Assembly (NCBI RefSeq): GCF_000186705.1
Contig: NZ_AEUE01000001.1
Location: 186,001 to 250,000 of the forward strand
DNA: 64,000 nucleotides
From: Citromicrobium sp. JLT1363
GTDB lineage: Bacteria; Pseudomonadota; Alphaproteobacteria; Sphingomonadales; Sphingomonadaceae
Direction: 5' to 3'
Part shown: positions 1 to 64,000 of the stretch, piece by piece
Position numbering within the stretch: position 1 is the first letter of the stretch
Layout of the letters: each line of letters starts with the position of its first letter
Position numbers and translations under genes: made by a program
The notes under the pieces: generated by a model
What the model was told of the DNA's origin: nothing
The model's input: the letters and a program-made list of their open reading frames with translations, nothing else
Database searches by the model: none

Positions 1-1157
1 ATATTGCTGTCCTCGTCCACCTTGTAGTGCGGCAGCGCGGCGTGGCCCGCCGCGGCCGAAATGGTGTCGAAGGAGGTATCCTTCAGGTCGCCATCGACCG
101 ACCGGAATTCCAGCAGCTTGGCCGCTGCGGTCAGCTCGTCGATCTCGCCCGAGGGCGCTTCGGCCTCGACCCAGGCGAGGAAGCGGGAGACCGCGGCCCC
201 GTCGCGCGCCTGTGCATCGCGGTGGCCGTCGATCTCGGCTTCGTTCTTGATCGCGCGCGGCAGAATCGTGGGGTCGCGCGTCTCGACCACCTTCGCGCCG
301 CCCGCTTCCAGCGCCTGCGCAATGGCAGCAACGCCGTATTCCGGGTCGAGCGCGATGCGCTTGTCGCCCACTTCGCCCAGCGCAGTCTCGAATTCGGCGC
401 GGGGGCGGATGCTCACCGCATTGCCCAGATGCTGCTTCAGCTCGGGCGAGACCTTGTTCTCGTCGATGAACAGCTGCGCCGTGCCGTCCTGCGAAACCAG
501 CGCGAAGGCCATGGCAACGGGCGTATGCGCGATGTCGGCCCCGCGAATGTTGAAGGCCCAGCCGACCGAATCGAGCGCGCTCAGCACGACCGCGTCGAGC
601 TTTTCCTCGGTCAGCCAGTCGGCGATGGCCTGCCGTTTGTCCTGCGCATTGCGGCCTGCATGTTCGTCTGCATGGACCCGCGCGGCCGCATCGCTTTGCG
701 CGGGCTGGTCCTGCCACACCGCGTCGATCGGGTTGCCCTCGACCGCGACCAGTTTCGCGCCGACCTTTTCCAGCGCGGCCGTGGTGGAGCGGACCCAGCC
801 GGGGGTGGCGAGCCACGCGTCGTAGCCGATCTTTGCGCCTTCCTGCGCATTGCGGGCCAACCAGGCCGCCGGGCTGTCTTTCGGAACGCCGCGGTATTCG
901 AACAGGCGTTCTTCCACCTGGTCGCGCACCTGCACGGTGTAGCGCCCGTCGACGAAGATCGCCGCCTTGTCGAGCAGCACCGCCGCGCTGCCGGCAGAGC
1001 CACCGAAACCGGTCAGCCAGCGCAGACGCTGCGCATCCTCGCCCACATATTCGCTCATGTGGGCATCGGCGATGGGCACGCAGAACCCGTCCAGCCCGCG
1101 CTTTTTCAGTTCCTCGCGCAGGGCGGAAAGGCGGGCTTCGTGGGTCTGCATCAGCAT
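1..1157 (-). CDS. Aminopeptidase P family (Xaa-Pro aminopeptidase), 3' part missing
   Basis: Metallopeptidase of the creatinase/aminopeptidase P family, which removes an N-terminal residue preceding proline; probably cytoplasmic, as no signal peptide is visible. The 385 visible codons hold the creatinase N-terminal domain (LDGFCVPIADAHMSEYVGEY near residue 25, then WLTGFGGSAGSA and FVDGRYTVQVRDQ) and the start of the pita-bread catalytic domain (FDTISAAAGHAALPHY at the cut). The metal-binding Asp/Asp/His/Glu/Glu residues of the family lie beyond the left edge and cannot be checked. I chose ATG 1157 because AGGA sits eight bases upstream; ATG 1151 is an in-frame alternative. It is divergent from the prolyl oligopeptidase gene, with about 110 bp shared upstream DNA. 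Family is secure, exact substrate is not. Confidence 0.93.
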   Translation of the reverse strand, partial: MLMQTHEARLSALREELKKRGLDGFCVPIADAHMSEYVGEDAQRLRWLTGFGGSAGSAAVLLDKAAIFVDGRYTVQVRDQVEERLFEYRGVPKDSPAAWLARNAQEGAKIGYDAWLATPGWVRSTTAALEKVGAKLVAVEGNPIDAVWQDQPAQSDAAARVHADEHAGRNAQDKRQAIADWLTEEKLDAVVLSALDSVGWAFNIRGADIAHTPVAMAFALVSQDGTAQLFIDENKVSPELKQHLGNAVSIRPRAEFETALGEVGDKRIALDPEYGVAAIAQALEAGGAKVVETRDPTILPRAIKNEAEIDGHRDAQARDGAAVSRFLAWVEAEAPSGEIDELTAAAKLLEFRSVDGDLKDTSFDTISAAAGHAALPHYKVDEDSN

Positions 1158-1267
1158 TTGGTCGATCCTGTCATTCGAAAGTCTGGCTATGGGGATGATC
1201 TGGGGTCATACCCCGGCAAAGCAAGGCTTTCAAAGCCGCGTCGCATCGCCCAGAGGGGGAGCCGAAC

Positions 1268-3421
1268 ATGAGCAAGCTTTTCACCGCAGCCATCGCAATC
1301 ACCGCATTGACCATGCCGGCAATGGCAGCGGCCCAATCCAGCGGAGCCGATACCAGCGTGAGCGAGACAGCGCCTACTTCCCCCCCCGTGGCAGAGCGCC
1401 GCGACTATTCCTTCACCACCCACGGGATCACGCTGAGCGATCCGTATCACTGGCTGAAAGACCAGTCCTACCCGGTCGTCGATGACGAGGATGTGCTCGA
1501 ATATCTGAAGCAGGAGAACGCCTGGTTCGAGGCGCAGATGGCGCCGCATCAGGCGCTGGTCGACACGCTGTTCGAGGAGATGAAGGGCCGGATCAAGGAA
1601 GACGATTCCACGGTGCCGCAGAAGGATGGCGACTGGCTCTACTGGTCCGAATTCGAAGAGGGCAAGGAATACCGCCTGCACTACCGCAAGCCCGTGGCGG
1701 GCGGCGATCCGCAGCTGCTGCTGGACGAGAACCAGCTGGCGCAGGGCAAGGACTATTTCCGCCTCGGCGCGTTCTCGATCAGCAAGGGCGGGCGCTACCT
1801 CGCCTATTCCGCCGACGACAATGGGTCCGAACGCTACACCGCGCGGATCAAGGATCTCGAGACGGGCGAACTGCTGCCCGACGAGCTGACCAATCTGCGC
1901 GGCGGCCTCACCTGGGTCGCGAACGACAGCGCGCTGGTCTACGGCCCCTCGACCGAGGAGTGGCGCACGCTCGAAGCCAAGCTGCACGTGATCGGCACGC
2001 CGGTCGCCAGCGATGTGACGCTCTACAAGGAAGCGGACGAAAGCTTCGGTGTCGGCACCGGGCTGACCGCGCAGGAAGACTGGCTGGTCATCGCTACCGG
2101 CGACAACGAGACGAGCGAGATCCGCCTGGTCAGCGCCGACAATCCGACCGGCGAACAGATCCTGGTCAAGCCGCGCCAGAAGGGCGTGGAATATGATGTC
2201 GACGTGCGCGACGGCACCCTGTTCGTCCACACCAACGACGACCACATCAATTTCCGCCTCGCCACAGCGCCTCTGGCCAATCCGGGAGAATGGACCACGC
2301 TGCTCGAAGGGTCGGACGATTTCTACCTGACCGATTTCGAGCTGTTCAAGGACTTCTACGTCACCGAGGGGCGGCTCGCCGGGCTCGATCAGGTGCAGCT
2401 GCGCGCCTACGACGATGTCACGGATGTCACGCCGATCCGTTTCCCCGAGGCAAGCTTTACCGCCGGGCTTTCCAACAATCCCGAATACGACATGCAGAAG
2501 CTGCGCCTGTCCTACCAGAGCATGGTCACGCCGGGATCGGTCTACGACTACGACGTGAAGACGGGCGCGCTCGAACTCCTGAAGCAGCAGGAAATCCCGA
2601 GCGGCTACGACGCGACGCAGTACAAGACGGAGCGGGTGACGATCACCGCGCGCGACGGCACGCAGGTGCCGGTCAGCATCGTGATGCGCAAGGATCGTCC
2701 GATGGGCGGCCCGCTGCACCTCTATGCCTATGGCGCCTATGGCTACGCGGTGCCGCCCGGCTTTTCGACCAGCCGCCTCAGTCTCGTCGATCGCGGCATG
2801 GCCTACGCCATCGCGCATATCCGTGGCGGCGACGATCTGGGCCGCCGCTGGTATCTTCAGGGCAAGCTGAACGAGCGGACCAACACGTTCGAGGATTTCG
2901 TCGATGTGGCCAAGGGCCTGATCGACGCGGGCTATACGAGCAAGGGCCAGATCAGCGCCAGCGGCGGCAGCGCCGGGGGCGAGCTGATGGGCGTGGTGGT
3001 CAACACCGATCCCGACCTGTGGGGCGCGGTCGCGGCGCATGTGCCCTTCGTCGACGTGCTCAACACCATGCTCGACAAGGATCTGCCGCTCACGCCCGGC
3101 GAATGGCCCGAATGGGGCAACCCGATCGAGAGCAAGCAGGCCTTCGCCTACATGCTCAGCTACAGCCCTTACGATCAGGTCGTGGCGCAGGATTACCCGC
3201 CGTTGCTGGTCACGGCAGGGCTCAACGATCCGCGCGTGACCTATTGGGAGCCTGCCAAGTGGGTTGCCAAGCTGCGCGCGACCAAGACCGATAACAACAC
3301 GCTGCTGCTCAAGACCAACATGGGCGCAGGCCACGGCGGCAAGTCCGGGCGCTTCGCCTCGCTGTATGAAACGGCGGAGGAATTCGCCTTCATTCTGACG
3401 CAGCTGGGCGTGGTCGACTGA
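1268..3421 (+). CDS. S9 family prolyl oligopeptidase (oligopeptidase B-like), exported
   Basis: Serine peptidase of family S9A/B that cuts short peptides after proline or basic residues. The 717-aa product begins with a signal-peptide-like segment (charged start, hydrophobic stretch, A-x-A near residue 22), so it is probably periplasmic. The beta-propeller half carries DPYHWLKD near residue 60. The C-terminal alpha/beta hydrolase half has the catalytic set: Ser568 in SGGSAGGELMG, Asp654 in LNDPRVTYWE and His689 in GAGHGGKSGR. Length is normal for the family. GGGGGAG lies 6-7 bases before ATG 1268. The next gene starts one base after the stop, so the two are almost certainly co-transcribed and may act together in periplasmic peptide turnover. 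Oligopeptidase B versus prolyl endopeptidase specificity cannot be settled by eye. Confidence 0.95.
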   Translation: MSKLFTAAIAITALTMPAMAAAQSSGADTSVSETAPTSPPVAERRDYSFTTHGITLSDPYHWLKDQSYPVVDDEDVLEYLKQENAWFEAQMAPHQALVDTLFEEMKGRIKEDDSTVPQKDGDWLYWSEFEEGKEYRLHYRKPVAGGDPQLLLDENQLAQGKDYFRLGAFSISKGGRYLAYSADDNGSERYTARIKDLETGELLPDELTNLRGGLTWVANDSALVYGPSTEEWRTLEAKLHVIGTPVASDVTLYKEADESFGVGTGLTAQEDWLVIATGDNETSEIRLVSADNPTGEQILVKPRQKGVEYDVDVRDGTLFVHTNDDHINFRLATAPLANPGEWTTLLEGSDDFYLTDFELFKDFYVTEGRLAGLDQVQLRAYDDVTDVTPIRFPEASFTAGLSNNPEYDMQKLRLSYQSMVTPGSVYDYDVKTGALELLKQQEIPSGYDATQYKTERVTITARDGTQVPVSIVMRKDRPMGGPLHLYAYGAYGYAVPPGFSTSRLSLVDRGMAYAIAHIRGGDDLGRRWYLQGKLNERTNTFEDFVDVAKGLIDAGYTSKGQISASGGSAGGELMGVVVNTDPDLWGAVAAHVPFVDVLNTMLDKDLPLTPGEWPEWGNPIESKQAFAYMLSYSPYDQVVAQDYPPLLVTAGLNDPRVTYWEPAKWVAKLRATKTDNNTLLLKTNMGAGHGGKSGRFASLYETAEEFAFILTQLGVVD

Positions 3422-3422
3422 C

Positions 3423-4820
3423 ATGGCGCGCATCGTGGTGATGGTCGCCGCGCTGTTCGCGCTTGTGTTCCCGGCCATCGCCACGGCGCAGGATGCGCCG
3501 GACGAACCGCCGGTGCGGGTCGAGGTGGTGCACGGTGCGGGCGGCTGGAGCGCGACGTTCCATTTCCCGAGCGATGCGCAAGGCTGGGCCTTTCCCCGCT
3601 CCAACCGCGCGCGGCGGCAGGATTCAGGCTGGCGCGAATTGAGCTGGACGGTCGAGACCGATGGCGTCTCGCTGCAACGGATCGACGAGACCGATGTGCT
3701 GCTGGCCGATGACGGAACCGTCCCGCGCAAGGTGACCGTGCGGTTCGTCCCGTTTGCCGACGACCTGATGGCTGACTACGACCCTGCCCTGCGCTTCACC
3801 GACGGCACTCTGGCCCTGTTCACCGGCCACTTCGCGGTGATGCCCTGGCTCCGCGAGTCGCAGGAGATGGCGGAGGAAGGGCCGGAGACGGAGATGGTCT
3901 TCCGCGATGCGGCAGGGCCTCTGCTCTACAAGGGGCAGCGCCACCAGGCCGTGACCACGGTTGACGATGCCACCTACGTCGTCTTCGGCGATCCGCAGCC
4001 CGTCTCGACCGGCCATCTCACCGCGATCATCGATCCGCAGACGCCTGCGTGGCTGCGCCGCGAGCTGCTCGATTTCCTGCCGCAGACCTTCGCGATCTAT
4101 GCCGACCGGCTGGGCGAACGGGCGGGCAGCGGCAAGCCGATGGTGCTCTCCAGCTGGGCGGGGCCGACGCCGAACCTGTACAGCCAGGGCGGCAGCGTGC
4201 TGCCGGGCCTGCTGAGCGTGCGGCTGGAAGGCGAGGGGCTGGTCGCCGAGGATGCGAGCGCATTGCAGGGCGTGCGCTGGTTCATCGCCCACGAAGGCGC
4301 GCATTTCTGGCTCGGGCAGACGGTCGAATACGAAACCGATGCCGATGCCTGGATCATGGAGGGTGGGGCGAATCTGCTCGCCTTCCGGCTGATCGAGCAG
4401 GTCGATCCCGAATATGATGCCGGCGCGCAACTGGCGAATATCTGGCAGACCTGCTTCGCCATGTCGGTCGGCAACCCGCTTTCCGGCGCGAGCGAGCGGC
4501 GCGATTATGACGCCAATTACGCCTGCGGCACGGTGCTCGGCATGATCGCGGAGGGTGCGGCGCAGACAAACGGCGGGCGCGATTTCTTCGATTTCGTCGC
4601 CGCACTGGTCGCCGACAACCGCAAGGATGCGGGCGGAGACGGGACCGTCTCGGTCTACGACTGGCTGGGGCAGCTGGTCGCCGAGAGCGGGGATGAAGAA
4701 CTGGCCGCGCAACTGAAGCACTTCGTCTATCGGGGCACCGACGATCCGCAGCGCGACCTGTGCGCCATGATCGCCCGGGTCGGTCGTTCCGCCCCCGGGT
4801 GCGCTGTGGTGGGTGACTGA
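3423..4820 (+). CDS. Exported gluzincin-type metallopeptidase (M1/M61-like), uncharacterised
   Basis: A 465-aa protein with a clear signal peptide (about 22 residues ending ATAQ). A zinc-binding HEGAH at residues 290-294 is followed by Glu313 in WIMEGGANLL, the HExxH-x18-E spacing of M1 aminopeptidases and their M61 relatives. The N-terminal 200 residues are beta-rich and match no family I can name. Its ATG lies one base after the prolyl oligopeptidase stop, so it is probably translated from the same mRNA. A second exported gluzincin at 48147-49613 also has its HExxH exactly at residues 290-294 and is of similar length, suggesting distant paralogy. Function is inferred from the motif only; the missing aminopeptidase GxMEN motif argues against a standard M1 enzyme. 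Confidence 0.8.
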   Translation: MARIVVMVAALFALVFPAIATAQDAPDEPPVRVEVVHGAGGWSATFHFPSDAQGWAFPRSNRARRQDSGWRELSWTVETDGVSLQRIDETDVLLADDGTVPRKVTVRFVPFADDLMADYDPALRFTDGTLALFTGHFAVMPWLRESQEMAEEGPETEMVFRDAAGPLLYKGQRHQAVTTVDDATYVVFGDPQPVSTGHLTAIIDPQTPAWLRRELLDFLPQTFAIYADRLGERAGSGKPMVLSSWAGPTPNLYSQGGSVLPGLLSVRLEGEGLVAEDASALQGVRWFIAHEGAHFWLGQTVEYETDADAWIMEGGANLLAFRLIEQVDPEYDAGAQLANIWQTCFAMSVGNPLSGASERRDYDANYACGTVLGMIAEGAAQTNGGRDFFDFVAALVADNRKDAGGDGTVSVYDWLGQLVAESGDEELAAQLKHFVYRGTDDPQRDLCAMIARVGRSAPGCAVVGD

Positions 4821-4892
4821 GCGGTGGATCGGCGTGCGCTGCGCTTCTATGGGACCGGCTGAGACCCGAACCCTTCAGCTTAGCGAGACCGC

Positions 4893-5537
4893 ATGACCGA
4901 GCGCGCCACCCCCATCCGAAACGTCGTCTTCGATGTCGGCAATGTCATCGTCCGGTGGGAGCCGGAATCGATCGTCGAGCTCGCCTTCGGCAAGGACCTG
5001 CCCGACGGGATCACCAGCCAGGACCTGTTCGGCGGCGACATCTTCCGTGCGCTCAATCGCGGCGCGATGAGCCTCACCGAAACGCAGCGCATGTTCGGCG
5101 AACGCCACGGCTTCGACCGCAAGACCTGCGACCGGCTGGTCTCCGCGCTGTTCGAGAGCCTCCACCTGATCGAGGAAACGCCCCCGCTGATGCGCCGCCT
5201 CAAGGCGAGCGGCTACGGCATCTACGCGATTACGGACAACGTGCACGAAATCGTCGCCTACCTGCGCGGGCGCTACGACTTCTGGCCGCTGTTCGATGGC
5301 GCGTGCGTCTCCGCCGATCACTCCACGCTCAAACCCGATCCGCGCATGTATACCTGGCTGACCGAGACCTATGATCTGGTGCCGGAGGAATGCGTGTTCT
5401 TCGACGATCTGCAGAAGAATGTCGACGGCGCGAAGGCGGTGGGGATGGAAGCCTTTGTCTTCACCACCACCGCGCAGGCCGAGGCGGACCTCAAGAGCAT
5501 CGGCGTCGACCCGGATCGCGCACTCGAACCGGCATGA
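4893..5537 (+). CDS. HAD superfamily hydrolase (subfamily IA)
   Basis: Cytoplasmic haloacid-dehalogenase-fold hydrolase, likely a small-molecule phosphatase. The 214 residues show all four HAD motifs: motif I VFDVGNVIVRW at the N-terminus, motif II Thr/Asp in YAITDNV near residue 112, motif III Lys in TLKPDPRMY near 148, and motif IV FFDDLQKNVDGAKAVGM near 170. In motif I the second acidic residue of DxD is replaced by Gly, as in YihX-like proteins that begin FDLGNV, so catalytic competence is likely but unproven. Start ATG 4893 is preceded by GCGAGACCGC, a weak ribosome site. The stop overlaps the next gene's ATG by four bases (ATGA), indicating translational coupling. Substrate unknown. Confidence 0.88.
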   Translation: MTERATPIRNVVFDVGNVIVRWEPESIVELAFGKDLPDGITSQDLFGGDIFRALNRGAMSLTETQRMFGERHGFDRKTCDRLVSALFESLHLIEETPPLMRRLKASGYGIYAITDNVHEIVAYLRGRYDFWPLFDGACVSADHSTLKPDPRMYTWLTETYDLVPEECVFFDDLQKNVDGAKAVGMEAFVFTTTAQAEADLKSIGVDPDRALEPA

Positions 5538-5965
5538 GCGACGGCACCTCGGAATACGATTGGGCCTTTACCCGCGACTTCACCGCCGAGCCCGGCGACA
5601 TCGACGAGCTGGGCCATGTGAACAACGCGCGCTGGGTGAGCTGGATTCAGGACATCGCGGTCGCCCACTGGCACGCGGTCGCGCCCGAAGAGCATCAGGC
5701 AAGATACATCTGGGTCGTGAGCCGACACGAGATCGACTATCGCGGCAACATCAAGGCCGGCGAGACCGCCCACGGCCGCACCCGCGTATCGGGGAGCCCG
5801 CGCGGCGCGCGCTTCGACCGCGAGGTGCAGTTCGTCGATGGCGAGGGCAAGGTGCTGGTCTCCGCGCTGACCCGCTGGGCAATGCTCGACCGCGAGACCA
5901 TGCGCCCGCAGCGCATCACGAGCGAGATCGCGGCGCCTTTCCTTCGCCCGTCACCCCGGGCTTGA
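5534..5965 (+). CDS. Acyl-CoA thioesterase, 4HBT hotdog-fold family
   Basis: A 143-aa single hotdog-domain protein. The diagnostic DELGHVNNARWVSWIQD segment near residue 22 is the 4-hydroxybenzoyl-CoA thioesterase-type active-site helix with its catalytic Asp. It probably hydrolyses acyl-CoA or a related thioester; the substrate is not predictable. Start ATG 5534 overlaps the stop of the HAD gene (ATGA), so the pair forms a coupled operon. The last codons (Ser-Pro-Arg-Ala-stop) lie inside the 31-bp repeat at 5949-5979, meaning the native C-terminus was probably replaced when that repeat arrived. The convergent membrane-protein gene on the other side of the cassette ends with the same codons. 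Confidence 0.9.
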   Translation: MSDGTSEYDWAFTRDFTAEPGDIDELGHVNNARWVSWIQDIAVAHWHAVAPEEHQARYIWVVSRHEIDYRGNIKAGETAHGRTRVSGSPRGARFDREVQFVDGEGKVLVSALTRWAMLDRETMRPQRITSEIAAPFLRPSPRA

Positions 5966-5979
5966 CCCGGGGTCCCGCT
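5949..5979 (+). repeat. Left 31-bp inverted repeat of GIY-YIG cassette, REP-like hairpin
   Basis: Identical over 31 bp to the reverse complement of 6310-6340. It contains a self-palindrome, CCCCGGG-CTTGA-CCCGGGG, able to form a hairpin with a 7-bp stem and 5-base loop. It supplies the last four sense codons and the TGA of the upstream thioesterase gene. A degenerate copy sharing CCCGGGTCAAG lies near 17740. Confidence 0.95.
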
Positions 5980-5992
5980 GCTTTCGCGACCC

Positions 5993-6292
5993 TCAGACCA
6001 AAGAATCGAACAGATCATTCCACTTCACGTTGGCCTTCTCGACCAGCTCGATCTTCCAGCCCCGGTGCCAGCGCTTGAGCCGTTTCTCGTTCGCGATGGC
6101 ATCGACAATGCTGTCGAACCGTTCCGCCCAGACGAGCCGTTTCAATCCGTAGCGCGCGCAAAAGTCCGATCCGGCCCCTTCGCGGTGCTGCGACACCCTG
6201 AGCGCGAGATCCGCGGTCACGCCAACATACATCGTGCCGCGATAGCGGTCGGCCATGATGTAGACCCAGCCACCGGATGTTTCGTGATCCAT
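5993..6292 (-). CDS. GIY-YIG nuclease domain protein
   Basis: A 99-aa stand-alone GIY-YIG domain. The first motif is GWVYIMADRYRG, the second MYVGVT, then the conserved Arg in LALRVSQHREG and the metal-binding Glu in ANEKRLKRWHRGWK. All the catalytic positions expected of the family are present, so it may be an active endonuclease. ATG 6292 is the only start that keeps the whole domain; the upstream strand (CTTCCTTTCCTTGC) is pyrimidine-rich with no Shine-Dalgarno sequence, which is odd. The gene sits between perfect inverted repeats and has nothing else with it. Such proteins are often annotated as UvrC-like or hypothetical; a repair role is possible, but a link to the flanking repeats is the more interesting reading. 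Confidence 0.92.
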   Translation of the reverse strand: MDHETSGGWVYIMADRYRGTMYVGVTADLALRVSQHREGAGSDFCARYGLKRLVWAERFDSIVDAIANEKRLKRWHRGWKIELVEKANVKWNDLFDSLV

Positions 6293-6309
6293 GCAAGGAA
6301 AGGAAGAGA

Positions 6310-6340
6310 AGCGGGACCCCGGGTCAAGCCCGGGGTGACG
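6310..6340 (-). repeat. Right 31-bp inverted repeat of GIY-YIG cassette, REP-like hairpin
   Basis: Reverse complement of 5949-5979 with no mismatches. On the minus strand it encodes Ser-Pro-Arg-Ala-stop at the end of the membrane-protein gene 6324-6746, in the same frame used by the left copy for the thioesterase gene. Self-palindromic core as in the left copy. Confidence 0.95.
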
Positions 6341-6746
6341 TAGAGGGTAAAGCCCGTTTGCCCGGGGGTTCTGGTTCGAACGTCCACATTCGCCAGATCA
6401 AAAAACCGGATGCCGCGATCCAGCAGGCGAGCACCCCCCCGCTCAGGACAGTGGGAACGAGGATGTCGGCATGCAGCGCCCACACCAAGGCGACCGATGC
6501 GACCAGCACGAGCAAGCAAGGCAATGCCATCCCTCTGAACCAAGGGAGTTTGCCGCCACGCACCGCAATATAGATTAGCGCGTTCGGGAGGATAGCGGCG
6601 GCAAGCCACGGGCTGGCAAGATCGGAAACTCCGGTCGCCTCCAAGACGAAACAGCCGATTCCGAAAGTGGCGAACAACACCGCGACCTTGAGGCCATTGG
6701 TCCGGTTCAGAGCCAGCGCGTGTTGCGAGCGCTCGACGATGCTCAT
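6324..6746 (-). CDS. Small polytopic membrane protein, unknown function
   Basis: A 140-aa protein with about four hydrophobic segments (for example VAVLFATFGIGCFVLEA near residue 20, LLVLVASVALVWAL near 82 and GGVLACWIAASGFLIW near 105). I do not recognise a family. I chose ATG 6746, with AAGGA ten bases upstream; an in-frame TTG at 6752 is closer to the same site. The C-terminal residues (Thr-Ser-Pro-Arg-Ala) and the stop are encoded by the right inverted repeat of the GIY-YIG cassette, so the original C-terminus may be altered. It reads in the same direction as the nuclease gene and lies immediately upstream of it, so read-through could express both. Confidence 0.75.
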   Translation of the reverse strand: MSIVERSQHALALNRTNGLKVAVLFATFGIGCFVLEATGVSDLASPWLAAAILPNALIYIAVRGGKLPWFRGMALPCLLVLVASVALVWALHADILVPTVLSGGVLACWIAASGFLIWRMWTFEPEPPGKRALPSTSPRA

Positions 6747-6776
6747 GCCCAATCCGTCCTTCGCCCGGTTAGCCTC

Positions 6777-7760
6777 CTATTCCCCCGCCACCATCTCCTC
6801 GCTCATCGCCCACAGCCGTTCGGCGCTGTCCTCGTCCACCGCGTAGGGTTGTACCTTGCCATAGCGGCTCGGGTTCTCTGCATCGGCCAGCTCCGCCACG
6901 TCGCAATCCTCGCAATATTCGCCGCCGCGATCCTTGAGCGCCGGGCTGGTCGCGGCCCACAGCGTGGTCGAGGCGCCTTGCGTGGGCGTCTTGAACATCT
7001 TCGCCGCCTGTTCGGACAGTTCGCCGTTTTCGTCCAGCCAGCCCAGCGCGGCCATTTCCTCGGTATCGAGGTGGCGCTGCAGCGGGGTCATGATCCCGCC
7101 GGGATGGACCGAGAATGCGCGCCCGCCATGCGGGGCCAGCCGCGCATTCATGCCCACGGCGAACAGCGCGTCGGCGGTCTTCGCCTGCCCGTAGGCCTGC
7201 CACTTGTCATACGCGCCATCGTTCCAGTGCGGATCGTCCCAGCGGATGTCGCTCAGCTTGTGGCCGGTGGAAGACAGCGCGACCACGCGTACGTCGCTAC
7301 CCGGCTCCTTCGCGGTCTTTTCCAGCAGCGGCATCAGCGCCTGCGCCAGCGCGAAGTGGCCGAGGTGGTTGACGCCGAACTGCTGTTCCCAGCCCGGGCC
7401 CACGCGGGTCAGGGGGCAGGCCATGATCCCGGCATTGCAGATCAGCAGGTCAAGCCGGTCGTGCTCCTTGGTGAAGGCATCCGCAAAAGCGCGCACCGAC
7501 GCAAGATCGGCGAGATCCATCTCCATGATCGCGACATCGCCGGCAACGTCGGAAAGATTGCCTACTGCCTTCGCATGGTTGCGCGCGGGCACGATCACCT
7601 TCGCGCCCGCTCCGGCGAGACCGCGCACGGTCTCCACCCCGATGCCCGAATAGCCGCCGGTGACGATGGCGACCTTGCCGGAAAGATCGATGCCTTCCAG
7701 CACCTCCTGCGGTTCGGTGGTCCGGCCGAAGCCCGAATTGGTCGGTTGCTGCGTGCTCAT
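6777..7760 (-). CDS. Short-chain dehydrogenase/reductase (retinol dehydrogenase-like SDR)
   Basis: NAD(P)-dependent oxidoreductase of 327 aa. The Rossmann glycine motif is IVTGGYSGIGVET near residue 32; NAG is in LLICNAGIMACP near 105. The catalytic Ser lies in VALSSTGHKL near 162, and Tyr-xxx-Lys in YGQAKTADA near 189. The insert between Ser and Tyr (DIRWDDPHWND) is typical of the retinol dehydrogenase/WW-domain oxidoreductase-like SDR branch. ATG 7760 was preferred over upstream starts because GGGAGAG precedes it by six bases and the protein then starts just before the fold. Standing alone on the minus strand, its physiological substrate cannot be inferred. Confidence 0.93.
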   Translation of the reverse strand: MSTQQPTNSGFGRTTEPQEVLEGIDLSGKVAIVTGGYSGIGVETVRGLAGAGAKVIVPARNHAKAVGNLSDVAGDVAIMEMDLADLASVRAFADAFTKEHDRLDLLICNAGIMACPLTRVGPGWEQQFGVNHLGHFALAQALMPLLEKTAKEPGSDVRVVALSSTGHKLSDIRWDDPHWNDGAYDKWQAYGQAKTADALFAVGMNARLAPHGGRAFSVHPGGIMTPLQRHLDTEEMAALGWLDENGELSEQAAKMFKTPTQGASTTLWAATSPALKDRGGEYCEDCDVAELADAENPSRYGKVQPYAVDEDSAERLWAMSEEMVAGE

Positions 7761-7891
7761 CGTCGTCTCTCCCGGCTGGCGCCGTACCGGAGAACCGATA
7801 CGGCGCAGGTGGCATTCCGGGGAGTGTAATCGGTGAAGCGGGGCGATGCCACCATGGGCGGCTCGCCCCGGCAACCGCGCCGCTTGCGAGG

Positions 7892-9580
7892 TCAGGCAGC
7901 GACGGCCTGGTGGTCGTCTCTTGGCGGCTCGCCGAAGACCAGCGTTTCCCGCAGATAGCGGTTACGCCCCTCGTTCTTCGCCCGATAGAGCAACTTGTCC
8001 GCGCGCAGATAGAGCACTTCGAAGGGCAGCCCCGCGGCGCTTTCGCCCGGTGCCTCGACCACGCCCATGCTGGCGGTGACAGGCCGATCCATCTGCGGAA
8101 CGGTCTCCGCAATCCGCGCGGTAATCGCGCGGCGGCGCCGCTCTGCGCGCAAGGTCCCATCGGCTCCGCGCAACACCAGCATGAACTCCTCGCCGCCCAG
8201 CCGCACGGCCAGCGTGTCCTCGTCGGGCGCAAGCGCACTGGCGGTGGCGATCAGCGCCGCGTCGCCGACATGGTGGCCGAACCGGTCGTTGATCGACTTG
8301 AAATGATCGAGGTCGATCAGGGCGAAGGTGGTGAAGCCGCGCCGCATCAGGCTGTCGTACTGATTGGCAATGCCGCGCCGGTTCAGCAGGCCGGTGAGCG
8401 GATCGCGCTCGGCGAGGTTTTCCATCTCGGCAGCCAGCTGGCGCGCCCGGTCGCGGTCCGACCGCAGCATCAGCGCCCGGTCGGTCACGCCGATCGCGAC
8501 GATGATGATCTCCCAGACCATGGCGTAGTAGACGGTCAGGAAATCGGTTTCGAGAAATCCCCCCAGCCCCACGCCTTTCATGGCCATATCCGTCACCAGA
8601 ACCATCGCGAAGCACCAGCCGAGCAACTGGTAGCGGACCCAGCGGCTCCCGCGCCGTACGGCTTGGCCGAAAGCGACGATCAAAGCCGTCAGCACGACGA
8701 GCTGGGCCAGGCCGAACAGCATCGGGCTTTGTATGATCCCTGCGTTCAGTCCGCCCACGATGAGAATGCCGATGCCGCTCCAGCGCAGCACCCTGCGCAT
8801 GGCGGGCGACAGCGCCTCGCGTTCGATGAAGTCGCGGGCGAACTGGCACGATGCGAACATGATCAGGACGTAGCCCAGGCGCTCGAACACCAGAAACACG
8901 ACCAGATTCCAGGAAAACCAGCTGGCGGCCAGGCCGCTTGTCATGGCGATCGTCAGGGCCATGCCGGCGCACATCACCGCATACCACGCCACGAAGGTCT
9001 GCCGCAGCGCAAAGGCCAGCATTGCCGCGAGGATGCAGGGGGCCAGGATCAGACCTATCAGCAGGGCTGCAAAGATGAGGTCGTCCACCAGTCCTGCCGG
9101 CCTGTCGGCACTCTCCAGAAGGCGGATTTTCGGTGCGTCACGGAATTTTGCGTAATTGTCGATCCGGACGATGACCGCGGCTTGCGGATCGCCGACATCC
9201 GGCAGCGGCAGCATCATGTCGTTGACGTTGCTGAGGTGCACCTCGTCCGGGACAAGCCGGTTGCTGGCGATCCGGCCGTCGCTCGCGATCCGGTATACGG
9301 TGATGCTGTCGAACCAGCGTGCCTCCATCGCGTAATAGCGATAACCGGCGCTGCCCGCGTCTTCGAAGCGCAGCCAGTTGAAACGCGGAGCCTCCAGGGT
9401 CTTCACTTCGTCGCAGACCCATCGCGGATCGGCGCGAACGCTTTCGATGGAGAGGTCTTCGGAGGTCGCGAAGATGCAATCGGGAGCGAGCGGGGCGGCG
9501 GACGCGGGCGCCGCCAGGCACGCGCATGCCAGAGACAACAGAATCCCGATCCGACTCAGCAGCGACCCCATGCGTTCCAT
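7892..9580 (-). CDS. Membrane-bound diguanylate cyclase (7TM sensor plus GGDEF domain)
   Basis: Makes cyclic di-GMP from two GTP. The 562-aa protein has a signal peptide, a periplasmic beta-rich region to about residue 165, seven hydrophobic helices (about 170-365) in the 7TMR-DISM arrangement, a short linker, then GGDEF from DPLTGLLNRRG near 393. The active-site loop reads RLGGEEFMLVL, so catalysis is likely intact. The positions of the inhibitory RxxD site hold Asp and Thr instead of Arg and Asp, so classical product inhibition is probably absent. Starts at 9580 (no ribosome site) and 9571 (GGAACGC just upstream) are both possible. It lies downstream of ald on the same strand. The periplasmic input signal is unknown. 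Confidence 0.93.
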   Translation of the reverse strand: MERMGSLLSRIGILLSLACACLAAPASAAPLAPDCIFATSEDLSIESVRADPRWVCDEVKTLEAPRFNWLRFEDAGSAGYRYYAMEARWFDSITVYRIASDGRIASNRLVPDEVHLSNVNDMMLPLPDVGDPQAAVIVRIDNYAKFRDAPKIRLLESADRPAGLVDDLIFAALLIGLILAPCILAAMLAFALRQTFVAWYAVMCAGMALTIAMTSGLAASWFSWNLVVFLVFERLGYVLIMFASCQFARDFIEREALSPAMRRVLRWSGIGILIVGGLNAGIIQSPMLFGLAQLVVLTALIVAFGQAVRRGSRWVRYQLLGWCFAMVLVTDMAMKGVGLGGFLETDFLTVYYAMVWEIIIVAIGVTDRALMLRSDRDRARQLAAEMENLAERDPLTGLLNRRGIANQYDSLMRRGFTTFALIDLDHFKSINDRFGHHVGDAALIATASALAPDEDTLAVRLGGEEFMLVLRGADGTLRAERRRRAITARIAETVPQMDRPVTASMGVVEAPGESAAGLPFEVLYLRADKLLYRAKNEGRNRYLRETLVFGEPPRDDHQAVAA

Positions 9581-9647
9581 CTAGCGTCATGGGGTTAACG
9601 AAGCGGGAAGGCGACGCCCCTGGTGGCAGCCTTCCTGCCTGGTCGCG

Positions 9648-10763
9648 TCAGGCGAGCGCTTTCTCGACCGGCACGTATTCGTAGCCCAGGTCTTCGGCCA
9701 CCGCCTTGTAGGTCACCTTGCCGTCCCACACGTTGAGCCCTTCGGCGAGGTGCGGGTTGGCGCGCATCGCGGCCTTCCAGCCGTGGTCGGCGATCTGGAG
9801 CGCATGGGGCAGGGTCACGTTGTTGAGCGCATAGGTGCTGGTGCGCGCGACCGCGCCGGGCATGTTGGCGACGCAGTAGTGCACGATATCGTCGACCACG
9901 TAGGTCGGGTTGTCGTGCGTGGTGGGCTTGCTGGTTTCGAAGCAGCCGCCCTGGTCGATGGCCACATCCACCAGCACCGCGCCGGTCTGCATGTCGGACA
10001 GCATTTCACGCGTGACCAGCTTGGGGGCCGCGGCGCCGGGAATCAGCACCGCGCCGATCACCAGGTCCGCCTGGCACACCGCATCGTGCAGGTTTGCCGC
10101 GTTGGAAAAGCGCGTCTTGGCGCGCGATTCGAAATGCGTGCCCACGCGTTCGAGCACTTCGGGATCGCGGTCGAGGATCGTCACATCCGCGCCCAGCCCG
10201 GCGGCCATCTGCGCGGCGTTGAAGCCGACCACGCCGCCGCCGATCACCACGACCTTGCCCGGCATCACGCCCGGCACGCCGCCCAGCAGCACGCCGCGCC
10301 CGCCGTGCGCCTTTTCCAGCGCGGTGGCCCCGGCCTGCACGCTCATGCGGCCGGCCACCTGGCTCATCGGCTTGAGCAGCGGGAGCTGGCCCATCGGGCC
10401 CGTGACGGTTTCGTAGGCGATCGCGGTGACGCCGGCGTTCACCAGGTCGACCGTCTGTTCCCGGTCGGGCGCAAGATGCAGGTAGGTATAGAGAATCTGG
10501 CCCTCGCGCAGTTTCTTGCGCTCGTCCGCCTGCGGCTCCTTCACCTTCACCACCATCTCGCATTCCGCGAAGATCGGGTCCTGCCCGTCGACGATCCGTG
10601 CGCCTGCCGCCTCGTATTCCTCGTCCGTCGCATCGATGCCAAGCCCGGCGCCGCTCTGAATCCAGACCTCGTGCCCGCCACGCGCCAGTTCGCGCGCGCT
10701 TTCGGGCGTCAGGCCGACGCGGTATTCATGGTTCTTGATTTCCTTGGGGCAGCCGATGCGCAT
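9648..10763 (-). CDS. ald: Alanine dehydrogenase
   Basis: Interconverts L-alanine and pyruvate plus ammonia with NAD(H); cytoplasmic. The 371-aa length matches the family exactly. Start [20 protein letters not shown] carries the pyruvate-binding Arg; Lys is in VVKVKEP near 74 and the catalytic His in YTYLHLAPD near 96. The NAD-binding loop is [15 protein letters not shown] near 170, and the C-terminal motif [14 protein letters not shown] is present. It starts with ATG 10763. It is divergent from the PstS-like lipoprotein gene and lies upstream of the GGDEF gene on the same strand; no shared role is evident. No Lrp gene is adjacent. Confidence 0.97.
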
Positions 10764-10937
10764 GGGTTGGGGGACCTTCCTTACGTTACGGCGGGACCGT
10801 TAGGTGGGAGGGCGGAAGACAGCAAGGCCGGGCGGGGTTTACCTGCCGTCGCCGTACGGTAACGCAGTTGTCACAGGAGAGTGGTTAGGGGCTGCGATCA
10901 TGCACCACCATGCCTTGATCTGATGGAGAGGCGATCA

Positions 10938-12047
10938 ATGAAATTCACCAATGTTCTTGCTCTGGCGGCGGCTGCCGGGCTGATGCTGACCGGCTGCGAC
11001 AACGGCGGCGGCTCGCGCGAATCGATTCGCGCGGTCGGTTCCTCGACCGTCTATCCCTTCGCCAAGCAGGTGGCCGAGAGCTTTTCGCGCACCAACCCTG
11101 ACATGCGTTCCCCGCTGATCGAATCGACCGGTTCGGGCGGCGGCATCGCGCTGTTCTGCCAGGGCGTGGGGGCGGATACGCCCGACATCGTCAACGCCTC
11201 GCGCCGGATGAAGGTGAGCGAGTTCGAAACCTGCCGCTCCAACGGCGTGACCGAGATTACCGAAATCCAGGTCGGCCTGGACGGGATCGCCTTCGCCAGC
11301 ACGCAAGGCGGCATCATGATGGAGCTGACGCCGGAGATCGTCTACCGCGCGCTCGCCGCCAATCCCTATGGCGAAGAGCAGACGAACGAGACCTGGGCCG
11401 ATATCGACCCCTCGCTGCCCGACGCGCCGATCCTGGTCTACGGCCCGCCCTCGACCAGCGGCACGCGCGATGCGCTGAAGGAACTGGTGCTCACCCCCGG
11501 GTGCGAAGCCAATCCCGAGATGGCCGCGCTGAAGGAAAGCGACGAGGACGCGTTCGAGCGCACCTGCACCGAAGTCCGCTCCGACGGTGCCTATGTCGAC
11601 CAGGGCGAGCAGGACAACCTGATCGTCCAGAAGATCCAGGGCAACCGCAACGCCGTGGGCGTCTTCGGCTATTCCTATCTGGAAGAGAACGAAGGCCGTG
11701 TGCAGGGCCTGCCGATGAACGGCGTCGAGCCGACCTACGACAATATCGCCAGCTTCCAGTACCCCGGCGCGCGTCCGCTTTATCTCTACGTGAAGCAGGC
11801 GCACCTGCAGGCGATCCCCGGGCTGCAGAAGTTCCTGGAACAGTGGATGGCGATGTGGGAACGCGGCGGCCCGCTGGCCAAGATCGGTCTCGTGGCGCTG
11901 CCCGCGGGCACGATGGAAACCATGACCCAGCGGATCGCGCAGCACCCCGCGCTGACCGCCGCCGATCTGGAGAGCGATTCCGAACTCGAGGCCGAGCGCG
12001 CCGAAGCGGAAGCGGCGGCTGCCGAGAGTGCCGAAGCCGCCGAATAG
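10938..12047 (+). CDS. PstS-like phosphate-binding lipoprotein, solitary
   Basis: Periplasmic solute-binding protein of the PstS family (369 aa). The lipobox LTGC gives Cys20 as the lipidated residue. The conserved phosphate-binding stretch AVGSSTVYPFAKQVAESF follows directly, then STGSGGGIALFCQGVG and PPSTSGTRDALKE, all hallmark PstS segments. The last 25 or so residues form a Glu/Ala-rich tail after the fold, unusual for the family and perhaps a surface or coiled extension. GGAGAG is five bases before ATG 10938. No pstC, pstA, pstB or phoU lies nearby, so it may feed a transporter elsewhere or act as a sensor or scavenging protein. A hairpin terminator follows at once. Confidence 0.9.
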   Translation: MKFTNVLALAAAAGLMLTGCDNGGGSRESIRAVGSSTVYPFAKQVAESFSRTNPDMRSPLIESTGSGGGIALFCQGVGADTPDIVNASRRMKVSEFETCRSNGVTEITEIQVGLDGIAFASTQGGIMMELTPEIVYRALAANPYGEEQTNETWADIDPSLPDAPILVYGPPSTSGTRDALKELVLTPGCEANPEMAALKESDEDAFERTCTEVRSDGAYVDQGEQDNLIVQKIQGNRNAVGVFGYSYLEENEGRVQGLPMNGVEPTYDNIASFQYPGARPLYLYVKQAHLQAIPGLQKFLEQWMAMWERGGPLAKIGLVALPAGTMETMTQRIAQHPALTAADLESDSELEAERAEAEAAAAESAEAAE

Positions 12048-12072
12048 GCGCGTCTCCTCCCGGCTATTGAAA

Positions 12073-12108
12073 AGGCCGCCCGCTTCCCCGGAGCGCGGCG
12101 GCTTTTTC
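12073..12108 (+). terminator. Rho-independent-type terminator after PstS-like gene
   Basis: GC-rich imperfect hairpin (GGCCGCCCGC, loop TTCCCCGGA, GCGCGGCGGC) followed by CTTTTTCGTTTT on the plus strand. It starts 25 bp after the PstS-like stop, where transcription from that gene should end. Confidence 0.7.
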
Positions 12109-12148
12109 GTTTTGTCAGCCAGCTTTCTGTCCGCTGCGGCGGCTGCAA

Positions 12149-12583
12149 TTAGGCGTCGCCTTCGCTGCGCTTCTTTTCGTCCTCGCGCGCGTGCATTTCG
12201 GCCCACAGCTTCTCGGTGCCCGCCTCGACGGAGCGGTTCACATATTGCGATGCGACCAGCCATCCCTTGATCGGGCGCAGCGGCAGCAGGCAGCCGATCG
12301 TCATCACCGGCACCGCGAGAACCAGCAGCAGCCAGAGCGGCGGTTCCAGCGCCACCTGCACCCAGACCATCAGGAACAGCAGCGGAAACGCGACGAAGCA
12401 CAGCGAGAAGAAGGCGGGGCCATCGTCGGGGGAGGCGAAGCGGTAATCCAGCCCGCACACCTCGCACCGATCGCTCACCTTGAGCCAGGATTTGAACATG
12501 TCGCCCTTGCCGCACCGGGGGCAGAACCCTTTCCAGCCGGACTTGAAGATCCATGCAGCGTGTTCGTTGATCTCGATTTTCAT
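12149..12583 (-). CDS. DUF983 family membrane protein
   Basis: A 144-aa protein with a DUF983 layout. An N-terminal zinc-ribbon-like part (FCPRCGKGDMF near residue 20 and DRCEVCGLDY near 38) supplies four cysteines. Two strongly hydrophobic helices follow (ALCFVAFPLLFLM-type near 58 and LWLLLVLAVPVMTIG near 83), then a charged tail. Function is unknown; in many alphaproteobacteria DUF983 genes lie near cytochrome oxidase genes, which is not the case here. ATG 12583 was chosen because GGAGG lies six bases upstream and the longer version would add a low-complexity Arg-rich stretch. Confidence 0.88.
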   Translation of the reverse strand: MKIEINEHAAWIFKSGWKGFCPRCGKGDMFKSWLKVSDRCEVCGLDYRFASPDDGPAFFSLCFVAFPLLFLMVWVQVALEPPLWLLLVLAVPVMTIGCLLPLRPIKGWLVASQYVNRSVEAGTEKLWAEMHAREDEKKRSEGDA

Positions 12584-12773
12584 CTCTCGCCTCCGGGCGT
12601 GTTCGCGAGCAGCGGTTCGGGAGCGGGCCGCGATGTGGGGGTGAGCGATGCAGGTTCCGTGCGAAGAACGCAATTGCGATGGGTTTCATCGAGATTGCGT
12701 GAGACACACGAGCGAGGACGCGTGCAGCCATGTGCGGATGGGGCTCGGGGTTGGACGACCTCCACAAAGAGGA

Positions 12774-12809
12774 TTGCGCCGATAACTCTACATATATAAG
12801 ATTGACCCC
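12774..12809 (+). promoter_or_regulatory. Candidate promoter of padR gene, leaderless
   Basis: TTGCGC at 12774-12779, a 17-bp gap, then TAAGAT at 12797-12802 within TATATAAGAT. A start site seven bases downstream would fall on the A of ATG 12810. No Shine-Dalgarno sequence precedes that ATG, which agrees with a leaderless mRNA. Confidence 0.5.
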
Positions 12810-13112
12810 ATGGTTCGATCTCGACGCCCCTCTCCGCAGATGCTCGCCGTGCTGGCCGCGCTGTACGATCGGGCCCCCCAACGCATCCACGGGTATGAGC
12901 TCATGAAACAGACCGGGCTGAAATCGGGCTCGCTCTACCCGCTCCTGATGCGGATGAGCGAGCGGGGCCTTGTCTCCTCGGAATGGTGCGAGCCGACTGC
13001 GCCCGGCCGGCCTCCGCGCCATGCCTATCGGTTGACGGCAACCGGGCTGGCCCTCGCGCGCGAAGCCAGGAGCGATCCGGGCTCGTTCGGCCTCTCGGAC
13101 GCAAAGGCATGA
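12810..13112 (+). CDS. PadR family transcriptional regulator
   Basis: A 100-aa winged-helix regulator. The helix-turn-helix and wing read MLAVLAALYDRAP, HGYELMKQTGLKSGSLYPLLMRMSERGLV and PPRHAYRLTATG, the standard PadR pattern in which the ligand domain is reduced to a short tail. PadR proteins are usually repressors of neighbouring membrane or efflux genes. Its stop overlaps the ATG of the next membrane-protein gene (ATGA), a common PadR-target arrangement, so that protein and perhaps the DUF418 protein beyond are probably in its circuit. There is no ribosome site before ATG 12810; the -10-like box is placed for a leaderless mRNA, which may help autoregulation. Confidence 0.9.
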   Translation: MVRSRRPSPQMLAVLAALYDRAPQRIHGYELMKQTGLKSGSLYPLLMRMSERGLVSSEWCEPTAPGRPPRHAYRLTATGLALAREARSDPGSFGLSDAKA

Positions 13113-13741
13113 GCGTGTGGATCGCGCGCCCCGTCATGAAGCTCGCTCTGGCGGGGATGGGCTCCGATCGATGCGAATGGGCTGCGGCAATGCACGCCGA
13201 GTTCGCTGTGGCGCAAGAGGCTGGCGATGGACTTTCCTTCGCGTTCGGTTGCCTCACGACCGCGTGGCAGGAATTGCCGAGGCACGCCGAGGGCCGCCTT
13301 GCTCTGGCGCGCTACATCTGCGCGCTTGGGCTGATCCTGCCGGTGGCGGCACTGCTGCTGGCTGGCTTGTGGTGTGGCTACCCCTGGGTCGAGCCGCCCT
13401 ACGCCGGGGAAATCGCAAGTTTCGCAAGGATGCCTACAGGCATGGTGCCGACGATCTACGCAGGCAACGCCGCCGCCATGACTGGTCTGGCGACCTTGTT
13501 GCTGCTGCGGATTGCAGGACTGATCGTGCTCGCCTGGTTCGTGGTCGACGCCGATTGGGACAGGGCCGGGGCGATGCAGCGTGCAGGCGCGGCGGCCACG
13601 ATCACGCTCACACTATTTTCCGCCGTCGCATTCGCGGACCTCACCTGCGTGGTGCTGCCCCTTCTGGCCGTCGGCGCCGAGCTCCTCTCGATCCCCATGC
13701 TGCAACGCTGGCACGAAGACGGTGTCGTCGCAGAGGCATAG
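13109..13741 (+). CDS. Membrane protein coupled to PadR regulator, unknown
   Basis: A 210-aa protein. The first 75 or so residues are soluble and contain SDRCEWAAAMHAEF and AFGCLTTAWQEL, a pattern seen in proteins paired with PadR regulators. Four hydrophobic helices follow (near 82-100, 130-150, 153-168 and 178-200). ATG 13109 overlaps the padR stop by four bases, so its translation is coupled. By analogy with other PadR operons it may be a membrane component of the same regulatory unit. No catalytic motif is visible, so I give no function. Confidence 0.82.
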   Translation: MSVWIARPVMKLALAGMGSDRCEWAAAMHAEFAVAQEAGDGLSFAFGCLTTAWQELPRHAEGRLALARYICALGLILPVAALLLAGLWCGYPWVEPPYAGEIASFARMPTGMVPTIYAGNAAAMTGLATLLLLRIAGLIVLAWFVVDADWDRAGAMQRAGAAATITLTLFSAVAFADLTCVVLPLLAVGAELLSIPMLQRWHEDGVVAEA

Positions 13742-13813
13742 GCCGGTTCAAACCCATCACGCCCGGCGACCCGCGCGGCGCGACTGCAAGTAACAGCAAG
13801 GAAGGACTGGGTG

Positions 13814-15091
13814 ATGATCGAGGACCAGATCGAATCGCGCGTCGGGCCTGCCCCGGCAACGGGGCAGCAACGGCTGGCCAGCCTTGATTTCACGCGCGGT
13901 ATCGCGGTGATGGGCATCCTTGCCGCGAATATCGTCGCATTCGGCCAGCCCTCGGCCGCCTACATCTGGCCGGGCGGCTTCCTGACCGAACACGGGCCCG
14001 TGTCGGACTGGCTATGGGTCGCGCAATTCACCCTGATCGACGGCAAGATGCGCGGCCTGTTCACGCTGCTGTTTGGCGCAGGCATGATCCTTTTCCTCGA
14101 CCGGGCCTGGGCGCGGGGTAGCGGCCGCTGGCTGCAGGTGCGGCGCCTCTTCTGGCTGTTCGCGTTCGGCTACGCCCACTACCTGTTTATCTCGAAAACC
14201 GACATCCTGGCGACCTACGCGACCTGCGGCCTCATCGCCCTCCTGTTCGTCAAACGGCGACCGAAGACGCAGCTTTGGGTGGGGATCGTGGTCTACCTGC
14301 TGGCTGCGGTGAAGGATATCGTCGTCTGGGGCAGGATGTATGCGACTGCGGCCGGGGAGATGGCCGCGTCTTCTGGCGGTATGGCGGACATGGCTGCGGC
14401 AATGCGCGATGCCGGCGCGGCCGATGACCGGATCGAGACCGCGCTGATCACGGCGGGCGATTACGGCGGCTGGGTCACCCACAACATCGCCGAACATTGG
14501 TCGCAGCCGCTGCTGTCTTGGTTTCAGAACGGGCTGGAAGCGGTGCCACTGATGCTGATCGGCATGGCACTATACCGTCTCGGGCTGTTCGACCGGCGGA
14601 TCGATCCGCGTCGGCAGACGCTGTGGGGGTGGATCGCAGTGCTCGCCGGTCTTGCCGGAACGCTCGCCATCGGGCTGTGGAATCACGCCGGGGGCCTCGG
14701 CTATATGGGCGCGCTCTGGTCGTTCGACGGCCTCTCGAGGGTCCCGAACCTGCTGATGATCCTGGGGCTTGCGGCGCTGCTGGCGCTGTGGGGGCCGCGC
14801 GCAACGGGTTGGCTCGGCTCGCGGGTTTCGGCGGCGGGCCGGATGGCGTTCTCGAACTATCTGGGCACCTCGATCCTGATGCTGTTCGTCTTCCACGGCT
14901 GGGCGCTCGGCCTGTTCGGCGAACTCACCCGGCCAGCCCTGTATGGCGTGGTGCTCGCGACCTGGGCGATCATGCTGGTCTGGTCGCCTGCCTGGCTCGC
15001 GCGCTACAAGTTCGGCCCGCTCGAATGGCTGTGGCGCTGCCTCACCTATGCGCACCTCTTCCCGATCCGGCGCGAGTCGGCACCCGCCTAG
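13814..15091 (+). CDS. DUF418 family polytopic membrane protein
   Basis: A 425-aa protein with about nine or ten hydrophobic helices. The N-terminal signature is RLASLDFTRGIAVMGILAAN. The C-terminal DUF418 domain includes GRMAFSNYLGTSILMLFVF and ends with GPLEWLWRCLTY, both characteristic. Related heparan-alpha-glucosaminide acetyltransferase-like proteins suggest acyl transfer across the membrane, but DUF418 members remain uncharacterised. I chose ATG 13814, eight bases after AAGGAAGG; GTG 13811 is directly before it. It lies 72 bp behind the PadR-linked membrane protein and may belong to that operon. A hairpin terminator follows at 15222. Confidence 0.92.
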   Translation: MIEDQIESRVGPAPATGQQRLASLDFTRGIAVMGILAANIVAFGQPSAAYIWPGGFLTEHGPVSDWLWVAQFTLIDGKMRGLFTLLFGAGMILFLDRAWARGSGRWLQVRRLFWLFAFGYAHYLFISKTDILATYATCGLIALLFVKRRPKTQLWVGIVVYLLAAVKDIVVWGRMYATAAGEMAASSGGMADMAAAMRDAGAADDRIETALITAGDYGGWVTHNIAEHWSQPLLSWFQNGLEAVPLMLIGMALYRLGLFDRRIDPRRQTLWGWIAVLAGLAGTLAIGLWNHAGGLGYMGALWSFDGLSRVPNLLMILGLAALLALWGPRATGWLGSRVSAAGRMAFSNYLGTSILMLFVFHGWALGLFGELTRPALYGVVLATWAIMLVWSPAWLARYKFGPLEWLWRCLTYAHLFPIRRESAPA

Positions 15092-15171
15092 CGGTTCTCC
15101 AGCTTGCCGGGGCCCATCAGTTCGCGCCCGTCGCCGATCACAGCGTCAGCCCGCTGTCCTACACTCGTCAC
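15088..15171 (-). pseudogene. Possible 3' remnant of a lost gene on the minus strand
   Basis: A 27-codon open frame ending TAG, with its stop overlapping the end of the DUF418 gene. The last 19 codons (DAVIGDGRELMGPGKLENR) use mostly G/C-ending codons like neighbouring genes, while the first eight (from GTG 15171) do not, and an in-frame TGA lies just upstream. This looks like the surviving tail of a truncated gene. I cannot name the parent family, and a chance open frame is possible. Confidence 0.25.
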
Positions 15172-15221
15172 GCACGCTAGAGGTCAACGCGCTCTTTCAC
15201 ACCGTCGATACCCGCCGAAAT

Positions 15222-15247
15222 CGCCCCGCGAGGGGCGCGGCGTTTTT
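15222..15247 (+). terminator. Rho-independent terminator after DUF418 gene
   Basis: Perfect hairpin CGCCCC-GCGA-GGGGCG, extended by GCCG/CGGC around a small bulge, then GTTTTTTG on the plus strand. It closes the padR-to-DUF418 group. The rest of the 15092-15321 spacer shows only the minus-strand remnant described separately. Confidence 0.8.
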
Positions 15248-15321
15248 TGCCCCCTGGACACTGTGTCAGGTGTGTCAGGGCGCCCCCGATCCTGGCCCCG
15301 GCGCCGCTCGACAAGCGCCCG

Positions 15322-17685
15322 CTAAAGCGGGTTGCCGTCCTTGTCGCGGTAGACGTCGCGGCGGCCCACGTGGTTGGCGGGGCCGACCAGGCCTTCGCTC
15401 TCCATCCGCTCGATCCACTTGGCGGCGGTGTTGTAGCCCACGCCCATCTGGCGCTGGAGCCAGCTGCCGGACGCCTTCTGGTTCTCGAACACGACCTGGC
15501 AGGCCTGGCGGTACTTGCGCTCGTCCGGATTGTCGCTCGCGGTGAGTTCGTCCTCGAAGGCGAAGCCGCCGCCGCCGTCCATCGGCTCTTCGGTCACGGC
15601 ATCGACATAGGCGGGCGAACCCTGCTTGCGCCAGTGCTCGGCCACGGCCTCCACTTCCTCGTCGCTCACGAAGGGGCCGTGGACGCGGGTGAGGTTGCCG
15701 ATATTGGGCTTGAACAGCATGTCGCCCTTGCCCAGCAGCGTTTCCGCGCCCTGTTCGCCAAGGATCGTGCGGCTGTCGATCCGGCTGGTCACCTTGAAGC
15801 TGATCCGGGTGGGCAGGTTGGCCTTGATGACGCCGGTGATGACGTCGACCGACGGGCGCTGCGTGGCCATGATCAGGTGGATGCCCGCGGCGCGGCTCTT
15901 CTGCGTCAGGCGGCGGATCAGGATCTCGATGTCCTTGCCGACCACGGCCATCAGGTCCGCCAGCTCGTCGACGATCACCACGATCAGCGGCAGCTCTTCG
16001 TAGTCGAGCTCGGTCTCCTCGACGATTTCCTCGCCCGTTTCGGGGTCGTAGCCGGTCTGCACGCGGCGGCCCAGCGGCTCACCCTTGGCCTTGGCGGTCC
16101 GCACGCGTTCGTTGAACCCGGCGATGTTGCGCGCGCCCACCTCGCTCATCTTGCGATAGCGCTGCTCCATCTCCTCGATCGTCCACTTGAGCGCGCGGAT
16201 GGTCTTCTCCGGCTCGGTGACGACGGGCGAGAGGAGGTGCGGAATATCCTCGTAGCTCTTGAGCTCCAGCACCTTGGGATCGACCATGATCAGGCGGCAC
16301 TCGGCGGGCGTGAAGCGGTAGAGCAGCGACAGGATGATTGTGTTGAGGCCGACCGACTTACCGCTGCCGGTGGTCCCTGCGACCAGCAGGTGAGGCATGG
16401 CCGCGAGGTCCGCGATGATCGGTTCGCCCGCAATGTCCTTGCCCAGGATGATCGGCAGGTCGCCCGGCGCATCGACGAAGTCGGAGCACGCGGCGAGTTC
16501 CTTGAAGCCGACCATCTGGCGTTCGGCATTGGGCAGTTCGATGCCCATCACGGTCTTGCCCGGCACCGTGCTGACGCGGGCGGAAACCGCGCTCATGTTG
16601 CGGGCGATGTCTTCGGACAGGCCGATCACGCGGGCGGCCTTCGTGCCCGGAGCAGGTTCGAGCTCGTACATGGTGACAACGGGCCCGGTCCGCACGGCGG
16701 TGACTTCGCCCTTCACGTTGAAATCGTCGAGCACCGATTCGAGCAGCCGCGCATTGCGCTCGAGCGCCTGCCGGTCGAGCGGGGCGACATTCGCTTCGCT
16801 CCGGTCGGACAGCAGCTCGAGCGAAGGCAGGTCGAAATCGGCGAACATGTCCTTCTGGCGGGTGAGCGCGTCACCGTCCGCCTTGCGCGGCGCGACCTTG
16901 GGATCGACGATCTGCGGGACGCGGCGTGGCTTCTCGGGTTCGCTCGCCGGCGGCTCGGGAGCCTCGATCGCTGTCTCACGGCTCGGCTTGCGGCGGGGCG
17001 TCTTCGGCTTCTCCGGCGCTTCCGGTGCCCGTTCCCGCACGAGGCGCTGCGGCAGGCTCGGCAGGGTCATCAGCCCGCGCCAGTCGATCGTGAACACCCG
17101 CGCGACCAGCATCGCTCCGACCGCCAGCATGGCCAGCGCAATGGCAAGGATCACCCATCCGGCAGCCCCGCCTGCCAGCCGGCCGGCGATTGCCTCGGTC
17201 GCGGTCGCGCCGATCAGGCCGGCAAGGCCGCCCGCACCGGCGGGGAGCGCCATGGCCATGTCCGCGAAGGTGAGCGACAGGACCGTCGCCAGCAACGCCA
17301 TCGCCATGAGCAGCAGGGCGAGCGGACGCCACCAGCGCGTGTGTGCGGGCGTGTCCGCTTCCTCGTTCGCGGCGCGCCACAGGCTTCGCGCACCGATGTA
17401 GAGCAGCGGCAGCACCAGCACGCTGACCCAGCCGAAGGAGAACAGCGCGCGTTCCGCCGCCCAAGCCCCTGCGTTGCCCATCCAGTTGGCAACGGGCCCC
17501 GAGGCAGCAGCAGCGGTCGATGGGCTGGGATCGGCCTGCGTATAGCTGATCAGCGATAGCGCCAGGAACAGCATCGCCCCGAACAGGATCAGCGCACCCG
17601 CCATCTGCAGCGCACGCTTGAGCGATGCGCGAAAGGCCTCACGCCAGTCGAGCGTCTCGGTCGGGACGAGGGCCTTGCTTGCCAT
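15322..17685 (-). CDS. ftsK: DNA translocase FtsK
   Basis: Septum-located DNA pump that clears and dimer-resolves chromosome ends during division. Of 787 residues, the first 190 or so hold four membrane helices, 200-300 a charged Pro-rich linker, then the RecA-like motor with Walker A GTTGSGKS around residue 440 and Walker B VVIVDELADLM. The C-terminal winged-helix gamma domain (RQMGVGYNTAAKWIERME) reads KOPS sequences. Three starts are stacked: GTG 17694, ATG 17691 and ATG 17685. The last has GGAG eight bases upstream and was chosen. Length is normal for alphaproteobacteria, with a short linker compared with E. coli. Confidence 0.97.
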   Translation of the reverse strand: MASKALVPTETLDWREAFRASLKRALQMAGALILFGAMLFLALSLISYTQADPSPSTAAAASGPVANWMGNAGAWAAERALFSFGWVSVLVLPLLYIGARSLWRAANEEADTPAHTRWWRPLALLLMAMALLATVLSLTFADMAMALPAGAGGLAGLIGATATEAIAGRLAGGAAGWVILAIALAMLAVGAMLVARVFTIDWRGLMTLPSLPQRLVRERAPEAPEKPKTPRRKPSRETAIEAPEPPASEPEKPRRVPQIVDPKVAPRKADGDALTRQKDMFADFDLPSLELLSDRSEANVAPLDRQALERNARLLESVLDDFNVKGEVTAVRTGPVVTMYELEPAPGTKAARVIGLSEDIARNMSAVSARVSTVPGKTVMGIELPNAERQMVGFKELAACSDFVDAPGDLPIILGKDIAGEPIIADLAAMPHLLVAGTTGSGKSVGLNTIILSLLYRFTPAECRLIMVDPKVLELKSYEDIPHLLSPVVTEPEKTIRALKWTIEEMEQRYRKMSEVGARNIAGFNERVRTAKAKGEPLGRRVQTGYDPETGEEIVEETELDYEELPLIVVIVDELADLMAVVGKDIEILIRRLTQKSRAAGIHLIMATQRPSVDVITGVIKANLPTRISFKVTSRIDSRTILGEQGAETLLGKGDMLFKPNIGNLTRVHGPFVSDEEVEAVAEHWRKQGSPAYVDAVTEEPMDGGGGFAFEDELTASDNPDERKYRQACQVVFENQKASGSWLQRQMGVGYNTAAKWIERMESEGLVGPANHVGRRDVYRDKDGNPL

Positions 17686-17729
17686 TTCCATCACTCCGCG
17701 GGGGTTTGGAACGCATCATGAATCCGAAG

Positions 17730-17755
17730 GGAGTCCCGGGTCAAGTGCGCAGGGC
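17730..17755. repeat. Degenerate copy of the REP-like repeat flanking the GIY-YIG gene
   Basis: GGGAGTCCCGGGTCAAGTGCGCAGGG shares the CCCGGGTCAAG core and outer GGGA with the repeat at 6310-6340 but has lost the palindrome on one side. It lies in the short spacer between ftsK and the ThiE-like gene. It suggests the repeat family is dispersed in this genome. Confidence 0.5.
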
Positions 17756-17764
17756 CATAATCGG

Positions 17765-18295
17765 TCAGGACAGCCCGTCGATCGCCGCCCAGCGCGAAAC
17801 GCCCAGCGTCCGCGCGCGCTCCGGGGTCATCCCGCCCAGCGCAATCACCGGCAGGCGGGTGGATCCGGCAAGGGCACGAAACCGGTCCGGCCCCAGAGCT
17901 TCGCCGTCGGGATGGCTTCGGGTGGCGTATACCGGGGAGAGCATCACGGCATCCGCACCGGTGCGTTCGGCCGCCGCTATCTCCGCTTCGTCATGGGCCG
18001 TGGCGATGCGCAGCATGTCTGCAGCATCGTCCAGCGCGGTGGGCGCGCCGTAGACACCGTCCGCCCCCCAATGCCGCGCCGTTTCAGCTGGGCCGGACAG
18101 GATCGTGCAGTGGTTCATGCTGCGGCATATGCTGCGCAGCATTTCAAAGCGTGCCCGCCGCTCTTCCTGCGGCAGATGATAGTGCCGGAACACGAAACCG
18201 GAGCCGTCAGGCAGGCGTGCCAGCGCATCCTCGAGCAGCGCATCGTTGCGCGCATCGGATAGCAGCCAAAGGTGGGGGAGGGGCTGGATCGGCAT
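17765..18295 (-). CDS. Thiamine phosphate synthase/TenI family protein
   Basis: A 176-aa TIM-barrel protein of the ThiE/TenI family. Typical late-barrel motifs are visible: GADAVMLSPVYATRSHPDG near residue 120 and LPVIALGGMTPERA near 150. The family includes thiamine phosphate synthase (joining HMP-PP and THZ-P) and TenI, a thiazole tautomerase. This copy is short of a normal ThiE (about 210 aa), and its N-terminal HMP-binding motifs are not obvious, so it may be a TenI-like or accessory member. It is divergent from yggS with only 25 bp between start codons, around a perfect 14-bp palindrome containing TATA. No other thi genes are adjacent. Confidence 0.82.
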   Translation of the reverse strand: MPIQPLPHLWLLSDARNDALLEDALARLPDGSGFVFRHYHLPQEERRARFEMLRSICRSMNHCTILSGPAETARHWGADGVYGAPTALDDAADMLRIATAHDEAEIAAAERTGADAVMLSPVYATRSHPDGEALGPDRFRALAGSTRLPVIALGGMTPERARTLGVSRWAAIDGLS

Positions 18296-18301
18296 CGTCC
18301 A

Positions 18302-18315
18302 GCCGCTATAGCGGC
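18302..18315. promoter_or_regulatory. Palindromic divergent -10 element or operator (GCCGCTATAGCGGC)
   Basis: A perfect 14-bp palindrome centred between the divergent starts at 18295 (minus) and 18321 (plus). Read either way it presents a TATAGC hexamer. A start site seven bases downstream would fall at 18319 or 18298, within three bases of each ATG. Neither gene has a clear Shine-Dalgarno sequence. It could be a two-way -10 box, a repressor site, or both. Confidence 0.5.
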
Positions 18316-18320
18316 GCGCG

Positions 18321-18992
18321 ATGGATAGCGCAGCAGCCCTGATCGAAGTCGAAGAGCGGATCGTCCGCACCTGCAAGATCGCCAAGCGCGACCCGGACGA
18401 GGTGACGCTGATCGCGGTCAGCAAGACGCATCCGGTCGAGAAGATCGAGCCGTTGCTGGAGGCGGGGCAGCGCGTGTTCGGCGAAAACCGCGTGCAGGAA
18501 GCGCAGTCCAAATGGCCCGAGCTGCGCGAGCGCTACGAGGACGTAGAGCTGCATCTGATCGGGCAATTGCAATCGAACAAGGCGGAGGATGCGGCGGCGA
18601 CCTTCGATGTGATCCATTCGCTCGACCGGACTTCGCTCCTGAAGGCGCTCGCGAAGGCATACGACAAGCTGGGCAAACGCGTGCCGTGCTTCATTCAGGT
18701 CGATGTCGGAGAGGAAGACCAGAAGGGGGGATGTGCGATATCCGATCTCCCGGACTTCATCGCCGCCGCGCGCGAGGCGGATATCCCGCTGAAGGGGTTG
18801 ATGTGCATTCCGCCGCTGAACAAGGAACCGGCCCCCTTCTTCGCGCTGCTCGACAAGCTGGCGCGCGAGCATGAGCCGGAGCCGGGCACATGGGGCCTGA
18901 GCATGGGCATGAGCGCGGACTACGAAACTGCGATCATGCTCGGGGCGACTCACGTACGCGTGGGCTCCGCCCTGTTCGGCGAGCGGGGATAG
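18321..18992 (+). CDS. YggS/PROSC family PLP homeostasis protein
   Basis: Pyridoxal-phosphate-binding protein of 223 aa that controls free PLP and amino-acid homeostasis; no enzymatic reaction is established for the family. The PLP lysine is Lys35 in IAVSKTHPVEKI, followed by FGENRVQEAQSKW near 53, HLIGQLQSNKA near 80, and the phosphate-binding C-terminus SMGMSADYETAIMLGATHVRVGSALFG. All are canonical. ATG 18321 is the only start before the fold. It has no ribosome site and sits 6-9 bases after a TATAGC box, so the mRNA may be leaderless. Confidence 0.96.
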   Translation: MDSAAALIEVEERIVRTCKIAKRDPDEVTLIAVSKTHPVEKIEPLLEAGQRVFGENRVQEAQSKWPELRERYEDVELHLIGQLQSNKAEDAAATFDVIHSLDRTSLLKALAKAYDKLGKRVPCFIQVDVGEEDQKGGCAISDLPDFIAAAREADIPLKGLMCIPPLNKEPAPFFALLDKLAREHEPEPGTWGLSMGMSADYETAIMLGATHVRVGSALFGERG

Positions 18993-19013
18993 TTTCGCGG
19001 CGTCGCTGCTGCC

Positions 19014-19577
19014 TTAAGGGCCAGCGGTGCGCAGATTGGCGGGCGTATAGCATTCGATCACGGTGCTGATCGGCTTTGCATCGCGGCGGCGCAGGATCGC
19101 GCGATGCGTGAGTATCGTGTCCGCCGGGCAGTCCGCAGTCGGCCCCTCGACCGATTCCAGCCGCTCCCGCGTGAAGTCGAGATCGGCGACGGCCCGCCCG
19201 AACGGGGTATTGGTGGTTTGCAGGACTTCGTTCATGTCCGCCGTCAGGCGACCGGGCACGTACCAGTTGTGGGCGACCGAAAGGGTGGTCGATCCGCACA
19301 CCAGCGCGACGTGCCGGTAGCCGAGCGGCTCCTCGGCATCGACTTCGAGCATTCGCCGGATATCGGCAGAGGCTGTCGCTCCATCGGTCGGAAGATGATC
19401 CACCGTGATAAGGGCAGGGGTCGCAATATCCTGCCGCGTGCACCATTGCTTCAGAGCTGCCGTGGCGCTTTCGTCCGCCGCCAGCGTCGCTTCGAAACGG
19501 CTGCGAAGCCGATCATCAGTGACCGCGCAAGCGCAGAGCGCCACAAGGCAGGCCGCTGCCATCATTAGCCTGGTCAT
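19014..19577 (-). CDS. Lipoprotein with chorismate-lyase-like pattern, uncharacterised
   Basis: A 187-aa exported protein. The signal segment ends LVALCAC, so Cys17 may be lipidated. The mature part contains GYRHVALVCG, then AHNWYVPGRLTADMNEVL, TNTPFGRAVADLDF and a C-terminal HRAILRRRD...ECYTPANL segment. This order resembles the chorismate lyase (UbiC)/UTRA fold, in which a strand pair is followed by NWYVP and TPFGR motifs. A periplasmic lipoprotein cannot be the usual cytosolic UbiC, so the fold may have been reused for ligand binding. The resemblance is from memory of patterns, not a search. ATG 19577 is chosen because longer versions put extra residues before the signal peptide. Confidence 0.7.
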   Translation of the reverse strand: MTRLMMAAACLVALCACAVTDDRLRSRFEATLAADESATAALKQWCTRQDIATPALITVDHLPTDGATASADIRRMLEVDAEEPLGYRHVALVCGSTTLSVAHNWYVPGRLTADMNEVLQTTNTPFGRAVADLDFTRERLESVEGPTADCPADTILTHRAILRRRDAKPISTVIECYTPANLRTAGP

Positions 19578-19636
19578 TCTCTGAACACCCCCCTCAATGC
19601 CGTACGCGGCCACCATGCGAACCGCCGCGATGGGCT

Positions 19637-22393
19637 CTAGGCAGGCTCCAGTTCGGCCTGCATCTCGTCGCTCGCCGCATCGACCAGCGCGGCCCGGATC
19701 GTTTCCAGCCGCGACGGGTCGGTGATCTTGTCGCCTGTCAGATCTGTGACGTAGAACGTATCCGCCGCGCGCTCACCGTAGTGGGTGATATGGGCGGAGC
19801 GGATCATGGCGTGGTGTTCGAACAGCGCGCGCGCCAGCCGGTTGAGCAGGGCCGGGCGATCGCGCGCGGAAACCTCGATCACCGTGAAGCGATGCGAGGC
19901 ATCATTGTCGAACGCGACGCTGGGACGCACGTCGAAGGCGCCTGCACCCCGGCGCGGCAAGGGGCGCTGGGCGAGCTTGGGCACCAGCTGGGCGCCTCGT
20001 TCCAGGGCATCGGCGATGCTGCGCTCTATCCGTTCGAGCTGGTTGTCTTCCCCGAAGCGCTGGCCGAGCGGGTCCTGCACCAGGAAATTGTCGACCGCGT
20101 AGCCGGTACGGGTCGTGTGGATGCGCGCATCGATGATGTTCCCGCCCACCAGGTGGATTGCACCCGCGATGCGCATGAAAATGCCCGGATGGTCGGCGGC
20201 GATCACGGTGACGAGCGTGGCTCCGCGCTCCTCGTCGGGCTCGCAATGGACCGACAGCGCCTCCCCCAGTTCGCGTGCCACCGAATATTGCACGACGTTG
20301 CGCGCGGCGATGTCCGGCGGTTCCGCGATCCAGTAGGGCGCGGGCAGAAGATCGTCGTACTGATCCATCAGCGCGGCCTTGTCGCCCAGCGCTTCGCGCA
20401 CCGCGGCCTTTTGCGCATCGACGCGATGTTTGCGGCCACTGGTCACGTGGCCCAGCCGCAGCCGCTCGTGCGATCGATCGTAAAGCTCGCCCAGCAGCTG
20501 GCCCTTCCAGCTGTTCCAGGTGCCCGGGCCTACCGCGCGGATGTCGACCGAGGTCAGGATGGCGAGCTGCCGCAACCGCTCCAGCGTCTGCACCTCGGCC
20601 ACGAAATCCTCGACCGTCTTGGGGTCGGCAATGTCGCGCTTGAAGGCAGTGTGGCTCATCAGCAGATGCTGGCGCACCAGCCATGCGACCAGCGTGGTCT
20701 CCTCGTCGCTCAGGCCGAAACGCGGGCACAGCTTCTCGGCAATCTCGGCGCCCAGCACCGAATGGTCGCCCCCGCGGCCCTTGGCGATATCGTGCAGCAG
20801 CGCCGCGACATAGGCGGCGCGCCTGCTCTTGAGACGGTGAATCTCGCGCGTGGCGCGCGGATGCTCCTCTGCCAGTTCGCCTTTCTCGATCTTCGTCAGG
20901 AAGCCGATCGCGCGGATGGTATGCTCGTCCACCGTGTAGTGGTGGTACATGTTGAACTGCATCTGCGCGTTGACCCGCCCGAAATCGGGCACGAAGCGGC
21001 CGAAAACACCCGCCTCGTTCATCCAGCGCAGCACGGTTTCGGGATCGTTGCGTCCGGCAAGCAGGTCCAGGAACGCGGCATTCGCACGCGGGTCCTCGCG
21101 CACCTCGTCGTTGATGAGCCCGCTGTCACGATCCGCCTGGCGCATCGTGCGCGGGTCGATCTCCAGCTGTTCGCTTTCCGCGATTCTGAAAATTTCGATC
21201 AGCCGGACCGGGTCCTTGCGAAACCATTCGTCTCCGGGCGCGGCCAGCTTGCCTGCGAAGACGGTGTAGCCGTGCAGCGTCCGGGGCCGTGAATTGAAGC
21301 CTGCCAGCAGCCCGCGCCGGGCGCGCTTCTTGGCGAACTGTTCTTCCAGCTGGCTGAGGAACACCCCGGTGAGCGAACCAACCCGTTTCGCCTGCAGGAA
21401 ATAGAACTGCATGAAGCGTTCGACCGCGCTCTTCCCGCGCCGGTCGGCAAACCGCATCCGCCGCGCGACTTCCTTCTGCAGATCGAAGGTGAGGCGGTCT
21501 TCGGCGCGCCCGGTGATATCGTGCAGGTGGCAGCGCACCGCCAGCAGGAAGCCCTCCGCCCGGCGGAAGCTCTTGTATTCGCTGCGCGTGAACAGGCCCG
21601 CGTCAACCAGTTCGGCAGCCTCGCCCACGCGGTGGATATACTTGCCGATCCAGTAGAGCGCCTGCAGATCGCGCAGGCCGCCCTTGCCTTCCTTCACATT
21701 GGGTTCGACCACGTAGCGCGTATCGCCCATGCGCTTGTGCCGCTCGTCCCGCTCGCGCAGCTTTTCGGTGACGAACTGGCGCTCGGTGCCCTCCACCACT
21801 TCGAGGAAGAAGCGCCGCTTGCTTTCTTCGTAGAGCGCCTCGTCCCCCCACAGATAGCGGCCTTCGAGCAGCGAGGTCAGGATCGTGCCGTCGGCTTTCG
21901 CCATCTTCACGATGTCATCGACGTTACGGACCGAATGGCCCACCGTGAGGCCCAGATCCCACAGCAGATAGAGGATCGCCTCGATCAGGGCGACCGTGCG
22001 CTCGTCATCGGTGCGTTCGCACAGGAAGACGATGTCGACGTCCGAATGCGGCGCCATCTCCTCGCGCCCGTACCCGCCGACCGCCAGGATCGAGAGCGCG
22101 CGCGCGGCCTTGCCTTCGGGCGCCGGGGCCAGCCGCTCTGCCGCGTGATCGTGGGTCAGCCGGATCAGCTGATCGAGCAGGAAGCTGTGCCCACCGCAAA
22201 GCGCGTGTCCGGCGGAAGGGTTTTCGACCAGCCGGCGGGACATTTCCTCCCGGCCGGCCTTCAGCGCTTCCTGCAGGATGGCGAGCAACGCTTCGCGCCA
22301 GGTGCTTTCATCCCCCTCGATCTCGCCGATTTTTGCAGCGAGTGCGCGCCGGTCGATGATGGCGCGTTGATTGGCGAGGGGCGGTGCGCTCAT
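19637..22393 (-). CDS. glnD: [Protein-PII] uridylyltransferase / uridylyl-removing enzyme GlnD
   Basis: Bifunctional nitrogen sensor that adds UMP to PII proteins when glutamine is low and removes it when glutamine is high. Of 918 aa, the nucleotidyltransferase domain has GGYGREEMAPHSDVDIVFL near residue 108; the HD hydrolase domain has LLHDIAKGRGGDHSVLGAE near 500; two C-terminal ACT domains begin LVTVIAADHPGIFMRIAGA near 718 and VIEVSARDRPALLNRLARA near 830. Length is normal. ATG 22393 overlaps the stop of the upstream acyl-CoA ligase gene by four bases, an unusual partner that implies co-translation. No glnB or glnA lies in the window. Confidence 0.97.
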   Translation of the reverse strand: MSAPPLANQRAIIDRRALAAKIGEIEGDESTWREALLAILQEALKAGREEMSRRLVENPSAGHALCGGHSFLLDQLIRLTHDHAAERLAPAPEGKAARALSILAVGGYGREEMAPHSDVDIVFLCERTDDERTVALIEAILYLLWDLGLTVGHSVRNVDDIVKMAKADGTILTSLLEGRYLWGDEALYEESKRRFFLEVVEGTERQFVTEKLRERDERHKRMGDTRYVVEPNVKEGKGGLRDLQALYWIGKYIHRVGEAAELVDAGLFTRSEYKSFRRAEGFLLAVRCHLHDITGRAEDRLTFDLQKEVARRMRFADRRGKSAVERFMQFYFLQAKRVGSLTGVFLSQLEEQFAKKRARRGLLAGFNSRPRTLHGYTVFAGKLAAPGDEWFRKDPVRLIEIFRIAESEQLEIDPRTMRQADRDSGLINDEVREDPRANAAFLDLLAGRNDPETVLRWMNEAGVFGRFVPDFGRVNAQMQFNMYHHYTVDEHTIRAIGFLTKIEKGELAEEHPRATREIHRLKSRRAAYVAALLHDIAKGRGGDHSVLGAEIAEKLCPRFGLSDEETTLVAWLVRQHLLMSHTAFKRDIADPKTVEDFVAEVQTLERLRQLAILTSVDIRAVGPGTWNSWKGQLLGELYDRSHERLRLGHVTSGRKHRVDAQKAAVREALGDKAALMDQYDDLLPAPYWIAEPPDIAARNVVQYSVARELGEALSVHCEPDEERGATLVTVIAADHPGIFMRIAGAIHLVGGNIIDARIHTTRTGYAVDNFLVQDPLGQRFGEDNQLERIERSIADALERGAQLVPKLAQRPLPRRGAGAFDVRPSVAFDNDASHRFTVIEVSARDRPALLNRLARALFEHHAMIRSAHITHYGERAADTFYVTDLTGDKITDPSRLETIRAALVDAASDEMQAELEPA

Positions 22394-24081
22394 GTCTCCG
22401 CAGTTTCTGCCGTGTACTGGTCGCGCAGTGCGCGCCGGTCGATCTTCTGGGTGCCGAGCCGCGGCAGGGGGCTGTTCACCTGCCAGATGCGCGCCGGTCG
22501 CTTGAAGGGCGGAAGTTTCTTCTCGAGATAGTCGGCGAGTTGCTGTTCGGACAGTGTCGCGCCGCTCCTCGCGAGATAGACCGCGCCCACGATCTCGCCG
22601 TAGCGATCATCCGGCAGGCCGAAGACCGAGCATTCGGAGACATCGTCATGCGCGTAGATCGCATCTTCCACCTCAAGGCAGCTGATGTTCTCTCCGCCCC
22701 GGATGATGATGTCCTTCTTGCGGTCGACGATGAACAGATAGCCGTCCTCGTCCAGCCGGCCGAGGTCTCCGGTCCGGAAAAACAGGTCGTCGGTGATGGC
22801 GGAGCGGGTGGCTTCCTTGTTGTCCCAGTAGCACAGGAAGTTGGCCACGGTGCGGATCGCGATCTCGCCCACTTCGCCCGTGGGCAGCTTGTTGCCCTGC
22901 TCGTCGAGAATGGCGAGGTCGACCAGCGGCCGGCTGGCCTTGCCCGTGCTGGAAGGCTTGGCGAGATAGTTTTCGTTGAAATTGCCGCAGCCGATGGCGT
23001 TGGTTTCGGTGAGGCCATAGCCCAGCAGAGGGAAGCCGCCGGGGAACGCCTCCTTGATCGCGCCGACATGGTCGACGGGGCGCGGTGCGCCGCCCGCTGC
23101 GAAGGAGGTGCAGGTTGAGGTATCGTACTTTTCGCGGTCGGGATGGGTGGCCATCTCGTAGCTCATCAGCGGCACGCCGGTGAAGTAGGTCACTTTTTCG
23201 CGGTCGATCAGGCGCAGCGCCTCGCCCGCGTCCCATTTCTTCATCAGCACCAGTTTGCGCCCCAGCGCGAAGCTCTGCAGGAAGACCGGAACCTCGCCGG
23301 TGACGTGGAACAGCGGCACGGCGACCAGTGCGCAGGGTTGCAGGGCCGATGCCTCGCCCTGGCTGGAAAGGTAGGTGAGCGCCATCAGGCTCTGGATGAC
23401 GTAGCTCATGGTGCCGTGGACCACCGCGCGGTGATCGGACAGAGCACCCTTGGAACGCCCGGTGGAGCCCGATGTGTACAGCAGCGTCGCGTAATCGTCC
23501 GGCCCCAGCGTGGGCAGCGACGTGGCGGCGGGGTCGCCCCAGACCGCGCTCAGCCCCTCGGCCGGGTTGCAGTCATGCTTGAGCGGCAGGATCGTGGCGC
23601 CGTGATCGGTCCCTTCGAGACGCTCGGCCCGCTTGCGGTCGGCCAGCACGATGCGGCAGCCGACCATGCTTATCGCGTCCGCCATTTCCTCTCCGCTGGA
23701 GAAACCGTTGATCAGCGCGGCGCACCCGCCCGCCATCGTGATCCCCATGTAGGCGACGATCCAGTTGGCCGAGTTGCGCGCGGCAATACCGACGCGGTCG
23801 CCCTTTATCAGGCGGTGCTGCGAGAGGAGCCCCGCCGCGACATGGCGCGCGGCATCGTAGGTTTCGCGGAAGGTCAGGCGGCAGCCGTCGTCCACCAGGA
23901 ATTCCGCATCGCCGTGCTGTTCCACATACTGTTCGAAGTAGTGGGAGAGGCTGGGCGGCGCGTTCTTCAGGCTGGGCATGGTCACGCCGTGACGGGTGAA
24001 CGGCACGGTCTCCGCCGGGGCGCCGGGGGCGACCAGCTGGTCCATGATCGTGTCCAAAGTAATGTCGAGCTGCGTCGGCAT
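22390..24081 (-). CDS. AMP-dependent acyl-CoA synthetase/ligase
   Basis: ANL-superfamily enzyme (563 aa) that activates a carboxylic acid with ATP and transfers it to CoA. Motifs: P-loop LLYTSGSTGRSKGALSDHR near residue 200, GYGLTETNAIG near 345, FFRTGDLGRLDEDGYLFIVDRKKD near 435, IIRGGENISCLEVEDAI near 460, and the C-terminal catalytic Lys in LPRLGTQKIDRRAL near 550. It looks like a fatty-acid or aryl-acid CoA ligase; chain preference cannot be read. GAGAGGATACGC precedes ATG 24081. The gene is translationally coupled to glnD downstream. Confidence 0.93.
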   Translation of the reverse strand: MPTQLDITLDTIMDQLVAPGAPAETVPFTRHGVTMPSLKNAPPSLSHYFEQYVEQHGDAEFLVDDGCRLTFRETYDAARHVAAGLLSQHRLIKGDRVGIAARNSANWIVAYMGITMAGGCAALINGFSSGEEMADAISMVGCRIVLADRKRAERLEGTDHGATILPLKHDCNPAEGLSAVWGDPAATSLPTLGPDDYATLLYTSGSTGRSKGALSDHRAVVHGTMSYVIQSLMALTYLSSQGEASALQPCALVAVPLFHVTGEVPVFLQSFALGRKLVLMKKWDAGEALRLIDREKVTYFTGVPLMSYEMATHPDREKYDTSTCTSFAAGGAPRPVDHVGAIKEAFPGGFPLLGYGLTETNAIGCGNFNENYLAKPSSTGKASRPLVDLAILDEQGNKLPTGEVGEIAIRTVANFLCYWDNKEATRSAITDDLFFRTGDLGRLDEDGYLFIVDRKKDIIIRGGENISCLEVEDAIYAHDDVSECSVFGLPDDRYGEIVGAVYLARSGATLSEQQLADYLEKKLPPFKRPARIWQVNSPLPRLGTQKIDRRALRDQYTAETAET

Positions 24082-24222
24082 GCGTATCCTCTCTCATGGT
24101 GCCGCGCGGGCCCCGGGGCCGCGCGTGCATTGTCCCTTTTGTCCTGGCCCCGCCTGTGCCAATGCACGCCGCACTGACGCAAGACCGGGCCGTTCAGGCG
24201 TTATCTCTAAGGGGTCGATGGA

Positions 24223-25110
24223 ATGCTGTCACTACTCGCGCAAGCCGCAAGTGAACCGATCTACTGGGAACAGCTGGGGCTGACGCCGGGAATCGACCTG
24301 GGGTTCTTCACCCTGCGCTGGTATTCGCTCGCCTATATCGTTGGCATCATCCTCGCCTACTGGCACCTCACCCGGATGATAAAGGCGCCCGGCGCCCCCA
24401 TGACGCAGACCCATGCGGACGACCTGCTGTTCTACTGCACGCTGGGCGTCATCTTCGGCGGAAGGCTTGGCTATGCGCTGTTCTACAAGCCGGACCTTTT
24501 CCTGGATTTCAGCCACGAAGGCCTGATGCCATGGGGGCTGCTGCGCCTGTGGGACGGTGGCATGTCGTTCCACGGCGGGGTGATCGGCGTGGTCCTCGCG
24601 CTGCTGTGGGTCAGCATGCGCAACAACCTCAACTGGCTGCGGGTGGCGGATTATATCGCGGTCAACGTGCCCTTCGGCATGTTCTTCGGCCGGCTGGCGA
24701 ATTTCGTGAACGGAGAGCTTTACGGCCGCCCCGCCGATGTGCCCTGGGCGATGGTGTTCCCCTCCGATCCGAGCGGCCTCGCCCGCCATCCCAGCCAGCT
24801 TTATCAGGCGGGGCTGGAAGGGCTGGCGATGATGATCATCATGCTGGCGCTGTTCTGGCTGACGAAGGCGCGGTGGAAGCCGGGCGTGCTGGTGGGCGTG
24901 TTCACCATCGGGATCGCGACCGCGCGTTTCATCAACGAATTCTTCCGCCAGCCCGACGCGCACCTGACCGAGTTTGCCGCCTCGACCGGCCTTTCGATGG
25001 GACAGTGGCTGAGCATCCCCATGATCCTCGTGGGGGTCGCGGTGGTGATCTACGCGCTCAGGAACCCGTCGGCTTCGAAGGGCGCGCCGCTCTCGGCGAG
25101 CGAATCCTGA
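24223..25110 (+). CDS. lgt: Prolipoprotein diacylglyceryl transferase
   Basis: Inner-membrane enzyme that moves diacylglycerol from phosphatidylglycerol to the lipobox cysteine, the first step of lipoprotein maturation. The 295-aa protein has seven hydrophobic helices, the HGG motif in GGMSFHGGVIGV near residue 100, and the Lgt signature GRLANFVNGELYGRPAD near 155. ATG 24223 follows AGGGG with an eight-base gap. Its TGA overlaps the proposed CTG start of the MidA-like gene (CTGA), consistent with a two-gene operon. Several predicted substrates (lipoproteins at 10938, 19014, 34921, 48147 and 59635) are in this window. Confidence 0.97.
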   Translation: MLSLLAQAASEPIYWEQLGLTPGIDLGFFTLRWYSLAYIVGIILAYWHLTRMIKAPGAPMTQTHADDLLFYCTLGVIFGGRLGYALFYKPDLFLDFSHEGLMPWGLLRLWDGGMSFHGGVIGVVLALLWVSMRNNLNWLRVADYIAVNVPFGMFFGRLANFVNGELYGRPADVPWAMVFPSDPSGLARHPSQLYQAGLEGLAMMIIMLALFWLTKARWKPGVLVGVFTIGIATARFINEFFRQPDAHLTEFAASTGLSMGQWLSIPMILVGVAVVIYALRNPSASKGAPLSASES

Positions 25111-26213
25111 GCACGCAGCCGCAGCCCGCCAGCCTGGCCGAACGGTTCCGGCGTCTGATCGCCATGCACGGGCCGATACCGGTCTCGCGCTACATGGGCG
25201 AAAGCAACGCGCACTATTATGCGGCGCGCGATCCGCTGGGCGCACCGCGGGAAGCGGACGGCGGCGATTTCGTGACCGCGCCCGAAATCAGCCAGATGTT
25301 CGGCGAGCTGGTCGGCCTGTGGCTGGCGGATATCTGGAGCCGCGCGGGCGCGCCGCCCGATCCGATCTACTGCGAGCTGGGCCCGGGACGCGGCACGCTG
25401 GCGAAGGACGCGTTGCGCAGCATGGCGCGTTTCGGCCTCTCGCCGCAGGTGCATTTCGTCGAAGGCTCGCCCGTTCTTCGCGCGCTGCAAGCCGAAGCCG
25501 TGCCGGGCGCGCAATTCCACGAGGATGTCGCCAGCCTGCCGGAAGATCGGCCGCTGCTGCTGGTCGCCAACGAGTTCTTCGATGCGCTTCCCGTTCGCCA
25601 GCTGGTGCGCACCGACGCGGGCTGGCGCGAACGCATGATCGGGCTGGACGATGGCGCGCTGGACGATGGTGGGCAGGGTGAGGGCGCCTTCCGCTTCGTC
25701 GCCGGGGACCAGCCGATGGACAGCGCCGTGCCCGAAGGCTGGGCCGATCGGCCCGCAGGCACGATCATCGAAACCTGCCCGGCGGCGACGGCGGTTATGG
25801 GGGAGATCGCCCGGCGGCTCGCCGAACAGGGCGGTGTGGCGCTGATCGTCGATTATGGCCACCTGCGGCACCGCACCGGATCGAGCTTGCAGGCGGTGGC
25901 GCAGCACAAGAAAGTCGATCCGCTGGTACGGCCCGGCATGGCGGACCTGACCGCCCATGTCGATTTTGCCGCGCTCGCAACCGCTGCCCGCATCGACGGG
26001 GTGCGTGTGCTGGGCACGGCGACGCAAGGGGAATTCCTCGAATCGCTCGGCATAGGCGCGCGCGCCGCTGCGCTCGCCAGGGCGGCACCCGAGCGGGCGC
26101 TGGAGGTGGAAGAGGCGCGCGAACGGCTCGTTTCGGCCGAGCAAATGGGCGAGCTGTTCAAGGTAATGGCCTTCGCCGCAGCCGACTGGCCCGCCGGCGC
26201 GGGCTTGCACTGA
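25107..26213 (+). CDS. SAM-dependent methyltransferase, MidA/NDUFAF7 family
   Basis: Class I methyltransferase of the DUF185 family, whose mitochondrial member NDUFAF7 methylates a complex I subunit arginine during assembly. Motifs: GDFVTAPEISQMFGELVGLWL near residue 50, the SAM-binding ELGPGRGTLAKDAL near 90, FVEGSPVLRALQ near 116, ANEFFDALPVRQLV near 150 and VDYGH near 250. The family helix LAERFRRLIAMHGPIPVSRYM lies upstream of the first in-frame ATG (25164), so translation must begin earlier; no ATG, GTG or TTG lies between the lgt stop and 25164. CTG 25107, overlapping the lgt TGA, fits best. If the helix is dispensable, the start is 25164 (350 codons). Confidence 0.88.
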   Translation: MSTQPQPASLAERFRRLIAMHGPIPVSRYMGESNAHYYAARDPLGAPREADGGDFVTAPEISQMFGELVGLWLADIWSRAGAPPDPIYCELGPGRGTLAKDALRSMARFGLSPQVHFVEGSPVLRALQAEAVPGAQFHEDVASLPEDRPLLLVANEFFDALPVRQLVRTDAGWRERMIGLDDGALDDGGQGEGAFRFVAGDQPMDSAVPEGWADRPAGTIIETCPAATAVMGEIARRLAEQGGVALIVDYGHLRHRTGSSLQAVAQHKKVDPLVRPGMADLTAHVDFAALATAARIDGVRVLGTATQGEFLESLGIGARAAALARAAPERALEVEEARERLVSAEQMGELFKVMAFAAADWPAGAGLH

Positions 26214-26260
26214 GGGCTGCGGCTTGCGGAACGGGGCCGGGTGTGGCTTGTTCGCAAATC

Positions 26261-26686
26261 ATGAAGAAACTTCTCACCGCCACGCTGGCTGGTACGGCCG
26301 CCATTGCCGCGCTCGCCGTTCCCGCTCTCGCCGCCGATCCGATCTCTGGTCGCTGGGTGACGCAGGAAAAGAATGCCATCGTCACAATCGGCAATTGCGG
26401 CTCTTCGGTCTGCGGCAAGATCTCGAAGTTTCTGGAAACGCCGCCCGACGGGGCGAACCAGCGCGACGTCAACAATCCGGACAAGAGCCTGCGCAGCCGC
26501 AAGCTGATGGGCCTGCCGGTGCTGACCGGTCTGCGCGAGGATGGCGATCTGTGGCGCGGCGACATCTACGATCCCGAAGCGGGCAAGACCTACCGTTCCG
26601 TCATCCGCCGCAAGGGTGCCAACCGGCTCGAGGTGAAGGGCTGTATCGGCCCCTTCTGCCAGACGCAGATCTGGACGCGTCCCTAA
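26261..26686 (+). CDS. DUF2147 family periplasmic protein
   Basis: A 141-aa secreted protein with a textbook signal peptide (MKKLLTATLAGTAAIAALA, cleavage after ALA near residue 24). The mature domain starts DPISGRWVTQEKNAIVTIGNC and contains the DUF2147 marks KLMGLPVLTGL near 85, WRGDIYDPEAGKTYRS near 103 and LEVKGCIGPFCQTQIWTR at the end. Four Cys could form two disulphides (SVCG/NC and GC/FC). The family is a calycin-like beta barrel with unknown ligand. ATG 26261 gives the natural signal peptide. It converges on the ABC transporter permease gene, with a short CCGGC/GCCGG hairpin between them. Confidence 0.93.
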   Translation: MKKLLTATLAGTAAIAALAVPALAADPISGRWVTQEKNAIVTIGNCGSSVCGKISKFLETPPDGANQRDVNNPDKSLRSRKLMGLPVLTGLREDGDLWRGDIYDPEAGKTYRSVIRRKGANRLEVKGCIGPFCQTQIWTRP

Positions 26687-26707
26687 GACCCGGCACGCGC
26701 CGGAACT

Positions 26708-28258
26708 CTATTCCAGCCCGACTTCCTCGGCGAGCCAGCGTGCGGCCTCGCGCGGGGTCTTCTTGTTACCGTCGGTCCGGTCGACGGAGAAGTTCGCTTC
26801 TCGCATTGCCTTCACATCGATGCTGCCCAGCAGCGGGCGCAGCGCGGCGATGAGCCGCTCGTCATTCGCGCGCTCGGGCGAGAGGATGATGAGCGTGTCG
26901 TAGCTCGGCAGCGCCTCGCGCGGGTCTTCGAGGATGACGAGATTATCCGCCGCGATCCGCCCGTCGGATGTGTAGGCGCTGATCACGTCGGCGTCGCCGG
27001 ACCTAAGCGCATTGTACATGAAGGTGGGCGAGAAGTTGCGCTCGTTCGAGAAGTTCAGGCCATAGGCGTCGCGCACCGCGAACCACTCGGGCCGCTCGAA
27101 CCATTCCGGATCGCCGCCTGCCACCAGCCTTGGCGCGGCGCGCGCCAGATCCTCGATGCTGCGAATGCCCAGCTCGCGCGCCCGGTCCTCGCGCATGGCG
27201 AAGGCATAGGCGTTCTCGAATCCCAGCTTGCCGAGCACGCGGGTGCCCTGCACCTCGCGCTCCCACTTCACGATAGCCTCGTACATCGCATCGCGGCCGG
27301 GATTGTCGGTCCGCTTCATCTGGTTCGCCCAGATCGTGCCGGTGTAGTCGAAATAGATGTCGATCGACCCGTTGGCGACCGCCTGCGCGACCACCGCCGA
27401 GCCCAGGCCTTCACGATATTCGACGTCGTAGCCTGCATCCTCCAGCTGTTCGCCGACCAGCCGGCCAAGGATCAGCTGCTCGGAAAACTGCTTGGTACCG
27501 ATCACAATGGTCTCGCGCCCGTCGTCGCGGCTCCAGTCCACCTGGCTCACGAAGGCGGCGGCCACGCCCGCGGCGACCGCGATGGCGCCGCCCAGCCAAA
27601 GCCGCCGGTCGCGCCGCCGAAAGCCCGCCTCGATCGTGCCGAGCAGCGCGTCGGCCACGATGGCGAGCCCCGCACTGGCAATGCAGCCTGCGAGCACCAG
27701 CGACCAGTTCTGCGTCTGCAGCCCCGCAAAAATCGGATCGCCCAGACTGGGCTGCCCGATGGTGGTGGACAGCGTGGCGGCACCGATGGTCCAGACCGCT
27801 GCGGTGCGAATGCCCGCCATGACGTACGGCGCGGCGAGCGGCGCCTCGACCAGCCGCAGGCGCTGCCAGAAGCTCATCCCCACGCCGTTCGCCGCCTCGA
27901 TCACGCCGGGATCGAGATTGGCCTGCGCGGTTACCGCGTTGCGCAGGATCGGCAGCAGCGCGTAGAGCGAGAGCGCCAGCAGCGCAGGCAGGAAGCCGAG
28001 CGTCGGCAGCCCTTCCCCGAACACCGCGCGCAAGGATAGCAGGATCGGGAAGAACAGCGCCAGCAGCGCCAGCGCAGGGATCGTCTGCACCAGGCTCGCG
28101 AAGCCGAGCGCGCCGCGCGACACCGCCTGGCTGCGGCTGGCCCACACCGCCAGCGGCAGGGCGACAGCGATGCCCAGCCCGATGGCGCATGCGGCCAGGA
28201 TGACATGCTGGGCAAGCACGTCCCCCAGACCCGTCAGGGCATCCCACACGCCGCTCAT
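26708..28258 (-). CDS. Osmoprotectant-type ABC transporter, permease fused to substrate-binding domain
   Basis: A 516-aa fusion of the OpuBB/OpuBC type. Residues 1-215 form a five- to six-helix permease with the EAA-like loop EAANGVGMSFWQRLRLVEAP near 122. After a membrane helix near 225, residues 245-516 are a periplasmic glycine betaine/choline-binding domain (IVIGTKQFSEQLILGRLVGE, DIYFDYTGTIW, DADVISAYTSDGRI). It should import quaternary-amine osmolytes or choline. The stop of the ATPase gene upstream overlaps this start by four bases, making a compact two-gene transporter. The pocket aromatics were not checked, so betaine versus choline is open. Confidence 0.92.
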   Translation of the reverse strand: MSGVWDALTGLGDVLAQHVILAACAIGLGIAVALPLAVWASRSQAVSRGALGFASLVQTIPALALLALFFPILLSLRAVFGEGLPTLGFLPALLALSLYALLPILRNAVTAQANLDPGVIEAANGVGMSFWQRLRLVEAPLAAPYVMAGIRTAAVWTIGAATLSTTIGQPSLGDPIFAGLQTQNWSLVLAGCIASAGLAIVADALLGTIEAGFRRRDRRLWLGGAIAVAAGVAAAFVSQVDWSRDDGRETIVIGTKQFSEQLILGRLVGEQLEDAGYDVEYREGLGSAVVAQAVANGSIDIYFDYTGTIWANQMKRTDNPGRDAMYEAIVKWEREVQGTRVLGKLGFENAYAFAMREDRARELGIRSIEDLARAAPRLVAGGDPEWFERPEWFAVRDAYGLNFSNERNFSPTFMYNALRSGDADVISAYTSDGRIAADNLVILEDPREALPSYDTLIILSPERANDERLIAALRPLLGSIDVKAMREANFSVDRTDGNKKTPREAARWLAEEVGLE

Positions 28259-29010
28259 CCCTCAAGGCCTTTCAGCTTTTCGGCCTGATGGCGCGGTACC
28301 GCGACCAGTTCCTGCGCAACCTCGCCACCCTTGCCGCGGCTGAGCGCCTGCGGGGTCTCGTCGGCAACGATCCGCCCGCCGTCCATCACCAGCACCCGGT
28401 CCGCCAGGATCAGCGCTTCGGCCATGTCGTGCGTGACCATGATCGTGGTGAGGTCCAGCTTCTCGTGCAGGTCGCGCACCCGCGTGCCCAGCGCATCGCG
28501 GGTCACGGGATCGAGCGCGCCGAAAGGTTCGTCCATCAGCAGCAGCGAGGGATTGCCAGCGAGCGCCCGCGCCACGCCGACGCGTTGCTGCTGACCGCCC
28601 GAGAGCTCTTCGGGCAGGCGGCCTGCCATCGCGGGATCGAGATCGACCAGCGAGAGCAATTCGCCGATCCGATCCTCGCCCAGTTTCTCGCCCACCAGAC
28701 GCGGGCCGATCGCGATGTTTTCCGCCACGCTCATGTGCGGGAACAGGCCGATCCGCTGGAACACGTAGCCGGTGGTGCGGCGCATCGCGGTCGGATCGCT
28801 GGCGGCGACATCCTGCCCGTCGAGCAGGACGCGGCCCTCGGTCGGCTCCACCAGGCGGTTGATCGTCTTGAGCAGGGTCGACTTGCCCGAACCCGATGCG
28901 CCGACCAGGGCGACGAAGCTGCCCGGCTCGATCGCCAAGTCTATCCCGGCGAGAGCGCGGGTGCTGTCGTAACGCTTGGTGACGCCTTCGAAAGCGAGCG
29001 ATGCGGCCAT
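28255..29010 (-). CDS. Osmoprotectant-type ABC transporter ATP-binding protein
   Basis: Nucleotide-binding subunit (251 aa) that powers the fused permease next to it. Walker A GASGSGKST near residue 37, signature LSGGQQQRVGVARAL near 140, Walker B LLLMDEPFGALD near 161 and the switch His in MVTHDMAEA near 197. It resembles OpuBA/ProV but ends soon after the ABC domain, with no CBS pair, so the ionic-strength sensing reported for OpuA-type CBS domains is absent. It overlaps the permease gene by four bases. The start lies nine bases from the end of the HWE kinase gene, which may be transcribed into it. Confidence 0.93.
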   Translation of the reverse strand: MAASLAFEGVTKRYDSTRALAGIDLAIEPGSFVALVGASGSGKSTLLKTINRLVEPTEGRVLLDGQDVAASDPTAMRRTTGYVFQRIGLFPHMSVAENIAIGPRLVGEKLGEDRIGELLSLVDLDPAMAGRLPEELSGGQQQRVGVARALAGNPSLLLMDEPFGALDPVTRDALGTRVRDLHEKLDLTTIMVTHDMAEALILADRVLVMDGGRIVADETPQALSRGKGGEVAQELVAVPRHQAEKLKGLEG

Positions 29011-29019
29011 CCGCCGGTG

Positions 29020-30531
29020 CTAGCCCGCGACCACGGGCAGCGAAAGGTCCAGCCGGACCGCGAGCCCCTGGTCGGTCCATTCGCGTTCGATCTTCCCCTG
29101 AAGCTGGCCTTCCACGCTCATCCGCAGCAGGCGCGAGCCGAAGCCTTCGCCGTTCTCTGCCTTCGTCGCGACGCCCGGCTCGAGCCAGACGATGCTCAGC
29201 CTCTCGTCATCCCCGGTAGAGATCGCGACATCCACCTTGCCTTCGTCCTGCGAGAGTACGCCGTACTTGGCCGAATTGGTCGCCAGTTCGTGGAACACCA
29301 GCGCAAGCGGCGTGGCGGTGCGCGCCTGGATGGCAAGGTCTTCGCCGGACACGGCGATCCGCGGGTCGCCCTCGTTCGAATAGGGCGCGAAGATCTGTTT
29401 CAGAAGGCCGTGCAAGGAATTCTCCTGCACAACCCCGGCAGGGGCCACGAATTCGTGCGCACGGCCCAGCGCGGCGATCTTGTCGGTCATTTCCTGCGCG
29501 AAGAATCGCAGATCCGGATCACGCCGGGCGGACAGGGTGATGAGGCTGGCGACGACCGCGAAGATGTTCTTGATGCGGTGCGAGAGTTCCCGCGCCAGCA
29601 GGTCACGCGCTTCGGACAGGCGATGGGCATCGTCTATATCGATGATCGTGCCCACCCAGCGCCAGGACCCGTCGGCCAGTTCGATCGGGACCGCCCGGCT
29701 CAGCGCCCAGCGGTAGGAGCCGTCCGCCAGCCGCAGGCGCCATTCGTCCGCGAAGACGCGCTTCTGCTTCGTCGCTGCCGAGAACTTGGCGACGGTGGCC
29801 CCGTAATCCTCCGGATGGATATGCGAGCCCCAGTCATCGACCGTACGCGGCGGTTGCGCCTGGGTGATTTCCGCCCAGCGGGCATTGAAGAAATCGAAGT
29901 TCAGGTCCTCGTCGGCGGACCAGGCAATGCCGGGGACAGAATCGAGCACCAGGGAAAGCATGCGAGCCCGATCCTTCTCGCCCTCGCGCGAACGCTTTGC
30001 CTCGCGTTCGTTGACGAAGCGCCGTAGCGCCGAGCGTGCGAGGACGCGCAAGCCATCCTGCTGCAATTGCGTGAGCCCCTCGGGCCGCGGCTCGGTATCG
30101 ATCACGCATAATGCGCCCAGTTCGGTTCCGTCCTCGGTAACCAGCGGCGCCCCTGCGTAGAACCGCAGATGCATCGGCCCGGTGACGAGCTCGTTCTCCG
30201 CAAAGCGGGGGTCCTTCGTGGCGTCCGGCACCACGAACAGCCCTTCGCCCTGCATCGCCTGCGCGCAGAAACTGACCGAACGCGGAGTTTCGCGGCTATC
30301 GATCCCATGCTTGGCGAGAAAGCGCTGTCGGCGTTCCTCCACGATGGTGACGCTGGCGGTGGGCGTATCGCACAGGCTGGCCGCGAAATGCGCGATCGCG
30401 TTCAGCTCTGCATCGTCCTCGAGCGAATCGATCCCGTATGCGGCAAGCTTGCGCGAGCGCTCCTCCGGCCCGGAAACCGGTGCGTCCGGGCGATTCGCGC
30501 CCGTGCTATCGATATCGCTGAGAGATTCCAT
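29020..30531 (-). CDS. GAF-PAS HWE-family sensor histidine kinase
   Basis: Soluble sensor kinase of 503 aa. A GAF domain occupies about residues 35-175 (FCAQAMQGEGLFVVPDA, RFYAGAPLVTEDG), a PAS/PAC domain about 185-305 (VPGIAWSADEDLNFDFFNA, WRWVGTIIDIDD), and the HWE kinase core starts ELSHRIKNIFAVVASL near 315 with its phospho-acceptor His. The N box is VFHELATNSAKYGVLS near 415 and GFGSRLLRMSVEGQLQG ends the ATP lid. This class often feeds the general stress response in alphaproteobacteria; no PhyR or NepR lies here. ATG 30531 follows AGGGGGCGA. No membrane helix is visible, so the ligand is probably cytoplasmic (light, redox or a small molecule). Confidence 0.93.
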   Translation of the reverse strand: MESLSDIDSTGANRPDAPVSGPEERSRKLAAYGIDSLEDDAELNAIAHFAASLCDTPTASVTIVEERRQRFLAKHGIDSRETPRSVSFCAQAMQGEGLFVVPDATKDPRFAENELVTGPMHLRFYAGAPLVTEDGTELGALCVIDTEPRPEGLTQLQQDGLRVLARSALRRFVNEREAKRSREGEKDRARMLSLVLDSVPGIAWSADEDLNFDFFNARWAEITQAQPPRTVDDWGSHIHPEDYGATVAKFSAATKQKRVFADEWRLRLADGSYRWALSRAVPIELADGSWRWVGTIIDIDDAHRLSEARDLLARELSHRIKNIFAVVASLITLSARRDPDLRFFAQEMTDKIAALGRAHEFVAPAGVVQENSLHGLLKQIFAPYSNEGDPRIAVSGEDLAIQARTATPLALVFHELATNSAKYGVLSQDEGKVDVAISTGDDERLSIVWLEPGVATKAENGEGFGSRLLRMSVEGQLQGKIEREWTDQGLAVRLDLSLPVVAG

Positions 30532-30717
30532 TCGCCCCCTGTCCTTCCGCAGATATAGGGTGCTGCCCCGGCTTGACCAGAAAAGCTTGCTGCCGCGCGA
30601 TATCGGCCCCCCGTCTCCCACCCGGTTCGCATGCGCCGGGTAGCCCTTCGGGCAGGCGCTGTTTGCCAGCGCCCGCGCGCTTGCTATGCGCGGGCACGAA
30701 CAAGAGGATACCCCCCA

Positions 30718-31896
30718 ATGTCCAGCATGCGCGCAACCCCCGATTTCGATTTCCAGCTTGGCGAGAGTGCGGAGATGATCCGCGAGAGTGTCGGCCGTTT
30801 CGCCGACGAGCAGATCGCCCCGCTGGCGGAGAAGATCGACCGCGAGGACTGGTTCCCCAAGGACGCGCTGTGGGCGCAGATGGGCGAACTCGGCCTGCAC
30901 GGCATCACCGTGGACGAAGCCGATGGCGGGCTGGGCCTCGGCTATCTCGAACATGTCATCGCGGTCGAGGAAGTCAGCCGCGCCTCTGCCTCGCTCGGCC
31001 TCAGCTACGGCGCGCATTCCAACCTGTGCATCAACCAGATCCGCCGCTGGGGCAATGAAGAGCAGAAGGCGAAGTACCTGCCCGGCCTCATCAGCGGTGA
31101 GCATGTCGGCTCGCTGGCGATGAGCGAGGCGAGCGCCGGGTCGGACGTCGTCTCGATGAAGCTCAAGGCCGAAGCTGTCGATGGCGGCTACAAGCTCAAC
31201 GGCACCAAGTTCTGGATCACCAACGCGCCCTATGCCGATACGCTGGTCGTCTACGCCAAGACCGACAGCGAGGCCGGATCGCGCGGCATCACCGCCTTCC
31301 TGATCGAGAAGGGCGACGAAGGCTTCTCCATCGGCCAGAAGATCGAGAAGGTCGGCATGCGCGGCTCGCCCACCAGCGAGCTGGTGTTCGACGACTGCTT
31401 CGTGCCCGAGGACCGCGTGATGGGCCCCGTCGGCGGCGGCGTGGGCGTCCTGATGAGCGGGCTCGATTACGAGCGCGTGGTGCTCGCCGGGCTGCAGCTG
31501 GGCATCATGCAGGCCTGCCTCGACACGGTGATCCCCTATCTTCGCGAGCGCACGCAGTTCGGCAAGCCGATCGGTTCGTTCCAGCTGATGCAGGCCAAGG
31601 TGGCGGACATGTATGTCGCGCTGCAATCGGCGCGGGCCTACACCTATGCGGTCGCCAAGAGCTGCGACGCGAACAAGACCACGCGCTTCGATGCGGCAGG
31701 CGCGATCCTGCTGGCGAGCGAGAATGCCTTCCGAGTGGCGGCGGAAAGCGTGCAGGCGCTGGGCGGTGCGGGCTACACGCTGGACTGGCCGGTGGAACGC
31801 TACATGCGCGATGCCAAGCTGCTCGACATTGGTGCGGGCACGAATGAAATCCGGCGGATGCTGATCGGCCGCGAACTGATAGGAGCCGCAGGGTGA
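30718..31896 (+). CDS. ivd: Isovaleryl-CoA dehydrogenase
   Basis: FAD enzyme oxidising isovaleryl-CoA to 3-methylcrotonyl-CoA in leucine breakdown. The 392-aa protein has acyl-CoA dehydrogenase signatures (AMSEASAGSDVVSM near 125, YTLDWPVERYMRDAKLLDIGAGTNEI at the end). The catalytic base is Glu252 in GLDYERVVLAG, the IVD-specific position rather than the later Glu of short-chain dehydrogenases. AGAGGATACCCCCCA precedes ATG 30718, which gives the expected N-terminus. It overlaps the PhnA-like gene (GTGA), and the methylcrotonyl-CoA carboxylase beta gene lies 1.2 kb downstream on the same strand, supporting the assignment. Confidence 0.95.
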   Translation: MSSMRATPDFDFQLGESAEMIRESVGRFADEQIAPLAEKIDREDWFPKDALWAQMGELGLHGITVDEADGGLGLGYLEHVIAVEEVSRASASLGLSYGAHSNLCINQIRRWGNEEQKAKYLPGLISGEHVGSLAMSEASAGSDVVSMKLKAEAVDGGYKLNGTKFWITNAPYADTLVVYAKTDSEAGSRGITAFLIEKGDEGFSIGQKIEKVGMRGSPTSELVFDDCFVPEDRVMGPVGGGVGVLMSGLDYERVVLAGLQLGIMQACLDTVIPYLRERTQFGKPIGSFQLMQAKVADMYVALQSARAYTYAVAKSCDANKTTRFDAAGAILLASENAFRVAAESVQALGGAGYTLDWPVERYMRDAKLLDIGAGTNEIRRMLIGRELIGAAG

Positions 31897-32210
31897 GCGC
31901 TGCCGAAGATTCTGGCGAAGACTACGTTTACGACGAGGAAAGCGGCGAATGGATGCCCGCCTCGGAGCTGGCGGCCAAGCAGGCTGCGGCGGACACGGTC
32001 GAAGTGCGCGACGCGGTCGGCAACCTCCTTCAGGACGGCGACCAGGTAACGCTGGTCAAGGACCTGGAGGTCAAGGGCGCGGGCCAGACGCTCAAGCAGG
32101 GCACCCTGATCAAGTCGATCCGCCTGACCGGCGACGCGCAGGAGATCGACTGCAAGTACCCCGGCATCAAGGGCCTCGTCCTGCGGGCCGAGTTCGTGAA
32201 GAAGCGGTGA
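31893..32210 (+). CDS. PhnA/YjdM-domain protein without the zinc ribbon
   Basis: A 105-aa protein whose C-terminal 70 residues match the PhnA domain: VRDAVGNLLQDGDQVTLVKD, LEVKGAGQTLKQGTLIKSIRL and IDCKYPGIKGLVLRAEFVKK. E. coli PhnA (YjdM) has a four-Cys zinc ribbon in front of this barrel. Here the N-terminus is acidic (DYVYDEESGEWMP) with no CxxC pairs, so only the SH3-like barrel remains. Despite the name, PhnA has no proven phosphonate role. The GTG start overlaps the ivd TGA (GTGA), with AGGAG upstream, so it is co-translated with the leucine enzyme. Role unknown. Confidence 0.88.
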   Translation: MSAAEDSGEDYVYDEESGEWMPASELAAKQAAADTVEVRDAVGNLLQDGDQVTLVKDLEVKGAGQTLKQGTLIKSIRLTGDAQEIDCKYPGIKGLVLRAEFVKKR

Positions 32211-32251
32211 TCTCAAGCCTGCCGCCCCCGATTGGAGGCGCGGCAGTATAA

Positions 32252-33001
32252 CTAATCCTCCCGAGGGGGGAGGGTTGGTGGGGCGTCCACGTTCGGCGAG
32301 AATTGTGCGCGGATCTGTTCGATCGTCATCGGTTCCGCAGGGAGCGAAAAGCGCTCTGCCGGAATGGGATCGAGAGACACATCGGTCAGCTCGATGGACA
32401 TCATGCGCAGGGGCGCCCCCTTGCGCATCACAGCAACCATCTCGTCGTTCATCATCCGGAGCACGGTACCCATCGCACCCCACCCGCTCATCGAATTGGC
32501 CATTGCCTCATTTGAATTGGCCAGTGCCTGCCCGAGCGGGGCCAGCTGCGGATCGTCGCTGATAACTAGCAAGGCGTACTGCGGTTCGGGGTTGTCCTCA
32601 TTCACGATGCCGTAGCCCGTCCCGACGCGGCCCCCGACGGTTTGCTTGTCCATCGCTGCGAAGGTCTCGGTCGGTTCTTCCCATGCCTCGGGCCGGTCGG
32701 CGAAGAACTTCTCGGCGAGCTCCTGCTGAACGGCCATCAAGTCGGCCAGGCGGATGACTAGGGGGCCATCTTTGCCCGCCATTACTTGGTAGAACTCGCC
32801 GTTGGTGAGAAGGTAATACGACCCAAGTCGCGCCATTTGCGTGCGGACGTTGCCGTGTTCGTCCGCCTCTACGGTCAATTCCATTTCCATGATCGCATCG
32901 TCGTCGACCGTCTCGTACCGCCCGGCGATATCGGCATAAGCGGGCGTAGAACCCACGCTTGCCATAACAAGACCGGCGCAAATGGTTGCCGCAATCCGCA
33001 T
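32252..33001 (-). CDS. Exported hypothetical protein
   Basis: A 249-aa protein with a signal peptide (about 23 residues, ending AYA). The mature part opens [22 protein letters not shown], a pattern of beta-sheet proteins that report on lipid or polysaccharide binding, and is rich in Met and acidic residues. I do not recognise a family. It is transcribed opposite to its neighbours, sitting between the PhnA-like gene and the carboxylase beta gene, so it interrupts the leucine-degradation cluster; this may reflect an insertion. Start ATG 33001 shares upstream DNA with the carboxylase promoter. Moderate confidence that it is real, from GC-rich codon positions and the signal peptide. Confidence 0.75.
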
Positions 33002-33064
33002 TATGAGCCCCTCCTAACTTGGCGCGAAGATGCAGTGGCGTTAGGGCGCACACAAGGAGTTTTC

Positions 33065-34672
33065 ATGACCGCACCCACCCTCACCTCGATGCTCGACCGT
33101 GAAGCGCCCGATGCCAAGGCGCGCTTCGATCATAACAAGGCGCTGGCAAGCGAGCTGCGCGAAAAGGTGGCAGAAGCTGCGCTGGGCGGAAGCGAGAAGC
33201 ATCGCGAGCGGCACGTGTCGCGCGGCAAGCTGCTGCCTCGCGAAAGGGTCGAGCGGTTGCTCGATCCCGGTAGCCCCTTCCTCGAAATCGGCCAGCTCGC
33301 CGCCAACGGCATGTATGAGGGCGACGTCAACGGCGCGTCGATGATCTGCGGCGTCGGGCGCGTCAGCGGGCGGCAGGTGATGATCGTGTGCAACGATCCG
33401 ACCGTGAAGGGTGGCTCCTACTACCCGATGACGGTCAAGAAGCACCTGCGCGCGCAGGAAATCGCGCAGGAGAACCGCCTGCCGTGCATCTATCTGGTCG
33501 ACAGCGGCGGGGCGAACCTGCCCTACCAGGCCGAGGTTTTTCCGGACAAGGAGCACTTCGGGCGCATCTTCTTCAACCAGGCGCAGATGAGCAGCCTCGG
33601 CATTCCACAGATCGCCTGCGTCATGGGCAGCTGCACCGCGGGCGGGGCCTACGTGCCCGCGATGAGCGACGAGAGCGTGATCGTGCGCAACCAGGGCACG
33701 ATCTTCCTCGCCGGGCCGCCGCTGGTGAAGGCCGCGACGGGCGAGGAAATCAGCGCCGAGGATCTGGGCGGCGGCGACCTGCACGCCAAGAAATCGGGTG
33801 TGGTCGACCATCTGGCCGAGAACGACGAGCACGCGCTGACCATCGTGCGCGACATCGTCAGCCATCTGGGCGCGAATACCGATGCGGCGACCAATATCGA
33901 CCTTCAGGAACCGGTGCCGCCGAAGTTCGACGCGGAAGACCTCTACGCGCTGATCCCCGAGGATGTGCGCGCGCCCTACGACGTGCACGAGGTGATCGCG
34001 CGGCTGACCGACGGCAGCGAATTTCACGAGTTCAAGAAGGACTACGGCAGCTCGCTGGTGTGCGGGTTCGCGCATATCTGGGGCATGCCGGTCGCCATTC
34101 TGGCAAATAACGGCGTGTTGTTCAGTGAAAGCGCGGTGAAGGGTGCGCACTTCATCGAGCTGGCGTGCCAGCGGCGCATCCCGCTGCTGTTCCTGCAGAA
34201 CATCTCCGGCTTCATGGTCGGCGGGAAATACGAGGCGGAAGGGATCGCCAAGCATGGTGCGAAGCTGGTGACGGCGGTCGCCACGGCGAGCGTGCCCAAG
34301 GTCACCATCCTGATCGGCGGCAGCTTCGGCGCGGGCAATTACGGCATGGCGGGCCGTGCCTATTCTCCGCGCTTCCTGTTCAGCTGGCCCAACAGTCGCA
34401 TCTCGGTGATGGGCGGCGAACAGGCGGCCAGCGTGCTGGCGACCGTCCACCGCGACGCGGACTCGTGGACCGAGGAACAGGCCGAGGAGTTCAAGGCCCC
34501 CATCCGCCAGAAATACGAGGACGAGGGCAATCCCTACTACGCCACCGCGCGGATGTGGGACGATGGCGTGATCGACCCGGTCCAGACCCGCGACGTGCTG
34601 GGCCTCGCCTTCGCCGCCTGCCTCGAAGCCCCGATTCCGGATCGTCCGCGCTTCGGCGTGTTCCGGATGTAG
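33065..34672 (+). CDS. mccB: Methylcrotonoyl-CoA carboxylase beta (carboxyltransferase) subunit
   Basis: Carboxyltransferase subunit (535 aa) of biotin-dependent 3-methylcrotonyl-CoA carboxylase, the step after isovaleryl-CoA dehydrogenase. Typical segments: [21 protein letters not shown] near 55, [21 protein letters not shown] near 82, [21 protein letters not shown] near 140, [20 protein letters not shown] near 163, and [20 protein letters not shown] near 430, which favours MCC beta over propionyl-CoA carboxylase beta. AAGGAG lies six bases before ATG 33065. The alpha (biotin) subunit is not in this window; the following gene is an unrelated 5'-nucleotidase on the other strand. Confidence 0.95.
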
Positions 34673-34920
34673 CCTCTCTGCGAGGGGCGCAGGGTGACGC
34701 GGGTCGCCCATGTGCCACCCTTTGAAACAGCTTGTTTCTCAAGAGCTTGCCTTCGGCCCGGTGACAGTCGGCGCGTTTCGGGGCGCGAGAGGTCCTTGCG
34801 TGGAACGTGCCGGCTATGGGCAAACGACGATGGGTAAGAGCCGCCCCGTGCTAGCGCCCGGCAGGCGAGTACGAAAACCGGATCGAGCCCACCCGCGACA
34901 CCCGGCAGGCGGTGCTTCGC

Positions 34921-36672
34921 CTAGTCGATCACCGTAATCCGGTCGATCGCAGGCAGCGCGCGGACGCCTTCCCCGTCGAGAAAAGCTTCCATCGCATCGA
35001 GGTCGACCGGCCCCGTCACCGCATCGGTCCCCTCGGCGAAGGTCCCGAAGCCGTCGCCTCCCGTGGCGAGGAAGCTGTTCATGGTGACGCGATAGGTCGC
35101 CGCCGGATCGATAGGTTGCCCTTCGAAGGTAGCGGAAACGAAGCGATAGCCGCCATCGGCGTCGTCCGGATCGCGCTCGAAGACCTGCGCGAAGCCGCGC
35201 GATCCGGCGAATACGGTGGAGCCGCCCGCGCTCAGCCCCGCATCGGCGTGCTGGTTGCGCAGGATTTCGAGCAGCTGCGCGCCGGTAAAGGTCTTGGTGA
35301 TCAGCGTGTTGCCGAAAGGCTGGACGGTATAGATCTGTCCGAAGGTCAGCGTGCCGTCATCGGCGGGGATCAGATCGCCGCGAATGCCGCCCGGGTTCAT
35401 CAGTGCAATCTGCGCATCCGCGCTGCGCGTCGCATCGAGCTGCGCATCGGCGATCAGATTGCCCAGCGCATTCTCGATCCCGATTTCGCGCGCCGGGCCG
35501 GCAAGCTTCCCGACGGGCCGTGTCTCGGCTTCTTTCGCGGCGGCGGCATAGCGGGCGACATAGGCCGCGATGTCCGCGCGCGCGGCGGGGCGCAGCACGC
35601 CTTCGCGGGCATCGTCAGCCTCGTTTGCGACTACGAGGTTACGCGCGGTCTTCTCGATCACCCGGTCGCTCGCCGGGTCGATGGTCAGCGCGATGTCGGT
35701 CAGCATCTGCCCGCCCCACGCCGCGCTGGTCACCAGCATCGGACGCGCAGCGTCGACGGTGGAATAGTCGCACACGTAGGGGCGGTGAGTGTGACCCGAA
35801 ATCACGACGTCGATACCGGGATTCAGCCGGTCGAGAATCTCGCGCAGGGGCCCGGAGATCGCCGCGCAGCCGAACACGTCGGGCTGCTCGTCCGGGACGA
35901 GGCCCTGGTGGATGGCGACCACCACCGCGTCTACGCCGTTCGCATCAAGGTCGGCCGCGGCGGCGTTGATCGCCTCCGCCTCGTCGATGAAGGTCAGCCC
36001 GGCAATGCCCTCGGGCGTGACCAGATCGGGCGTGCCTTCCAGCGTCAGCCCGATGATACCCACCGCCACCTGGCGCTCGCCCGCGCCGAAGCGGCGGATG
36101 GCGGTCCCGGGGAACAGGGTGCCGCCCTCCGCGATCTCTGGGGCGGCGAGTACGTTGGCAGCGAGGAAGCCGAATTCGGCTCCGGAGTAATTGGGCTCCA
36201 CCGCGCAAGGTTCGCGCATGGTCAGCTTCTCGCACCCGCCTTCGGCCAGCCGCTTCAGTTCGCGCCAGCCACGGTCGAATTCGTGGTTGCCCACCGCGTT
36301 GAAATCGAGCCCGATCCGATTCATCGCGCCCACGGTCGGCTCGTCGAGGAACAGCGAGGAGACCAGCGGGCTCGCGCTGATGAGATCTCCGGCAGAAATC
36401 ACCAGCGTGTTTTCCTGGCGTGCGCGCAGGGTATCGATGGCGGTGGCGAGGTGCGCCGCGCCGCCTGCCCGAACCTCCATCGTGTCATCGACCCGCAGCG
36501 GCCGGGCGACCGGCTGCAGGTTCCCGTGAAAATCGTTGAGGCCGATGATGCCAACGGTCACAGGCTCGGTGGCGCGTTGGTCGGGGGTGGTTGCACACGC
36601 GCCCAGAGACACGGGGAGTGTCAGGGCAAGCAGTGCGGAGAGAATGGTTTTGCCGGTCATGCGGCGGGGCAT
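34921..36672 (-). CDS. 5'-nucleotidase family lipoprotein (metallophosphatase plus 5'-nucleotidase C domain)
   Basis: Periplasmic UshA-like enzyme (583 aa) that would release phosphate from nucleotides or nucleotide sugars. The lipobox LGAC near residue 25 predicts a lipid anchor, unusual but not unique for the family. The N-terminal metallophosphatase has DFHGNLQP, SAGDLISASPLVSS, GNHEFDRGW and SGHTHRPYVCD metal-binding motifs; the C-terminal domain has NLIADAQLDATRSADAQIALMNPGGIR and the substrate-binding FGNTLITKTFTGAQLLEIL. I chose ATG 36672 because it places a charged region before the hydrophobic stretch; ATG 36660 and TTG 36696 are alternatives. No ribosome site is evident. Confidence 0.92.
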   Translation of the reverse strand: MPRRMTGKTILSALLALTLPVSLGACATTPDQRATEPVTVGIIGLNDFHGNLQPVARPLRVDDTMEVRAGGAAHLATAIDTLRARQENTLVISAGDLISASPLVSSLFLDEPTVGAMNRIGLDFNAVGNHEFDRGWRELKRLAEGGCEKLTMREPCAVEPNYSGAEFGFLAANVLAAPEIAEGGTLFPGTAIRRFGAGERQVAVGIIGLTLEGTPDLVTPEGIAGLTFIDEAEAINAAAADLDANGVDAVVVAIHQGLVPDEQPDVFGCAAISGPLREILDRLNPGIDVVISGHTHRPYVCDYSTVDAARPMLVTSAAWGGQMLTDIALTIDPASDRVIEKTARNLVVANEADDAREGVLRPAARADIAAYVARYAAAAKEAETRPVGKLAGPAREIGIENALGNLIADAQLDATRSADAQIALMNPGGIRGDLIPADDGTLTFGQIYTVQPFGNTLITKTFTGAQLLEILRNQHADAGLSAGGSTVFAGSRGFAQVFERDPDDADGGYRFVSATFEGQPIDPAATYRVTMNSFLATGGDGFGTFAEGTDAVTGPVDLDAMEAFLDGEGVRALPAIDRITVID

Positions 36673-36724
36673 GCGCGCGTGCTGTTGCAACTTCAAGAAC
36701 CCATGTCGCTCAGGTCCCTGTCGA

Positions 36725-37387
36725 TCAGGGCACGCGCCGGTAGACCCCGCTGAAGGTCACGTTCACGCCGCCGCACTTGTTGTTGTCAGCGATCAGCAGA
36801 AAGTCGGGCAGCAGCGTCAGCTCCAGCTCGCACAGGTTGTCGTCGGCATAGGTTGCGCGGTGGCCGGAGATCGCCAGTGGCCCGTCGACCTCGCCGATAT
36901 GGATCGTGGGCCAGGTGTTCTCTTCGGGCCGCGCAGGCCAGAAGGCTGTACCCATGATTGTGGCGCGCCCGTCCCTGGTCAGGATCGTGACGTCTGCGCT
37001 CGCGCCATCGCTCCAGTCGCCCAGCCACCGGCGCAGCGGCGGTGCCGCGTCGAGCGGGGGAACGGAGAGCGCGCCGCTATCGAGCCAGCCCGCGGTGCCG
37101 CCGTCATCACTGGGATAGAAGGCGCACACGTAATCGCCAAGACGCCGCCCGATCACCAGCGCATCGCCGTCGATCACGTAGGCGTTGCTGCGGCAGTCCT
37201 CGCCGGCGGGACAGCCTCCGGTATCCTTCCGGAAAAACGCCTTCGAGGCGGTAACTTCGGCCTGCGCGAAGGCCGCCTGCCGGGTGAACGGGCCGCTACG
37301 GCAGGTGCTATCCTGCGCGAGCGCGGCAGCCGGTACGCCCGCCATCAGTCCGAGCGCGATTGCCCAGCGAAACATGGAGCGCAGCAT
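36725..37387 (-). CDS. Exported hypothetical protein, Cys-containing
   Basis: A 220-aa protein with a signal peptide (cleavage after LAQ near residue 25). The mature chain has six Cys, including C(x9)C in GGCPAGEDCRS and CELELTLLPDF with NNKCGG, suggesting disulphides. The middle part (VIDGDALVIGRRLGDYVCAFYPSDDGGTAGWLDSGAL) resembles SH3-like domains that bind cell-wall material, and the end (LELTLLPDFLLIADNNKCGGVNVTFSGVYRR) is a lysozyme-inhibitor-like strand pattern. Both are hints only. Downstream on the same strand is the 5'-nucleotidase gene, 53 bp away. Confidence 0.78.
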   Translation of the reverse strand: MLRSMFRWAIALGLMAGVPAAALAQDSTCRSGPFTRQAAFAQAEVTASKAFFRKDTGGCPAGEDCRSNAYVIDGDALVIGRRLGDYVCAFYPSDDGGTAGWLDSGALSVPPLDAAPPLRRWLGDWSDGASADVTILTRDGRATIMGTAFWPARPEENTWPTIHIGEVDGPLAISGHRATYADDNLCELELTLLPDFLLIADNNKCGGVNVTFSGVYRRVP

Positions 37388-37448
37388 TTAGGATCCTCCT
37401 CCCGAGGCGCGACCCGCGCTGGAGAATGCCGCGATGCGCGTTGAATTG

Positions 37449-38630
37449 CTAGAGCGCCTCGCCGCAGGCCTGCCCGCTCGCCCAGGCCCACTGGAAATTG
37501 TAGCCGCCCAGCCAGCCGGTGACGTCGACGGCCTCGCCGATCGCGAACAGGCCGGGCAGCTTCTTCGCCTCCATCGTCTGCGAGGAGAGTTCGGCGGTCG
37601 AGATGCCGCCTGCGGTCACCTCGGCCTTGGCGAAACCCTCGGTCCCGTTGGGGTGGAACTGCCAGCCATGCAGGCGTTCCTCGGCCGCGGTGAGCGCCTT
37701 GTCCGAAAGCGACTGGAGCGGCCCGGTCAGCCCCAGCCGTCCGGCGAGCGTGTCGGCAAGTCTCTCGGGCAGCAGCGTGCGAAGGACCTGGGCGAGCGTT
37801 GCCTGCGGTGTCGCGGATTTTCGCTTCACCAGCCAGCCGCGCGGCGTGTCGGGAAGGAAGTCGATCCGCAGAACCTCGCCGTGCCGCCAGTAGGAACTCG
37901 CCTGCAGGATCGCCGGGCCGGACAGGCCCTTGTGCGTCAGCAGCGCCGCCTCGCGGAAACGCCCGGTGTTCTTGCCCTTGCCCGCATGTGCTTCGACCGG
38001 GGCGGAGACGCCCGAGAGCTCGCGGAACAGCACATCCTCGCCGCCCAGCGTCAGAGGGACGAGCGCGGGGCGCGGTTCGACCACCTTGAGGCCGAACTGG
38101 CGCGCGAGGTCGTAGGCGATGCCGGTCGCGCCCATTTTCGGGATCGACGGGCCTCCGGTCGCGATCACCAGCGCGGGCGCGCGATGCGTCTCGCCGTTCG
38201 CCTCGACGGCGAAGCTCTCGCCGTCATGCGCGACGCTGCCGATCTCCTGCCCGGTGCGGATCTCGGCCGCGCCCTTCTCGCATTCGGCGAGCAGCATGGC
38301 GACGATCTGTTTCGCCGAACCATCGCAGAACAGCTGGCCGAGCGTCTTTTCATGCCAGGCGATCCCGTAGCGCTCCACCAGATCGAGGAAATCGCGCGCC
38401 GTGTAGCGGGCGAGCGCGGACTTGGCGAAATGCGGGTTGGCGGAGAGGTAGTTGGCCGGGCCCGCACCCAGGTTGGTGAAATTGCACCGCCCGCCGCCCG
38501 AGATGAGGATCTTCTTCCCCACCGCCTCGGCCTTTTCGAGCACCAGCACGCGGCGCCCGCGCTGGCCCCCGACAGCGGCGCAGAACAGCCCGGCGGCCCC
38601 GCCACCCAGAATGATTGCGTCATGATCCAT
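37449..38630 (-). CDS. NAD(P)/FAD-dependent oxidoreductase, HI0933/BaiN-like
   Basis: Flavoprotein of 393 aa in the HI0933 family, which includes BaiN and a protein linked to dihydrouridine or 23S rRNA modification in some bacteria. N-terminal FAD motif AIILGGGAAGLFCAA, then KKILISGGGRCNFTN near 42 (a family signature), a second glycine motif in ALVIATGGPSIPKMGATG near 155, VTAGGISTAELSSQTMEAKK near 335 and GLFAIGEAVDVTGWLGGYNFQWAWASG at the C-terminus. ATG 38630 gives the usual start next to the FAD fold. Substrate uncertain; quality of the family match is high. Confidence 0.93.
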   Translation of the reverse strand: MDHDAIILGGGAAGLFCAAVGGQRGRRVLVLEKAEAVGKKILISGGGRCNFTNLGAGPANYLSANPHFAKSALARYTARDFLDLVERYGIAWHEKTLGQLFCDGSAKQIVAMLLAECEKGAAEIRTGQEIGSVAHDGESFAVEANGETHRAPALVIATGGPSIPKMGATGIAYDLARQFGLKVVEPRPALVPLTLGGEDVLFRELSGVSAPVEAHAGKGKNTGRFREAALLTHKGLSGPAILQASSYWRHGEVLRIDFLPDTPRGWLVKRKSATPQATLAQVLRTLLPERLADTLAGRLGLTGPLQSLSDKALTAAEERLHGWQFHPNGTEGFAKAEVTAGGISTAELSSQTMEAKKLPGLFAIGEAVDVTGWLGGYNFQWAWASGQACGEAL

Positions 38631-38763
38631 GGACAAGCGCCGTGAACCTTGGACGACGGCATGTCGAGCGAACGCGGTAAGGATCGGGCGGCGAATTGTC
38701 CTGCCGAGAGACGCCACGCTTCGCGCGCGCGACAAGCCGGGGGAAGCGGCGCAATAGCGGTCC

Positions 38764-39888
38764 ATGCAGCCCGCATCGCCGCCCCTCACGCAACGCTTCC
38801 ACCATCTCGACGCAGCGCGCGCGGCGTTCATGCTGCTGGGTATCCCCTTCCATGCCAGTCTCGCCTTCGCCGGAGGCCACTGGCTGGTGATGAGCGGTAC
38901 GCGCGACCCCGTCCTTTCCCTCATCCCGCCGATCCTCAGCGATTTTCGCATGCCCGGGTTCTTCCTGATTGCAGGCTTCTTCGCCGCAATGCTGCTGGAA
39001 CGGCGCACACGGGGGGAGTGGCTGGCGGGCAGGGCGGAACGGCTGGGCCTGCCGCTGGCCTTCGGGGTCGCCGTCATCGTCCCGCTTCAGGCGGCAATCC
39101 TGAATGCCGCGCCCGCCGGGATCGTGGACCGCGCTGCGGCTGGAGACGCGCTATCGCACCTGTGGTTCTTGCCGACCCTGTTGCTGCTATGCTGCCTGCT
39201 GGCGGCGGTCTGGCCGTTTCTCGGGCGTTTTGGCTCGCATCCGGCTCCGCGGATCGTGACCCTCGGACTGGCGATTGCCGGATACGAACTGGCGCTGTTC
39301 GTCGCCGAACATGTCCTTGCGTTCAATCTGCGCCTTGCGGGGGGCTTTCTCGATCTCGATGCGCTGGCGAAGTTCCTGCCGTTCTTCGCCATCGGTGTCG
39401 CCCTGCGCCGGTCGCCCATCCTGTGGGACCGGTTTGCCCGGTTTGATCCGGTGGTCGCCGGGATCGGGCTGGTCGCGCTGGCTCTGCACGTGTGGCTGTG
39501 GGACGATCAGTCGCGGATCGGCATCGCGTGCGACCTCATCTTCGACGGGCTCTCGTCGCTCTGCCTCACCCAGACCATCCTTGCGGTTCTGATGCGACTG
39601 GTGCGTGAGCGTTCGGAGAGCATCAACCGGCTGGTGGATGCCTCTTTCACGATTTACCTGCTGCATCACCCGGTGGTGGTCGGGCTGGCGATCCTCTGTA
39701 TCTCGGCTGCGCTGCCGCCGCTGGTCTCATGGCTGGCGATCTGCCTGGGCGCTTTCGCGGTGCCCTACGCCGCGCACCGCCTGCTGCGGCATAGCCCGCT
39801 GGCGCTGTGGCTGCTCAACGGCGTGCGTCCGAAGGAGCAGGGATGGGGGCTGCTGGTCGGGCGCCGGGCGACCGACGCGGCAGCCTAG
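38764..39888 (+). CDS. Acyltransferase 3 family membrane protein
   Basis: Integral-membrane acyltransferase (374 aa, about ten helices) that adds acyl groups to extracytoplasmic carbohydrates such as glucans or O-antigen. The opening FHHLDAARAAFMLLGIPFHASL contains the family His and Arg; other marks are GFFLIAGFFAAMLLERR near 62, HLWFLPTLLLL near 125 and TIYLLHHPVVV near 292. It is probably near-leaderless: a CAATAG box lies six bases before the ATG. The stop codon lies inside a relic copy of the gyrB 3' end. gyrB converges on it from the other strand. Confidence 0.92.
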   Translation: MQPASPPLTQRFHHLDAARAAFMLLGIPFHASLAFAGGHWLVMSGTRDPVLSLIPPILSDFRMPGFFLIAGFFAAMLLERRTRGEWLAGRAERLGLPLAFGVAVIVPLQAAILNAAPAGIVDRAAAGDALSHLWFLPTLLLLCCLLAAVWPFLGRFGSHPAPRIVTLGLAIAGYELALFVAEHVLAFNLRLAGGFLDLDALAKFLPFFAIGVALRRSPILWDRFARFDPVVAGIGLVALALHVWLWDDQSRIGIACDLIFDGLSSLCLTQTILAVLMRLVRERSESINRLVDASFTIYLLHHPVVVGLAILCISAALPPLVSWLAICLGAFAVPYAAHRLLRHSPLALWLLNGVRPKEQGWGLLVGRRATDAAA

Positions 39889-39914
39889 ATATCGAGGTTG
39901 GCGACGTTCAGGGC
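39885..39914 (-). pseudogene. Relic copy of the gyrB 3' end
   Basis: On the minus strand these 30 bases encode Ala-Leu-Asn-Val-Ala-Asn-Leu-Asp-Ile-stop, the same nine residues and stop as the end of gyrB 57 bp upstream and in the same frame. Twenty-five of 30 bases match, and the five differences are all at third codon positions, with the relic always carrying G or C. It overlaps the stop of the acyltransferase gene. Confidence 0.7.
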
Positions 39915-39941
39915 CCAAGCAAATCCGATCTCTAGCGTAAG

Positions 39942-43299
<3,358 letters not shown>

Positions 43300-43373
43300 G
43301 CGGGCGGGGCCGAGCGGAGCGGGCGCACCGATAGCGATTGACGTTACGGCAGTGCTTCACCATCGCCGCTCCG

Positions 43374-44759
43374 ATGCTCTCTGTTCTCGACATTTTCCGG
43401 ATCGGTATCGGTCCTTCGTCCTCGCACACGGTCGGCCCGATGCGGATCGCCCGGCGCTTCGTGCGCGTGCTCGAGAAATCCGGCGAGCTCGACAAGCTCG
43501 CGCGGGTGGCGGTCGAACTGCAGGGCTCGCTCGCGCTGACGGGTGTCGGCCACGGCACGGTTGATGCGAGCATCCTGGGGCTTGCCGGGTTCAGGCCGGA
43601 GCGCACCGATCCGGACGACGCCGCGCGCGTGCTTGCGTCCATCCATGCGGACAGCCGCCTCTCGCTAGGCGGCAAGCGCGACATCGCCTTCGATCCGCAG
43701 GCCGATATCGACCTCGCAGGGCAGATCATCCCCAGCCTGCATCCCAACGGCATGGTCCTGCGCGCGTTCGATGCGGCGGGCGAACTGCTGCGCGAAGGCA
43801 CCTATTTCTCGACCGGCGGGGGGTTCGTCGCCTCCGAGGCGCAGTTGAAGAAGCCGCCGAAGGACGATCAGGTGAAAGCGGGCGCCACGGTGCCTTATCC
43901 CTTCGGTTCGGCGGAAGAGATGCTGGCGCAGTGTGCGGCGCAAGGCCTTTCCGTGTCCGACCTGATGCTCGCCAACGAGGACGCGATGCGCCCGCGCGAG
44001 GAAACGCTCGCCGGGCTGGACGCGATCGCGCAGGCGATGGACGGCTGCATCGATCGCGGGCTGAGCCAGCGCGGCGTGCTGCCCGGCGGGCTCAAGGTCC
44101 AGCGCCGTGCGCCCGACCTGTGGGACAAGCTGTCCGCCAATCCGCAATCGAACGAGCGCGAACAGCTGTTCGACTGGCTCAACTGCTACGCGATGGCGGT
44201 GAACGAGGAGAACGCGGCAGGCGGCCGCGTCGTCACCGCGCCCACCAACGGCGCGGCGGGCATCATTCCGGCGGTGATCCGCTTCTACTGCAAGACGTCC
44301 GACGACAGCGACTGCGCGGAGAAGCGGCGGCACTTTCTGCTGACCGCTGGTGCGATCGGCCTGCTCTACAAGCAGCGCGCGAGCATCTCGGGCGCCGAAA
44401 TGGGCTGCCAGGGAGAGGTCGGCGTGGCGTGCTCGATGGCCGCCGGTGGCCTTGCGGCGCTGTGGGGCGCCAGCCCGGTCCAGGTCGCCTGCGCGGCGGA
44501 AATCGGGATGGAGCACAATCTCGGCCTCACCTGCGATCCGGTCGGCGGGCTGGTGCAGGTGCCCTGCATTGAACGCAACGCGATCGGCGCCGTGAAAGCG
44601 GTCAACGCCGCGCGCCTCGCGCTGCATCGCACCGGTGCGGAAAGCCGCGTGAGCCTGGATCAGGTGATCGAGACCATGCGCCAGACCGGGCTCGACATGT
44701 CATCCAAGTACAAGGAAACCAGCCAGGGCGGCCTTGCGGTCAACGTCGTCGAATGCTGA
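43374..44759 (+). CDS. sdaA: L-serine ammonia-lyase (iron-sulfur type)
   Basis: Deaminates L-serine to pyruvate and ammonia. The 461-aa single-chain protein begins [22 protein letters not shown], the family N-terminus, which fixes ATG 43374; an upstream TTG (43338) would add a non-conserved stretch. The cysteines for the 4Fe-4S cluster lie in [19 protein letters not shown] near residue 345 and [19 protein letters not shown] near 390. Other conserved segments are [21 protein letters not shown] near 285 and [20 protein letters not shown] at the end. The serine-binding and cluster residues all appear intact. No ribosome site is obvious. Confidence 0.96.
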
Positions 44760-44769
44760 CGGTTCGCGT

Positions 44770-45561
44770 CTAGTCCTTGCGCCCGAACGCGCGGCGGAAA
44801 TGGACCGCGCCCTGCCAGATCGACTGGTCGAACACGCTGGCGAGCTGCGCGCGCGATGCTGCATCGAACTGGGTGACATGGCACTGCACGGCCCTGGCCG
44901 CCCGCGCCAGTTCCGCATCGTCGTACTTCGCGTTCACGCTGAGCAATTCGGGCGCGGTGGTCGCCCAGCGCTGCAGTTCGGGCACCGGGGGAAGCGAGCC
45001 ATCGGGAATGCCGGGATAGAGCAGCTGCGGCGCGCCCTCGTCCAGCGTCATCCCCTGCACGATCTCCGCGACCAGCGCGTGCACCATCCGGTGATCGGCG
45101 TGGCCATAGCCGCCATCGGGGCCCCAGGTGATGATCGTCACCGGATCATGTTCGGCAATCAGCGCGCGCAGTTCGGCTTCGAGAGGGCTTTGCGCGCCCT
45201 CCAGCGATTGCGCCTGCTGCCACAGGGTGCCGTCACCGTAATCGAGGAAGATCGGATCATCGAGGCCGAGTGCGCCCGACGCGCAGCGCGCCTCCTGCTC
45301 GCGCGCGGCGGCGAGCTCTGCACCTTTTTCGAAATCGGAAACGCCCGGCCCGGCATCGCCGCGCGTCGCGTAGACCACCTTCACCCGCACGTCGTCGCCT
45401 GCGGCATCCGCGAGCGCGGGCGCGACAACCAGTTCGTCGTCCGGGTGGGCGAAGATCGCCAGTATGGTCGGCTTCGCGGTGCGAGCCTCGGTTTGCGTCT
45501 GCGCAGCCGCAGGCCCGGCCATCAGCAGGCTGGCGGCGAGAATGGCTCTGATCATCGGCAT
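44770..45561 (-). CDS. Exported PIG-L family deacetylase
   Basis: LmbE-like zinc deacetylase of 263 aa with a signal peptide (cleavage after AAAQ near residue 22). The metal/catalytic motif AHPDDE is in ILAIFAHPDDELVV near 37 and the third zinc ligand in GPDGGYGHADHRMVHALV near 147. PIG-L proteins remove acetyl groups from sugar or other N-acetyl compounds; an exported one could act on envelope polysaccharide. Gap of ten bases to the sdaA stop, convergent. Starts at 45561 and 45555 are both possible; GGGGG lies three or nine bases upstream. Confidence 0.92.
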   Translation of the reverse strand: MPMIRAILAASLLMAGPAAAQTQTEARTAKPTILAIFAHPDDELVVAPALADAAGDDVRVKVVYATRGDAGPGVSDFEKGAELAAAREQEARCASGALGLDDPIFLDYGDGTLWQQAQSLEGAQSPLEAELRALIAEHDPVTIITWGPDGGYGHADHRMVHALVAEIVQGMTLDEGAPQLLYPGIPDGSLPPVPELQRWATTAPELLSVNAKYDDAELARAARAVQCHVTQFDAASRAQLASVFDQSIWQGAVHFRRAFGRKD

Positions 45562-45628
45562 GGTCCCCCGTTAGACATATCTGCGTGGCTTATGGCGGCC
45601 TGAGCCGCGAGGGTCGAGAAGGGGTGCG

Positions 45629-45670
45629 CAAAGAAAAGGCCCGCTTGCCGGAGAGAGGGCAAGCGGGCCT
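45629..45670 (-). terminator. Strong Rho-independent terminator of the microprotein gene
   Basis: A perfect 13-bp stem (AGGCCCGCTTGCC / GGCAAGCGGGCCT) with an eight-base loop, followed on the minus strand by TTTTCTTTG. It begins 26 bases after the stop of the 28-codon gene and is one of the best terminators in the window. Confidence 0.9.
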
Positions 45671-45695
45671 GGGGATCAACCTTCGGGGGAAGGGA

Positions 45696-45782
45696 TCAGA
45701 AAGTCACCGCGCTGACGAGAACGACGGAGCTGATAGACACCGCCGCCAGCAGCGCGAAGACGTTGGTCGTCATCGTGCGCAT
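45696..45782 (-). CDS. 28-residue hydrophobic microprotein gene
   Basis: A complete small gene: AAGGA seven bases before ATG 45782, 28 codons, TGA, then a strong terminator. The peptide is MRTMTTNVFALLAAVSISSV followed by VLVSAVTF, a short polar start and one hydrophobic segment of about 20 residues, so it should insert in the inner membrane as a single helix or be a leader-like peptide. Codon third positions are mostly G/C. It lies 184 bp downstream of the response-regulator gene on the same strand, after an AT-rich spacer. Homologues would be missed by standard gene callers. Function unknown. Confidence 0.72.
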   Translation of the reverse strand: MRTMTTNVFALLAAVSISSVVLVSAVTF

Positions 45783-45966
45783 GGTATTTCCTTGATTTTG
45801 TTGTGTTGGCCGGGGGCAGGCTCAAGGGGGGAGGGAGGACAGCCCGCCGCCCGGCTCGAGAGGTGAAATAATCTTACGCCCCTCTTTATGAAAGTGAGAA
45901 AATGCGCAGGTATGTTCAGTTTTTTGCACCATACTTGATGCATGGCGCGCAAAGGTGCGAGATTGA

Positions 45967-46416
45967 TTACAATCTGGCGACCCTGCGGCCCGGGGTCTCG
46001 TCACTTTGTGTCGTGCCGTCGCTCGATGTCGGCAGCGGCGCAATCCTGGTGCCGTGTTCGAGCATCGCGTTGACGCGCAGTACCAGCTGCTCGCGGTCGA
46101 AGGGCTTGCCGACATATTCGTCCACGCCCGAATAATACGCGATTTCCTCGTCCGAGCGCGAACTGCGCGCCGTCAACATCAGCACCGGGATCCGCCGGCA
46201 AAGCTCCGATCCGCGGATCTCGCGCAGCACCTCGATGCCGCTTTTTCCCGGCATCATGCAGTCCAGAATGAGCAGGTCCGGCTGCTTCGTTTCGAGCACC
46301 TGGGTCACGCGGGCGCCGTCCTCCAGCGCGCCGACAATATGGCCTTCCCTGCTCAGCGCCTCGCGGACCAGTTCGACGATAATCGGGTCATCGTCGGCGA
46401 TGATGATGCGTGCCAT
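45967..46416 (-). CDS. Single-domain response regulator (REC)
   Basis: A 149-aa receiver-domain protein. Phospho-acceptor Asp52 is in LLILDCMMPGKSGIEVL, the acidic pair is ADDD at residues 7-10, Thr82 is in PVLMLTARS and Lys104 in EYVGKPFDREQL. Glycine before the Lys-Pro instead of the usual Thr is a small deviation. After residue 120 only a polar 30-residue tail remains, with no output domain, so it probably acts by protein contact, like CheY- or DivK-type proteins. Partner kinase unknown. It is divergent from guaA, with GTTAAC upstream. Confidence 0.93.
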   Translation of the reverse strand: MARIIIADDDPIIVELVREALSREGHIVGALEDGARVTQVLETKQPDLLILDCMMPGKSGIEVLREIRGSELCRRIPVLMLTARSSRSDEEIAYYSGVDEYVGKPFDREQLVLRVNAMLEHGTRIAPLPTSSDGTTQSDETPGRRVARL

Positions 46417-46547
46417 GGCGCGTTCCTTCGTCGATCGTGAGATTGGCGTGCAATTTCGCTCGTAAATTCCTCAGGTTAACATGCGCCTAGCCGGATGGGC
46501 CGGTACGCCCGCTTGCCATGGCGAGTGCCCCCCGCCTAACGGAACGC

Positions 46548-48122
46548 ATGATCGAACATGCCCTCCCCGATTCCATCCTGATCGTCGATTTCGGCAGCCA
46601 GGTGACCCAGCTGATCGCGCGCCGCGTACGCGAGGCCGGCGTCTATTCCGAAATCGCGCCCTTCAGCGCCGCCGAGGAGGCCTTCGAACGCCTCAAGCCG
46701 AAGGGCATCATCCTCTCTGGCTCGCCCGCCAGCGTGTGCGACGAAGGCAGCCCCCGCGCGCCGCAGGTGCTGTTCGATTCGGGCCTGCCGATTCTGGGCA
46801 TCTGTTACGGCCAGCAGGTGATGACCACCCAGCTGGGCGGCGAGGTGAAGCCGGGGCATGAAACGGGCGAGGGCGGCGAGTTCGGCCGCGCGTTCCTGAC
46901 CGTGACCGAACCTTGCGTGCTGTTCGAAGGTCTGTGGGAAGTCGGCGAGCGGCATCAGGTGTGGATGAGCCACGGTGACAAGGTGACGCAGTTCGCGGAC
47001 GGATTCCGCATCGTCGCCACGAGCGATGGCGCGCCCTTCGCGCTGATCGCGGATGACGAGCGGCGGTACTACGGCACGCAGTTCCACCCCGAGGTGTTTC
47101 ACACGCCCGACGGCGCCAAGCTGCTCGCCAATTTCGCGCGCCATGTCTGCGGCCTTTCGGGCGACTGGACCATGGCCGAATACCGCGCGACCAAGATCGC
47201 CGAGATTCGCGAGCAGGTGGGCGATGCGAAGGTCATCTGCGGCCTCTCCGGCGGAGTCGATTCCTCCGTCGCCGCGATCCTGATCCACGAGGCGATCGGC
47301 GAACAGCTGACCTGCGTCTTCGTGGACCACGGCCTGCTGCGGCAGGGCGAGCGCGAACAGGTCGAGACCATGTTCCGCGACCACTACAACATCCCGCTGG
47401 TGGTGGTGGACGCCGAGGAGCGCTTCATGGCGGGCCTCGCGGGCGAGACCGACCCCGAGAAGAAGCGCAAGTTCATCGGGGGCGAGTTCATCAACGTCTT
47501 CGAGGAAGAGGCGAACAAGATCGGCGGCGCGGATTTCCTGGCGCAGGGCACGCTCTACCCCGACGTGATCGAGAGCGTTTCCTTCACCGGCGGACCGAGC
47601 GTGACGATCAAGAGCCACCACAATGTCGGCGGCCTTCCCGAGCGGATGAACATGAAGCTGGTCGAGCCGCTTCGCGAGCTGTTCAAGGACGAGGTCCGCG
47701 ATCTGGGCCGCGAGCTCGGCCTGCCCGACATGTTCGTCGGCCGCCACCCGTTCCCCGGACCCGGCCTCGCGATCCGCATTCCGGGCGAAGTGACCAAGGA
47801 ACGCTGCGATATCCTGCGCAAGGCGGATGCGATCTATCTCGAGGAAATCCGCAACGCGGGCCTCTACGACGCGATCTGGCAGGCCTTCGCGGTGCTGCTG
47901 CCGGTAAAGACGGTCGGCGTGATGGGCGACGGGCGAACCTACGACAGCGTGTGCGCCCTGCGCGCCGTGACCAGCACCGACGGGATGACCGCCGACGTCT
48001 ACCCCTTCGATGGGGCGTTCATCGGACGCGTGGCGACGCGCATCGTAAACGAGGTGCGTGGGATCAACCGCGTGGTCTACGACTATACCAGCAAACCGCC
48101 CGGCACGATCGAATGGGAATAG
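46548..48122 (+). CDS. guaA: GMP synthase (glutamine-hydrolysing)
   Basis: Converts XMP to GMP using ATP and glutamine in purine synthesis. The 524-aa protein opens with [20 protein letters not shown]. Cys86 in [10 protein letters not shown] and the His/Glu of [11 protein letters not shown] form the glutamine-amidotransferase triad; the ATP pyrophosphatase loop is [14 protein letters not shown] near 228, and the C-terminal dimerisation domain ends [17 protein letters not shown] 46548 is preferred over 46518: GGAACGC precedes it, and numbering from here puts the nucleophile at residue 86 as in E. coli. No guaB lies in the window. Confidence 0.98.
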
Positions 48123-48146
48123 CCGGGCGTATCGGGGGGTACGACG

Positions 48147-49613
48147 ATGGTTCGCAAGATGGTGGCAGCTCTTGGCATTCTGGCGCTTGCCGGATGCGCA
48201 CCTCTTCCTCCCCAGCCCGATGCTGATGGTCGCACCGCCGCGCAGGCCGGCATTCTCTCGCTCGGCACCCAGCAGCCGGACCGGTTAGAGGCGATCACGG
48301 TAAGGCTCGATCTGCCCGCAGCAGCTGCGGGATCGGTGCTGTCCTTTCCCGAGAACTGGGGGCCGGAAGAGAGACTGTCGCAATTGCGCAGAGATACCGC
48401 GACTCGCGGGCTGGAGCGGCTCCCCGGTGACGAGGAGGCCTATCGTGTCGCGCCCGGCGGCGGCTGGATCGCCTATACGGTGGCGCAGGATTACGACGGG
48501 GAGCCGGACTGGGAGACCCATCGCCTGCCCGGCACGCGCGTCCGGACGGCTGAGAGCCATGCCTTCCTCCTCGGCCAGACCTTCCTCCCGCAATGGTCGC
48601 AAGGCGGCGTGCCGCTGACGCTCGACCTGCAATCGCTGCCGCAGCGCGCGGCATTCAGCTTCGCAGCCAGCGATTGCGCGACGGGCTGTGCGCTCGACGA
48701 TCTGGCGAATTCCGTGCTCGCGCTTGGCGACTTCGCCTTCGATACAAGCCAGGCCGGGGACACCACGGTCCGCAGCGCAATTCGCGGCAGCTTCGCGATG
48801 GACGCGGAGGCGATGTCCGGCGTGCTGGCCGGAATGCTCGACCAAGGGGCGCAGCGGTTCGACGATGCGCCCTTCGCGTCCTATCTCTTCGCAGTGAACC
48901 CGATCCCTGCGCCGCCGCAGGGCTCGGCGGTCGTGGGCACCGGCCTGCATCGCAGCTTCCTGCTGCTGGCGAGCGAGAATGCCGATGAAGAGCGGCTGCG
49001 CCACACGATCGCGCACGAGATCGTGCACGAATGGATCACCCGCCGGATGGGGCCCACCGACGAAGCGACCGACGCGCAGCGCATGTGGTTCACCGAAGGG
49101 GCGACCGAGTATTTCGCATGGAAGCTGCAACTCGCCGCCGGGCTGATCGACACGCAGGACTTTCTCGCCGGCATGTCCGATCTGGCGAACGCGTATCTTG
49201 CATCGCCCGTGCGGGAGCTGCCTGCGGGCGAGCTGGCAGAGCGCATTTTCGAAAGCGAGGAGGCGCAGCGCCTGCCCTATCAGCGCGGCGCGCTGCTGGC
49301 CTGGCACTGGGACATGCTGGCGCGCGCGCGCGGTGCCGCGCTCGACGCGGTCATTGCCGATCTGATCGACGAGAATGCGGGGCAGGAGCTGACCGATGCG
49401 CAGATCCGCGCGGCGATGGCGCGGCGGATCGGCGGGCAATTCGACAGCGATCTGGCGCGCCATGTCGTCCGCGGAAAGGCGCTCGATCCGGAGGCGCTGA
49501 CCTTGCCGGCCTGCGTGATGGCGACGCGGCAGCCCTCCGGCACGGTCCGATTCGCGGTTCGGGATGGCATCCCTGCAGACACCTGCCGGATGGAGATTCT
49601 CGGGCCCGCCTGA
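48147..49613 (+). CDS. Lipoprotein gluzincin (M61/M1-like metallopeptidase), uncharacterised
   Basis: A 488-aa lipoprotein (LAGC lipobox, Cys17). The zinc motif HEIVHEW at residues 290-294 is followed by Glu317 in WFTEGATEYFAWKL, giving HExxH-x22-E as in M61 glycyl aminopeptidases and their relatives. The C-terminal region has QRGALLAWHWDM near 379, also M61-like. The N-terminal 240 residues are beta-rich and lipid-anchored in the periplasm. Compare the protein at 3423-4820, with HExxH at exactly the same residue numbers. A role in periplasmic peptide processing is plausible but unproven. GGGGGG lies seven bases before the ATG. Confidence 0.83.
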   Translation: MVRKMVAALGILALAGCAPLPPQPDADGRTAAQAGILSLGTQQPDRLEAITVRLDLPAAAAGSVLSFPENWGPEERLSQLRRDTATRGLERLPGDEEAYRVAPGGGWIAYTVAQDYDGEPDWETHRLPGTRVRTAESHAFLLGQTFLPQWSQGGVPLTLDLQSLPQRAAFSFAASDCATGCALDDLANSVLALGDFAFDTSQAGDTTVRSAIRGSFAMDAEAMSGVLAGMLDQGAQRFDDAPFASYLFAVNPIPAPPQGSAVVGTGLHRSFLLLASENADEERLRHTIAHEIVHEWITRRMGPTDEATDAQRMWFTEGATEYFAWKLQLAAGLIDTQDFLAGMSDLANAYLASPVRELPAGELAERIFESEEAQRLPYQRGALLAWHWDMLARARGAALDAVIADLIDENAGQELTDAQIRAAMARRIGGQFDSDLARHVVRGKALDPEALTLPACVMATRQPSGTVRFAVRDGIPADTCRMEILGPA

Positions 49614-49799
49614 GGCGATCGGATCGGCCTGGAATGAGCCCTGGGCGGCTGCCGGGCGTCAGCTCGTTCCCCATGCTGGCCGGCGCGCCGCGAGAACCGC
49701 GCGCGAAAATCCTCGACAGCGGGCAATAGCATGTGGGTCGATCGGGCTTCCTCCTGTAGAACAGGGGTGTAATCCGCACGGTTCGGGGAGGGACACCAC

Positions 49800-50906
49800 A
49801 TGCGCTGGATGATCTTGCTGCTTGCCGCAGCCCTGGGGAATGGCACTGCATTCGCGCAGGACGCGGATGGGGCCGGTGTTAGTGATGTCTTCGCGCGCGG
49901 TTGCGGCGACGATAATGGCGTCGACCGCTGCGATGCCGAAGTGCAGCAACAGATGCGCGACCTCTACGGCGTCGAGCGTGCCGAAGCTCTGGTCGCCTCC
50001 GGCATCACGGCCTACCGCGCCATGTTCGTCGACGGGTATGGACGCGACATTGCCATCGTGAGTTTCGTGCGCGAACCCGGCGTCTCCCCTTTCGTCGAAG
50101 TGCGGACGCCGAAAGCGCAGGATGGCACCGCGCAGGCCGAACCGCTGCGGGCGCCGGTCGGCGGCGAGATGTGGAACGATGTGATCGCAAGTGCTGCGCA
50201 TTTCGATGAGAAACTCGCGCGCGAGGTGCGCCCTCGTGATGAAGACGGGACGCTTCGGTTGTGCCTGCATGGCTGGTTCATCGTTGCCGAAGCCGCCGTC
50301 GCGCCTCGCGTGAACCAATCCGTTATTGCCGGGACGGGCAGCATGGACGCCGAGAGAGACAGCAGCCTGCCGGTCGAAGCCGTGATCCGCGACAGTTCGA
50401 TCCGCAGCGATGCGGAAGGTTCGTGCGCGAACGGCCTGGCGGTCGGTTTCGCGTTCGGATTGGCCGATTTTGCGGTGAAGGCCCTGCCGCAATGCGCGAC
50501 ATTCGACATCGAGGATTTCCGTAACTCTCCCATGATGCTGTCGGCATGCGCCCGATCGTCGGGAGACCGGATGGCCGCAGGCACCGCCAGCCGCTTCGTG
50601 TCCAAGCTCCAGCGGACGCTGAGGCTGGAACAGGACGACGACCTGAAGTGGCTTTTCGTCGGCTTCGGCGACGAACGCGCCCGGCGCTTCATGGCCGCGA
50701 TCGACGGCGGGAAGGTCTATCTGGGGCAGCCGGTGGGCCTCGACGCCGATCGCGCGCGGGTCGAGGGGCAAATCCTCTTCCGGGGAGGAGATTCCGGGGA
50801 AAGTCGGCAGGTCGCGGACATCACGCTCCATCTGTTGCGGCAGACGAACGATTTCGTGATCGATACGTTCGAAGTCGGCAGCCGACGACCCTTCGGGGCG
50901 GACTAG
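49800..50906 (+). CDS. Exported hypothetical protein
   Basis: A 368-aa protein with a signal peptide (cleavage after FAQ near residue 20). The mature region has six or so Cys, two close to the N-terminus (GCGDDNGVDRCD) and others in CATFDIEDF and LSACARSS, hinting at disulphides. No family recognised; the Trp-poor, mixed alpha/beta composition resembles many sphingomonad secreted hypotheticals. The upstream spacer (49614-49799) holds TGTAAT at 49768, overlapped by the small palindrome CCTGT-AGA-ACAGG, a plausible regulated promoter. GGGAGG precedes the ATG. Function unknown. Confidence 0.78.
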   Translation: MRWMILLLAAALGNGTAFAQDADGAGVSDVFARGCGDDNGVDRCDAEVQQQMRDLYGVERAEALVASGITAYRAMFVDGYGRDIAIVSFVREPGVSPFVEVRTPKAQDGTAQAEPLRAPVGGEMWNDVIASAAHFDEKLAREVRPRDEDGTLRLCLHGWFIVAEAAVAPRVNQSVIAGTGSMDAERDSSLPVEAVIRDSSIRSDAEGSCANGLAVGFAFGLADFAVKALPQCATFDIEDFRNSPMMLSACARSSGDRMAAGTASRFVSKLQRTLRLEQDDDLKWLFVGFGDERARRFMAAIDGGKVYLGQPVGLDADRARVEGQILFRGGDSGESRQVADITLHLLRQTNDFVIDTFEVGSRRPFGAD

Positions 50907-51034
50907 ACCGGCAGCATTACCGGCTCCACCGCGCCAGAACGCGCAGCGCGCGCGACCTGCCGGACCGTAACCCCAGAACAAATCCGCGCCTTGCTGCGTT
51001 GCCCGGACAAACCCCGAAGCAACGGAGCATTTCC

Positions 51035-52039
51035 ATGAAAGCCGTCAAAGTCCGCAATCCTGCCAGCCTCGATTCGCTGGACGTCGTCGAAATCGACGCT
51101 CCGGGCGAACCCGGCCCGGGGGAGGTGCGGGTGAAACTGCATGCCTCCTCGCTCAACTTCCACGACTATGCGGTCGTCGCGGGGGTGATCCCCACGGACG
51201 ACGGACGCATTCCGCTGTCCGATGGCGCGGGCGAGGTCGAGGCCGTGGGCGAAGGTGTCGAGGAGTTCGCGATCGGCGACCGGGTGATGTCGGTCTTCTT
51301 CCCCGAGTGGCAGGATGGCCGCCCGCCGATGGGCAGCTTCGAAACAACGCCCGGCGACGGGATCGACGGTTTCGCCTGCGAAAAGGTGGTGAAGCCCGCG
51401 CACGCCTTCACCCGGATGCCCGCCAATCTCGATTTCGCGCAGGCCGCGTGCCTGCCCTGCGCCGGGCTGACCGCGTGGCGCGCGCTGATGGAGGATGGCA
51501 ACCTGCAGGCAGGCCAGACCGTGCTGCTGGAGGGCACCGGCGGCGTCTCGATCTTCGCGCTCAGGATCGCCAAGGCGGTGGGCGCGCGGGTGATCATCAC
51601 CTCCAGTTCGGACGAGAAGCTGGCCAGGGCGCGCGAGCTGGGTGCCGACCATACGATCAACTACAAGGCCACCGACGACTGGGGCGACGAGGCGTTCGAC
51701 TGGTCCGGCGGCGGAGTCGATCATGTGGTCGAGGTCGGCGGGCCGGGCACGGTCAACCAGGCGATTTCCGCCATTCGACCGGGCGGCCATATCCATCTGA
51801 TCGGGGTGCTCACCGGGCAGAAGGGCGAGGTCGAGACCGCAGCGCTCATGCGCAAGATGGGGCGCCTGCAGGGCCTGACCGTGGGAAGCCGCGCGATGCA
51901 ACTGCGGATGATCGCCGCGATCGAGGCGACCGGCATGGAGCCCGTCATCTCGGACCGGTTCGCGCTGGCCGATCTGGCCGATGCCTTCCGCCACGAGCAG
52001 GACCAGAAGCACTTCGGCAAGATCGCGGTCGATATCTGA
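51035..52039 (+). CDS. Zinc-type alcohol dehydrogenase-like MDR oxidoreductase
   Basis: NAD(P)H-dependent medium-chain reductase of 334 aa. The N-terminal GroES-like fold has KLHASSLNFHDYAVVAG near 35; the cofactor domain has LLEGTGGVSIFALRIAKAVGARVI near 165 and ELGADHTINYK near 203. The catalytic-zinc Cys and the structural-zinc Cys set are missing, so this is a zinc-free quinone-oxidoreductase-like member despite frequent 'zinc-binding' labels. GGAG lies eight bases before ATG 51035. It stands alone; substrate unknown. Confidence 0.9.
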   Translation: MKAVKVRNPASLDSLDVVEIDAPGEPGPGEVRVKLHASSLNFHDYAVVAGVIPTDDGRIPLSDGAGEVEAVGEGVEEFAIGDRVMSVFFPEWQDGRPPMGSFETTPGDGIDGFACEKVVKPAHAFTRMPANLDFAQAACLPCAGLTAWRALMEDGNLQAGQTVLLEGTGGVSIFALRIAKAVGARVIITSSSDEKLARARELGADHTINYKATDDWGDEAFDWSGGGVDHVVEVGGPGTVNQAISAIRPGGHIHLIGVLTGQKGEVETAALMRKMGRLQGLTVGSRAMQLRMIAAIEATGMEPVISDRFALADLADAFRHEQDQKHFGKIAVDI

Positions 52040-52063
52040 GCCGGCTCGAAGCTCGGCGCGGAT

Positions 52064-52077
52064 TTGATCCGCGTCAA
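52064..52077. promoter_or_regulatory. FNR/FixK-like box TTGATCCGCGTCAA
   Basis: Matches the CRP/FNR-family consensus TTGAT-N4-ATCAA in nine of ten defined positions. It lies 61 bp before the small membrane protein gene at 52138 and 25 bp after the oxidoreductase stop, a position suited to activation of the downstream gene. A single site in a 64-kb window needs genome-level testing. Confidence 0.45.
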
Positions 52078-52137
52078 TGATCTTGCGGCCGACCTGCTGT
52101 ATCGAGGCACCAATGCCATCAATGCGGGAGCCGTTTG

Positions 52138-52338
52138 ATGTTTCGAATAACGCTCATCCTGTTGCCGATCGTGGCGACCACTGTGATGGGGATGGCCGTG
52201 ATTGCGGTCCTTTCCATGGATATGCAGGCCGGATGGCAGCCCATCGCGATCGCGTCGGCCGCGGGTCTGGTCCTCGCCATTCCGATCTCGTGGCTCGTCG
52301 CCCGACAGATCGTCGCCAAGACGGGCCTGGGCCGCTGA
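52138..52338 (+). CDS. Small two-helix membrane protein
   Basis: A 66-aa protein with two hydrophobic helices (ITLILLPIVATTVMGMAVIAV and PIAIASAAGLVLAIPISWLVA) and a short Arg/Lys end. Related alphaproteobacterial small proteins are sometimes mislabelled 'CTP synthetase'; nothing here supports enzymatic activity. ATG 52138 has GGGAG eight bases upstream; TTG 52135 is immediately before it. The FNR-like box 61 bp upstream suggests oxygen- or redox-linked expression, as for small proteins that accompany respiratory complexes. Function unknown. Confidence 0.8.
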   Translation: MFRITLILLPIVATTVMGMAVIAVLSMDMQAGWQPIAIASAAGLVLAIPISWLVARQIVAKTGLGR

Positions 52339-52393
52339 CCATCGCACGCGAGGATGCTTGCCGTCTTCGCGCAGCCCGGCCTATGCCGGACCG

Positions 52394-53101
52394 ATGCAGC
52401 TTCCCCTCGGCGAAGACCCGCGCACCGAAACGCTCAGGCGGCTTCAGCCGCTGCTGGTCCAGCGCTTCGGGCGCATAGAGCGCGCGCCGAGGGAGCGCCG
52501 CGCGCCGGAATGGGTGCTGGTGCAGGGCGTGATCGGCGCGCGCACGAAGTCGGAAATCTCCAACGAGGCGACCGACAGCCTGCTGGGGAAATATGGTAGC
52601 GGGGAGGCGGTGGCCGAAGCTCCGCTCGAAAATCTTCAGGCAGACCTGAGCACGCAAACCTATCCCAACATGGCGGCCGAGCGACTGAAAGCCTGCCTCA
52701 CGGATCTGGTCGCCCGCCGTGGCGCGGTGGACCTGTCGCACCTCGAAGCGATGGACACGCAAGCCGCGATGGACTGGCTGGAGCAGCTGCCCGGCATCGG
52801 CCGCAAGATCGCGGCGGGGGTGATGAATGCCTCCACGTTCGACCGGGCGGTACTGGTTCTCGATTCGCACCATCGCCGCATCCTCCAGCGCATGGGGCTG
52901 GTGCCGCCGAAGGCCGACACCGCGCGCGCCTACGCCGCGATCATGCCCGCCATGCCGCCCGAATGGAGCGCGGCGGATTACGACGAGCATCACCTGCTGA
53001 TGAAGAAGGTCGGGCAGACCTGGTGCCGCCCGGGCAGCCTCGATTGCGCAAACTGCGTGGCGCAGGCGCTGTGCGAAACGGGTCGTGCCTCGACGGGCTG
53101 A
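52394..53101 (+). CDS. Endonuclease III-like DNA glycosylase (HhH-GPD, Fe-S)
   Basis: A 235-aa base-excision-repair glycosylase. The helix-hairpin-helix LEQLPGIGRKIAAGVMN near residue 130 contains Lys138, the Schiff-base Lys of endonuclease III, and the catalytic Asp157 is in LVLDSHHRRIL. The C-terminal C-x6-C-x2-C-x5-C (CRPGSLDCANCVAQALC) is the 4Fe-4S cluster loop. It is more divergent than standard Nth: the N-terminal motifs PEWVLVQGVIGARTKSE differ from VLLSAQATD. So it may be a specialised paralogue rather than the housekeeping Nth. ATG 52394 is the only sensible start. Confidence 0.9.
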   Translation: MQLPLGEDPRTETLRRLQPLLVQRFGRIERAPRERRAPEWVLVQGVIGARTKSEISNEATDSLLGKYGSGEAVAEAPLENLQADLSTQTYPNMAAERLKACLTDLVARRGAVDLSHLEAMDTQAAMDWLEQLPGIGRKIAAGVMNASTFDRAVLVLDSHHRRILQRMGLVPPKADTARAYAAIMPAMPPEWSAADYDEHHLLMKKVGQTWCRPGSLDCANCVAQALCETGRASTG

Positions 53102-53174
53102 TCTTCGCGGCCTTTCATGGAACCACGCCGCGCCGCCATGTTTTGCGATTGGCAGAGCAGCAGACGGAGGCCCT

Positions 53175-53396
53175 ATGTCAGATCCCATTCGCCTGATCGT
53201 CGAAGACTATGGCTGGATCCACCGCGGGATCGGCCTGTTCGGCAATCTCGCCTTTCTGGTCGGCTCGGTGCTTTTCCTGCCCGCGTTCGAGGCATGGAAG
53301 ACGATCGGGGTATGGCTGTTCATCGTCGGCGCTGCGGCCATGTTCGTCGGTGCGCTGGGGCAGTTCTTCGTGAACCTTGGCGACGGGGACGACTGA
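53175..53396 (+). CDS. YrhK-like small membrane protein
   Basis: A 73-aa protein with two hydrophobic helices separated by a short polar turn: the first in GIGLFGNLAFLVGSVLFLPAF, the second in TIGVWLFIVGAAAMFVGAL. The Trp and spacing (W...G...FL...W..IGVWLF.VG) match the YrhK domain. CGGAGG lies four bases before ATG 53175. It follows the glycosylase gene at 73 bp. Function unknown; YrhK domains are tied to membrane association in a few proteins. Confidence 0.82.
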   Translation: MSDPIRLIVEDYGWIHRGIGLFGNLAFLVGSVLFLPAFEAWKTIGVWLFIVGAAAMFVGALGQFFVNLGDGDD

Positions 53397-53411
53397 GAGC
53401 GCCCGGCCTGC

Positions 53412-53936
53412 CTACCAGGCGTGGCCCCTTTCGATCGCCCGCGCTTCGGCCGCGCTCGTTTCGCGGCCGAGAACATCGTTGCGATGGGGGAAGCGCCCGA
53501 ACTGCGCGATCATCGCGTAATGGTCGCGCGCGAAAGACAGGGCCCCGCCCAGCCGCGCGAAGAGCATGAGGCTCAGCCGCTGGTCGGCGATATCCTCGCT
53601 ATGCATGAAGGGCATGAAGAGAAACTGGCGTTCGTCCCTCGTGAGGGAGCGATGCCAGCCACGGCGCAGCACCTGCGTGGCGATTGCGCGTGCGAGCGGA
53701 TCGCTCGCATAGCTTTGGGCCGAGCCGCGAAACAGGTTGCGTGGCACCTGATCGAACAGAAGCACGGCGGCCAGCGCCCCGCGCGGCGAATCCAGGAAGC
53801 TGGCGGCGGGGAGATGGCGCAGGGCGTGCCATTCGCGCGCGAAGCGGCGTCTCAGTTCGGAATCGACGCTGGAGTCGGAAGCGTACCAGTCGGAAGGGCC
53901 GAGCGTGCGGAACCAGAAATGGTGCAGCTCGGCCAT
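53412..53936 (-). CDS. DUF924 family protein
   Basis: A 174-aa cytoplasmic protein. Family marks: FWFRTLGPSDWYASDSSVD at the N-terminus, REWHALRHLPAASFLDSPRGALAAVLLFDQVPRN near 40-70 and FLFMPFMHSEDIADQ near 108. DUF924 proteins have an all-helical TPR-like fold and unknown activity. The N-terminus is shorter than usual by a few residues, so ATG 53936 may be the true start or translation may begin upstream. It converges with the YrhK-like gene, 15 bp apart. Confidence 0.9.
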   Translation of the reverse strand: MAELHHFWFRTLGPSDWYASDSSVDSELRRRFAREWHALRHLPAASFLDSPRGALAAVLLFDQVPRNLFRGSAQSYASDPLARAIATQVLRRGWHRSLTRDERQFLFMPFMHSEDIADQRLSLMLFARLGGALSFARDHYAMIAQFGRFPHRNDVLGRETSAAEARAIERGHAW

Positions 53937-53964
53937 CCATGGGCGCGCGAGCGCGGCTATCGGA

Positions 53965-54387
53965 TCAGCCCTCTTCGCGGACGCGTTCGTAGGGGATGAA
54001 GTCCGTGAGGAAGATCACGCCGCTGAAGGTGTTGGACCCGCGGTCGCGCGTGGTGATCTGCGTCGTGCGGCAGATGTTGGGCGTCGGATTCCTGAGCACG
54101 AGGTAATCGTGATCGTCCAGGCTTTCCGGATCGCTCGTGTAATTCACGTAGATCGTGCTGCCCGCGTCATAGACTAGCGCGGTCTCGTCGATCACGTACA
54201 GGCGTGCGTTGGGGCGGTGCATCACGCAGTTGGTGGGTTCACCTGCAACGCGGCCTTCGAGAAGCTTGGCTAGCTTTTGCTCGCCGCGATCCATCTTGGC
54301 GGTTTCGGCCTGGGTGTCGTTTTGGGCCGCGGCTGGCACTGCGAGTGCAAGGGCGGCCAGGGCGGGGAGTGCTGAGCGCAGTTTCAT
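53965..54387 (-). CDS. Exported hypothetical protein
   Basis: A 140-aa protein with a signal peptide (MKLRSALPALAALALAVPAA, cleavage after AQ). The mature part contains a possible disulphide (TNCVMHRP and NICRTTQ) and ends GVIFLTDFIPYERV. This order, with a basic N-terminal helix, is common in sphingomonad secreted proteins, but I do not recognise a named family. AAGGAC lies seven bases before the ATG. Function unknown. Confidence 0.82.
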   Translation of the reverse strand: MKLRSALPALAALALAVPAAAQNDTQAETAKMDRGEQKLAKLLEGRVAGEPTNCVMHRPNARLYVIDETALVYDAGSTIYVNYTSDPESLDDHDYLVLRNPTPNICRTTQITTRDRGSNTFSGVIFLTDFIPYERVREEG

Positions 54388-54474
54388 GGTGTCGTCCTTT
54401 CAGGAGGTGCGGATACCGCATCCGTCCTGAACAACGCCTGATCGCGGCGTAAGGCTCCGCAGACGCCGCGCGCC

Positions 54475-54735
54475 TCAGTGCCCCGGGTCGGCGCCTTCGC
54501 TGATGTCGGGCAGCGCGGCCTGGTCCACGCCGTCGGCAGGGCCGCCTTCCAGCACGAATCGCCGGTCGCAATAGCCGCAATCGACATAGCCGTGCTCGTC
54601 GATCTCGAGATAGACCTTCGGATGGCCCAGCGCGGCGGGCTTGTAATTCTTGCCCGAGCGGATGTCGGTCGCCCCGTCGCACCATACACGGCGGGTGAGG
54701 ACCTTGGAGATTTCGGGTGGCGGCGGCATCGGCAT
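54475..54735 (-). CDS. CHCC-type zinc-finger protein (NDUFS6-like)
   Basis: An 86-aa protein with the zf-CHCC motif: Cys in RRVWCDGATD, His in ALGHPKVYLEID, and CGYC in YVDCGYCDRRFVLEG. In mitochondria the same domain is the NDUFS6 subunit of complex I; bacterial stand-alone copies are common in alphaproteobacteria and may assist complex I. I used ATG 54735; ATG 54729 also starts before the conserved part, and neither has a clear ribosome site. Gene lies convergent-side of the ABC ATPase, 118 bp from its start. Confidence 0.85.
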   Translation of the reverse strand: MPMPPPPEISKVLTRRVWCDGATDIRSGKNYKPAALGHPKVYLEIDEHGYVDCGYCDRRFVLEGGPADGVDQAALPDISEGADPGH

Positions 54736-54853
54736 GGCTGTGTCGCATATCTTCGCGCTCGCCCCCGGGCAAGAGGGTCGCGCACGACCATGCGCAACAT
54801 CGAGGCAATTCAAACGGCTGGAAATGCTTTCGCGCGCGCACTAGGGCGGGGGC

Positions 54854-55786
54854 ATGCAGGATCGCCCAGCCATCTCGATCAAGAACCTGACCAAGCGCTA
54901 CGCCCCCAACAAGGGCGAGGGGGAGGGCAAGCTTGCCCTGAAAGGCGTCAGTTTCGATGTGCCGCAAGGCGGCGTGTTCGGGCTGCTCGGCCCCAATGGC
55001 GCGGGCAAGTCCACCCTCATCAACATTCTGGCGGGCCTCGTCAGCCGCACCGGCGGCAGCGCGGAAATCTGGGGCTTCGACACAGCGAAGAACCCGCGCA
55101 ACGCCAAGCGCGCAATCGGCATCGTGCCGCAGGAGATCGTGTTCGATCCCTTCTTCACCCCGTTCGAAGTGCTGGAGAACCAGGCGGGCTTTTACGGCGT
55201 GCCGAAATCCGAGCGGCGGAGCGAGGAGCTGCTGAAGGCGGTGCGCCTGTGGGACAAACGCGATGCCTATGCCCGCACGCTATCGGGCGGGATGAAGCGC
55301 CGCCTGCTGATCGCCAAGGCCATGGTGCACTCCCCGCCGATCCTCGTTCTGGACGAGCCGACGGCGGGCGTCGATGTCGAGCTGCGGCGGCAGTTGTGGG
55401 AACTGGTGACGGAACTGAACGATCAGGGCGTCACCGTGGTGCTGACCACGCATTACCTCGAGGAAGCCGAGGAATTGTGCGACCGGATCGCCATCATCAA
55501 CCATGGCGAACTGATCGCGGACAAGCCGACCCGCGATCTGGTGGGCATGGCGCGCGAGAAGATCATCCGGCTGGAGGTCGACAAGGATCTGGCCGGCCCC
55601 CCGATGGACGATGCGTTCACCCGCGCCGAAGTGACCGCGCCGCGGACGCTCGAGGAGACTTACGACCGCGACACGATGACGGCGGGCCAGGTGCTGACCA
55701 TCGTGCAGGGCCACGGCTACGCGATCGAGGATGTCTCGACGCTGGAGCCCGATCTGGAAGACGTGTTCGTTCAGCTGACCAGCTGA
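54854..55786 (+). CDS. ABC-2 type transporter ATP-binding protein, without permease nearby
   Basis: A 310-aa ATPase of the drug/polysaccharide exporter (ABC-2) class. Walker A GPNGAGKST near residue 55, signature LSGGMKRRLLIAKAM near 146, Walker B ILVLDEPTAGVDVELRR near 163 and switch His in VLTTHYLEEAEEL near 200, followed by a C-terminal regulatory tail. Such proteins normally work with an ABC-2 membrane protein; the next gene is a GGDEF protein, and no permease lies in the window. GGGGGC before ATG 54854 is a plausible ribosome site. Confidence 0.92.
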   Translation: MQDRPAISIKNLTKRYAPNKGEGEGKLALKGVSFDVPQGGVFGLLGPNGAGKSTLINILAGLVSRTGGSAEIWGFDTAKNPRNAKRAIGIVPQEIVFDPFFTPFEVLENQAGFYGVPKSERRSEELLKAVRLWDKRDAYARTLSGGMKRRLLIAKAMVHSPPILVLDEPTAGVDVELRRQLWELVTELNDQGVTVVLTTHYLEEAEELCDRIAIINHGELIADKPTRDLVGMAREKIIRLEVDKDLAGPPMDDAFTRAEVTAPRTLEETYDRDTMTAGQVLTIVQGHGYAIEDVSTLEPDLEDVFVQLTS

Positions 55787-55928
55787 CCGGTCCGGGGAAC
55801 GCAAGACCGGTCAACCGATCGCCACCTCCGGCCTGCCGCATTGGGGCCGGCGGAAAGCGGGCCTTTTCGTTAATATTTTCCGCTCGCGCGATAACCTTTG
55901 GTCAATGCATCCTCGTTAATGCGGCGGA

Positions 55929-57872
55929 GTGAGAAGATTCTCATCTCTTTCAAGGGTTTCGGCCCGCTCTGCCGGCGCCGTGTGGGGCGTGGCTGCCGTA
56001 TTGCTCACGTTTGTCGCGACCCCGGCCTCGGCGCGTTGCACGGGCAGCATCGATCCGGTCGTCGCCCAATTGGAACTGGAGGCGGGGCGCAATCCCGCTG
56101 CTGCAGCCGAACAGATCGCGCGACGGATCGCCAGGACCGACAAGGCCAATACGCGCCGGCTGGCAGAGCTGCATCTGGTCCAGTCGATCGCGTTGAGCAT
56201 GGGCGGGATGGACCCGGCGCCGGCGTCGAAAAAGGCGGGTCGCGTCGCCAGCGCCCTGCCCGATGGCGATCCCGTGAACCTGATGGTGCGGATGGATGAT
56301 TACTTCCGAACGCAAGCCGGTCCGGAAAAGCAGAGCAAACTGGCCTCTATCGAGCGCGACTACCGGGCGCTGCCGGATGGCAGCGATGCGAAGGCCTGCC
56401 TGGCGATCGATCTGGCCTACGACCTCGCCGTGCAGGAAAATCCGCGCCGGGCCTTCATCTTTGCAAGCCAGGCCTATCGCAACAGCGCGGGCAAGGGCCA
56501 ATCCATCGCGCATGCGCAAGCAGCCACGATGCTCGCCTTCCTCGTCTCCTCCGGGCATGACTTCGATTATGCGAAGAGCCTGAATTCCGAAGCGCTCAAG
56601 ACATATCTTGCGCTCGACCTGAGCGATCTGGCGGCAAACGAGCTGGTCCTGCGCGGCTATACCCACCTCGCCGATGGCGACTGGCAGCGTGCCATCCGTG
56701 ACTTCGAGGCTTCGGCGCAACAGGCGCATAGTTACGGCAACGAATATGCCGTCGATTATGCACAGCTGGGCGTGTGCCGGGCCGCGCTCGAGGGGGGTGC
56801 GCTGGGCAAGGCAGCACCTGCGTGCGAGCGCGCCTATCAGGGGCTGGCGAGGCCGAACGAGCGCATGTCGTTCCCGGCGACTGCGCAGATGGCCCAGCTT
56901 CGCGTTGCGCAAGGCGATGAGAGGCAGGCCCTCTCGCTGATTGATCCGCTGATCGCCGAAGGACGGGGCGATACCCCGGCCGAAGACTGGGCCGAAGCGC
57001 TCAAGACCCGCGCGCAGGCGCTTTCCGCGCTTGGCCGCAATGCGCAGGCCTATGCCGACATGCACCAGGCCAACGAAGTGCTGGAAGAATATCGCAGGGA
57101 CGAACTTCAGAGCGGGGTGGCTGCCTTGCAGGCCCGCTTCCAGACCGAGGTATTGCAGAAACGCCTCTCCGCCGAAGAGCGGGCGAGCGAGGCGCGTCTG
57201 CGGCTCGCCATCGCGGTGATCGTCGGCTCGATTACCGCGCTGCTGCTGCTCGGCACGCTGATCTTCTTCCTGTTGCGCCACCGCCGCCGCTTCCGCCGCC
57301 TGGCGATGACCGATCCGCTGACCGGGCTTTCCAACCGGCGCGCGGCGCTGGAAAAGGCAGCGGAGGCGCTGCGCATCGTGGGATCGGCAAGGCCACGCGC
57401 TTCGGTGGCGCTGTTCGATATCGACCACTTCAAATCCTGCAACGACCGGTTCGGGCACGATGCGGGCGACCGGGTGCTCAGCGAATTTGCGCGGATCGTG
57501 GAAGACAGTGTCCGCCCGACCGATATCGTGGGGCGCTGGGGCGGGGAAGAGTTCCTGGTGATCTTCCCTGCGACGAATGCGGCGCAGGCCGCGCGCATCA
57601 TCGATCGGGTCCGTATCCGGGCCGAGCGCGAGGCGTTCGACTTCGCGCCCGATTACCGCCTGCGCTTCAGCGCCGGGGTCGCCATGCTCCACGAGACGGA
57701 CGACAGCATGGACGATTGCGTCAAGCTGGCGGACAAGCGCCTCTATGCGGCCAAGGCGCAAGGCCGGGACCGGACCTGCGCGAGCGGCCATGCGGAGGAT
57801 CCCGGATTGCCGCCGGCACAATTGCCCGAGCCCGTCGAGCCCGCGCAATCGAGGCCCGTCAAGGCGGCCTGA
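55929..57872 (+). CDS. TPR-like sensor diguanylate cyclase (GGDEF)
   Basis: A 647-aa cyclic di-GMP synthase. A signal-like N-terminus is followed by an exported region of helical repeats (about residues 45-410), one membrane helix near 425-450, and a GGDEF domain from AMTDPLTGLSNRRAALEKA. The active site reads RWGGEEFLVIF, and RPTD at the inhibitory site precedes it, so feedback by c-di-GMP is likely. This differs from the other cyclase in the window. The GTG start at 55929 is used because it is the only one before the signal-like segment; the first in-frame ATG lies near residue 90. The repeats probably bind a periplasmic partner. Confidence 0.92.
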   Translation: MRRFSSLSRVSARSAGAVWGVAAVLLTFVATPASARCTGSIDPVVAQLELEAGRNPAAAAEQIARRIARTDKANTRRLAELHLVQSIALSMGGMDPAPASKKAGRVASALPDGDPVNLMVRMDDYFRTQAGPEKQSKLASIERDYRALPDGSDAKACLAIDLAYDLAVQENPRRAFIFASQAYRNSAGKGQSIAHAQAATMLAFLVSSGHDFDYAKSLNSEALKTYLALDLSDLAANELVLRGYTHLADGDWQRAIRDFEASAQQAHSYGNEYAVDYAQLGVCRAALEGGALGKAAPACERAYQGLARPNERMSFPATAQMAQLRVAQGDERQALSLIDPLIAEGRGDTPAEDWAEALKTRAQALSALGRNAQAYADMHQANEVLEEYRRDELQSGVAALQARFQTEVLQKRLSAEERASEARLRLAIAVIVGSITALLLLGTLIFFLLRHRRRFRRLAMTDPLTGLSNRRAALEKAAEALRIVGSARPRASVALFDIDHFKSCNDRFGHDAGDRVLSEFARIVEDSVRPTDIVGRWGGEEFLVIFPATNAAQAARIIDRVRIRAEREAFDFAPDYRLRFSAGVAMLHETDDSMDDCVKLADKRLYAAKAQGRDRTCASGHAEDPGLPPAQLPEPVEPAQSRPVKAA

Positions 57873-57941
57873 CCTTCGCGGCGCGGCCCGGCAATCACGC
57901 AAAACGTTGCAGCCGGGCAATGCTGAGGCCATGACGCGGGG

Positions 57942-59528
57942 ATGACCGAAACCCACGACGTGCTCGTCATCGGGTCGGGCGCCGCAGGTCTGACCGCGGC
58001 GCTGGCCCTCGCGGAAGAAAAGAAGGTGCTGGTGCTCGCCAAGGGCTCGCTCACGGGCGGCAGCACGGCGTGGGCGCAGGGCGGCATCGCCGCCGTGCTC
58101 GACGCGGGCGATACGTTCGAGAATCACGTTCACGACACGATGGTGGCGGGCGCCGGGCTGAACGACCGCGACACGGTGGAATTCGTGATCGAACGCGCGC
58201 CGCATGCGATCGACCGGCTGATCGAACTGGGCGTGCCGTTCAACAAGGAAAGCGGGGCGCTGCACCTCACGCGCGAGGGCGGCCATTCGCATCGCCGGAT
58301 CGTGCATGTGAACGATGCGACCGGCTGGGCGGTGCAGGAGGCGCTGCTCAGGGCGGCGGAGGCCAACCCCAACATCACCATGCTGCCCGGGCGCAGCTGC
58401 ATCGATCTGATCACCGGGCGGCACGAGACGCGCTATTCGGGCGCGGGGCAGATTTGGGGCGCCTACGCGCTGAACGAGAAGACGGGCAAGGTGGAAGCGC
58501 ATGTCGCGCGGGCCACCGTGCTGGCAGCGGGGGGCGCAGGCCGCTGCTACCTGTTCTCCACCGCGCCGCGCGGCGCGACCGGCGATGGCATCGCGATGGC
58601 ATGGCGGGCGGGCGCGCGCGTTTCCAACATGGAAATGATGCAGTTCCACCCCACCTGCCTGTACAACCTGGAGGTCAAGAACTTCCTCGTCACCGAGGCG
58701 GTGCGCGGCGAAGGCGGGCGGCTGTTCAACCCGCGCACCGGCGTGCGCTTCATGGAGCAGTACGATCCCGAAAGGATGGAACTGGCCCCGCGCGACATCG
58801 TCGCCCGTGCGATCGATGCGGAGATCAAGCGCTTCGGGCTCGACTACGTCCATCTCGACATCAGTCACCGCGAACCCGAGTTCGTGAAGGAGCATTTCCC
58901 CACGATCCACGAAAAGCTGCTGGGCCTGGGCATCGACATGACGACGCAGCCGATCCCCGTGGTGCCCGCACAGCACTATACCTGCGGGGGCGTGCTGGTG
59001 GACCTGTATGCGCGCACCGACCTGCCGGGCCTTTGGGCCGCGGGCGAATGTACCGAGAGCGGGCTGCACGGGGCCAACCGCCTCGCGTCCAACTCCCTGC
59101 TCGAATGCTTCGTCTTCGGTGAGGCGGCGGCGCGCGATATCCTGTCGATGTGGGACGAACTGGACGCCCCGCCCGAAATTCGCCCGTGGGACGCCAGCCG
59201 CGTCACCGATTCGGACGAAGAGGTGGTCATCAAGCAGAACTGGACCGAGATTCGCCGCTTCATGTGGAACTATGTCGGCATCGTGCGCACCACCAAGCGG
59301 CTGGAGCGCGCAGCCAACCGCATCCGCCTGCTGCAGTCCGAGGTGGAGGATTACTACGGCCAGTTCCGTGTGACGACGGACCTGATCGAGCTGCGCAACC
59401 TGCTGCAGGCGGCCGATCTGATCGTGCAATGCGCGCTCAAGCGGCAGGAGAGCCGGGGCCTGCACTTCACGCTCGACCATCCCGAAACCGATCCGGTGGC
59501 GCGCGATACGGTGCTGCTGCCGCGCTGA
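57942..59528 (+). CDS. nadB: L-aspartate oxidase
   Basis: FAD enzyme of NAD synthesis that oxidises L-aspartate to iminoaspartate. The 528-aa protein starts DVLVIGSGAAGLTAALALAE. Further marks are GGSTAWAQGGIAAVLD near 40, HTREGGHSHRRIVH-type near 110, EMMQFHPTCLYN near 230, PAQHYTCGGVLVDL near 345 and the ANRLASNSLLECFVFGE signature near 380. The C-terminal helical domain is complete. nadA and nadC are not adjacent; iminoaspartate must be handed to quinolinate synthase from another locus. GCGGGG precedes ATG 57942. Confidence 0.97.
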   Translation: MTETHDVLVIGSGAAGLTAALALAEEKKVLVLAKGSLTGGSTAWAQGGIAAVLDAGDTFENHVHDTMVAGAGLNDRDTVEFVIERAPHAIDRLIELGVPFNKESGALHLTREGGHSHRRIVHVNDATGWAVQEALLRAAEANPNITMLPGRSCIDLITGRHETRYSGAGQIWGAYALNEKTGKVEAHVARATVLAAGGAGRCYLFSTAPRGATGDGIAMAWRAGARVSNMEMMQFHPTCLYNLEVKNFLVTEAVRGEGGRLFNPRTGVRFMEQYDPERMELAPRDIVARAIDAEIKRFGLDYVHLDISHREPEFVKEHFPTIHEKLLGLGIDMTTQPIPVVPAQHYTCGGVLVDLYARTDLPGLWAAGECTESGLHGANRLASNSLLECFVFGEAAARDILSMWDELDAPPEIRPWDASRVTDSDEEVVIKQNWTEIRRFMWNYVGIVRTTKRLERAANRIRLLQSEVEDYYGQFRVTTDLIELRNLLQAADLIVQCALKRQESRGLHFTLDHPETDPVARDTVLLPR

Positions 59529-59634
59529 CGGAGCAGCGCGACTTGATAATGGTTAGTTTGTGGCCGGATCGTGGCGGGCGCCCATTAGTGGGGTGAACCG
59601 CCCGTCGTGGTGGAGGCAACAGCAAGGAATTATC

Positions 59635-59916
59635 ATGAAGAAGCTCGCAATTTTCGCCGCCCTTCCCGCCGCCGCCCTCGCGCTCAGCGCGTGTGGCGAA
59701 GACAGCGCCGTCGAAGAGCAGGGCGACATGCTTGAAGAGCGCGCCGACGAAGTCGAGGATTATGGCGACGATACCGCCGCTGCCCTCGAAGAGCAGGCCG
59801 ACGAAGCCAGCACCGATGCCCGCGAAGACGCACTGAACGAGCGTGCAGAGGAAATCGACGACATCGGCGACGAGCGTGCCGACGAGATCAACGAAGTCGC
59901 CGACGAAATGGAATAA
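59635..59916 (+). CDS. Small acidic lipoprotein
   Basis: A 93-aa lipoprotein: signal MKKLAIFAALPAAALALSAC with lipobox LSAC. The mature 74 residues are almost entirely Glu, Asp, Ala and a few hydrophobics, in heptad-like repeats (EERADEVED, LEEQADEA, NERAEEIDDIGDERADEIN), predicting a strongly acidic coiled coil. AAGGAATTATC is a good ribosome site, and a terminator follows the stop, so the gene is probably monocistronic. It could be a periplasmic metal or ion-binding, or stress, protein, but no named family applies. Confidence 0.88.
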   Translation: MKKLAIFAALPAAALALSACGEDSAVEEQGDMLEERADEVEDYGDDTAAALEEQADEASTDAREDALNERAEEIDDIGDERADEINEVADEME

Positions 59917-59965
59917 GCATCTGCGTTCGCTGTCACGCGAACGAATCCGGATGTCATATCGAGAG

Positions 59966-59996
59966 GGCCTTCGCGCATCCGCGCGGAGGCCTTTTT
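59966..59996 (+). terminator. Rho-independent terminator after the acidic lipoprotein gene
   Basis: Hairpin GGCCTTCGCGC / GCGCGGAGGCC (one G-T pair) with an ATCC loop, then CTTTTTCG on the plus strand. It starts 49 bp after the stop codon. Confidence 0.85.
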
Positions 59997-60401
59997 CGTT
60001 GGAACCGGCGCCTGTGCCGCGAACCCAAGGAAGCGACGATAGGCAAGCGGAAGTTTTTCACAGATTGATCGCCGCCCGGTCCGCGCGGCGAATCGCCGGG
60101 GGGCTTGGCTTTGGCCTTTCGTCCAGACTCTTCGCAGCGTCGCTTTGCCGATTTTGCCCGCCGCTCCCCTTGCGCCATCCGGCCACCTGATTCATGTTCG
60201 CAACCCTTCGCGATGCGGATGAAGACCGGAGCCAAGGTTCGGCAAATCGGCACGCAGAGGCACCAGGGTGACGCTCGCAACAGGCGGGGCGCGTCACACG
60301 TGTCTTTGCGCGACGAACCGGGATTCCCCGCAGAAGACATTCAAGCGAAGGTGGGGCGCGCGGATCGCGGTTTCACCGGGAAATGCTTTAGGGGCGAATC
60401 C
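59997..60401. other. 405-bp gene-free leader region of nrdA
   Basis: No supported gene; the open frames across it are low-complexity shadows. Near the left end is TTTTTCACA (60054-60062), which fits a DnaA-box consensus (TTWTNCACA). I looked for an adenosylcobalamin riboswitch (common upstream of ribonucleotide reductase genes) and did not find its conserved core, and no NrdR box of the usual AT-rich form. The nrdA start follows TTTAGGGGCGAATCC. Confidence 0.5.
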
Positions 60402-62444
60402 ATGGAATTCAGCACTGGCGAAACCGATATGACCGATACGGACGAAGGCACGGTGCGGCCCGCGAGCAAGGCCGCTTCGAAAGCCAAGGCGAAGGGCCAA
60501 GCGAAGGCAATTGCGATGGACAAGAACGATTCAGGTTCGGAACAGCTGGTGGAAACCGCCGCAGCGGACGCGATGGCCAAGGCCGTCGCCGCCAGCGGCG
60601 CGGGCGATGCCGTGCCCGACAGCAAGAAGGTCAATCCGCGCCGGTTCGAGATCGTGACCGATTCCTCGCGCGATGCCAACCTGACCGAATTCGGCAAGGA
60701 AACGCTCAAGGATCGCTACCTGCTGCCGGGAGAGGAATTCCAGGATCTGTTCGCGCGCGTGGCCGACGCCTACGCCGACGATCAGGAGCACGCGCAGCGC
60801 CTGTACGACTATATCTCGAACCTGTGGTTCATGCCCGCCACCCCGGTGCTGTCGAACGGCGGCACCGCGCGCGGCCTGCCGATTTCCTGCTACCTCAACT
60901 CGGTCGAGGACAGCCTCGACGGGATCGTGAACACCTGGAACGAGAACGTGTGGCTCGCTTCCAAGGGCGGCGGGATCGGCACCTACTGGGGCAATGTGCG
61001 CGGGATCGGCGAGCCGGTCGGCCTCAACGGCAAGACCAGCGGCATCATCCCCTTCGTGCGCGTGATGGATTCGCTGACGCTGGCGATTTCGCAGGGTTCT
61101 CTGCGGCGCGGTTCTGCAGCATGCTATATCGATATTAACCATCCGGAGATCGAGGAATTCCTCGAAATCCGCAAACCCAGCGGCGATTTCAACCGCAAGG
61201 CGCTCAACCTGCATCACGGCGTTCTCGTCACCGACGAGTTCATGGAAAAGGTGCGCGCAGGCGAGGAATTCGACCTCGTCTCGCCGCGCGACGGCTCGGT
61301 GCGCAAGACGGTCGACGCGCGCAGCCTGTTCCAGAAGCTGGTCGAGACGCGGCTGGCCACGGGCGAGCCCTACATCGTGTTCTCCGACACGGTGAACCGC
61401 ATGATGCCCAAGCATCACCGCGATCTGGGGCTGAAGGTTTCGACCTCCAACCTGTGCAGCGAAATCACGCTGCCGACGGGCCGCGACCACCTGGGCAATG
61501 ATCGCACGGCGGTGTGCTGCCTGTCCTCGCTCAACCTGGAAAAGTGGGACGAGTGGAACACCGACAAGCAGTTCATCGAGGATGTCATGCGCATGCTCGA
61601 CAACGTGCTGCAGGACTATATCGACCGCGCCCCGCCAGAAATGGCGCGCGCCAAGTATTCCGCCGCGCGCGAACGCAGCGTCGGCATGGGCGTGATGGGC
61701 TTCCACTCGTTCCTGCAATCGAAGAACCTGCCGCTTGAAGGGCCGATGGCGAAGGCGTGGAACATCAAGATGTTCCAGCACATCTCGACCGCGGCCAACG
61801 AAGCCTCGATGGTGCTGGCGCACGAGCGTGGGCCGTGCCCCGATGCCGAGGAAATGGGCGCGATGGAGCGCTTCAGCTGCAAGATGGCAATCGCGCCGAC
61901 CGCGTCGATCTCCATCATCTGCGGCGGGACCTCGGCCTGCATCGAGCCGATCCCGGCAAACATCTATACGCACAAGACCCTGTCGGGCAGCTTCATCGTG
62001 AAGAACCCGTATCTGCAGGAACTGCTGGCTAAAAAGAGCAAGGATTCGACCAATGTGTGGAATTCGATCCTCGAACGCGGCGGCAGCGTTGCGCATCTCG
62101 ACTTCCTGACGCCGGAGGAGAAGGCGGTCTACAAGACCAGCTTCGAGATCGACCAGCGCTGGCTGCTCGAATTCGCGGCCGACCGTTCGCCGATGATCGA
62201 CCAGGCGCAGAGCCTCAACCTCTTCATCCCCGCCGATGTCGACAAGTGGGACCTGATGATGCTCCACTTCCACGCGTGGGAGAAGAAGATCAAATCGCTC
62301 TACTACCTGCGCTCCAAGAGCATCCAGCGCGCGGGCTTCGCGGGCGGCGTGGAGGCGGACAACACCTCCGAAGCTGCGAAGTACGAGCTGGCCGCAGGCA
62401 CGGGCGAGCAGACCGACTACGAGGAATGCCTCGCCTGCCAGTAA
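60402..62444 (+). CDS. nrdA: Ribonucleoside-diphosphate reductase alpha subunit
   Basis: Large class I ribonucleotide reductase subunit (680 aa) that makes deoxynucleotides with NrdB. The first 75 residues form a charged Ala/Lys-rich tail instead of a normal ATP-cone. Catalytic Cys residues appear in GLPISCYLNSVED near 165, TSNLCSEITLPTG near 350 and TAVCCLSSLNLEKW near 370; the redox-active C-terminus ends EECLACQ. Conserved WLASKGGGIGTYW, SGIIPFVRVMDS and ICGGTSACIEPIPAN are intact. The missing ATP-cone suggests altered allosteric control of activity. ATG 60402 is preferred (AGGGGCGAATCC upstream); ATG 60429 is later. nrdB starts 1.4 kb downstream. Confidence 0.96.
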   Translation: MEFSTGETDMTDTDEGTVRPASKAASKAKAKGQAKAIAMDKNDSGSEQLVETAAADAMAKAVAASGAGDAVPDSKKVNPRRFEIVTDSSRDANLTEFGKETLKDRYLLPGEEFQDLFARVADAYADDQEHAQRLYDYISNLWFMPATPVLSNGGTARGLPISCYLNSVEDSLDGIVNTWNENVWLASKGGGIGTYWGNVRGIGEPVGLNGKTSGIIPFVRVMDSLTLAISQGSLRRGSAACYIDINHPEIEEFLEIRKPSGDFNRKALNLHHGVLVTDEFMEKVRAGEEFDLVSPRDGSVRKTVDARSLFQKLVETRLATGEPYIVFSDTVNRMMPKHHRDLGLKVSTSNLCSEITLPTGRDHLGNDRTAVCCLSSLNLEKWDEWNTDKQFIEDVMRMLDNVLQDYIDRAPPEMARAKYSAARERSVGMGVMGFHSFLQSKNLPLEGPMAKAWNIKMFQHISTAANEASMVLAHERGPCPDAEEMGAMERFSCKMAIAPTASISIICGGTSACIEPIPANIYTHKTLSGSFIVKNPYLQELLAKKSKDSTNVWNSILERGGSVAHLDFLTPEEKAVYKTSFEIDQRWLLEFAADRSPMIDQAQSLNLFIPADVDKWDLMMLHFHAWEKKIKSLYYLRSKSIQRAGFAGGVEADNTSEAAKYELAAGTGEQTDYEECLACQ

Positions 62445-62492
62445 GTCCGGCAGGGGAAGCGCGGATCTGAAGGGCGACGCGAAGGGGCGGCC

Positions 62493-62660
62493 ATGGACAT
62501 TCTTCCGGTCGCTACGATCATCGTTGCCGTGCTCGTCATCGCCGTGGCGATCTACACGATCCGGGTGCCGCAGGAGCGACGCTCGAAGATCATGCTGCTG
62601 CTTGCAGCGCTGCTCATGCTCATGGCGGTGATGCTGCTGTTCGTCTCCCAGGGCTATTGA
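62493..62660 (+). CDS. 55-residue membrane protein behind nrdA
   Basis: A small protein with two hydrophobic helices (VATIIVAVLVIAVAIYTI and IMLLLAALLMLMAVMLLFV) joined by a basic loop (RVPQERRSK). GAAGGGGCGGCC before ATG 62493 is a good ribosome site. It lies 48 bp after nrdA on the same strand and ends just before a strong terminator, so it is probably transcribed with nrdA. Start and stop are clean. No family recognised; too short for most gene callers. Confidence 0.7.
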   Translation: MDILPVATIIVAVLVIAVAIYTIRVPQERRSKIMLLLAALLMLMAVMLLFVSQGY

Positions 62661-62672
62661 CCCCGCATATGA

Positions 62673-62709
62673 AAAACCCCGGCGCGCCGCGATGGCGTGC
62701 CGGGGTTTT
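62673..62709. terminator. Bidirectional hairpin terminator
   Basis: A 16-bp stem (AAAACCCCGGCGCGCC / GGCGTGCCGGGGTTTT, one G-T wobble) around a GCGAT loop. A-tract and T-tract at the ends let it work both ways, closing nrdA/small membrane protein (plus) and the DUF2171 gene (minus). Confidence 0.9.
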
Positions 62710-62747
62710 GTTTCGGAGCCGGTTATCCGGCTCGCCTCTCCAGCTGC

Positions 62748-62987
62748 TTATACAGTGGTTGCCTTGTTGCCGAGGCCGACGGGCAGCGGCGTGCCTTCCT
62801 TCAGGACGACGCGGTTGTCTTCCAGCGAATCCACCGCGTCCAGCGCGATGAAGTGGTGCTGATCGTCCATCGCGTCGGACTTGGTCAGCTTGATGCGCTC
62901 GTCTTCGACTTCGTCCACCGTGCCGACGTGCTGCTTGGTGGCATCGACGACTTCCATGTGTTCCTTGATACGAATCTTCTCGAACAT
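62748..62987 (-). CDS. DUF2171 family protein
   Basis: A 79-aa soluble protein, likely a PRC-barrel-like fold. Pattern: FEKIRIKEHMEVVDATKQHV, GTVDEVEDERIKLTK, DDQHHFIALDAVDSLEDNRVVL. DUF2171 members are linked by some authors to stress or photosynthetic regions, without a known activity. GGAG lies six bases before ATG 62987. Convergent with the nrdA-side small gene, with a shared terminator between them. Confidence 0.92.
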   Translation of the reverse strand: MFEKIRIKEHMEVVDATKQHVGTVDEVEDERIKLTKSDAMDDQHHFIALDAVDSLEDNRVVLKEGTPLPVGLGNKATTV

Positions 62988-63132
62988 AAAATGCTCCAAT
63001 CTTGTCTTTATTTTCAAGGGCCTGCTTGGGCCCGCCTTACATGAACACAATGGATGGAGCGGGGGATTCGTTCCGGCCCGGGGCCAAAGGCGGTAGTCGG
63101 GCCCCGGCTTGCGGAGGTGCGGAGCGTGGGGC

Positions 63133-63720
63133 ATGTTTTGCGCCATGGGGGAAGATGCGGCTTTTCATATAGGCGCAGCGGAGATCACGCAGGGCGATCT
63201 GTGGCTGCTTGCCATTGTCACACTGGTGGTACCTGTCGCCCTGCTGTTCCCGTGGGCGATGTGGCACCTGCGGGGCTGGCGCATCCGCAAGGCGCGCGCG
63301 GGAGGCAAGCACGACATTGCCGACGTGCTCGCGCTCGATCACGATGAGGACGCCCCACCGAAATCGCCGGCAACCCTTGTTCCCCGGGCAGCGCTGATGA
63401 TGATCGGGGCGCCCCTGCTGATCGTCTTTCAGGAAAACCTCATGGACGAGCTGGAGCATATGATGGGCAAGGGCTGGGGCTTCACCGCGATGGCCCTCAC
63501 CAGCGGCTTCTTCCTCGCGTGCGGGTGGATGTGGGCCAAGGTGAAGCGCAATGCGATGTCGCCCGAAGAACTCGCCGCGATCGAGGAAGACGAAGAGCAC
63601 CAGAGCTGGATGCGCGCCTTCTTCAACGAACCGGCCGCGGGTCTCGGCGCGGCGATAGGTATCGGCATCGTGATTGTGGTCGTAGTGCTGTCTTTGTTGA
63701 TCGGCGGATTGCCCGGCTAG
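63133..63720 (+). CDS. Membrane protein, unknown
   Basis: A 195-aa protein with four hydrophobic helices (near 24-42, 85-100, 115-135 and 170-190) and charged loops (AIEEDEEHQSWM near 155). I do not recognise the family. GGAG lies eight bases before ATG 63133; ATG 63145 is possible but has no ribosome site. It lies between the DUF2171 gene (divergent) and nrdB, on the nrdB strand. Confidence 0.78.
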   Translation: MFCAMGEDAAFHIGAAEITQGDLWLLAIVTLVVPVALLFPWAMWHLRGWRIRKARAGGKHDIADVLALDHDEDAPPKSPATLVPRAALMMIGAPLLIVFQENLMDELEHMMGKGWGFTAMALTSGFFLACGWMWAKVKRNAMSPEELAAIEEDEEHQSWMRAFFNEPAAGLGAAIGIGIVIVVVVLSLLIGGLPG

Positions 63721-63722
63721 GC

Positions 63723-63736
63723 GTGATCTGGGTCAA
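63723..63736. promoter_or_regulatory. FNR-like site GTGATCTGGGTCAA upstream of nrdB
   Basis: Matches the FNR/FixK consensus TTGAT-N4-ATCAA at eight of ten defined positions. It begins three bases after the preceding stop and 153 bp before the nrdB ATG. Oxygen-linked control of a ribonucleotide reductase would make sense, but a distant single site is weak evidence. Confidence 0.3.
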
Positions 63737-63790
63737 AGACCGTAGCACCGCGTACTGCTTATCCCCGATCCATTCGCCCCGCTTGCTATC

Positions 63791-63808
63791 GAATCACCGC
63801 TGTGATTC
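63791..63808. promoter_or_regulatory. Perfect inverted repeat GAATCAC-CGCT-GTGATTC before nrdB
   Basis: Seven-base arms with a four-base gap, 68-85 bp upstream of ATG 63876. No T-run follows, so it is more operator-like than terminator-like. It is not a standard NrdR or alphaproteobacterial LexA site. The binding factor is unknown. Confidence 0.45.
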
Positions 63809-63875
63809 CTTATGTTGGTACATCCAGTCAGACCGTAAACACCGAAGAAGGCCCACGCGCCCCGGAGAACCACCA

Positions 63876-64000
63876 ATGTCGCTGCTCGAAGCCCGCAAGA
63901 CCTACAAGCCCTTCGAATATCCCTGGGCGTACGACTTCTGGAAGCGCCAGCAGCAGGTCCACTGGATGCCCGAGGAAGTGCCGCTGGGCGAGGATTGCCG
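63876..64000 (+). CDS. nrdB: Ribonucleoside-diphosphate reductase beta subunit, 5' end only
   Basis: Small radical-carrying subunit of class I ribonucleotide reductase. Only 41 codons are present before the right edge: SLLEARKTYKPFEYPWAYDF and KRQQQVHWMPEEVPLGEDC, the family N-terminus. The iron ligands and radical Tyr lie beyond the edge. CGGAG precedes ATG 63876 by ten bases. It is separated from nrdA by three unrelated small genes, and the 155-bp upstream region carries a palindrome and an FNR-like site, so it probably has its own promoter. Confidence 0.92.
   Translation, partial: MSLLEARKTYKPFEYPWAYDFWKRQQQVHWMPEEVPLGEDC

Follow-up and report, generated by a model that had tools for sequence, protein, structure and literature searches.

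REPINs are paired REPs moved by RAYT transposases. In the REPtron, the gene of the RAYT, a Y1/HUH transposase, stands between REPs of the matching type, which carry a GTAG tag, and paired REPs are present elsewhere. A second kind of enzyme has reportedly been tied to short repeats: a 2025 paper is said to describe Ssn, a GIY-YIG family of site-specific single-strand nucleases acting on Neisseria repeats. The CGTC-tagged REPs are defined, in the passages of Di Nocera et al. 2013 (PMC3733652) drawn on here, by an unpaired CGTC tag at one end, a stem of 8-9 bp and a loop of 4-5 nt. According to the same passages of PMC3733652, they are chiefly alphaproteobacterial, frequently form dimers, lie mostly near the 3' ends of genes and are stated to be without association to transposase genes, while RAYT enzymes are described as repeat-specific. 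The hosts named in those passages are N. aromaticivorans, S. meliloti, A. lipoferum and the Neisseriae, whose CGTC-1 repeat is equated with dRS3, and a tail that is mostly CCA and A:T pairs at stem positions 1 and 2 are given as usual, not absolute, traits (PMC3733652). The term giy does not occur in the main text of that paper, and neither a literature search nor passages of PMC12306157, PMC5082802, PMC1564403 and PMC10745880 gave an account of GIY-YIG proteins together with REP elements.

The locus described here lies in a window of 64 kb, by which we mean the whole stretch of DNA analysed, and consists of a small GIY-YIG nuclease gene between two inverted CGTC-tagged hairpins. It is best read as a REPtron-like unit in which a GIY-YIG nuclease replaces the Y1 transposase and a CGTC tag is found instead of GTAG; as in the REPtron, the enzyme gene has matching REPs on either side, and paired REPs are found elsewhere. 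The window nuclease is like Ssn, as the latter is said to be, in that a small GIY-YIG protein with a Neisseria homologue is tied to a repeated palindrome. The window element would differ from Ssn, as the latter is said to be, in that its repeats are the terminal repeats of a discrete unit, in its cassette-free sites and in its REP pairs, all of which are known from sequence.

Anatomy of the cassette and its nuclease

The features of the locus, in window coordinates, are as follows.

5949..6340, no strand: whole cassette, CGTC-REP, GIY-YIG gene and inverted CGTC-REP, 392 bp; its ends are also read in clade members
5949..5979, + strand: left REP, with tag CGTC 5949-5952, stem 5953-5960, loop CTTGA 5961-5965, stem 5966-5973 and tail CCCGCT 5974-5979
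6310..6340, - strand: right REP, inverted copy of the left REP, with the CGTC tag outermost at 6337-6340
5993..6292, - strand: putative GIY-YIG nuclease gene, 99 aa, PF01541 at 41.7 bits
5534..5965, + strand: thioesterase-like gene (4HBT_2; Pfam search run from position 5537), TGA stop 5963-5965 inside the left REP loop
6324..6752, - strand: convergent ORF, hydrophobic by eye, with no match in Pfam, TGA stop 6324-6326 inside the right REP loop

The inverted arms (5949-5982 and 6307-6340; 34 nt, 97% complementary) are identical over their outer 31 bases, with a mismatch at base 32, and both copies have the layout CGTC-ACCCCGGG-CTTGA-CCCGGGGT-CCCGCT with CGTC outermost. The 34-mers have a predicted folding energy of -10.4 kcal/mol as single-stranded DNA (z about -3). 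Two occurrences of the core pattern are present in the window at 0 mismatches; by chance, even with 3 mismatches allowed, 0.25 occurrences are expected, and two were reached in 3 of 100 shuffles. In its CGTC tag, 8-bp stem and 5-nt loop, as well as in its frequent pairing and mainly alphaproteobacterial occurrence, the repeat fits the already published CGTC-tagged REP class, although its tail is CCC in place of the usual CCA and only the first stem pair is A:T, the second being C:G. The thioesterase-like protein ends in ...APFLRPSPRA* and the convergent ORF in ...PSTSPRA*, the stop of each being the TGA of a hairpin loop. The original prediction, namely 31-bp perfect inverted repeats with a hairpin enclosing an intact GIY-YIG gene and giving both neighbours the same SPRA ending, is borne out in all these parts. 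The gap between the REP and the start codon (6293-6309) is pyrimidine-rich, and by eye a Shine-Dalgarno sequence is not evident in it, nor in the corresponding gap of the clade-A relatives.

The ORF at 5993-6292 is intact, and the GIY-YIG domain is its sole Pfam match (41.7 bits against a cut-off of 22.6). Five residues, Y11, Y22, R32, E69 and N88, were invariant across 40 aligned sequences, and we take these to be the catalytic Tyr, Tyr, Arg, Glu and Asn of the GIY-YIG domain. The window protein is on these features a member of the GIY-YIG nuclease superfamily, and its clade is under constraint (median pN/pS 0.31; 105 pairs from 15 clade members). A sequence-profile search gave two relatives of solved structure and no others, the UPF0213 proteins PDB 1zg2 (E 1.8e-10) and 1ywl (E 2.1e-6). 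NCBIfam returned no family for the window protein, and 20 of 40 family members matched TIGR01453 (group I intron endonuclease), with a best E of 2.2e-5. Two other identities are disfavoured, a phage origin by a tblastn search of 50,697 phage records that gave no match at E 1e-5, and a known anti-phage defence gene by the lack of any match in PADLOC.

Linkage of the gene to its own type of hairpin

The association of gene and repeat was assessed at 141 loci, comprising 32 from this genome and its close relatives (best 30 in the match list), 80 named loci from genome contigs (best 80 of 583) and 29 from 192 sampled genomes of the class (30 obtained, with that of this genome left out). Of the 141 loci, 91 had a tagged hairpin within 130 bp of the gene, 58 of them on both sides, and at 50 neither side had a strict tagged hairpin within that distance, whereas control windows shifted along the same loci contained one in 21 of 908 cases; the shifted-window controls and the shuffles of the tree analysis below were computed on unmerged loci, which are not mutually independent. 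When loci with homologous flanks were merged, 76 of 121 sites had a hairpin. Near-identical copies among the loci are the pairs L130/L167 and L043/L121. With a stricter hairpin pattern, density at 109 loci was 3.14 per kb up to 170 bp from the gene as compared with 0.076 per kb beyond 500 bp, a difference of about 41-fold. By the stricter pattern, 55 of 107 loci were positive (43/78 in the named set, 12/29 in the class sample), 2 of the 109 loci having been set aside for short flanks, although both are kept in the density figure. In a test independent of the tag, the two 200-bp flanks had in common a mismatch-free inverted repeat of 14 nt or longer at 59 of these 107 loci, as compared with 1 of 482 controls. 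In the linked hairpins, the CGTC tag is outermost relative to the gene. The linkage, for which a search of this and related genomes had been suggested, is general (91/141 loci against 21/908 controls).

We also noted some loci of unusual make-up. At the Mesorhizobium loci L113, L115, L126, L128 and L141, no tagged hairpin was detected, yet inverted repeats of other kinds, 18-45 nt long, are common to the two flanks. At L041 (genome G057, contig C5), two GIY-YIG copies with identical match scores lie about 580 bp apart within a long array of CTTGA-type REPs. Another GIY-YIG gene in a genus member (G001:C2:398557-398817) is enclosed by two inverted repeats of the window type but with a CTTGT loop, CCCCGGA-CTTGT-TCCGGGG, located at 398496-398514 and 398853-398871.

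The type of hairpin is specific to the gene. The two hairpins of one gene had a mean identity of 0.90 (58 loci) as compared with 0.52 between genes, and loop length was equal on both sides at 57 of the 58 loci. On a protein tree of 90 rows, which stand for those of the 141 loci where a hairpin is present and loop lengths agree, 11 changes of loop length (4 or 5) are required, whereas shuffling gave a mean of 29.7 and in 500 rounds never so few; this clustering is an association and not a cause, since few columns and many open forks underlie the tree and near-copies aid clustering. Residue 71, two past the conserved E69, was Ala only with 4-nt loops (30 of 30 among the matches listed), a lead that is confounded with descent because there are too few independent changes on supported branches. 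This genome itself has three small GIY-YIG genes, which adjoin three different hairpins; besides the window gene, one has a ATCCCAGC-GAAA hairpin on one side and the other has ATCCCCGC-GAAG and a variant of it on both sides. A second small GIY-YIG gene of this genome (L004, G000:C24:202311-202586) contains an in-frame TAG, and at the same locus in four congeners (L033, L034, L035 and L037) the gene has no internal stop.

These data bear on a passive explanation, in which the REPs accumulate between genes as terminators or stabilisers of mRNA and the nuclease gene stands between two of them by chance placement. The REPs of this class are mostly near gene 3' ends, according to the passages of PMC3733652 cited above, and the two neighbours in the window are convergent, as such a view would have it. 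The roughly 41-fold local enrichment, the matching hairpins on the two sides and the clustering of loop type on the protein tree argue against it, and on the local density, the inverted repeats of the flanks and the excess over shifted windows we rejected passive terminator clustering as very improbable.

Copies of the repeat are also present away from the gene. The 3.1-Mb genome contains 19 copies with up to 2 mismatches, and a reversed control pattern gave 0; thousands of copies without association to GIY-YIG genes, which had been named beforehand as the outcome speaking against the proposal, were not found, the 19 copies being tied to GIY-YIG genes. Of the 17 copies outside the cassette, 11 are paired with an inverted, outward-tagged mate, each pair spanning 83-88 bp in all; these 11 form 10 pairs, two of them being each other's mates. 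The mates are mostly of another loop type and mostly have a like CCCGCT tail, and of the remaining copies 4 have no mate and 2 are unreadable. The 83-88-bp outward-tagged pairs resemble the REPINs of RAYTs. Four of the repeats (L006, L007, L008 and L018, among repeats L006-L024) have as mate ACCCCCGC, with a 4-nt loop, a near-match to the flank of the C24 nuclease gene. A third REP type, CCCAGC-GAAR, was found in 22 of 60 genomes, with two copies in this genome.

At the level of whole genomes, at least one REP copy of two types was present in 38 of 40 genomes with a gene match as compared with 8 of 20 without (p=6e-6; 60 genomes including this one), the two patterns missing some hairpin types. 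Likewise, among 192 class genomes, a gene match was found in 20 of the 26 that carry the ATGGCCGGG-CTTGW repeat and in 49 of the 166 that lack it (p=9e-6); both tests ignore shared ancestry, and their gene-present sets include weak matches. Some REP-rich genomes have no gene match (G044, 69; G026, 49, 85% complete; G137, 58; G125, 23). A rare palindrome, searched in the 192 genomes, has 4 copies in the genome of its own gene, two of them being cassette ends, and occurs in four other genomes, among them G138 with six copies and no gene match. The genus members G001, G003, G007 and G009 have 9-22 repeats of the window type and no cassette at the two sites examined.

CGTC hairpins adjoin homologues in records of Novosphingobium aromaticivorans, Sinorhizobium meliloti and Azospirillum lipoferum, all three named as hosts in PMC3733652, and of Sphingobium; in that of Photobacterium, the nearest CGTC repeat starts 191 bp downstream of the homologue. 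Together with the gonococcal record below, these are six of the 33 records with a match in a plasmid collection. A homologue of N. gonorrhoeae (L198, NZ_CP119140) is 44% identical and lies within a CGTC repeat array, with 18 matches to the CGTC-1 tag and first arm in 3.3 kb, where 0.04 are expected. This record, 2.17 Mb in size, is probably a chromosome, although it is held in the plasmid collection.

Unit boundaries and sites with and without the cassette

The ends of the unit were examined in 16 clade-A loci at 14 distinct sites (L027, L031 and L082 left out by choice). The upstream REP gave a mean identity of 0.52-0.68 and the bins past its CGTC end one of 0.25-0.31, a drop of homology to background. 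The downstream ungapped profile was weak, with 0.29-0.39 over the initial 40 nt and about 0.25 farther out, because the spacing varies there. Pairwise DNA alignments of several clade members extended about 48 nt beyond the gene on each side and stopped at the outer ends. The terminal inverted repeats bound a homologous unit, as in insertion sequences, with a profile that is clear upstream and weak downstream.

We found both cassette-bearing and cassette-free states at three loci. The first is the thioesterase locus of the window, whose gene is present in 10 of 10 genomes of the genus. In 8 of these 10, the gene stops 1-7 residues past the conserved APF and the stop is free of a REP; the reading frame of the other two, the window genome and G006, continues into a REP. 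Decay of the unit is seen in G006, which retains only remnants of the nuclease gene there, and in G002 a fragment of a nuclease gene and a single REP lie about 390-520 bp beyond the thioesterase site. The comparison called for at this locus gave a natural stop in 8/10 genomes, which in the window genome is replaced by the stop of the repeat, and cassette-free sites sharing the same C-terminus and repeat, which would have spoken against a mobile unit, were not what the eight congeners displayed. At the second locus, the metZ-gdh site (named by the look of the translated neighbours), 2 of 10 genomes, G005 and G008, have a cassette; in G004 and G006 the neighbours are separated by no more than short gaps, a lone REP-like sequence was seen by eye in G002, and the other five genomes, including that of the window, have another stretch of sequence.

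The third locus is the fnrL-fixJ site (annotation names) of Sphingobium megaplasmids, where 7 records match the filled query over its full length, 4 of them aligned, and 5 aligned records are without a cassette (L204, L205, L206, L207 and L211). In the place of the cassette, L205 (plasmid AP027328) has one perfect hybrid palindrome, CGTC-ACCCCGGG-TCAAG-CCCGGGGT-GACG, made of the left end of the left REP and the right end of the right REP; L204 has a mutated form of it, and L206, L207 and L211 have none. The hybrid palindrome can be an excision scar, a product of slippage between the 8-bp direct copies or a pre-insertion target. No clear target-site duplication was found: at the plasmid site, the 8-bp ACCCCGGG belongs to the palindrome itself, and at the window site none was seen by eye. 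A plasmid copy of the cassette gene, L210 (AP027340), contains a one-base frameshift.

One possible explanation for these sites is that the gene is a homing-type invader, in which the REP palindrome would be the target and the gene would copy itself into solitary palindromes via double-strand-break repair. The single palindrome of L205, where relatives have REP-gene-REP, looks as if entry had occurred between arm and loop; 20 of 40 family members match the intron endonuclease model TIGR01453, and GIY-YIG domains occur in homing endonucleases, as a passage of PMC1564403 states. Deletion between two REPs would yield the same hybrid palindrome equally well, and the readable repeats of this genome mostly consist of one tag and an inner tail and are paired (11/19), so that they resemble gene-less cassettes and not uninterrupted targets. 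We regard homing as improbable.

Another explanation, to which we give more weight while still considering it unlikely, is that the nuclease is an Ssn-like regulator that cuts single-stranded DNA at the repeats and so controls DNA uptake or recombination, the gene being kept beside its own targets while the repeats spread otherwise, for example by recombination or replication slippage. Ssn is said to be just such a site-specific single-strand GIY-YIG nuclease tied to Neisseria repeats, and the gonococcal homologue amid its CGTC-1 matches is in accordance with this. A regulator of this type leaves unexplained that clade-A homology at different sites ends at the outer CGTC ends and that REP-gene-REP units are present or absent at the same site.

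A candidate mobiliser of CGTC REPs

We lean towards the hypothesis that the cassette is a minimal autonomous REP element, in which the nuclease gene has its cognate CGTC-REPs as terminal inverted repeats. The nuclease would most likely recognise its hairpin together with the CGTC tag, in DNA that is single-stranded or extruded, and would cut there. Host repair or replication may then copy the REP-bounded unit to new intergenic sites, and the gene-less paired REPs may be copied likewise, in trans. The new sites would often be at gene ends, the loop TGA being able to serve as a stop codon. The original prediction of a mobile nuclease-plus-hairpin unit with portable stops holds as regards a single unit, from its boundaries and the three loci with both states, and as regards a portable stop at the thioesterase gene; the recognition, cutting and nuclease-driven spread that complete it we infer. 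Its suggestion that a GIY-YIG nuclease in a RAYT-like role is new survives in reduced form, as a GIY-YIG nuclease acting on Neisseria repeats, Ssn, is reported to have been published. The repeat class, too, was already described in the passages of PMC3733652.

A broader proposal, which we put forward more tentatively, is that small GIY-YIG nucleases are the missing dedicated mobilisers of CGTC REPs. They would constitute a second class of bacterial REP elements, independent of Y1/HUH enzymes, with autonomous cassettes, fixed-size pairs moved in trans and a clade-specific reading of stem and loop. In 2013 the CGTC REPs were, as far as the passages of PMC3733652 go, without an enzyme explaining their spread, and the nuclease-and-hairpin cassette of about 390 bp is a concrete candidate. 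If this is true, REP mobility would be a convergent invention by two unrelated enzyme folds, and the cassettes would supply many natural enzyme-hairpin pairs for studies of hairpin recognition.
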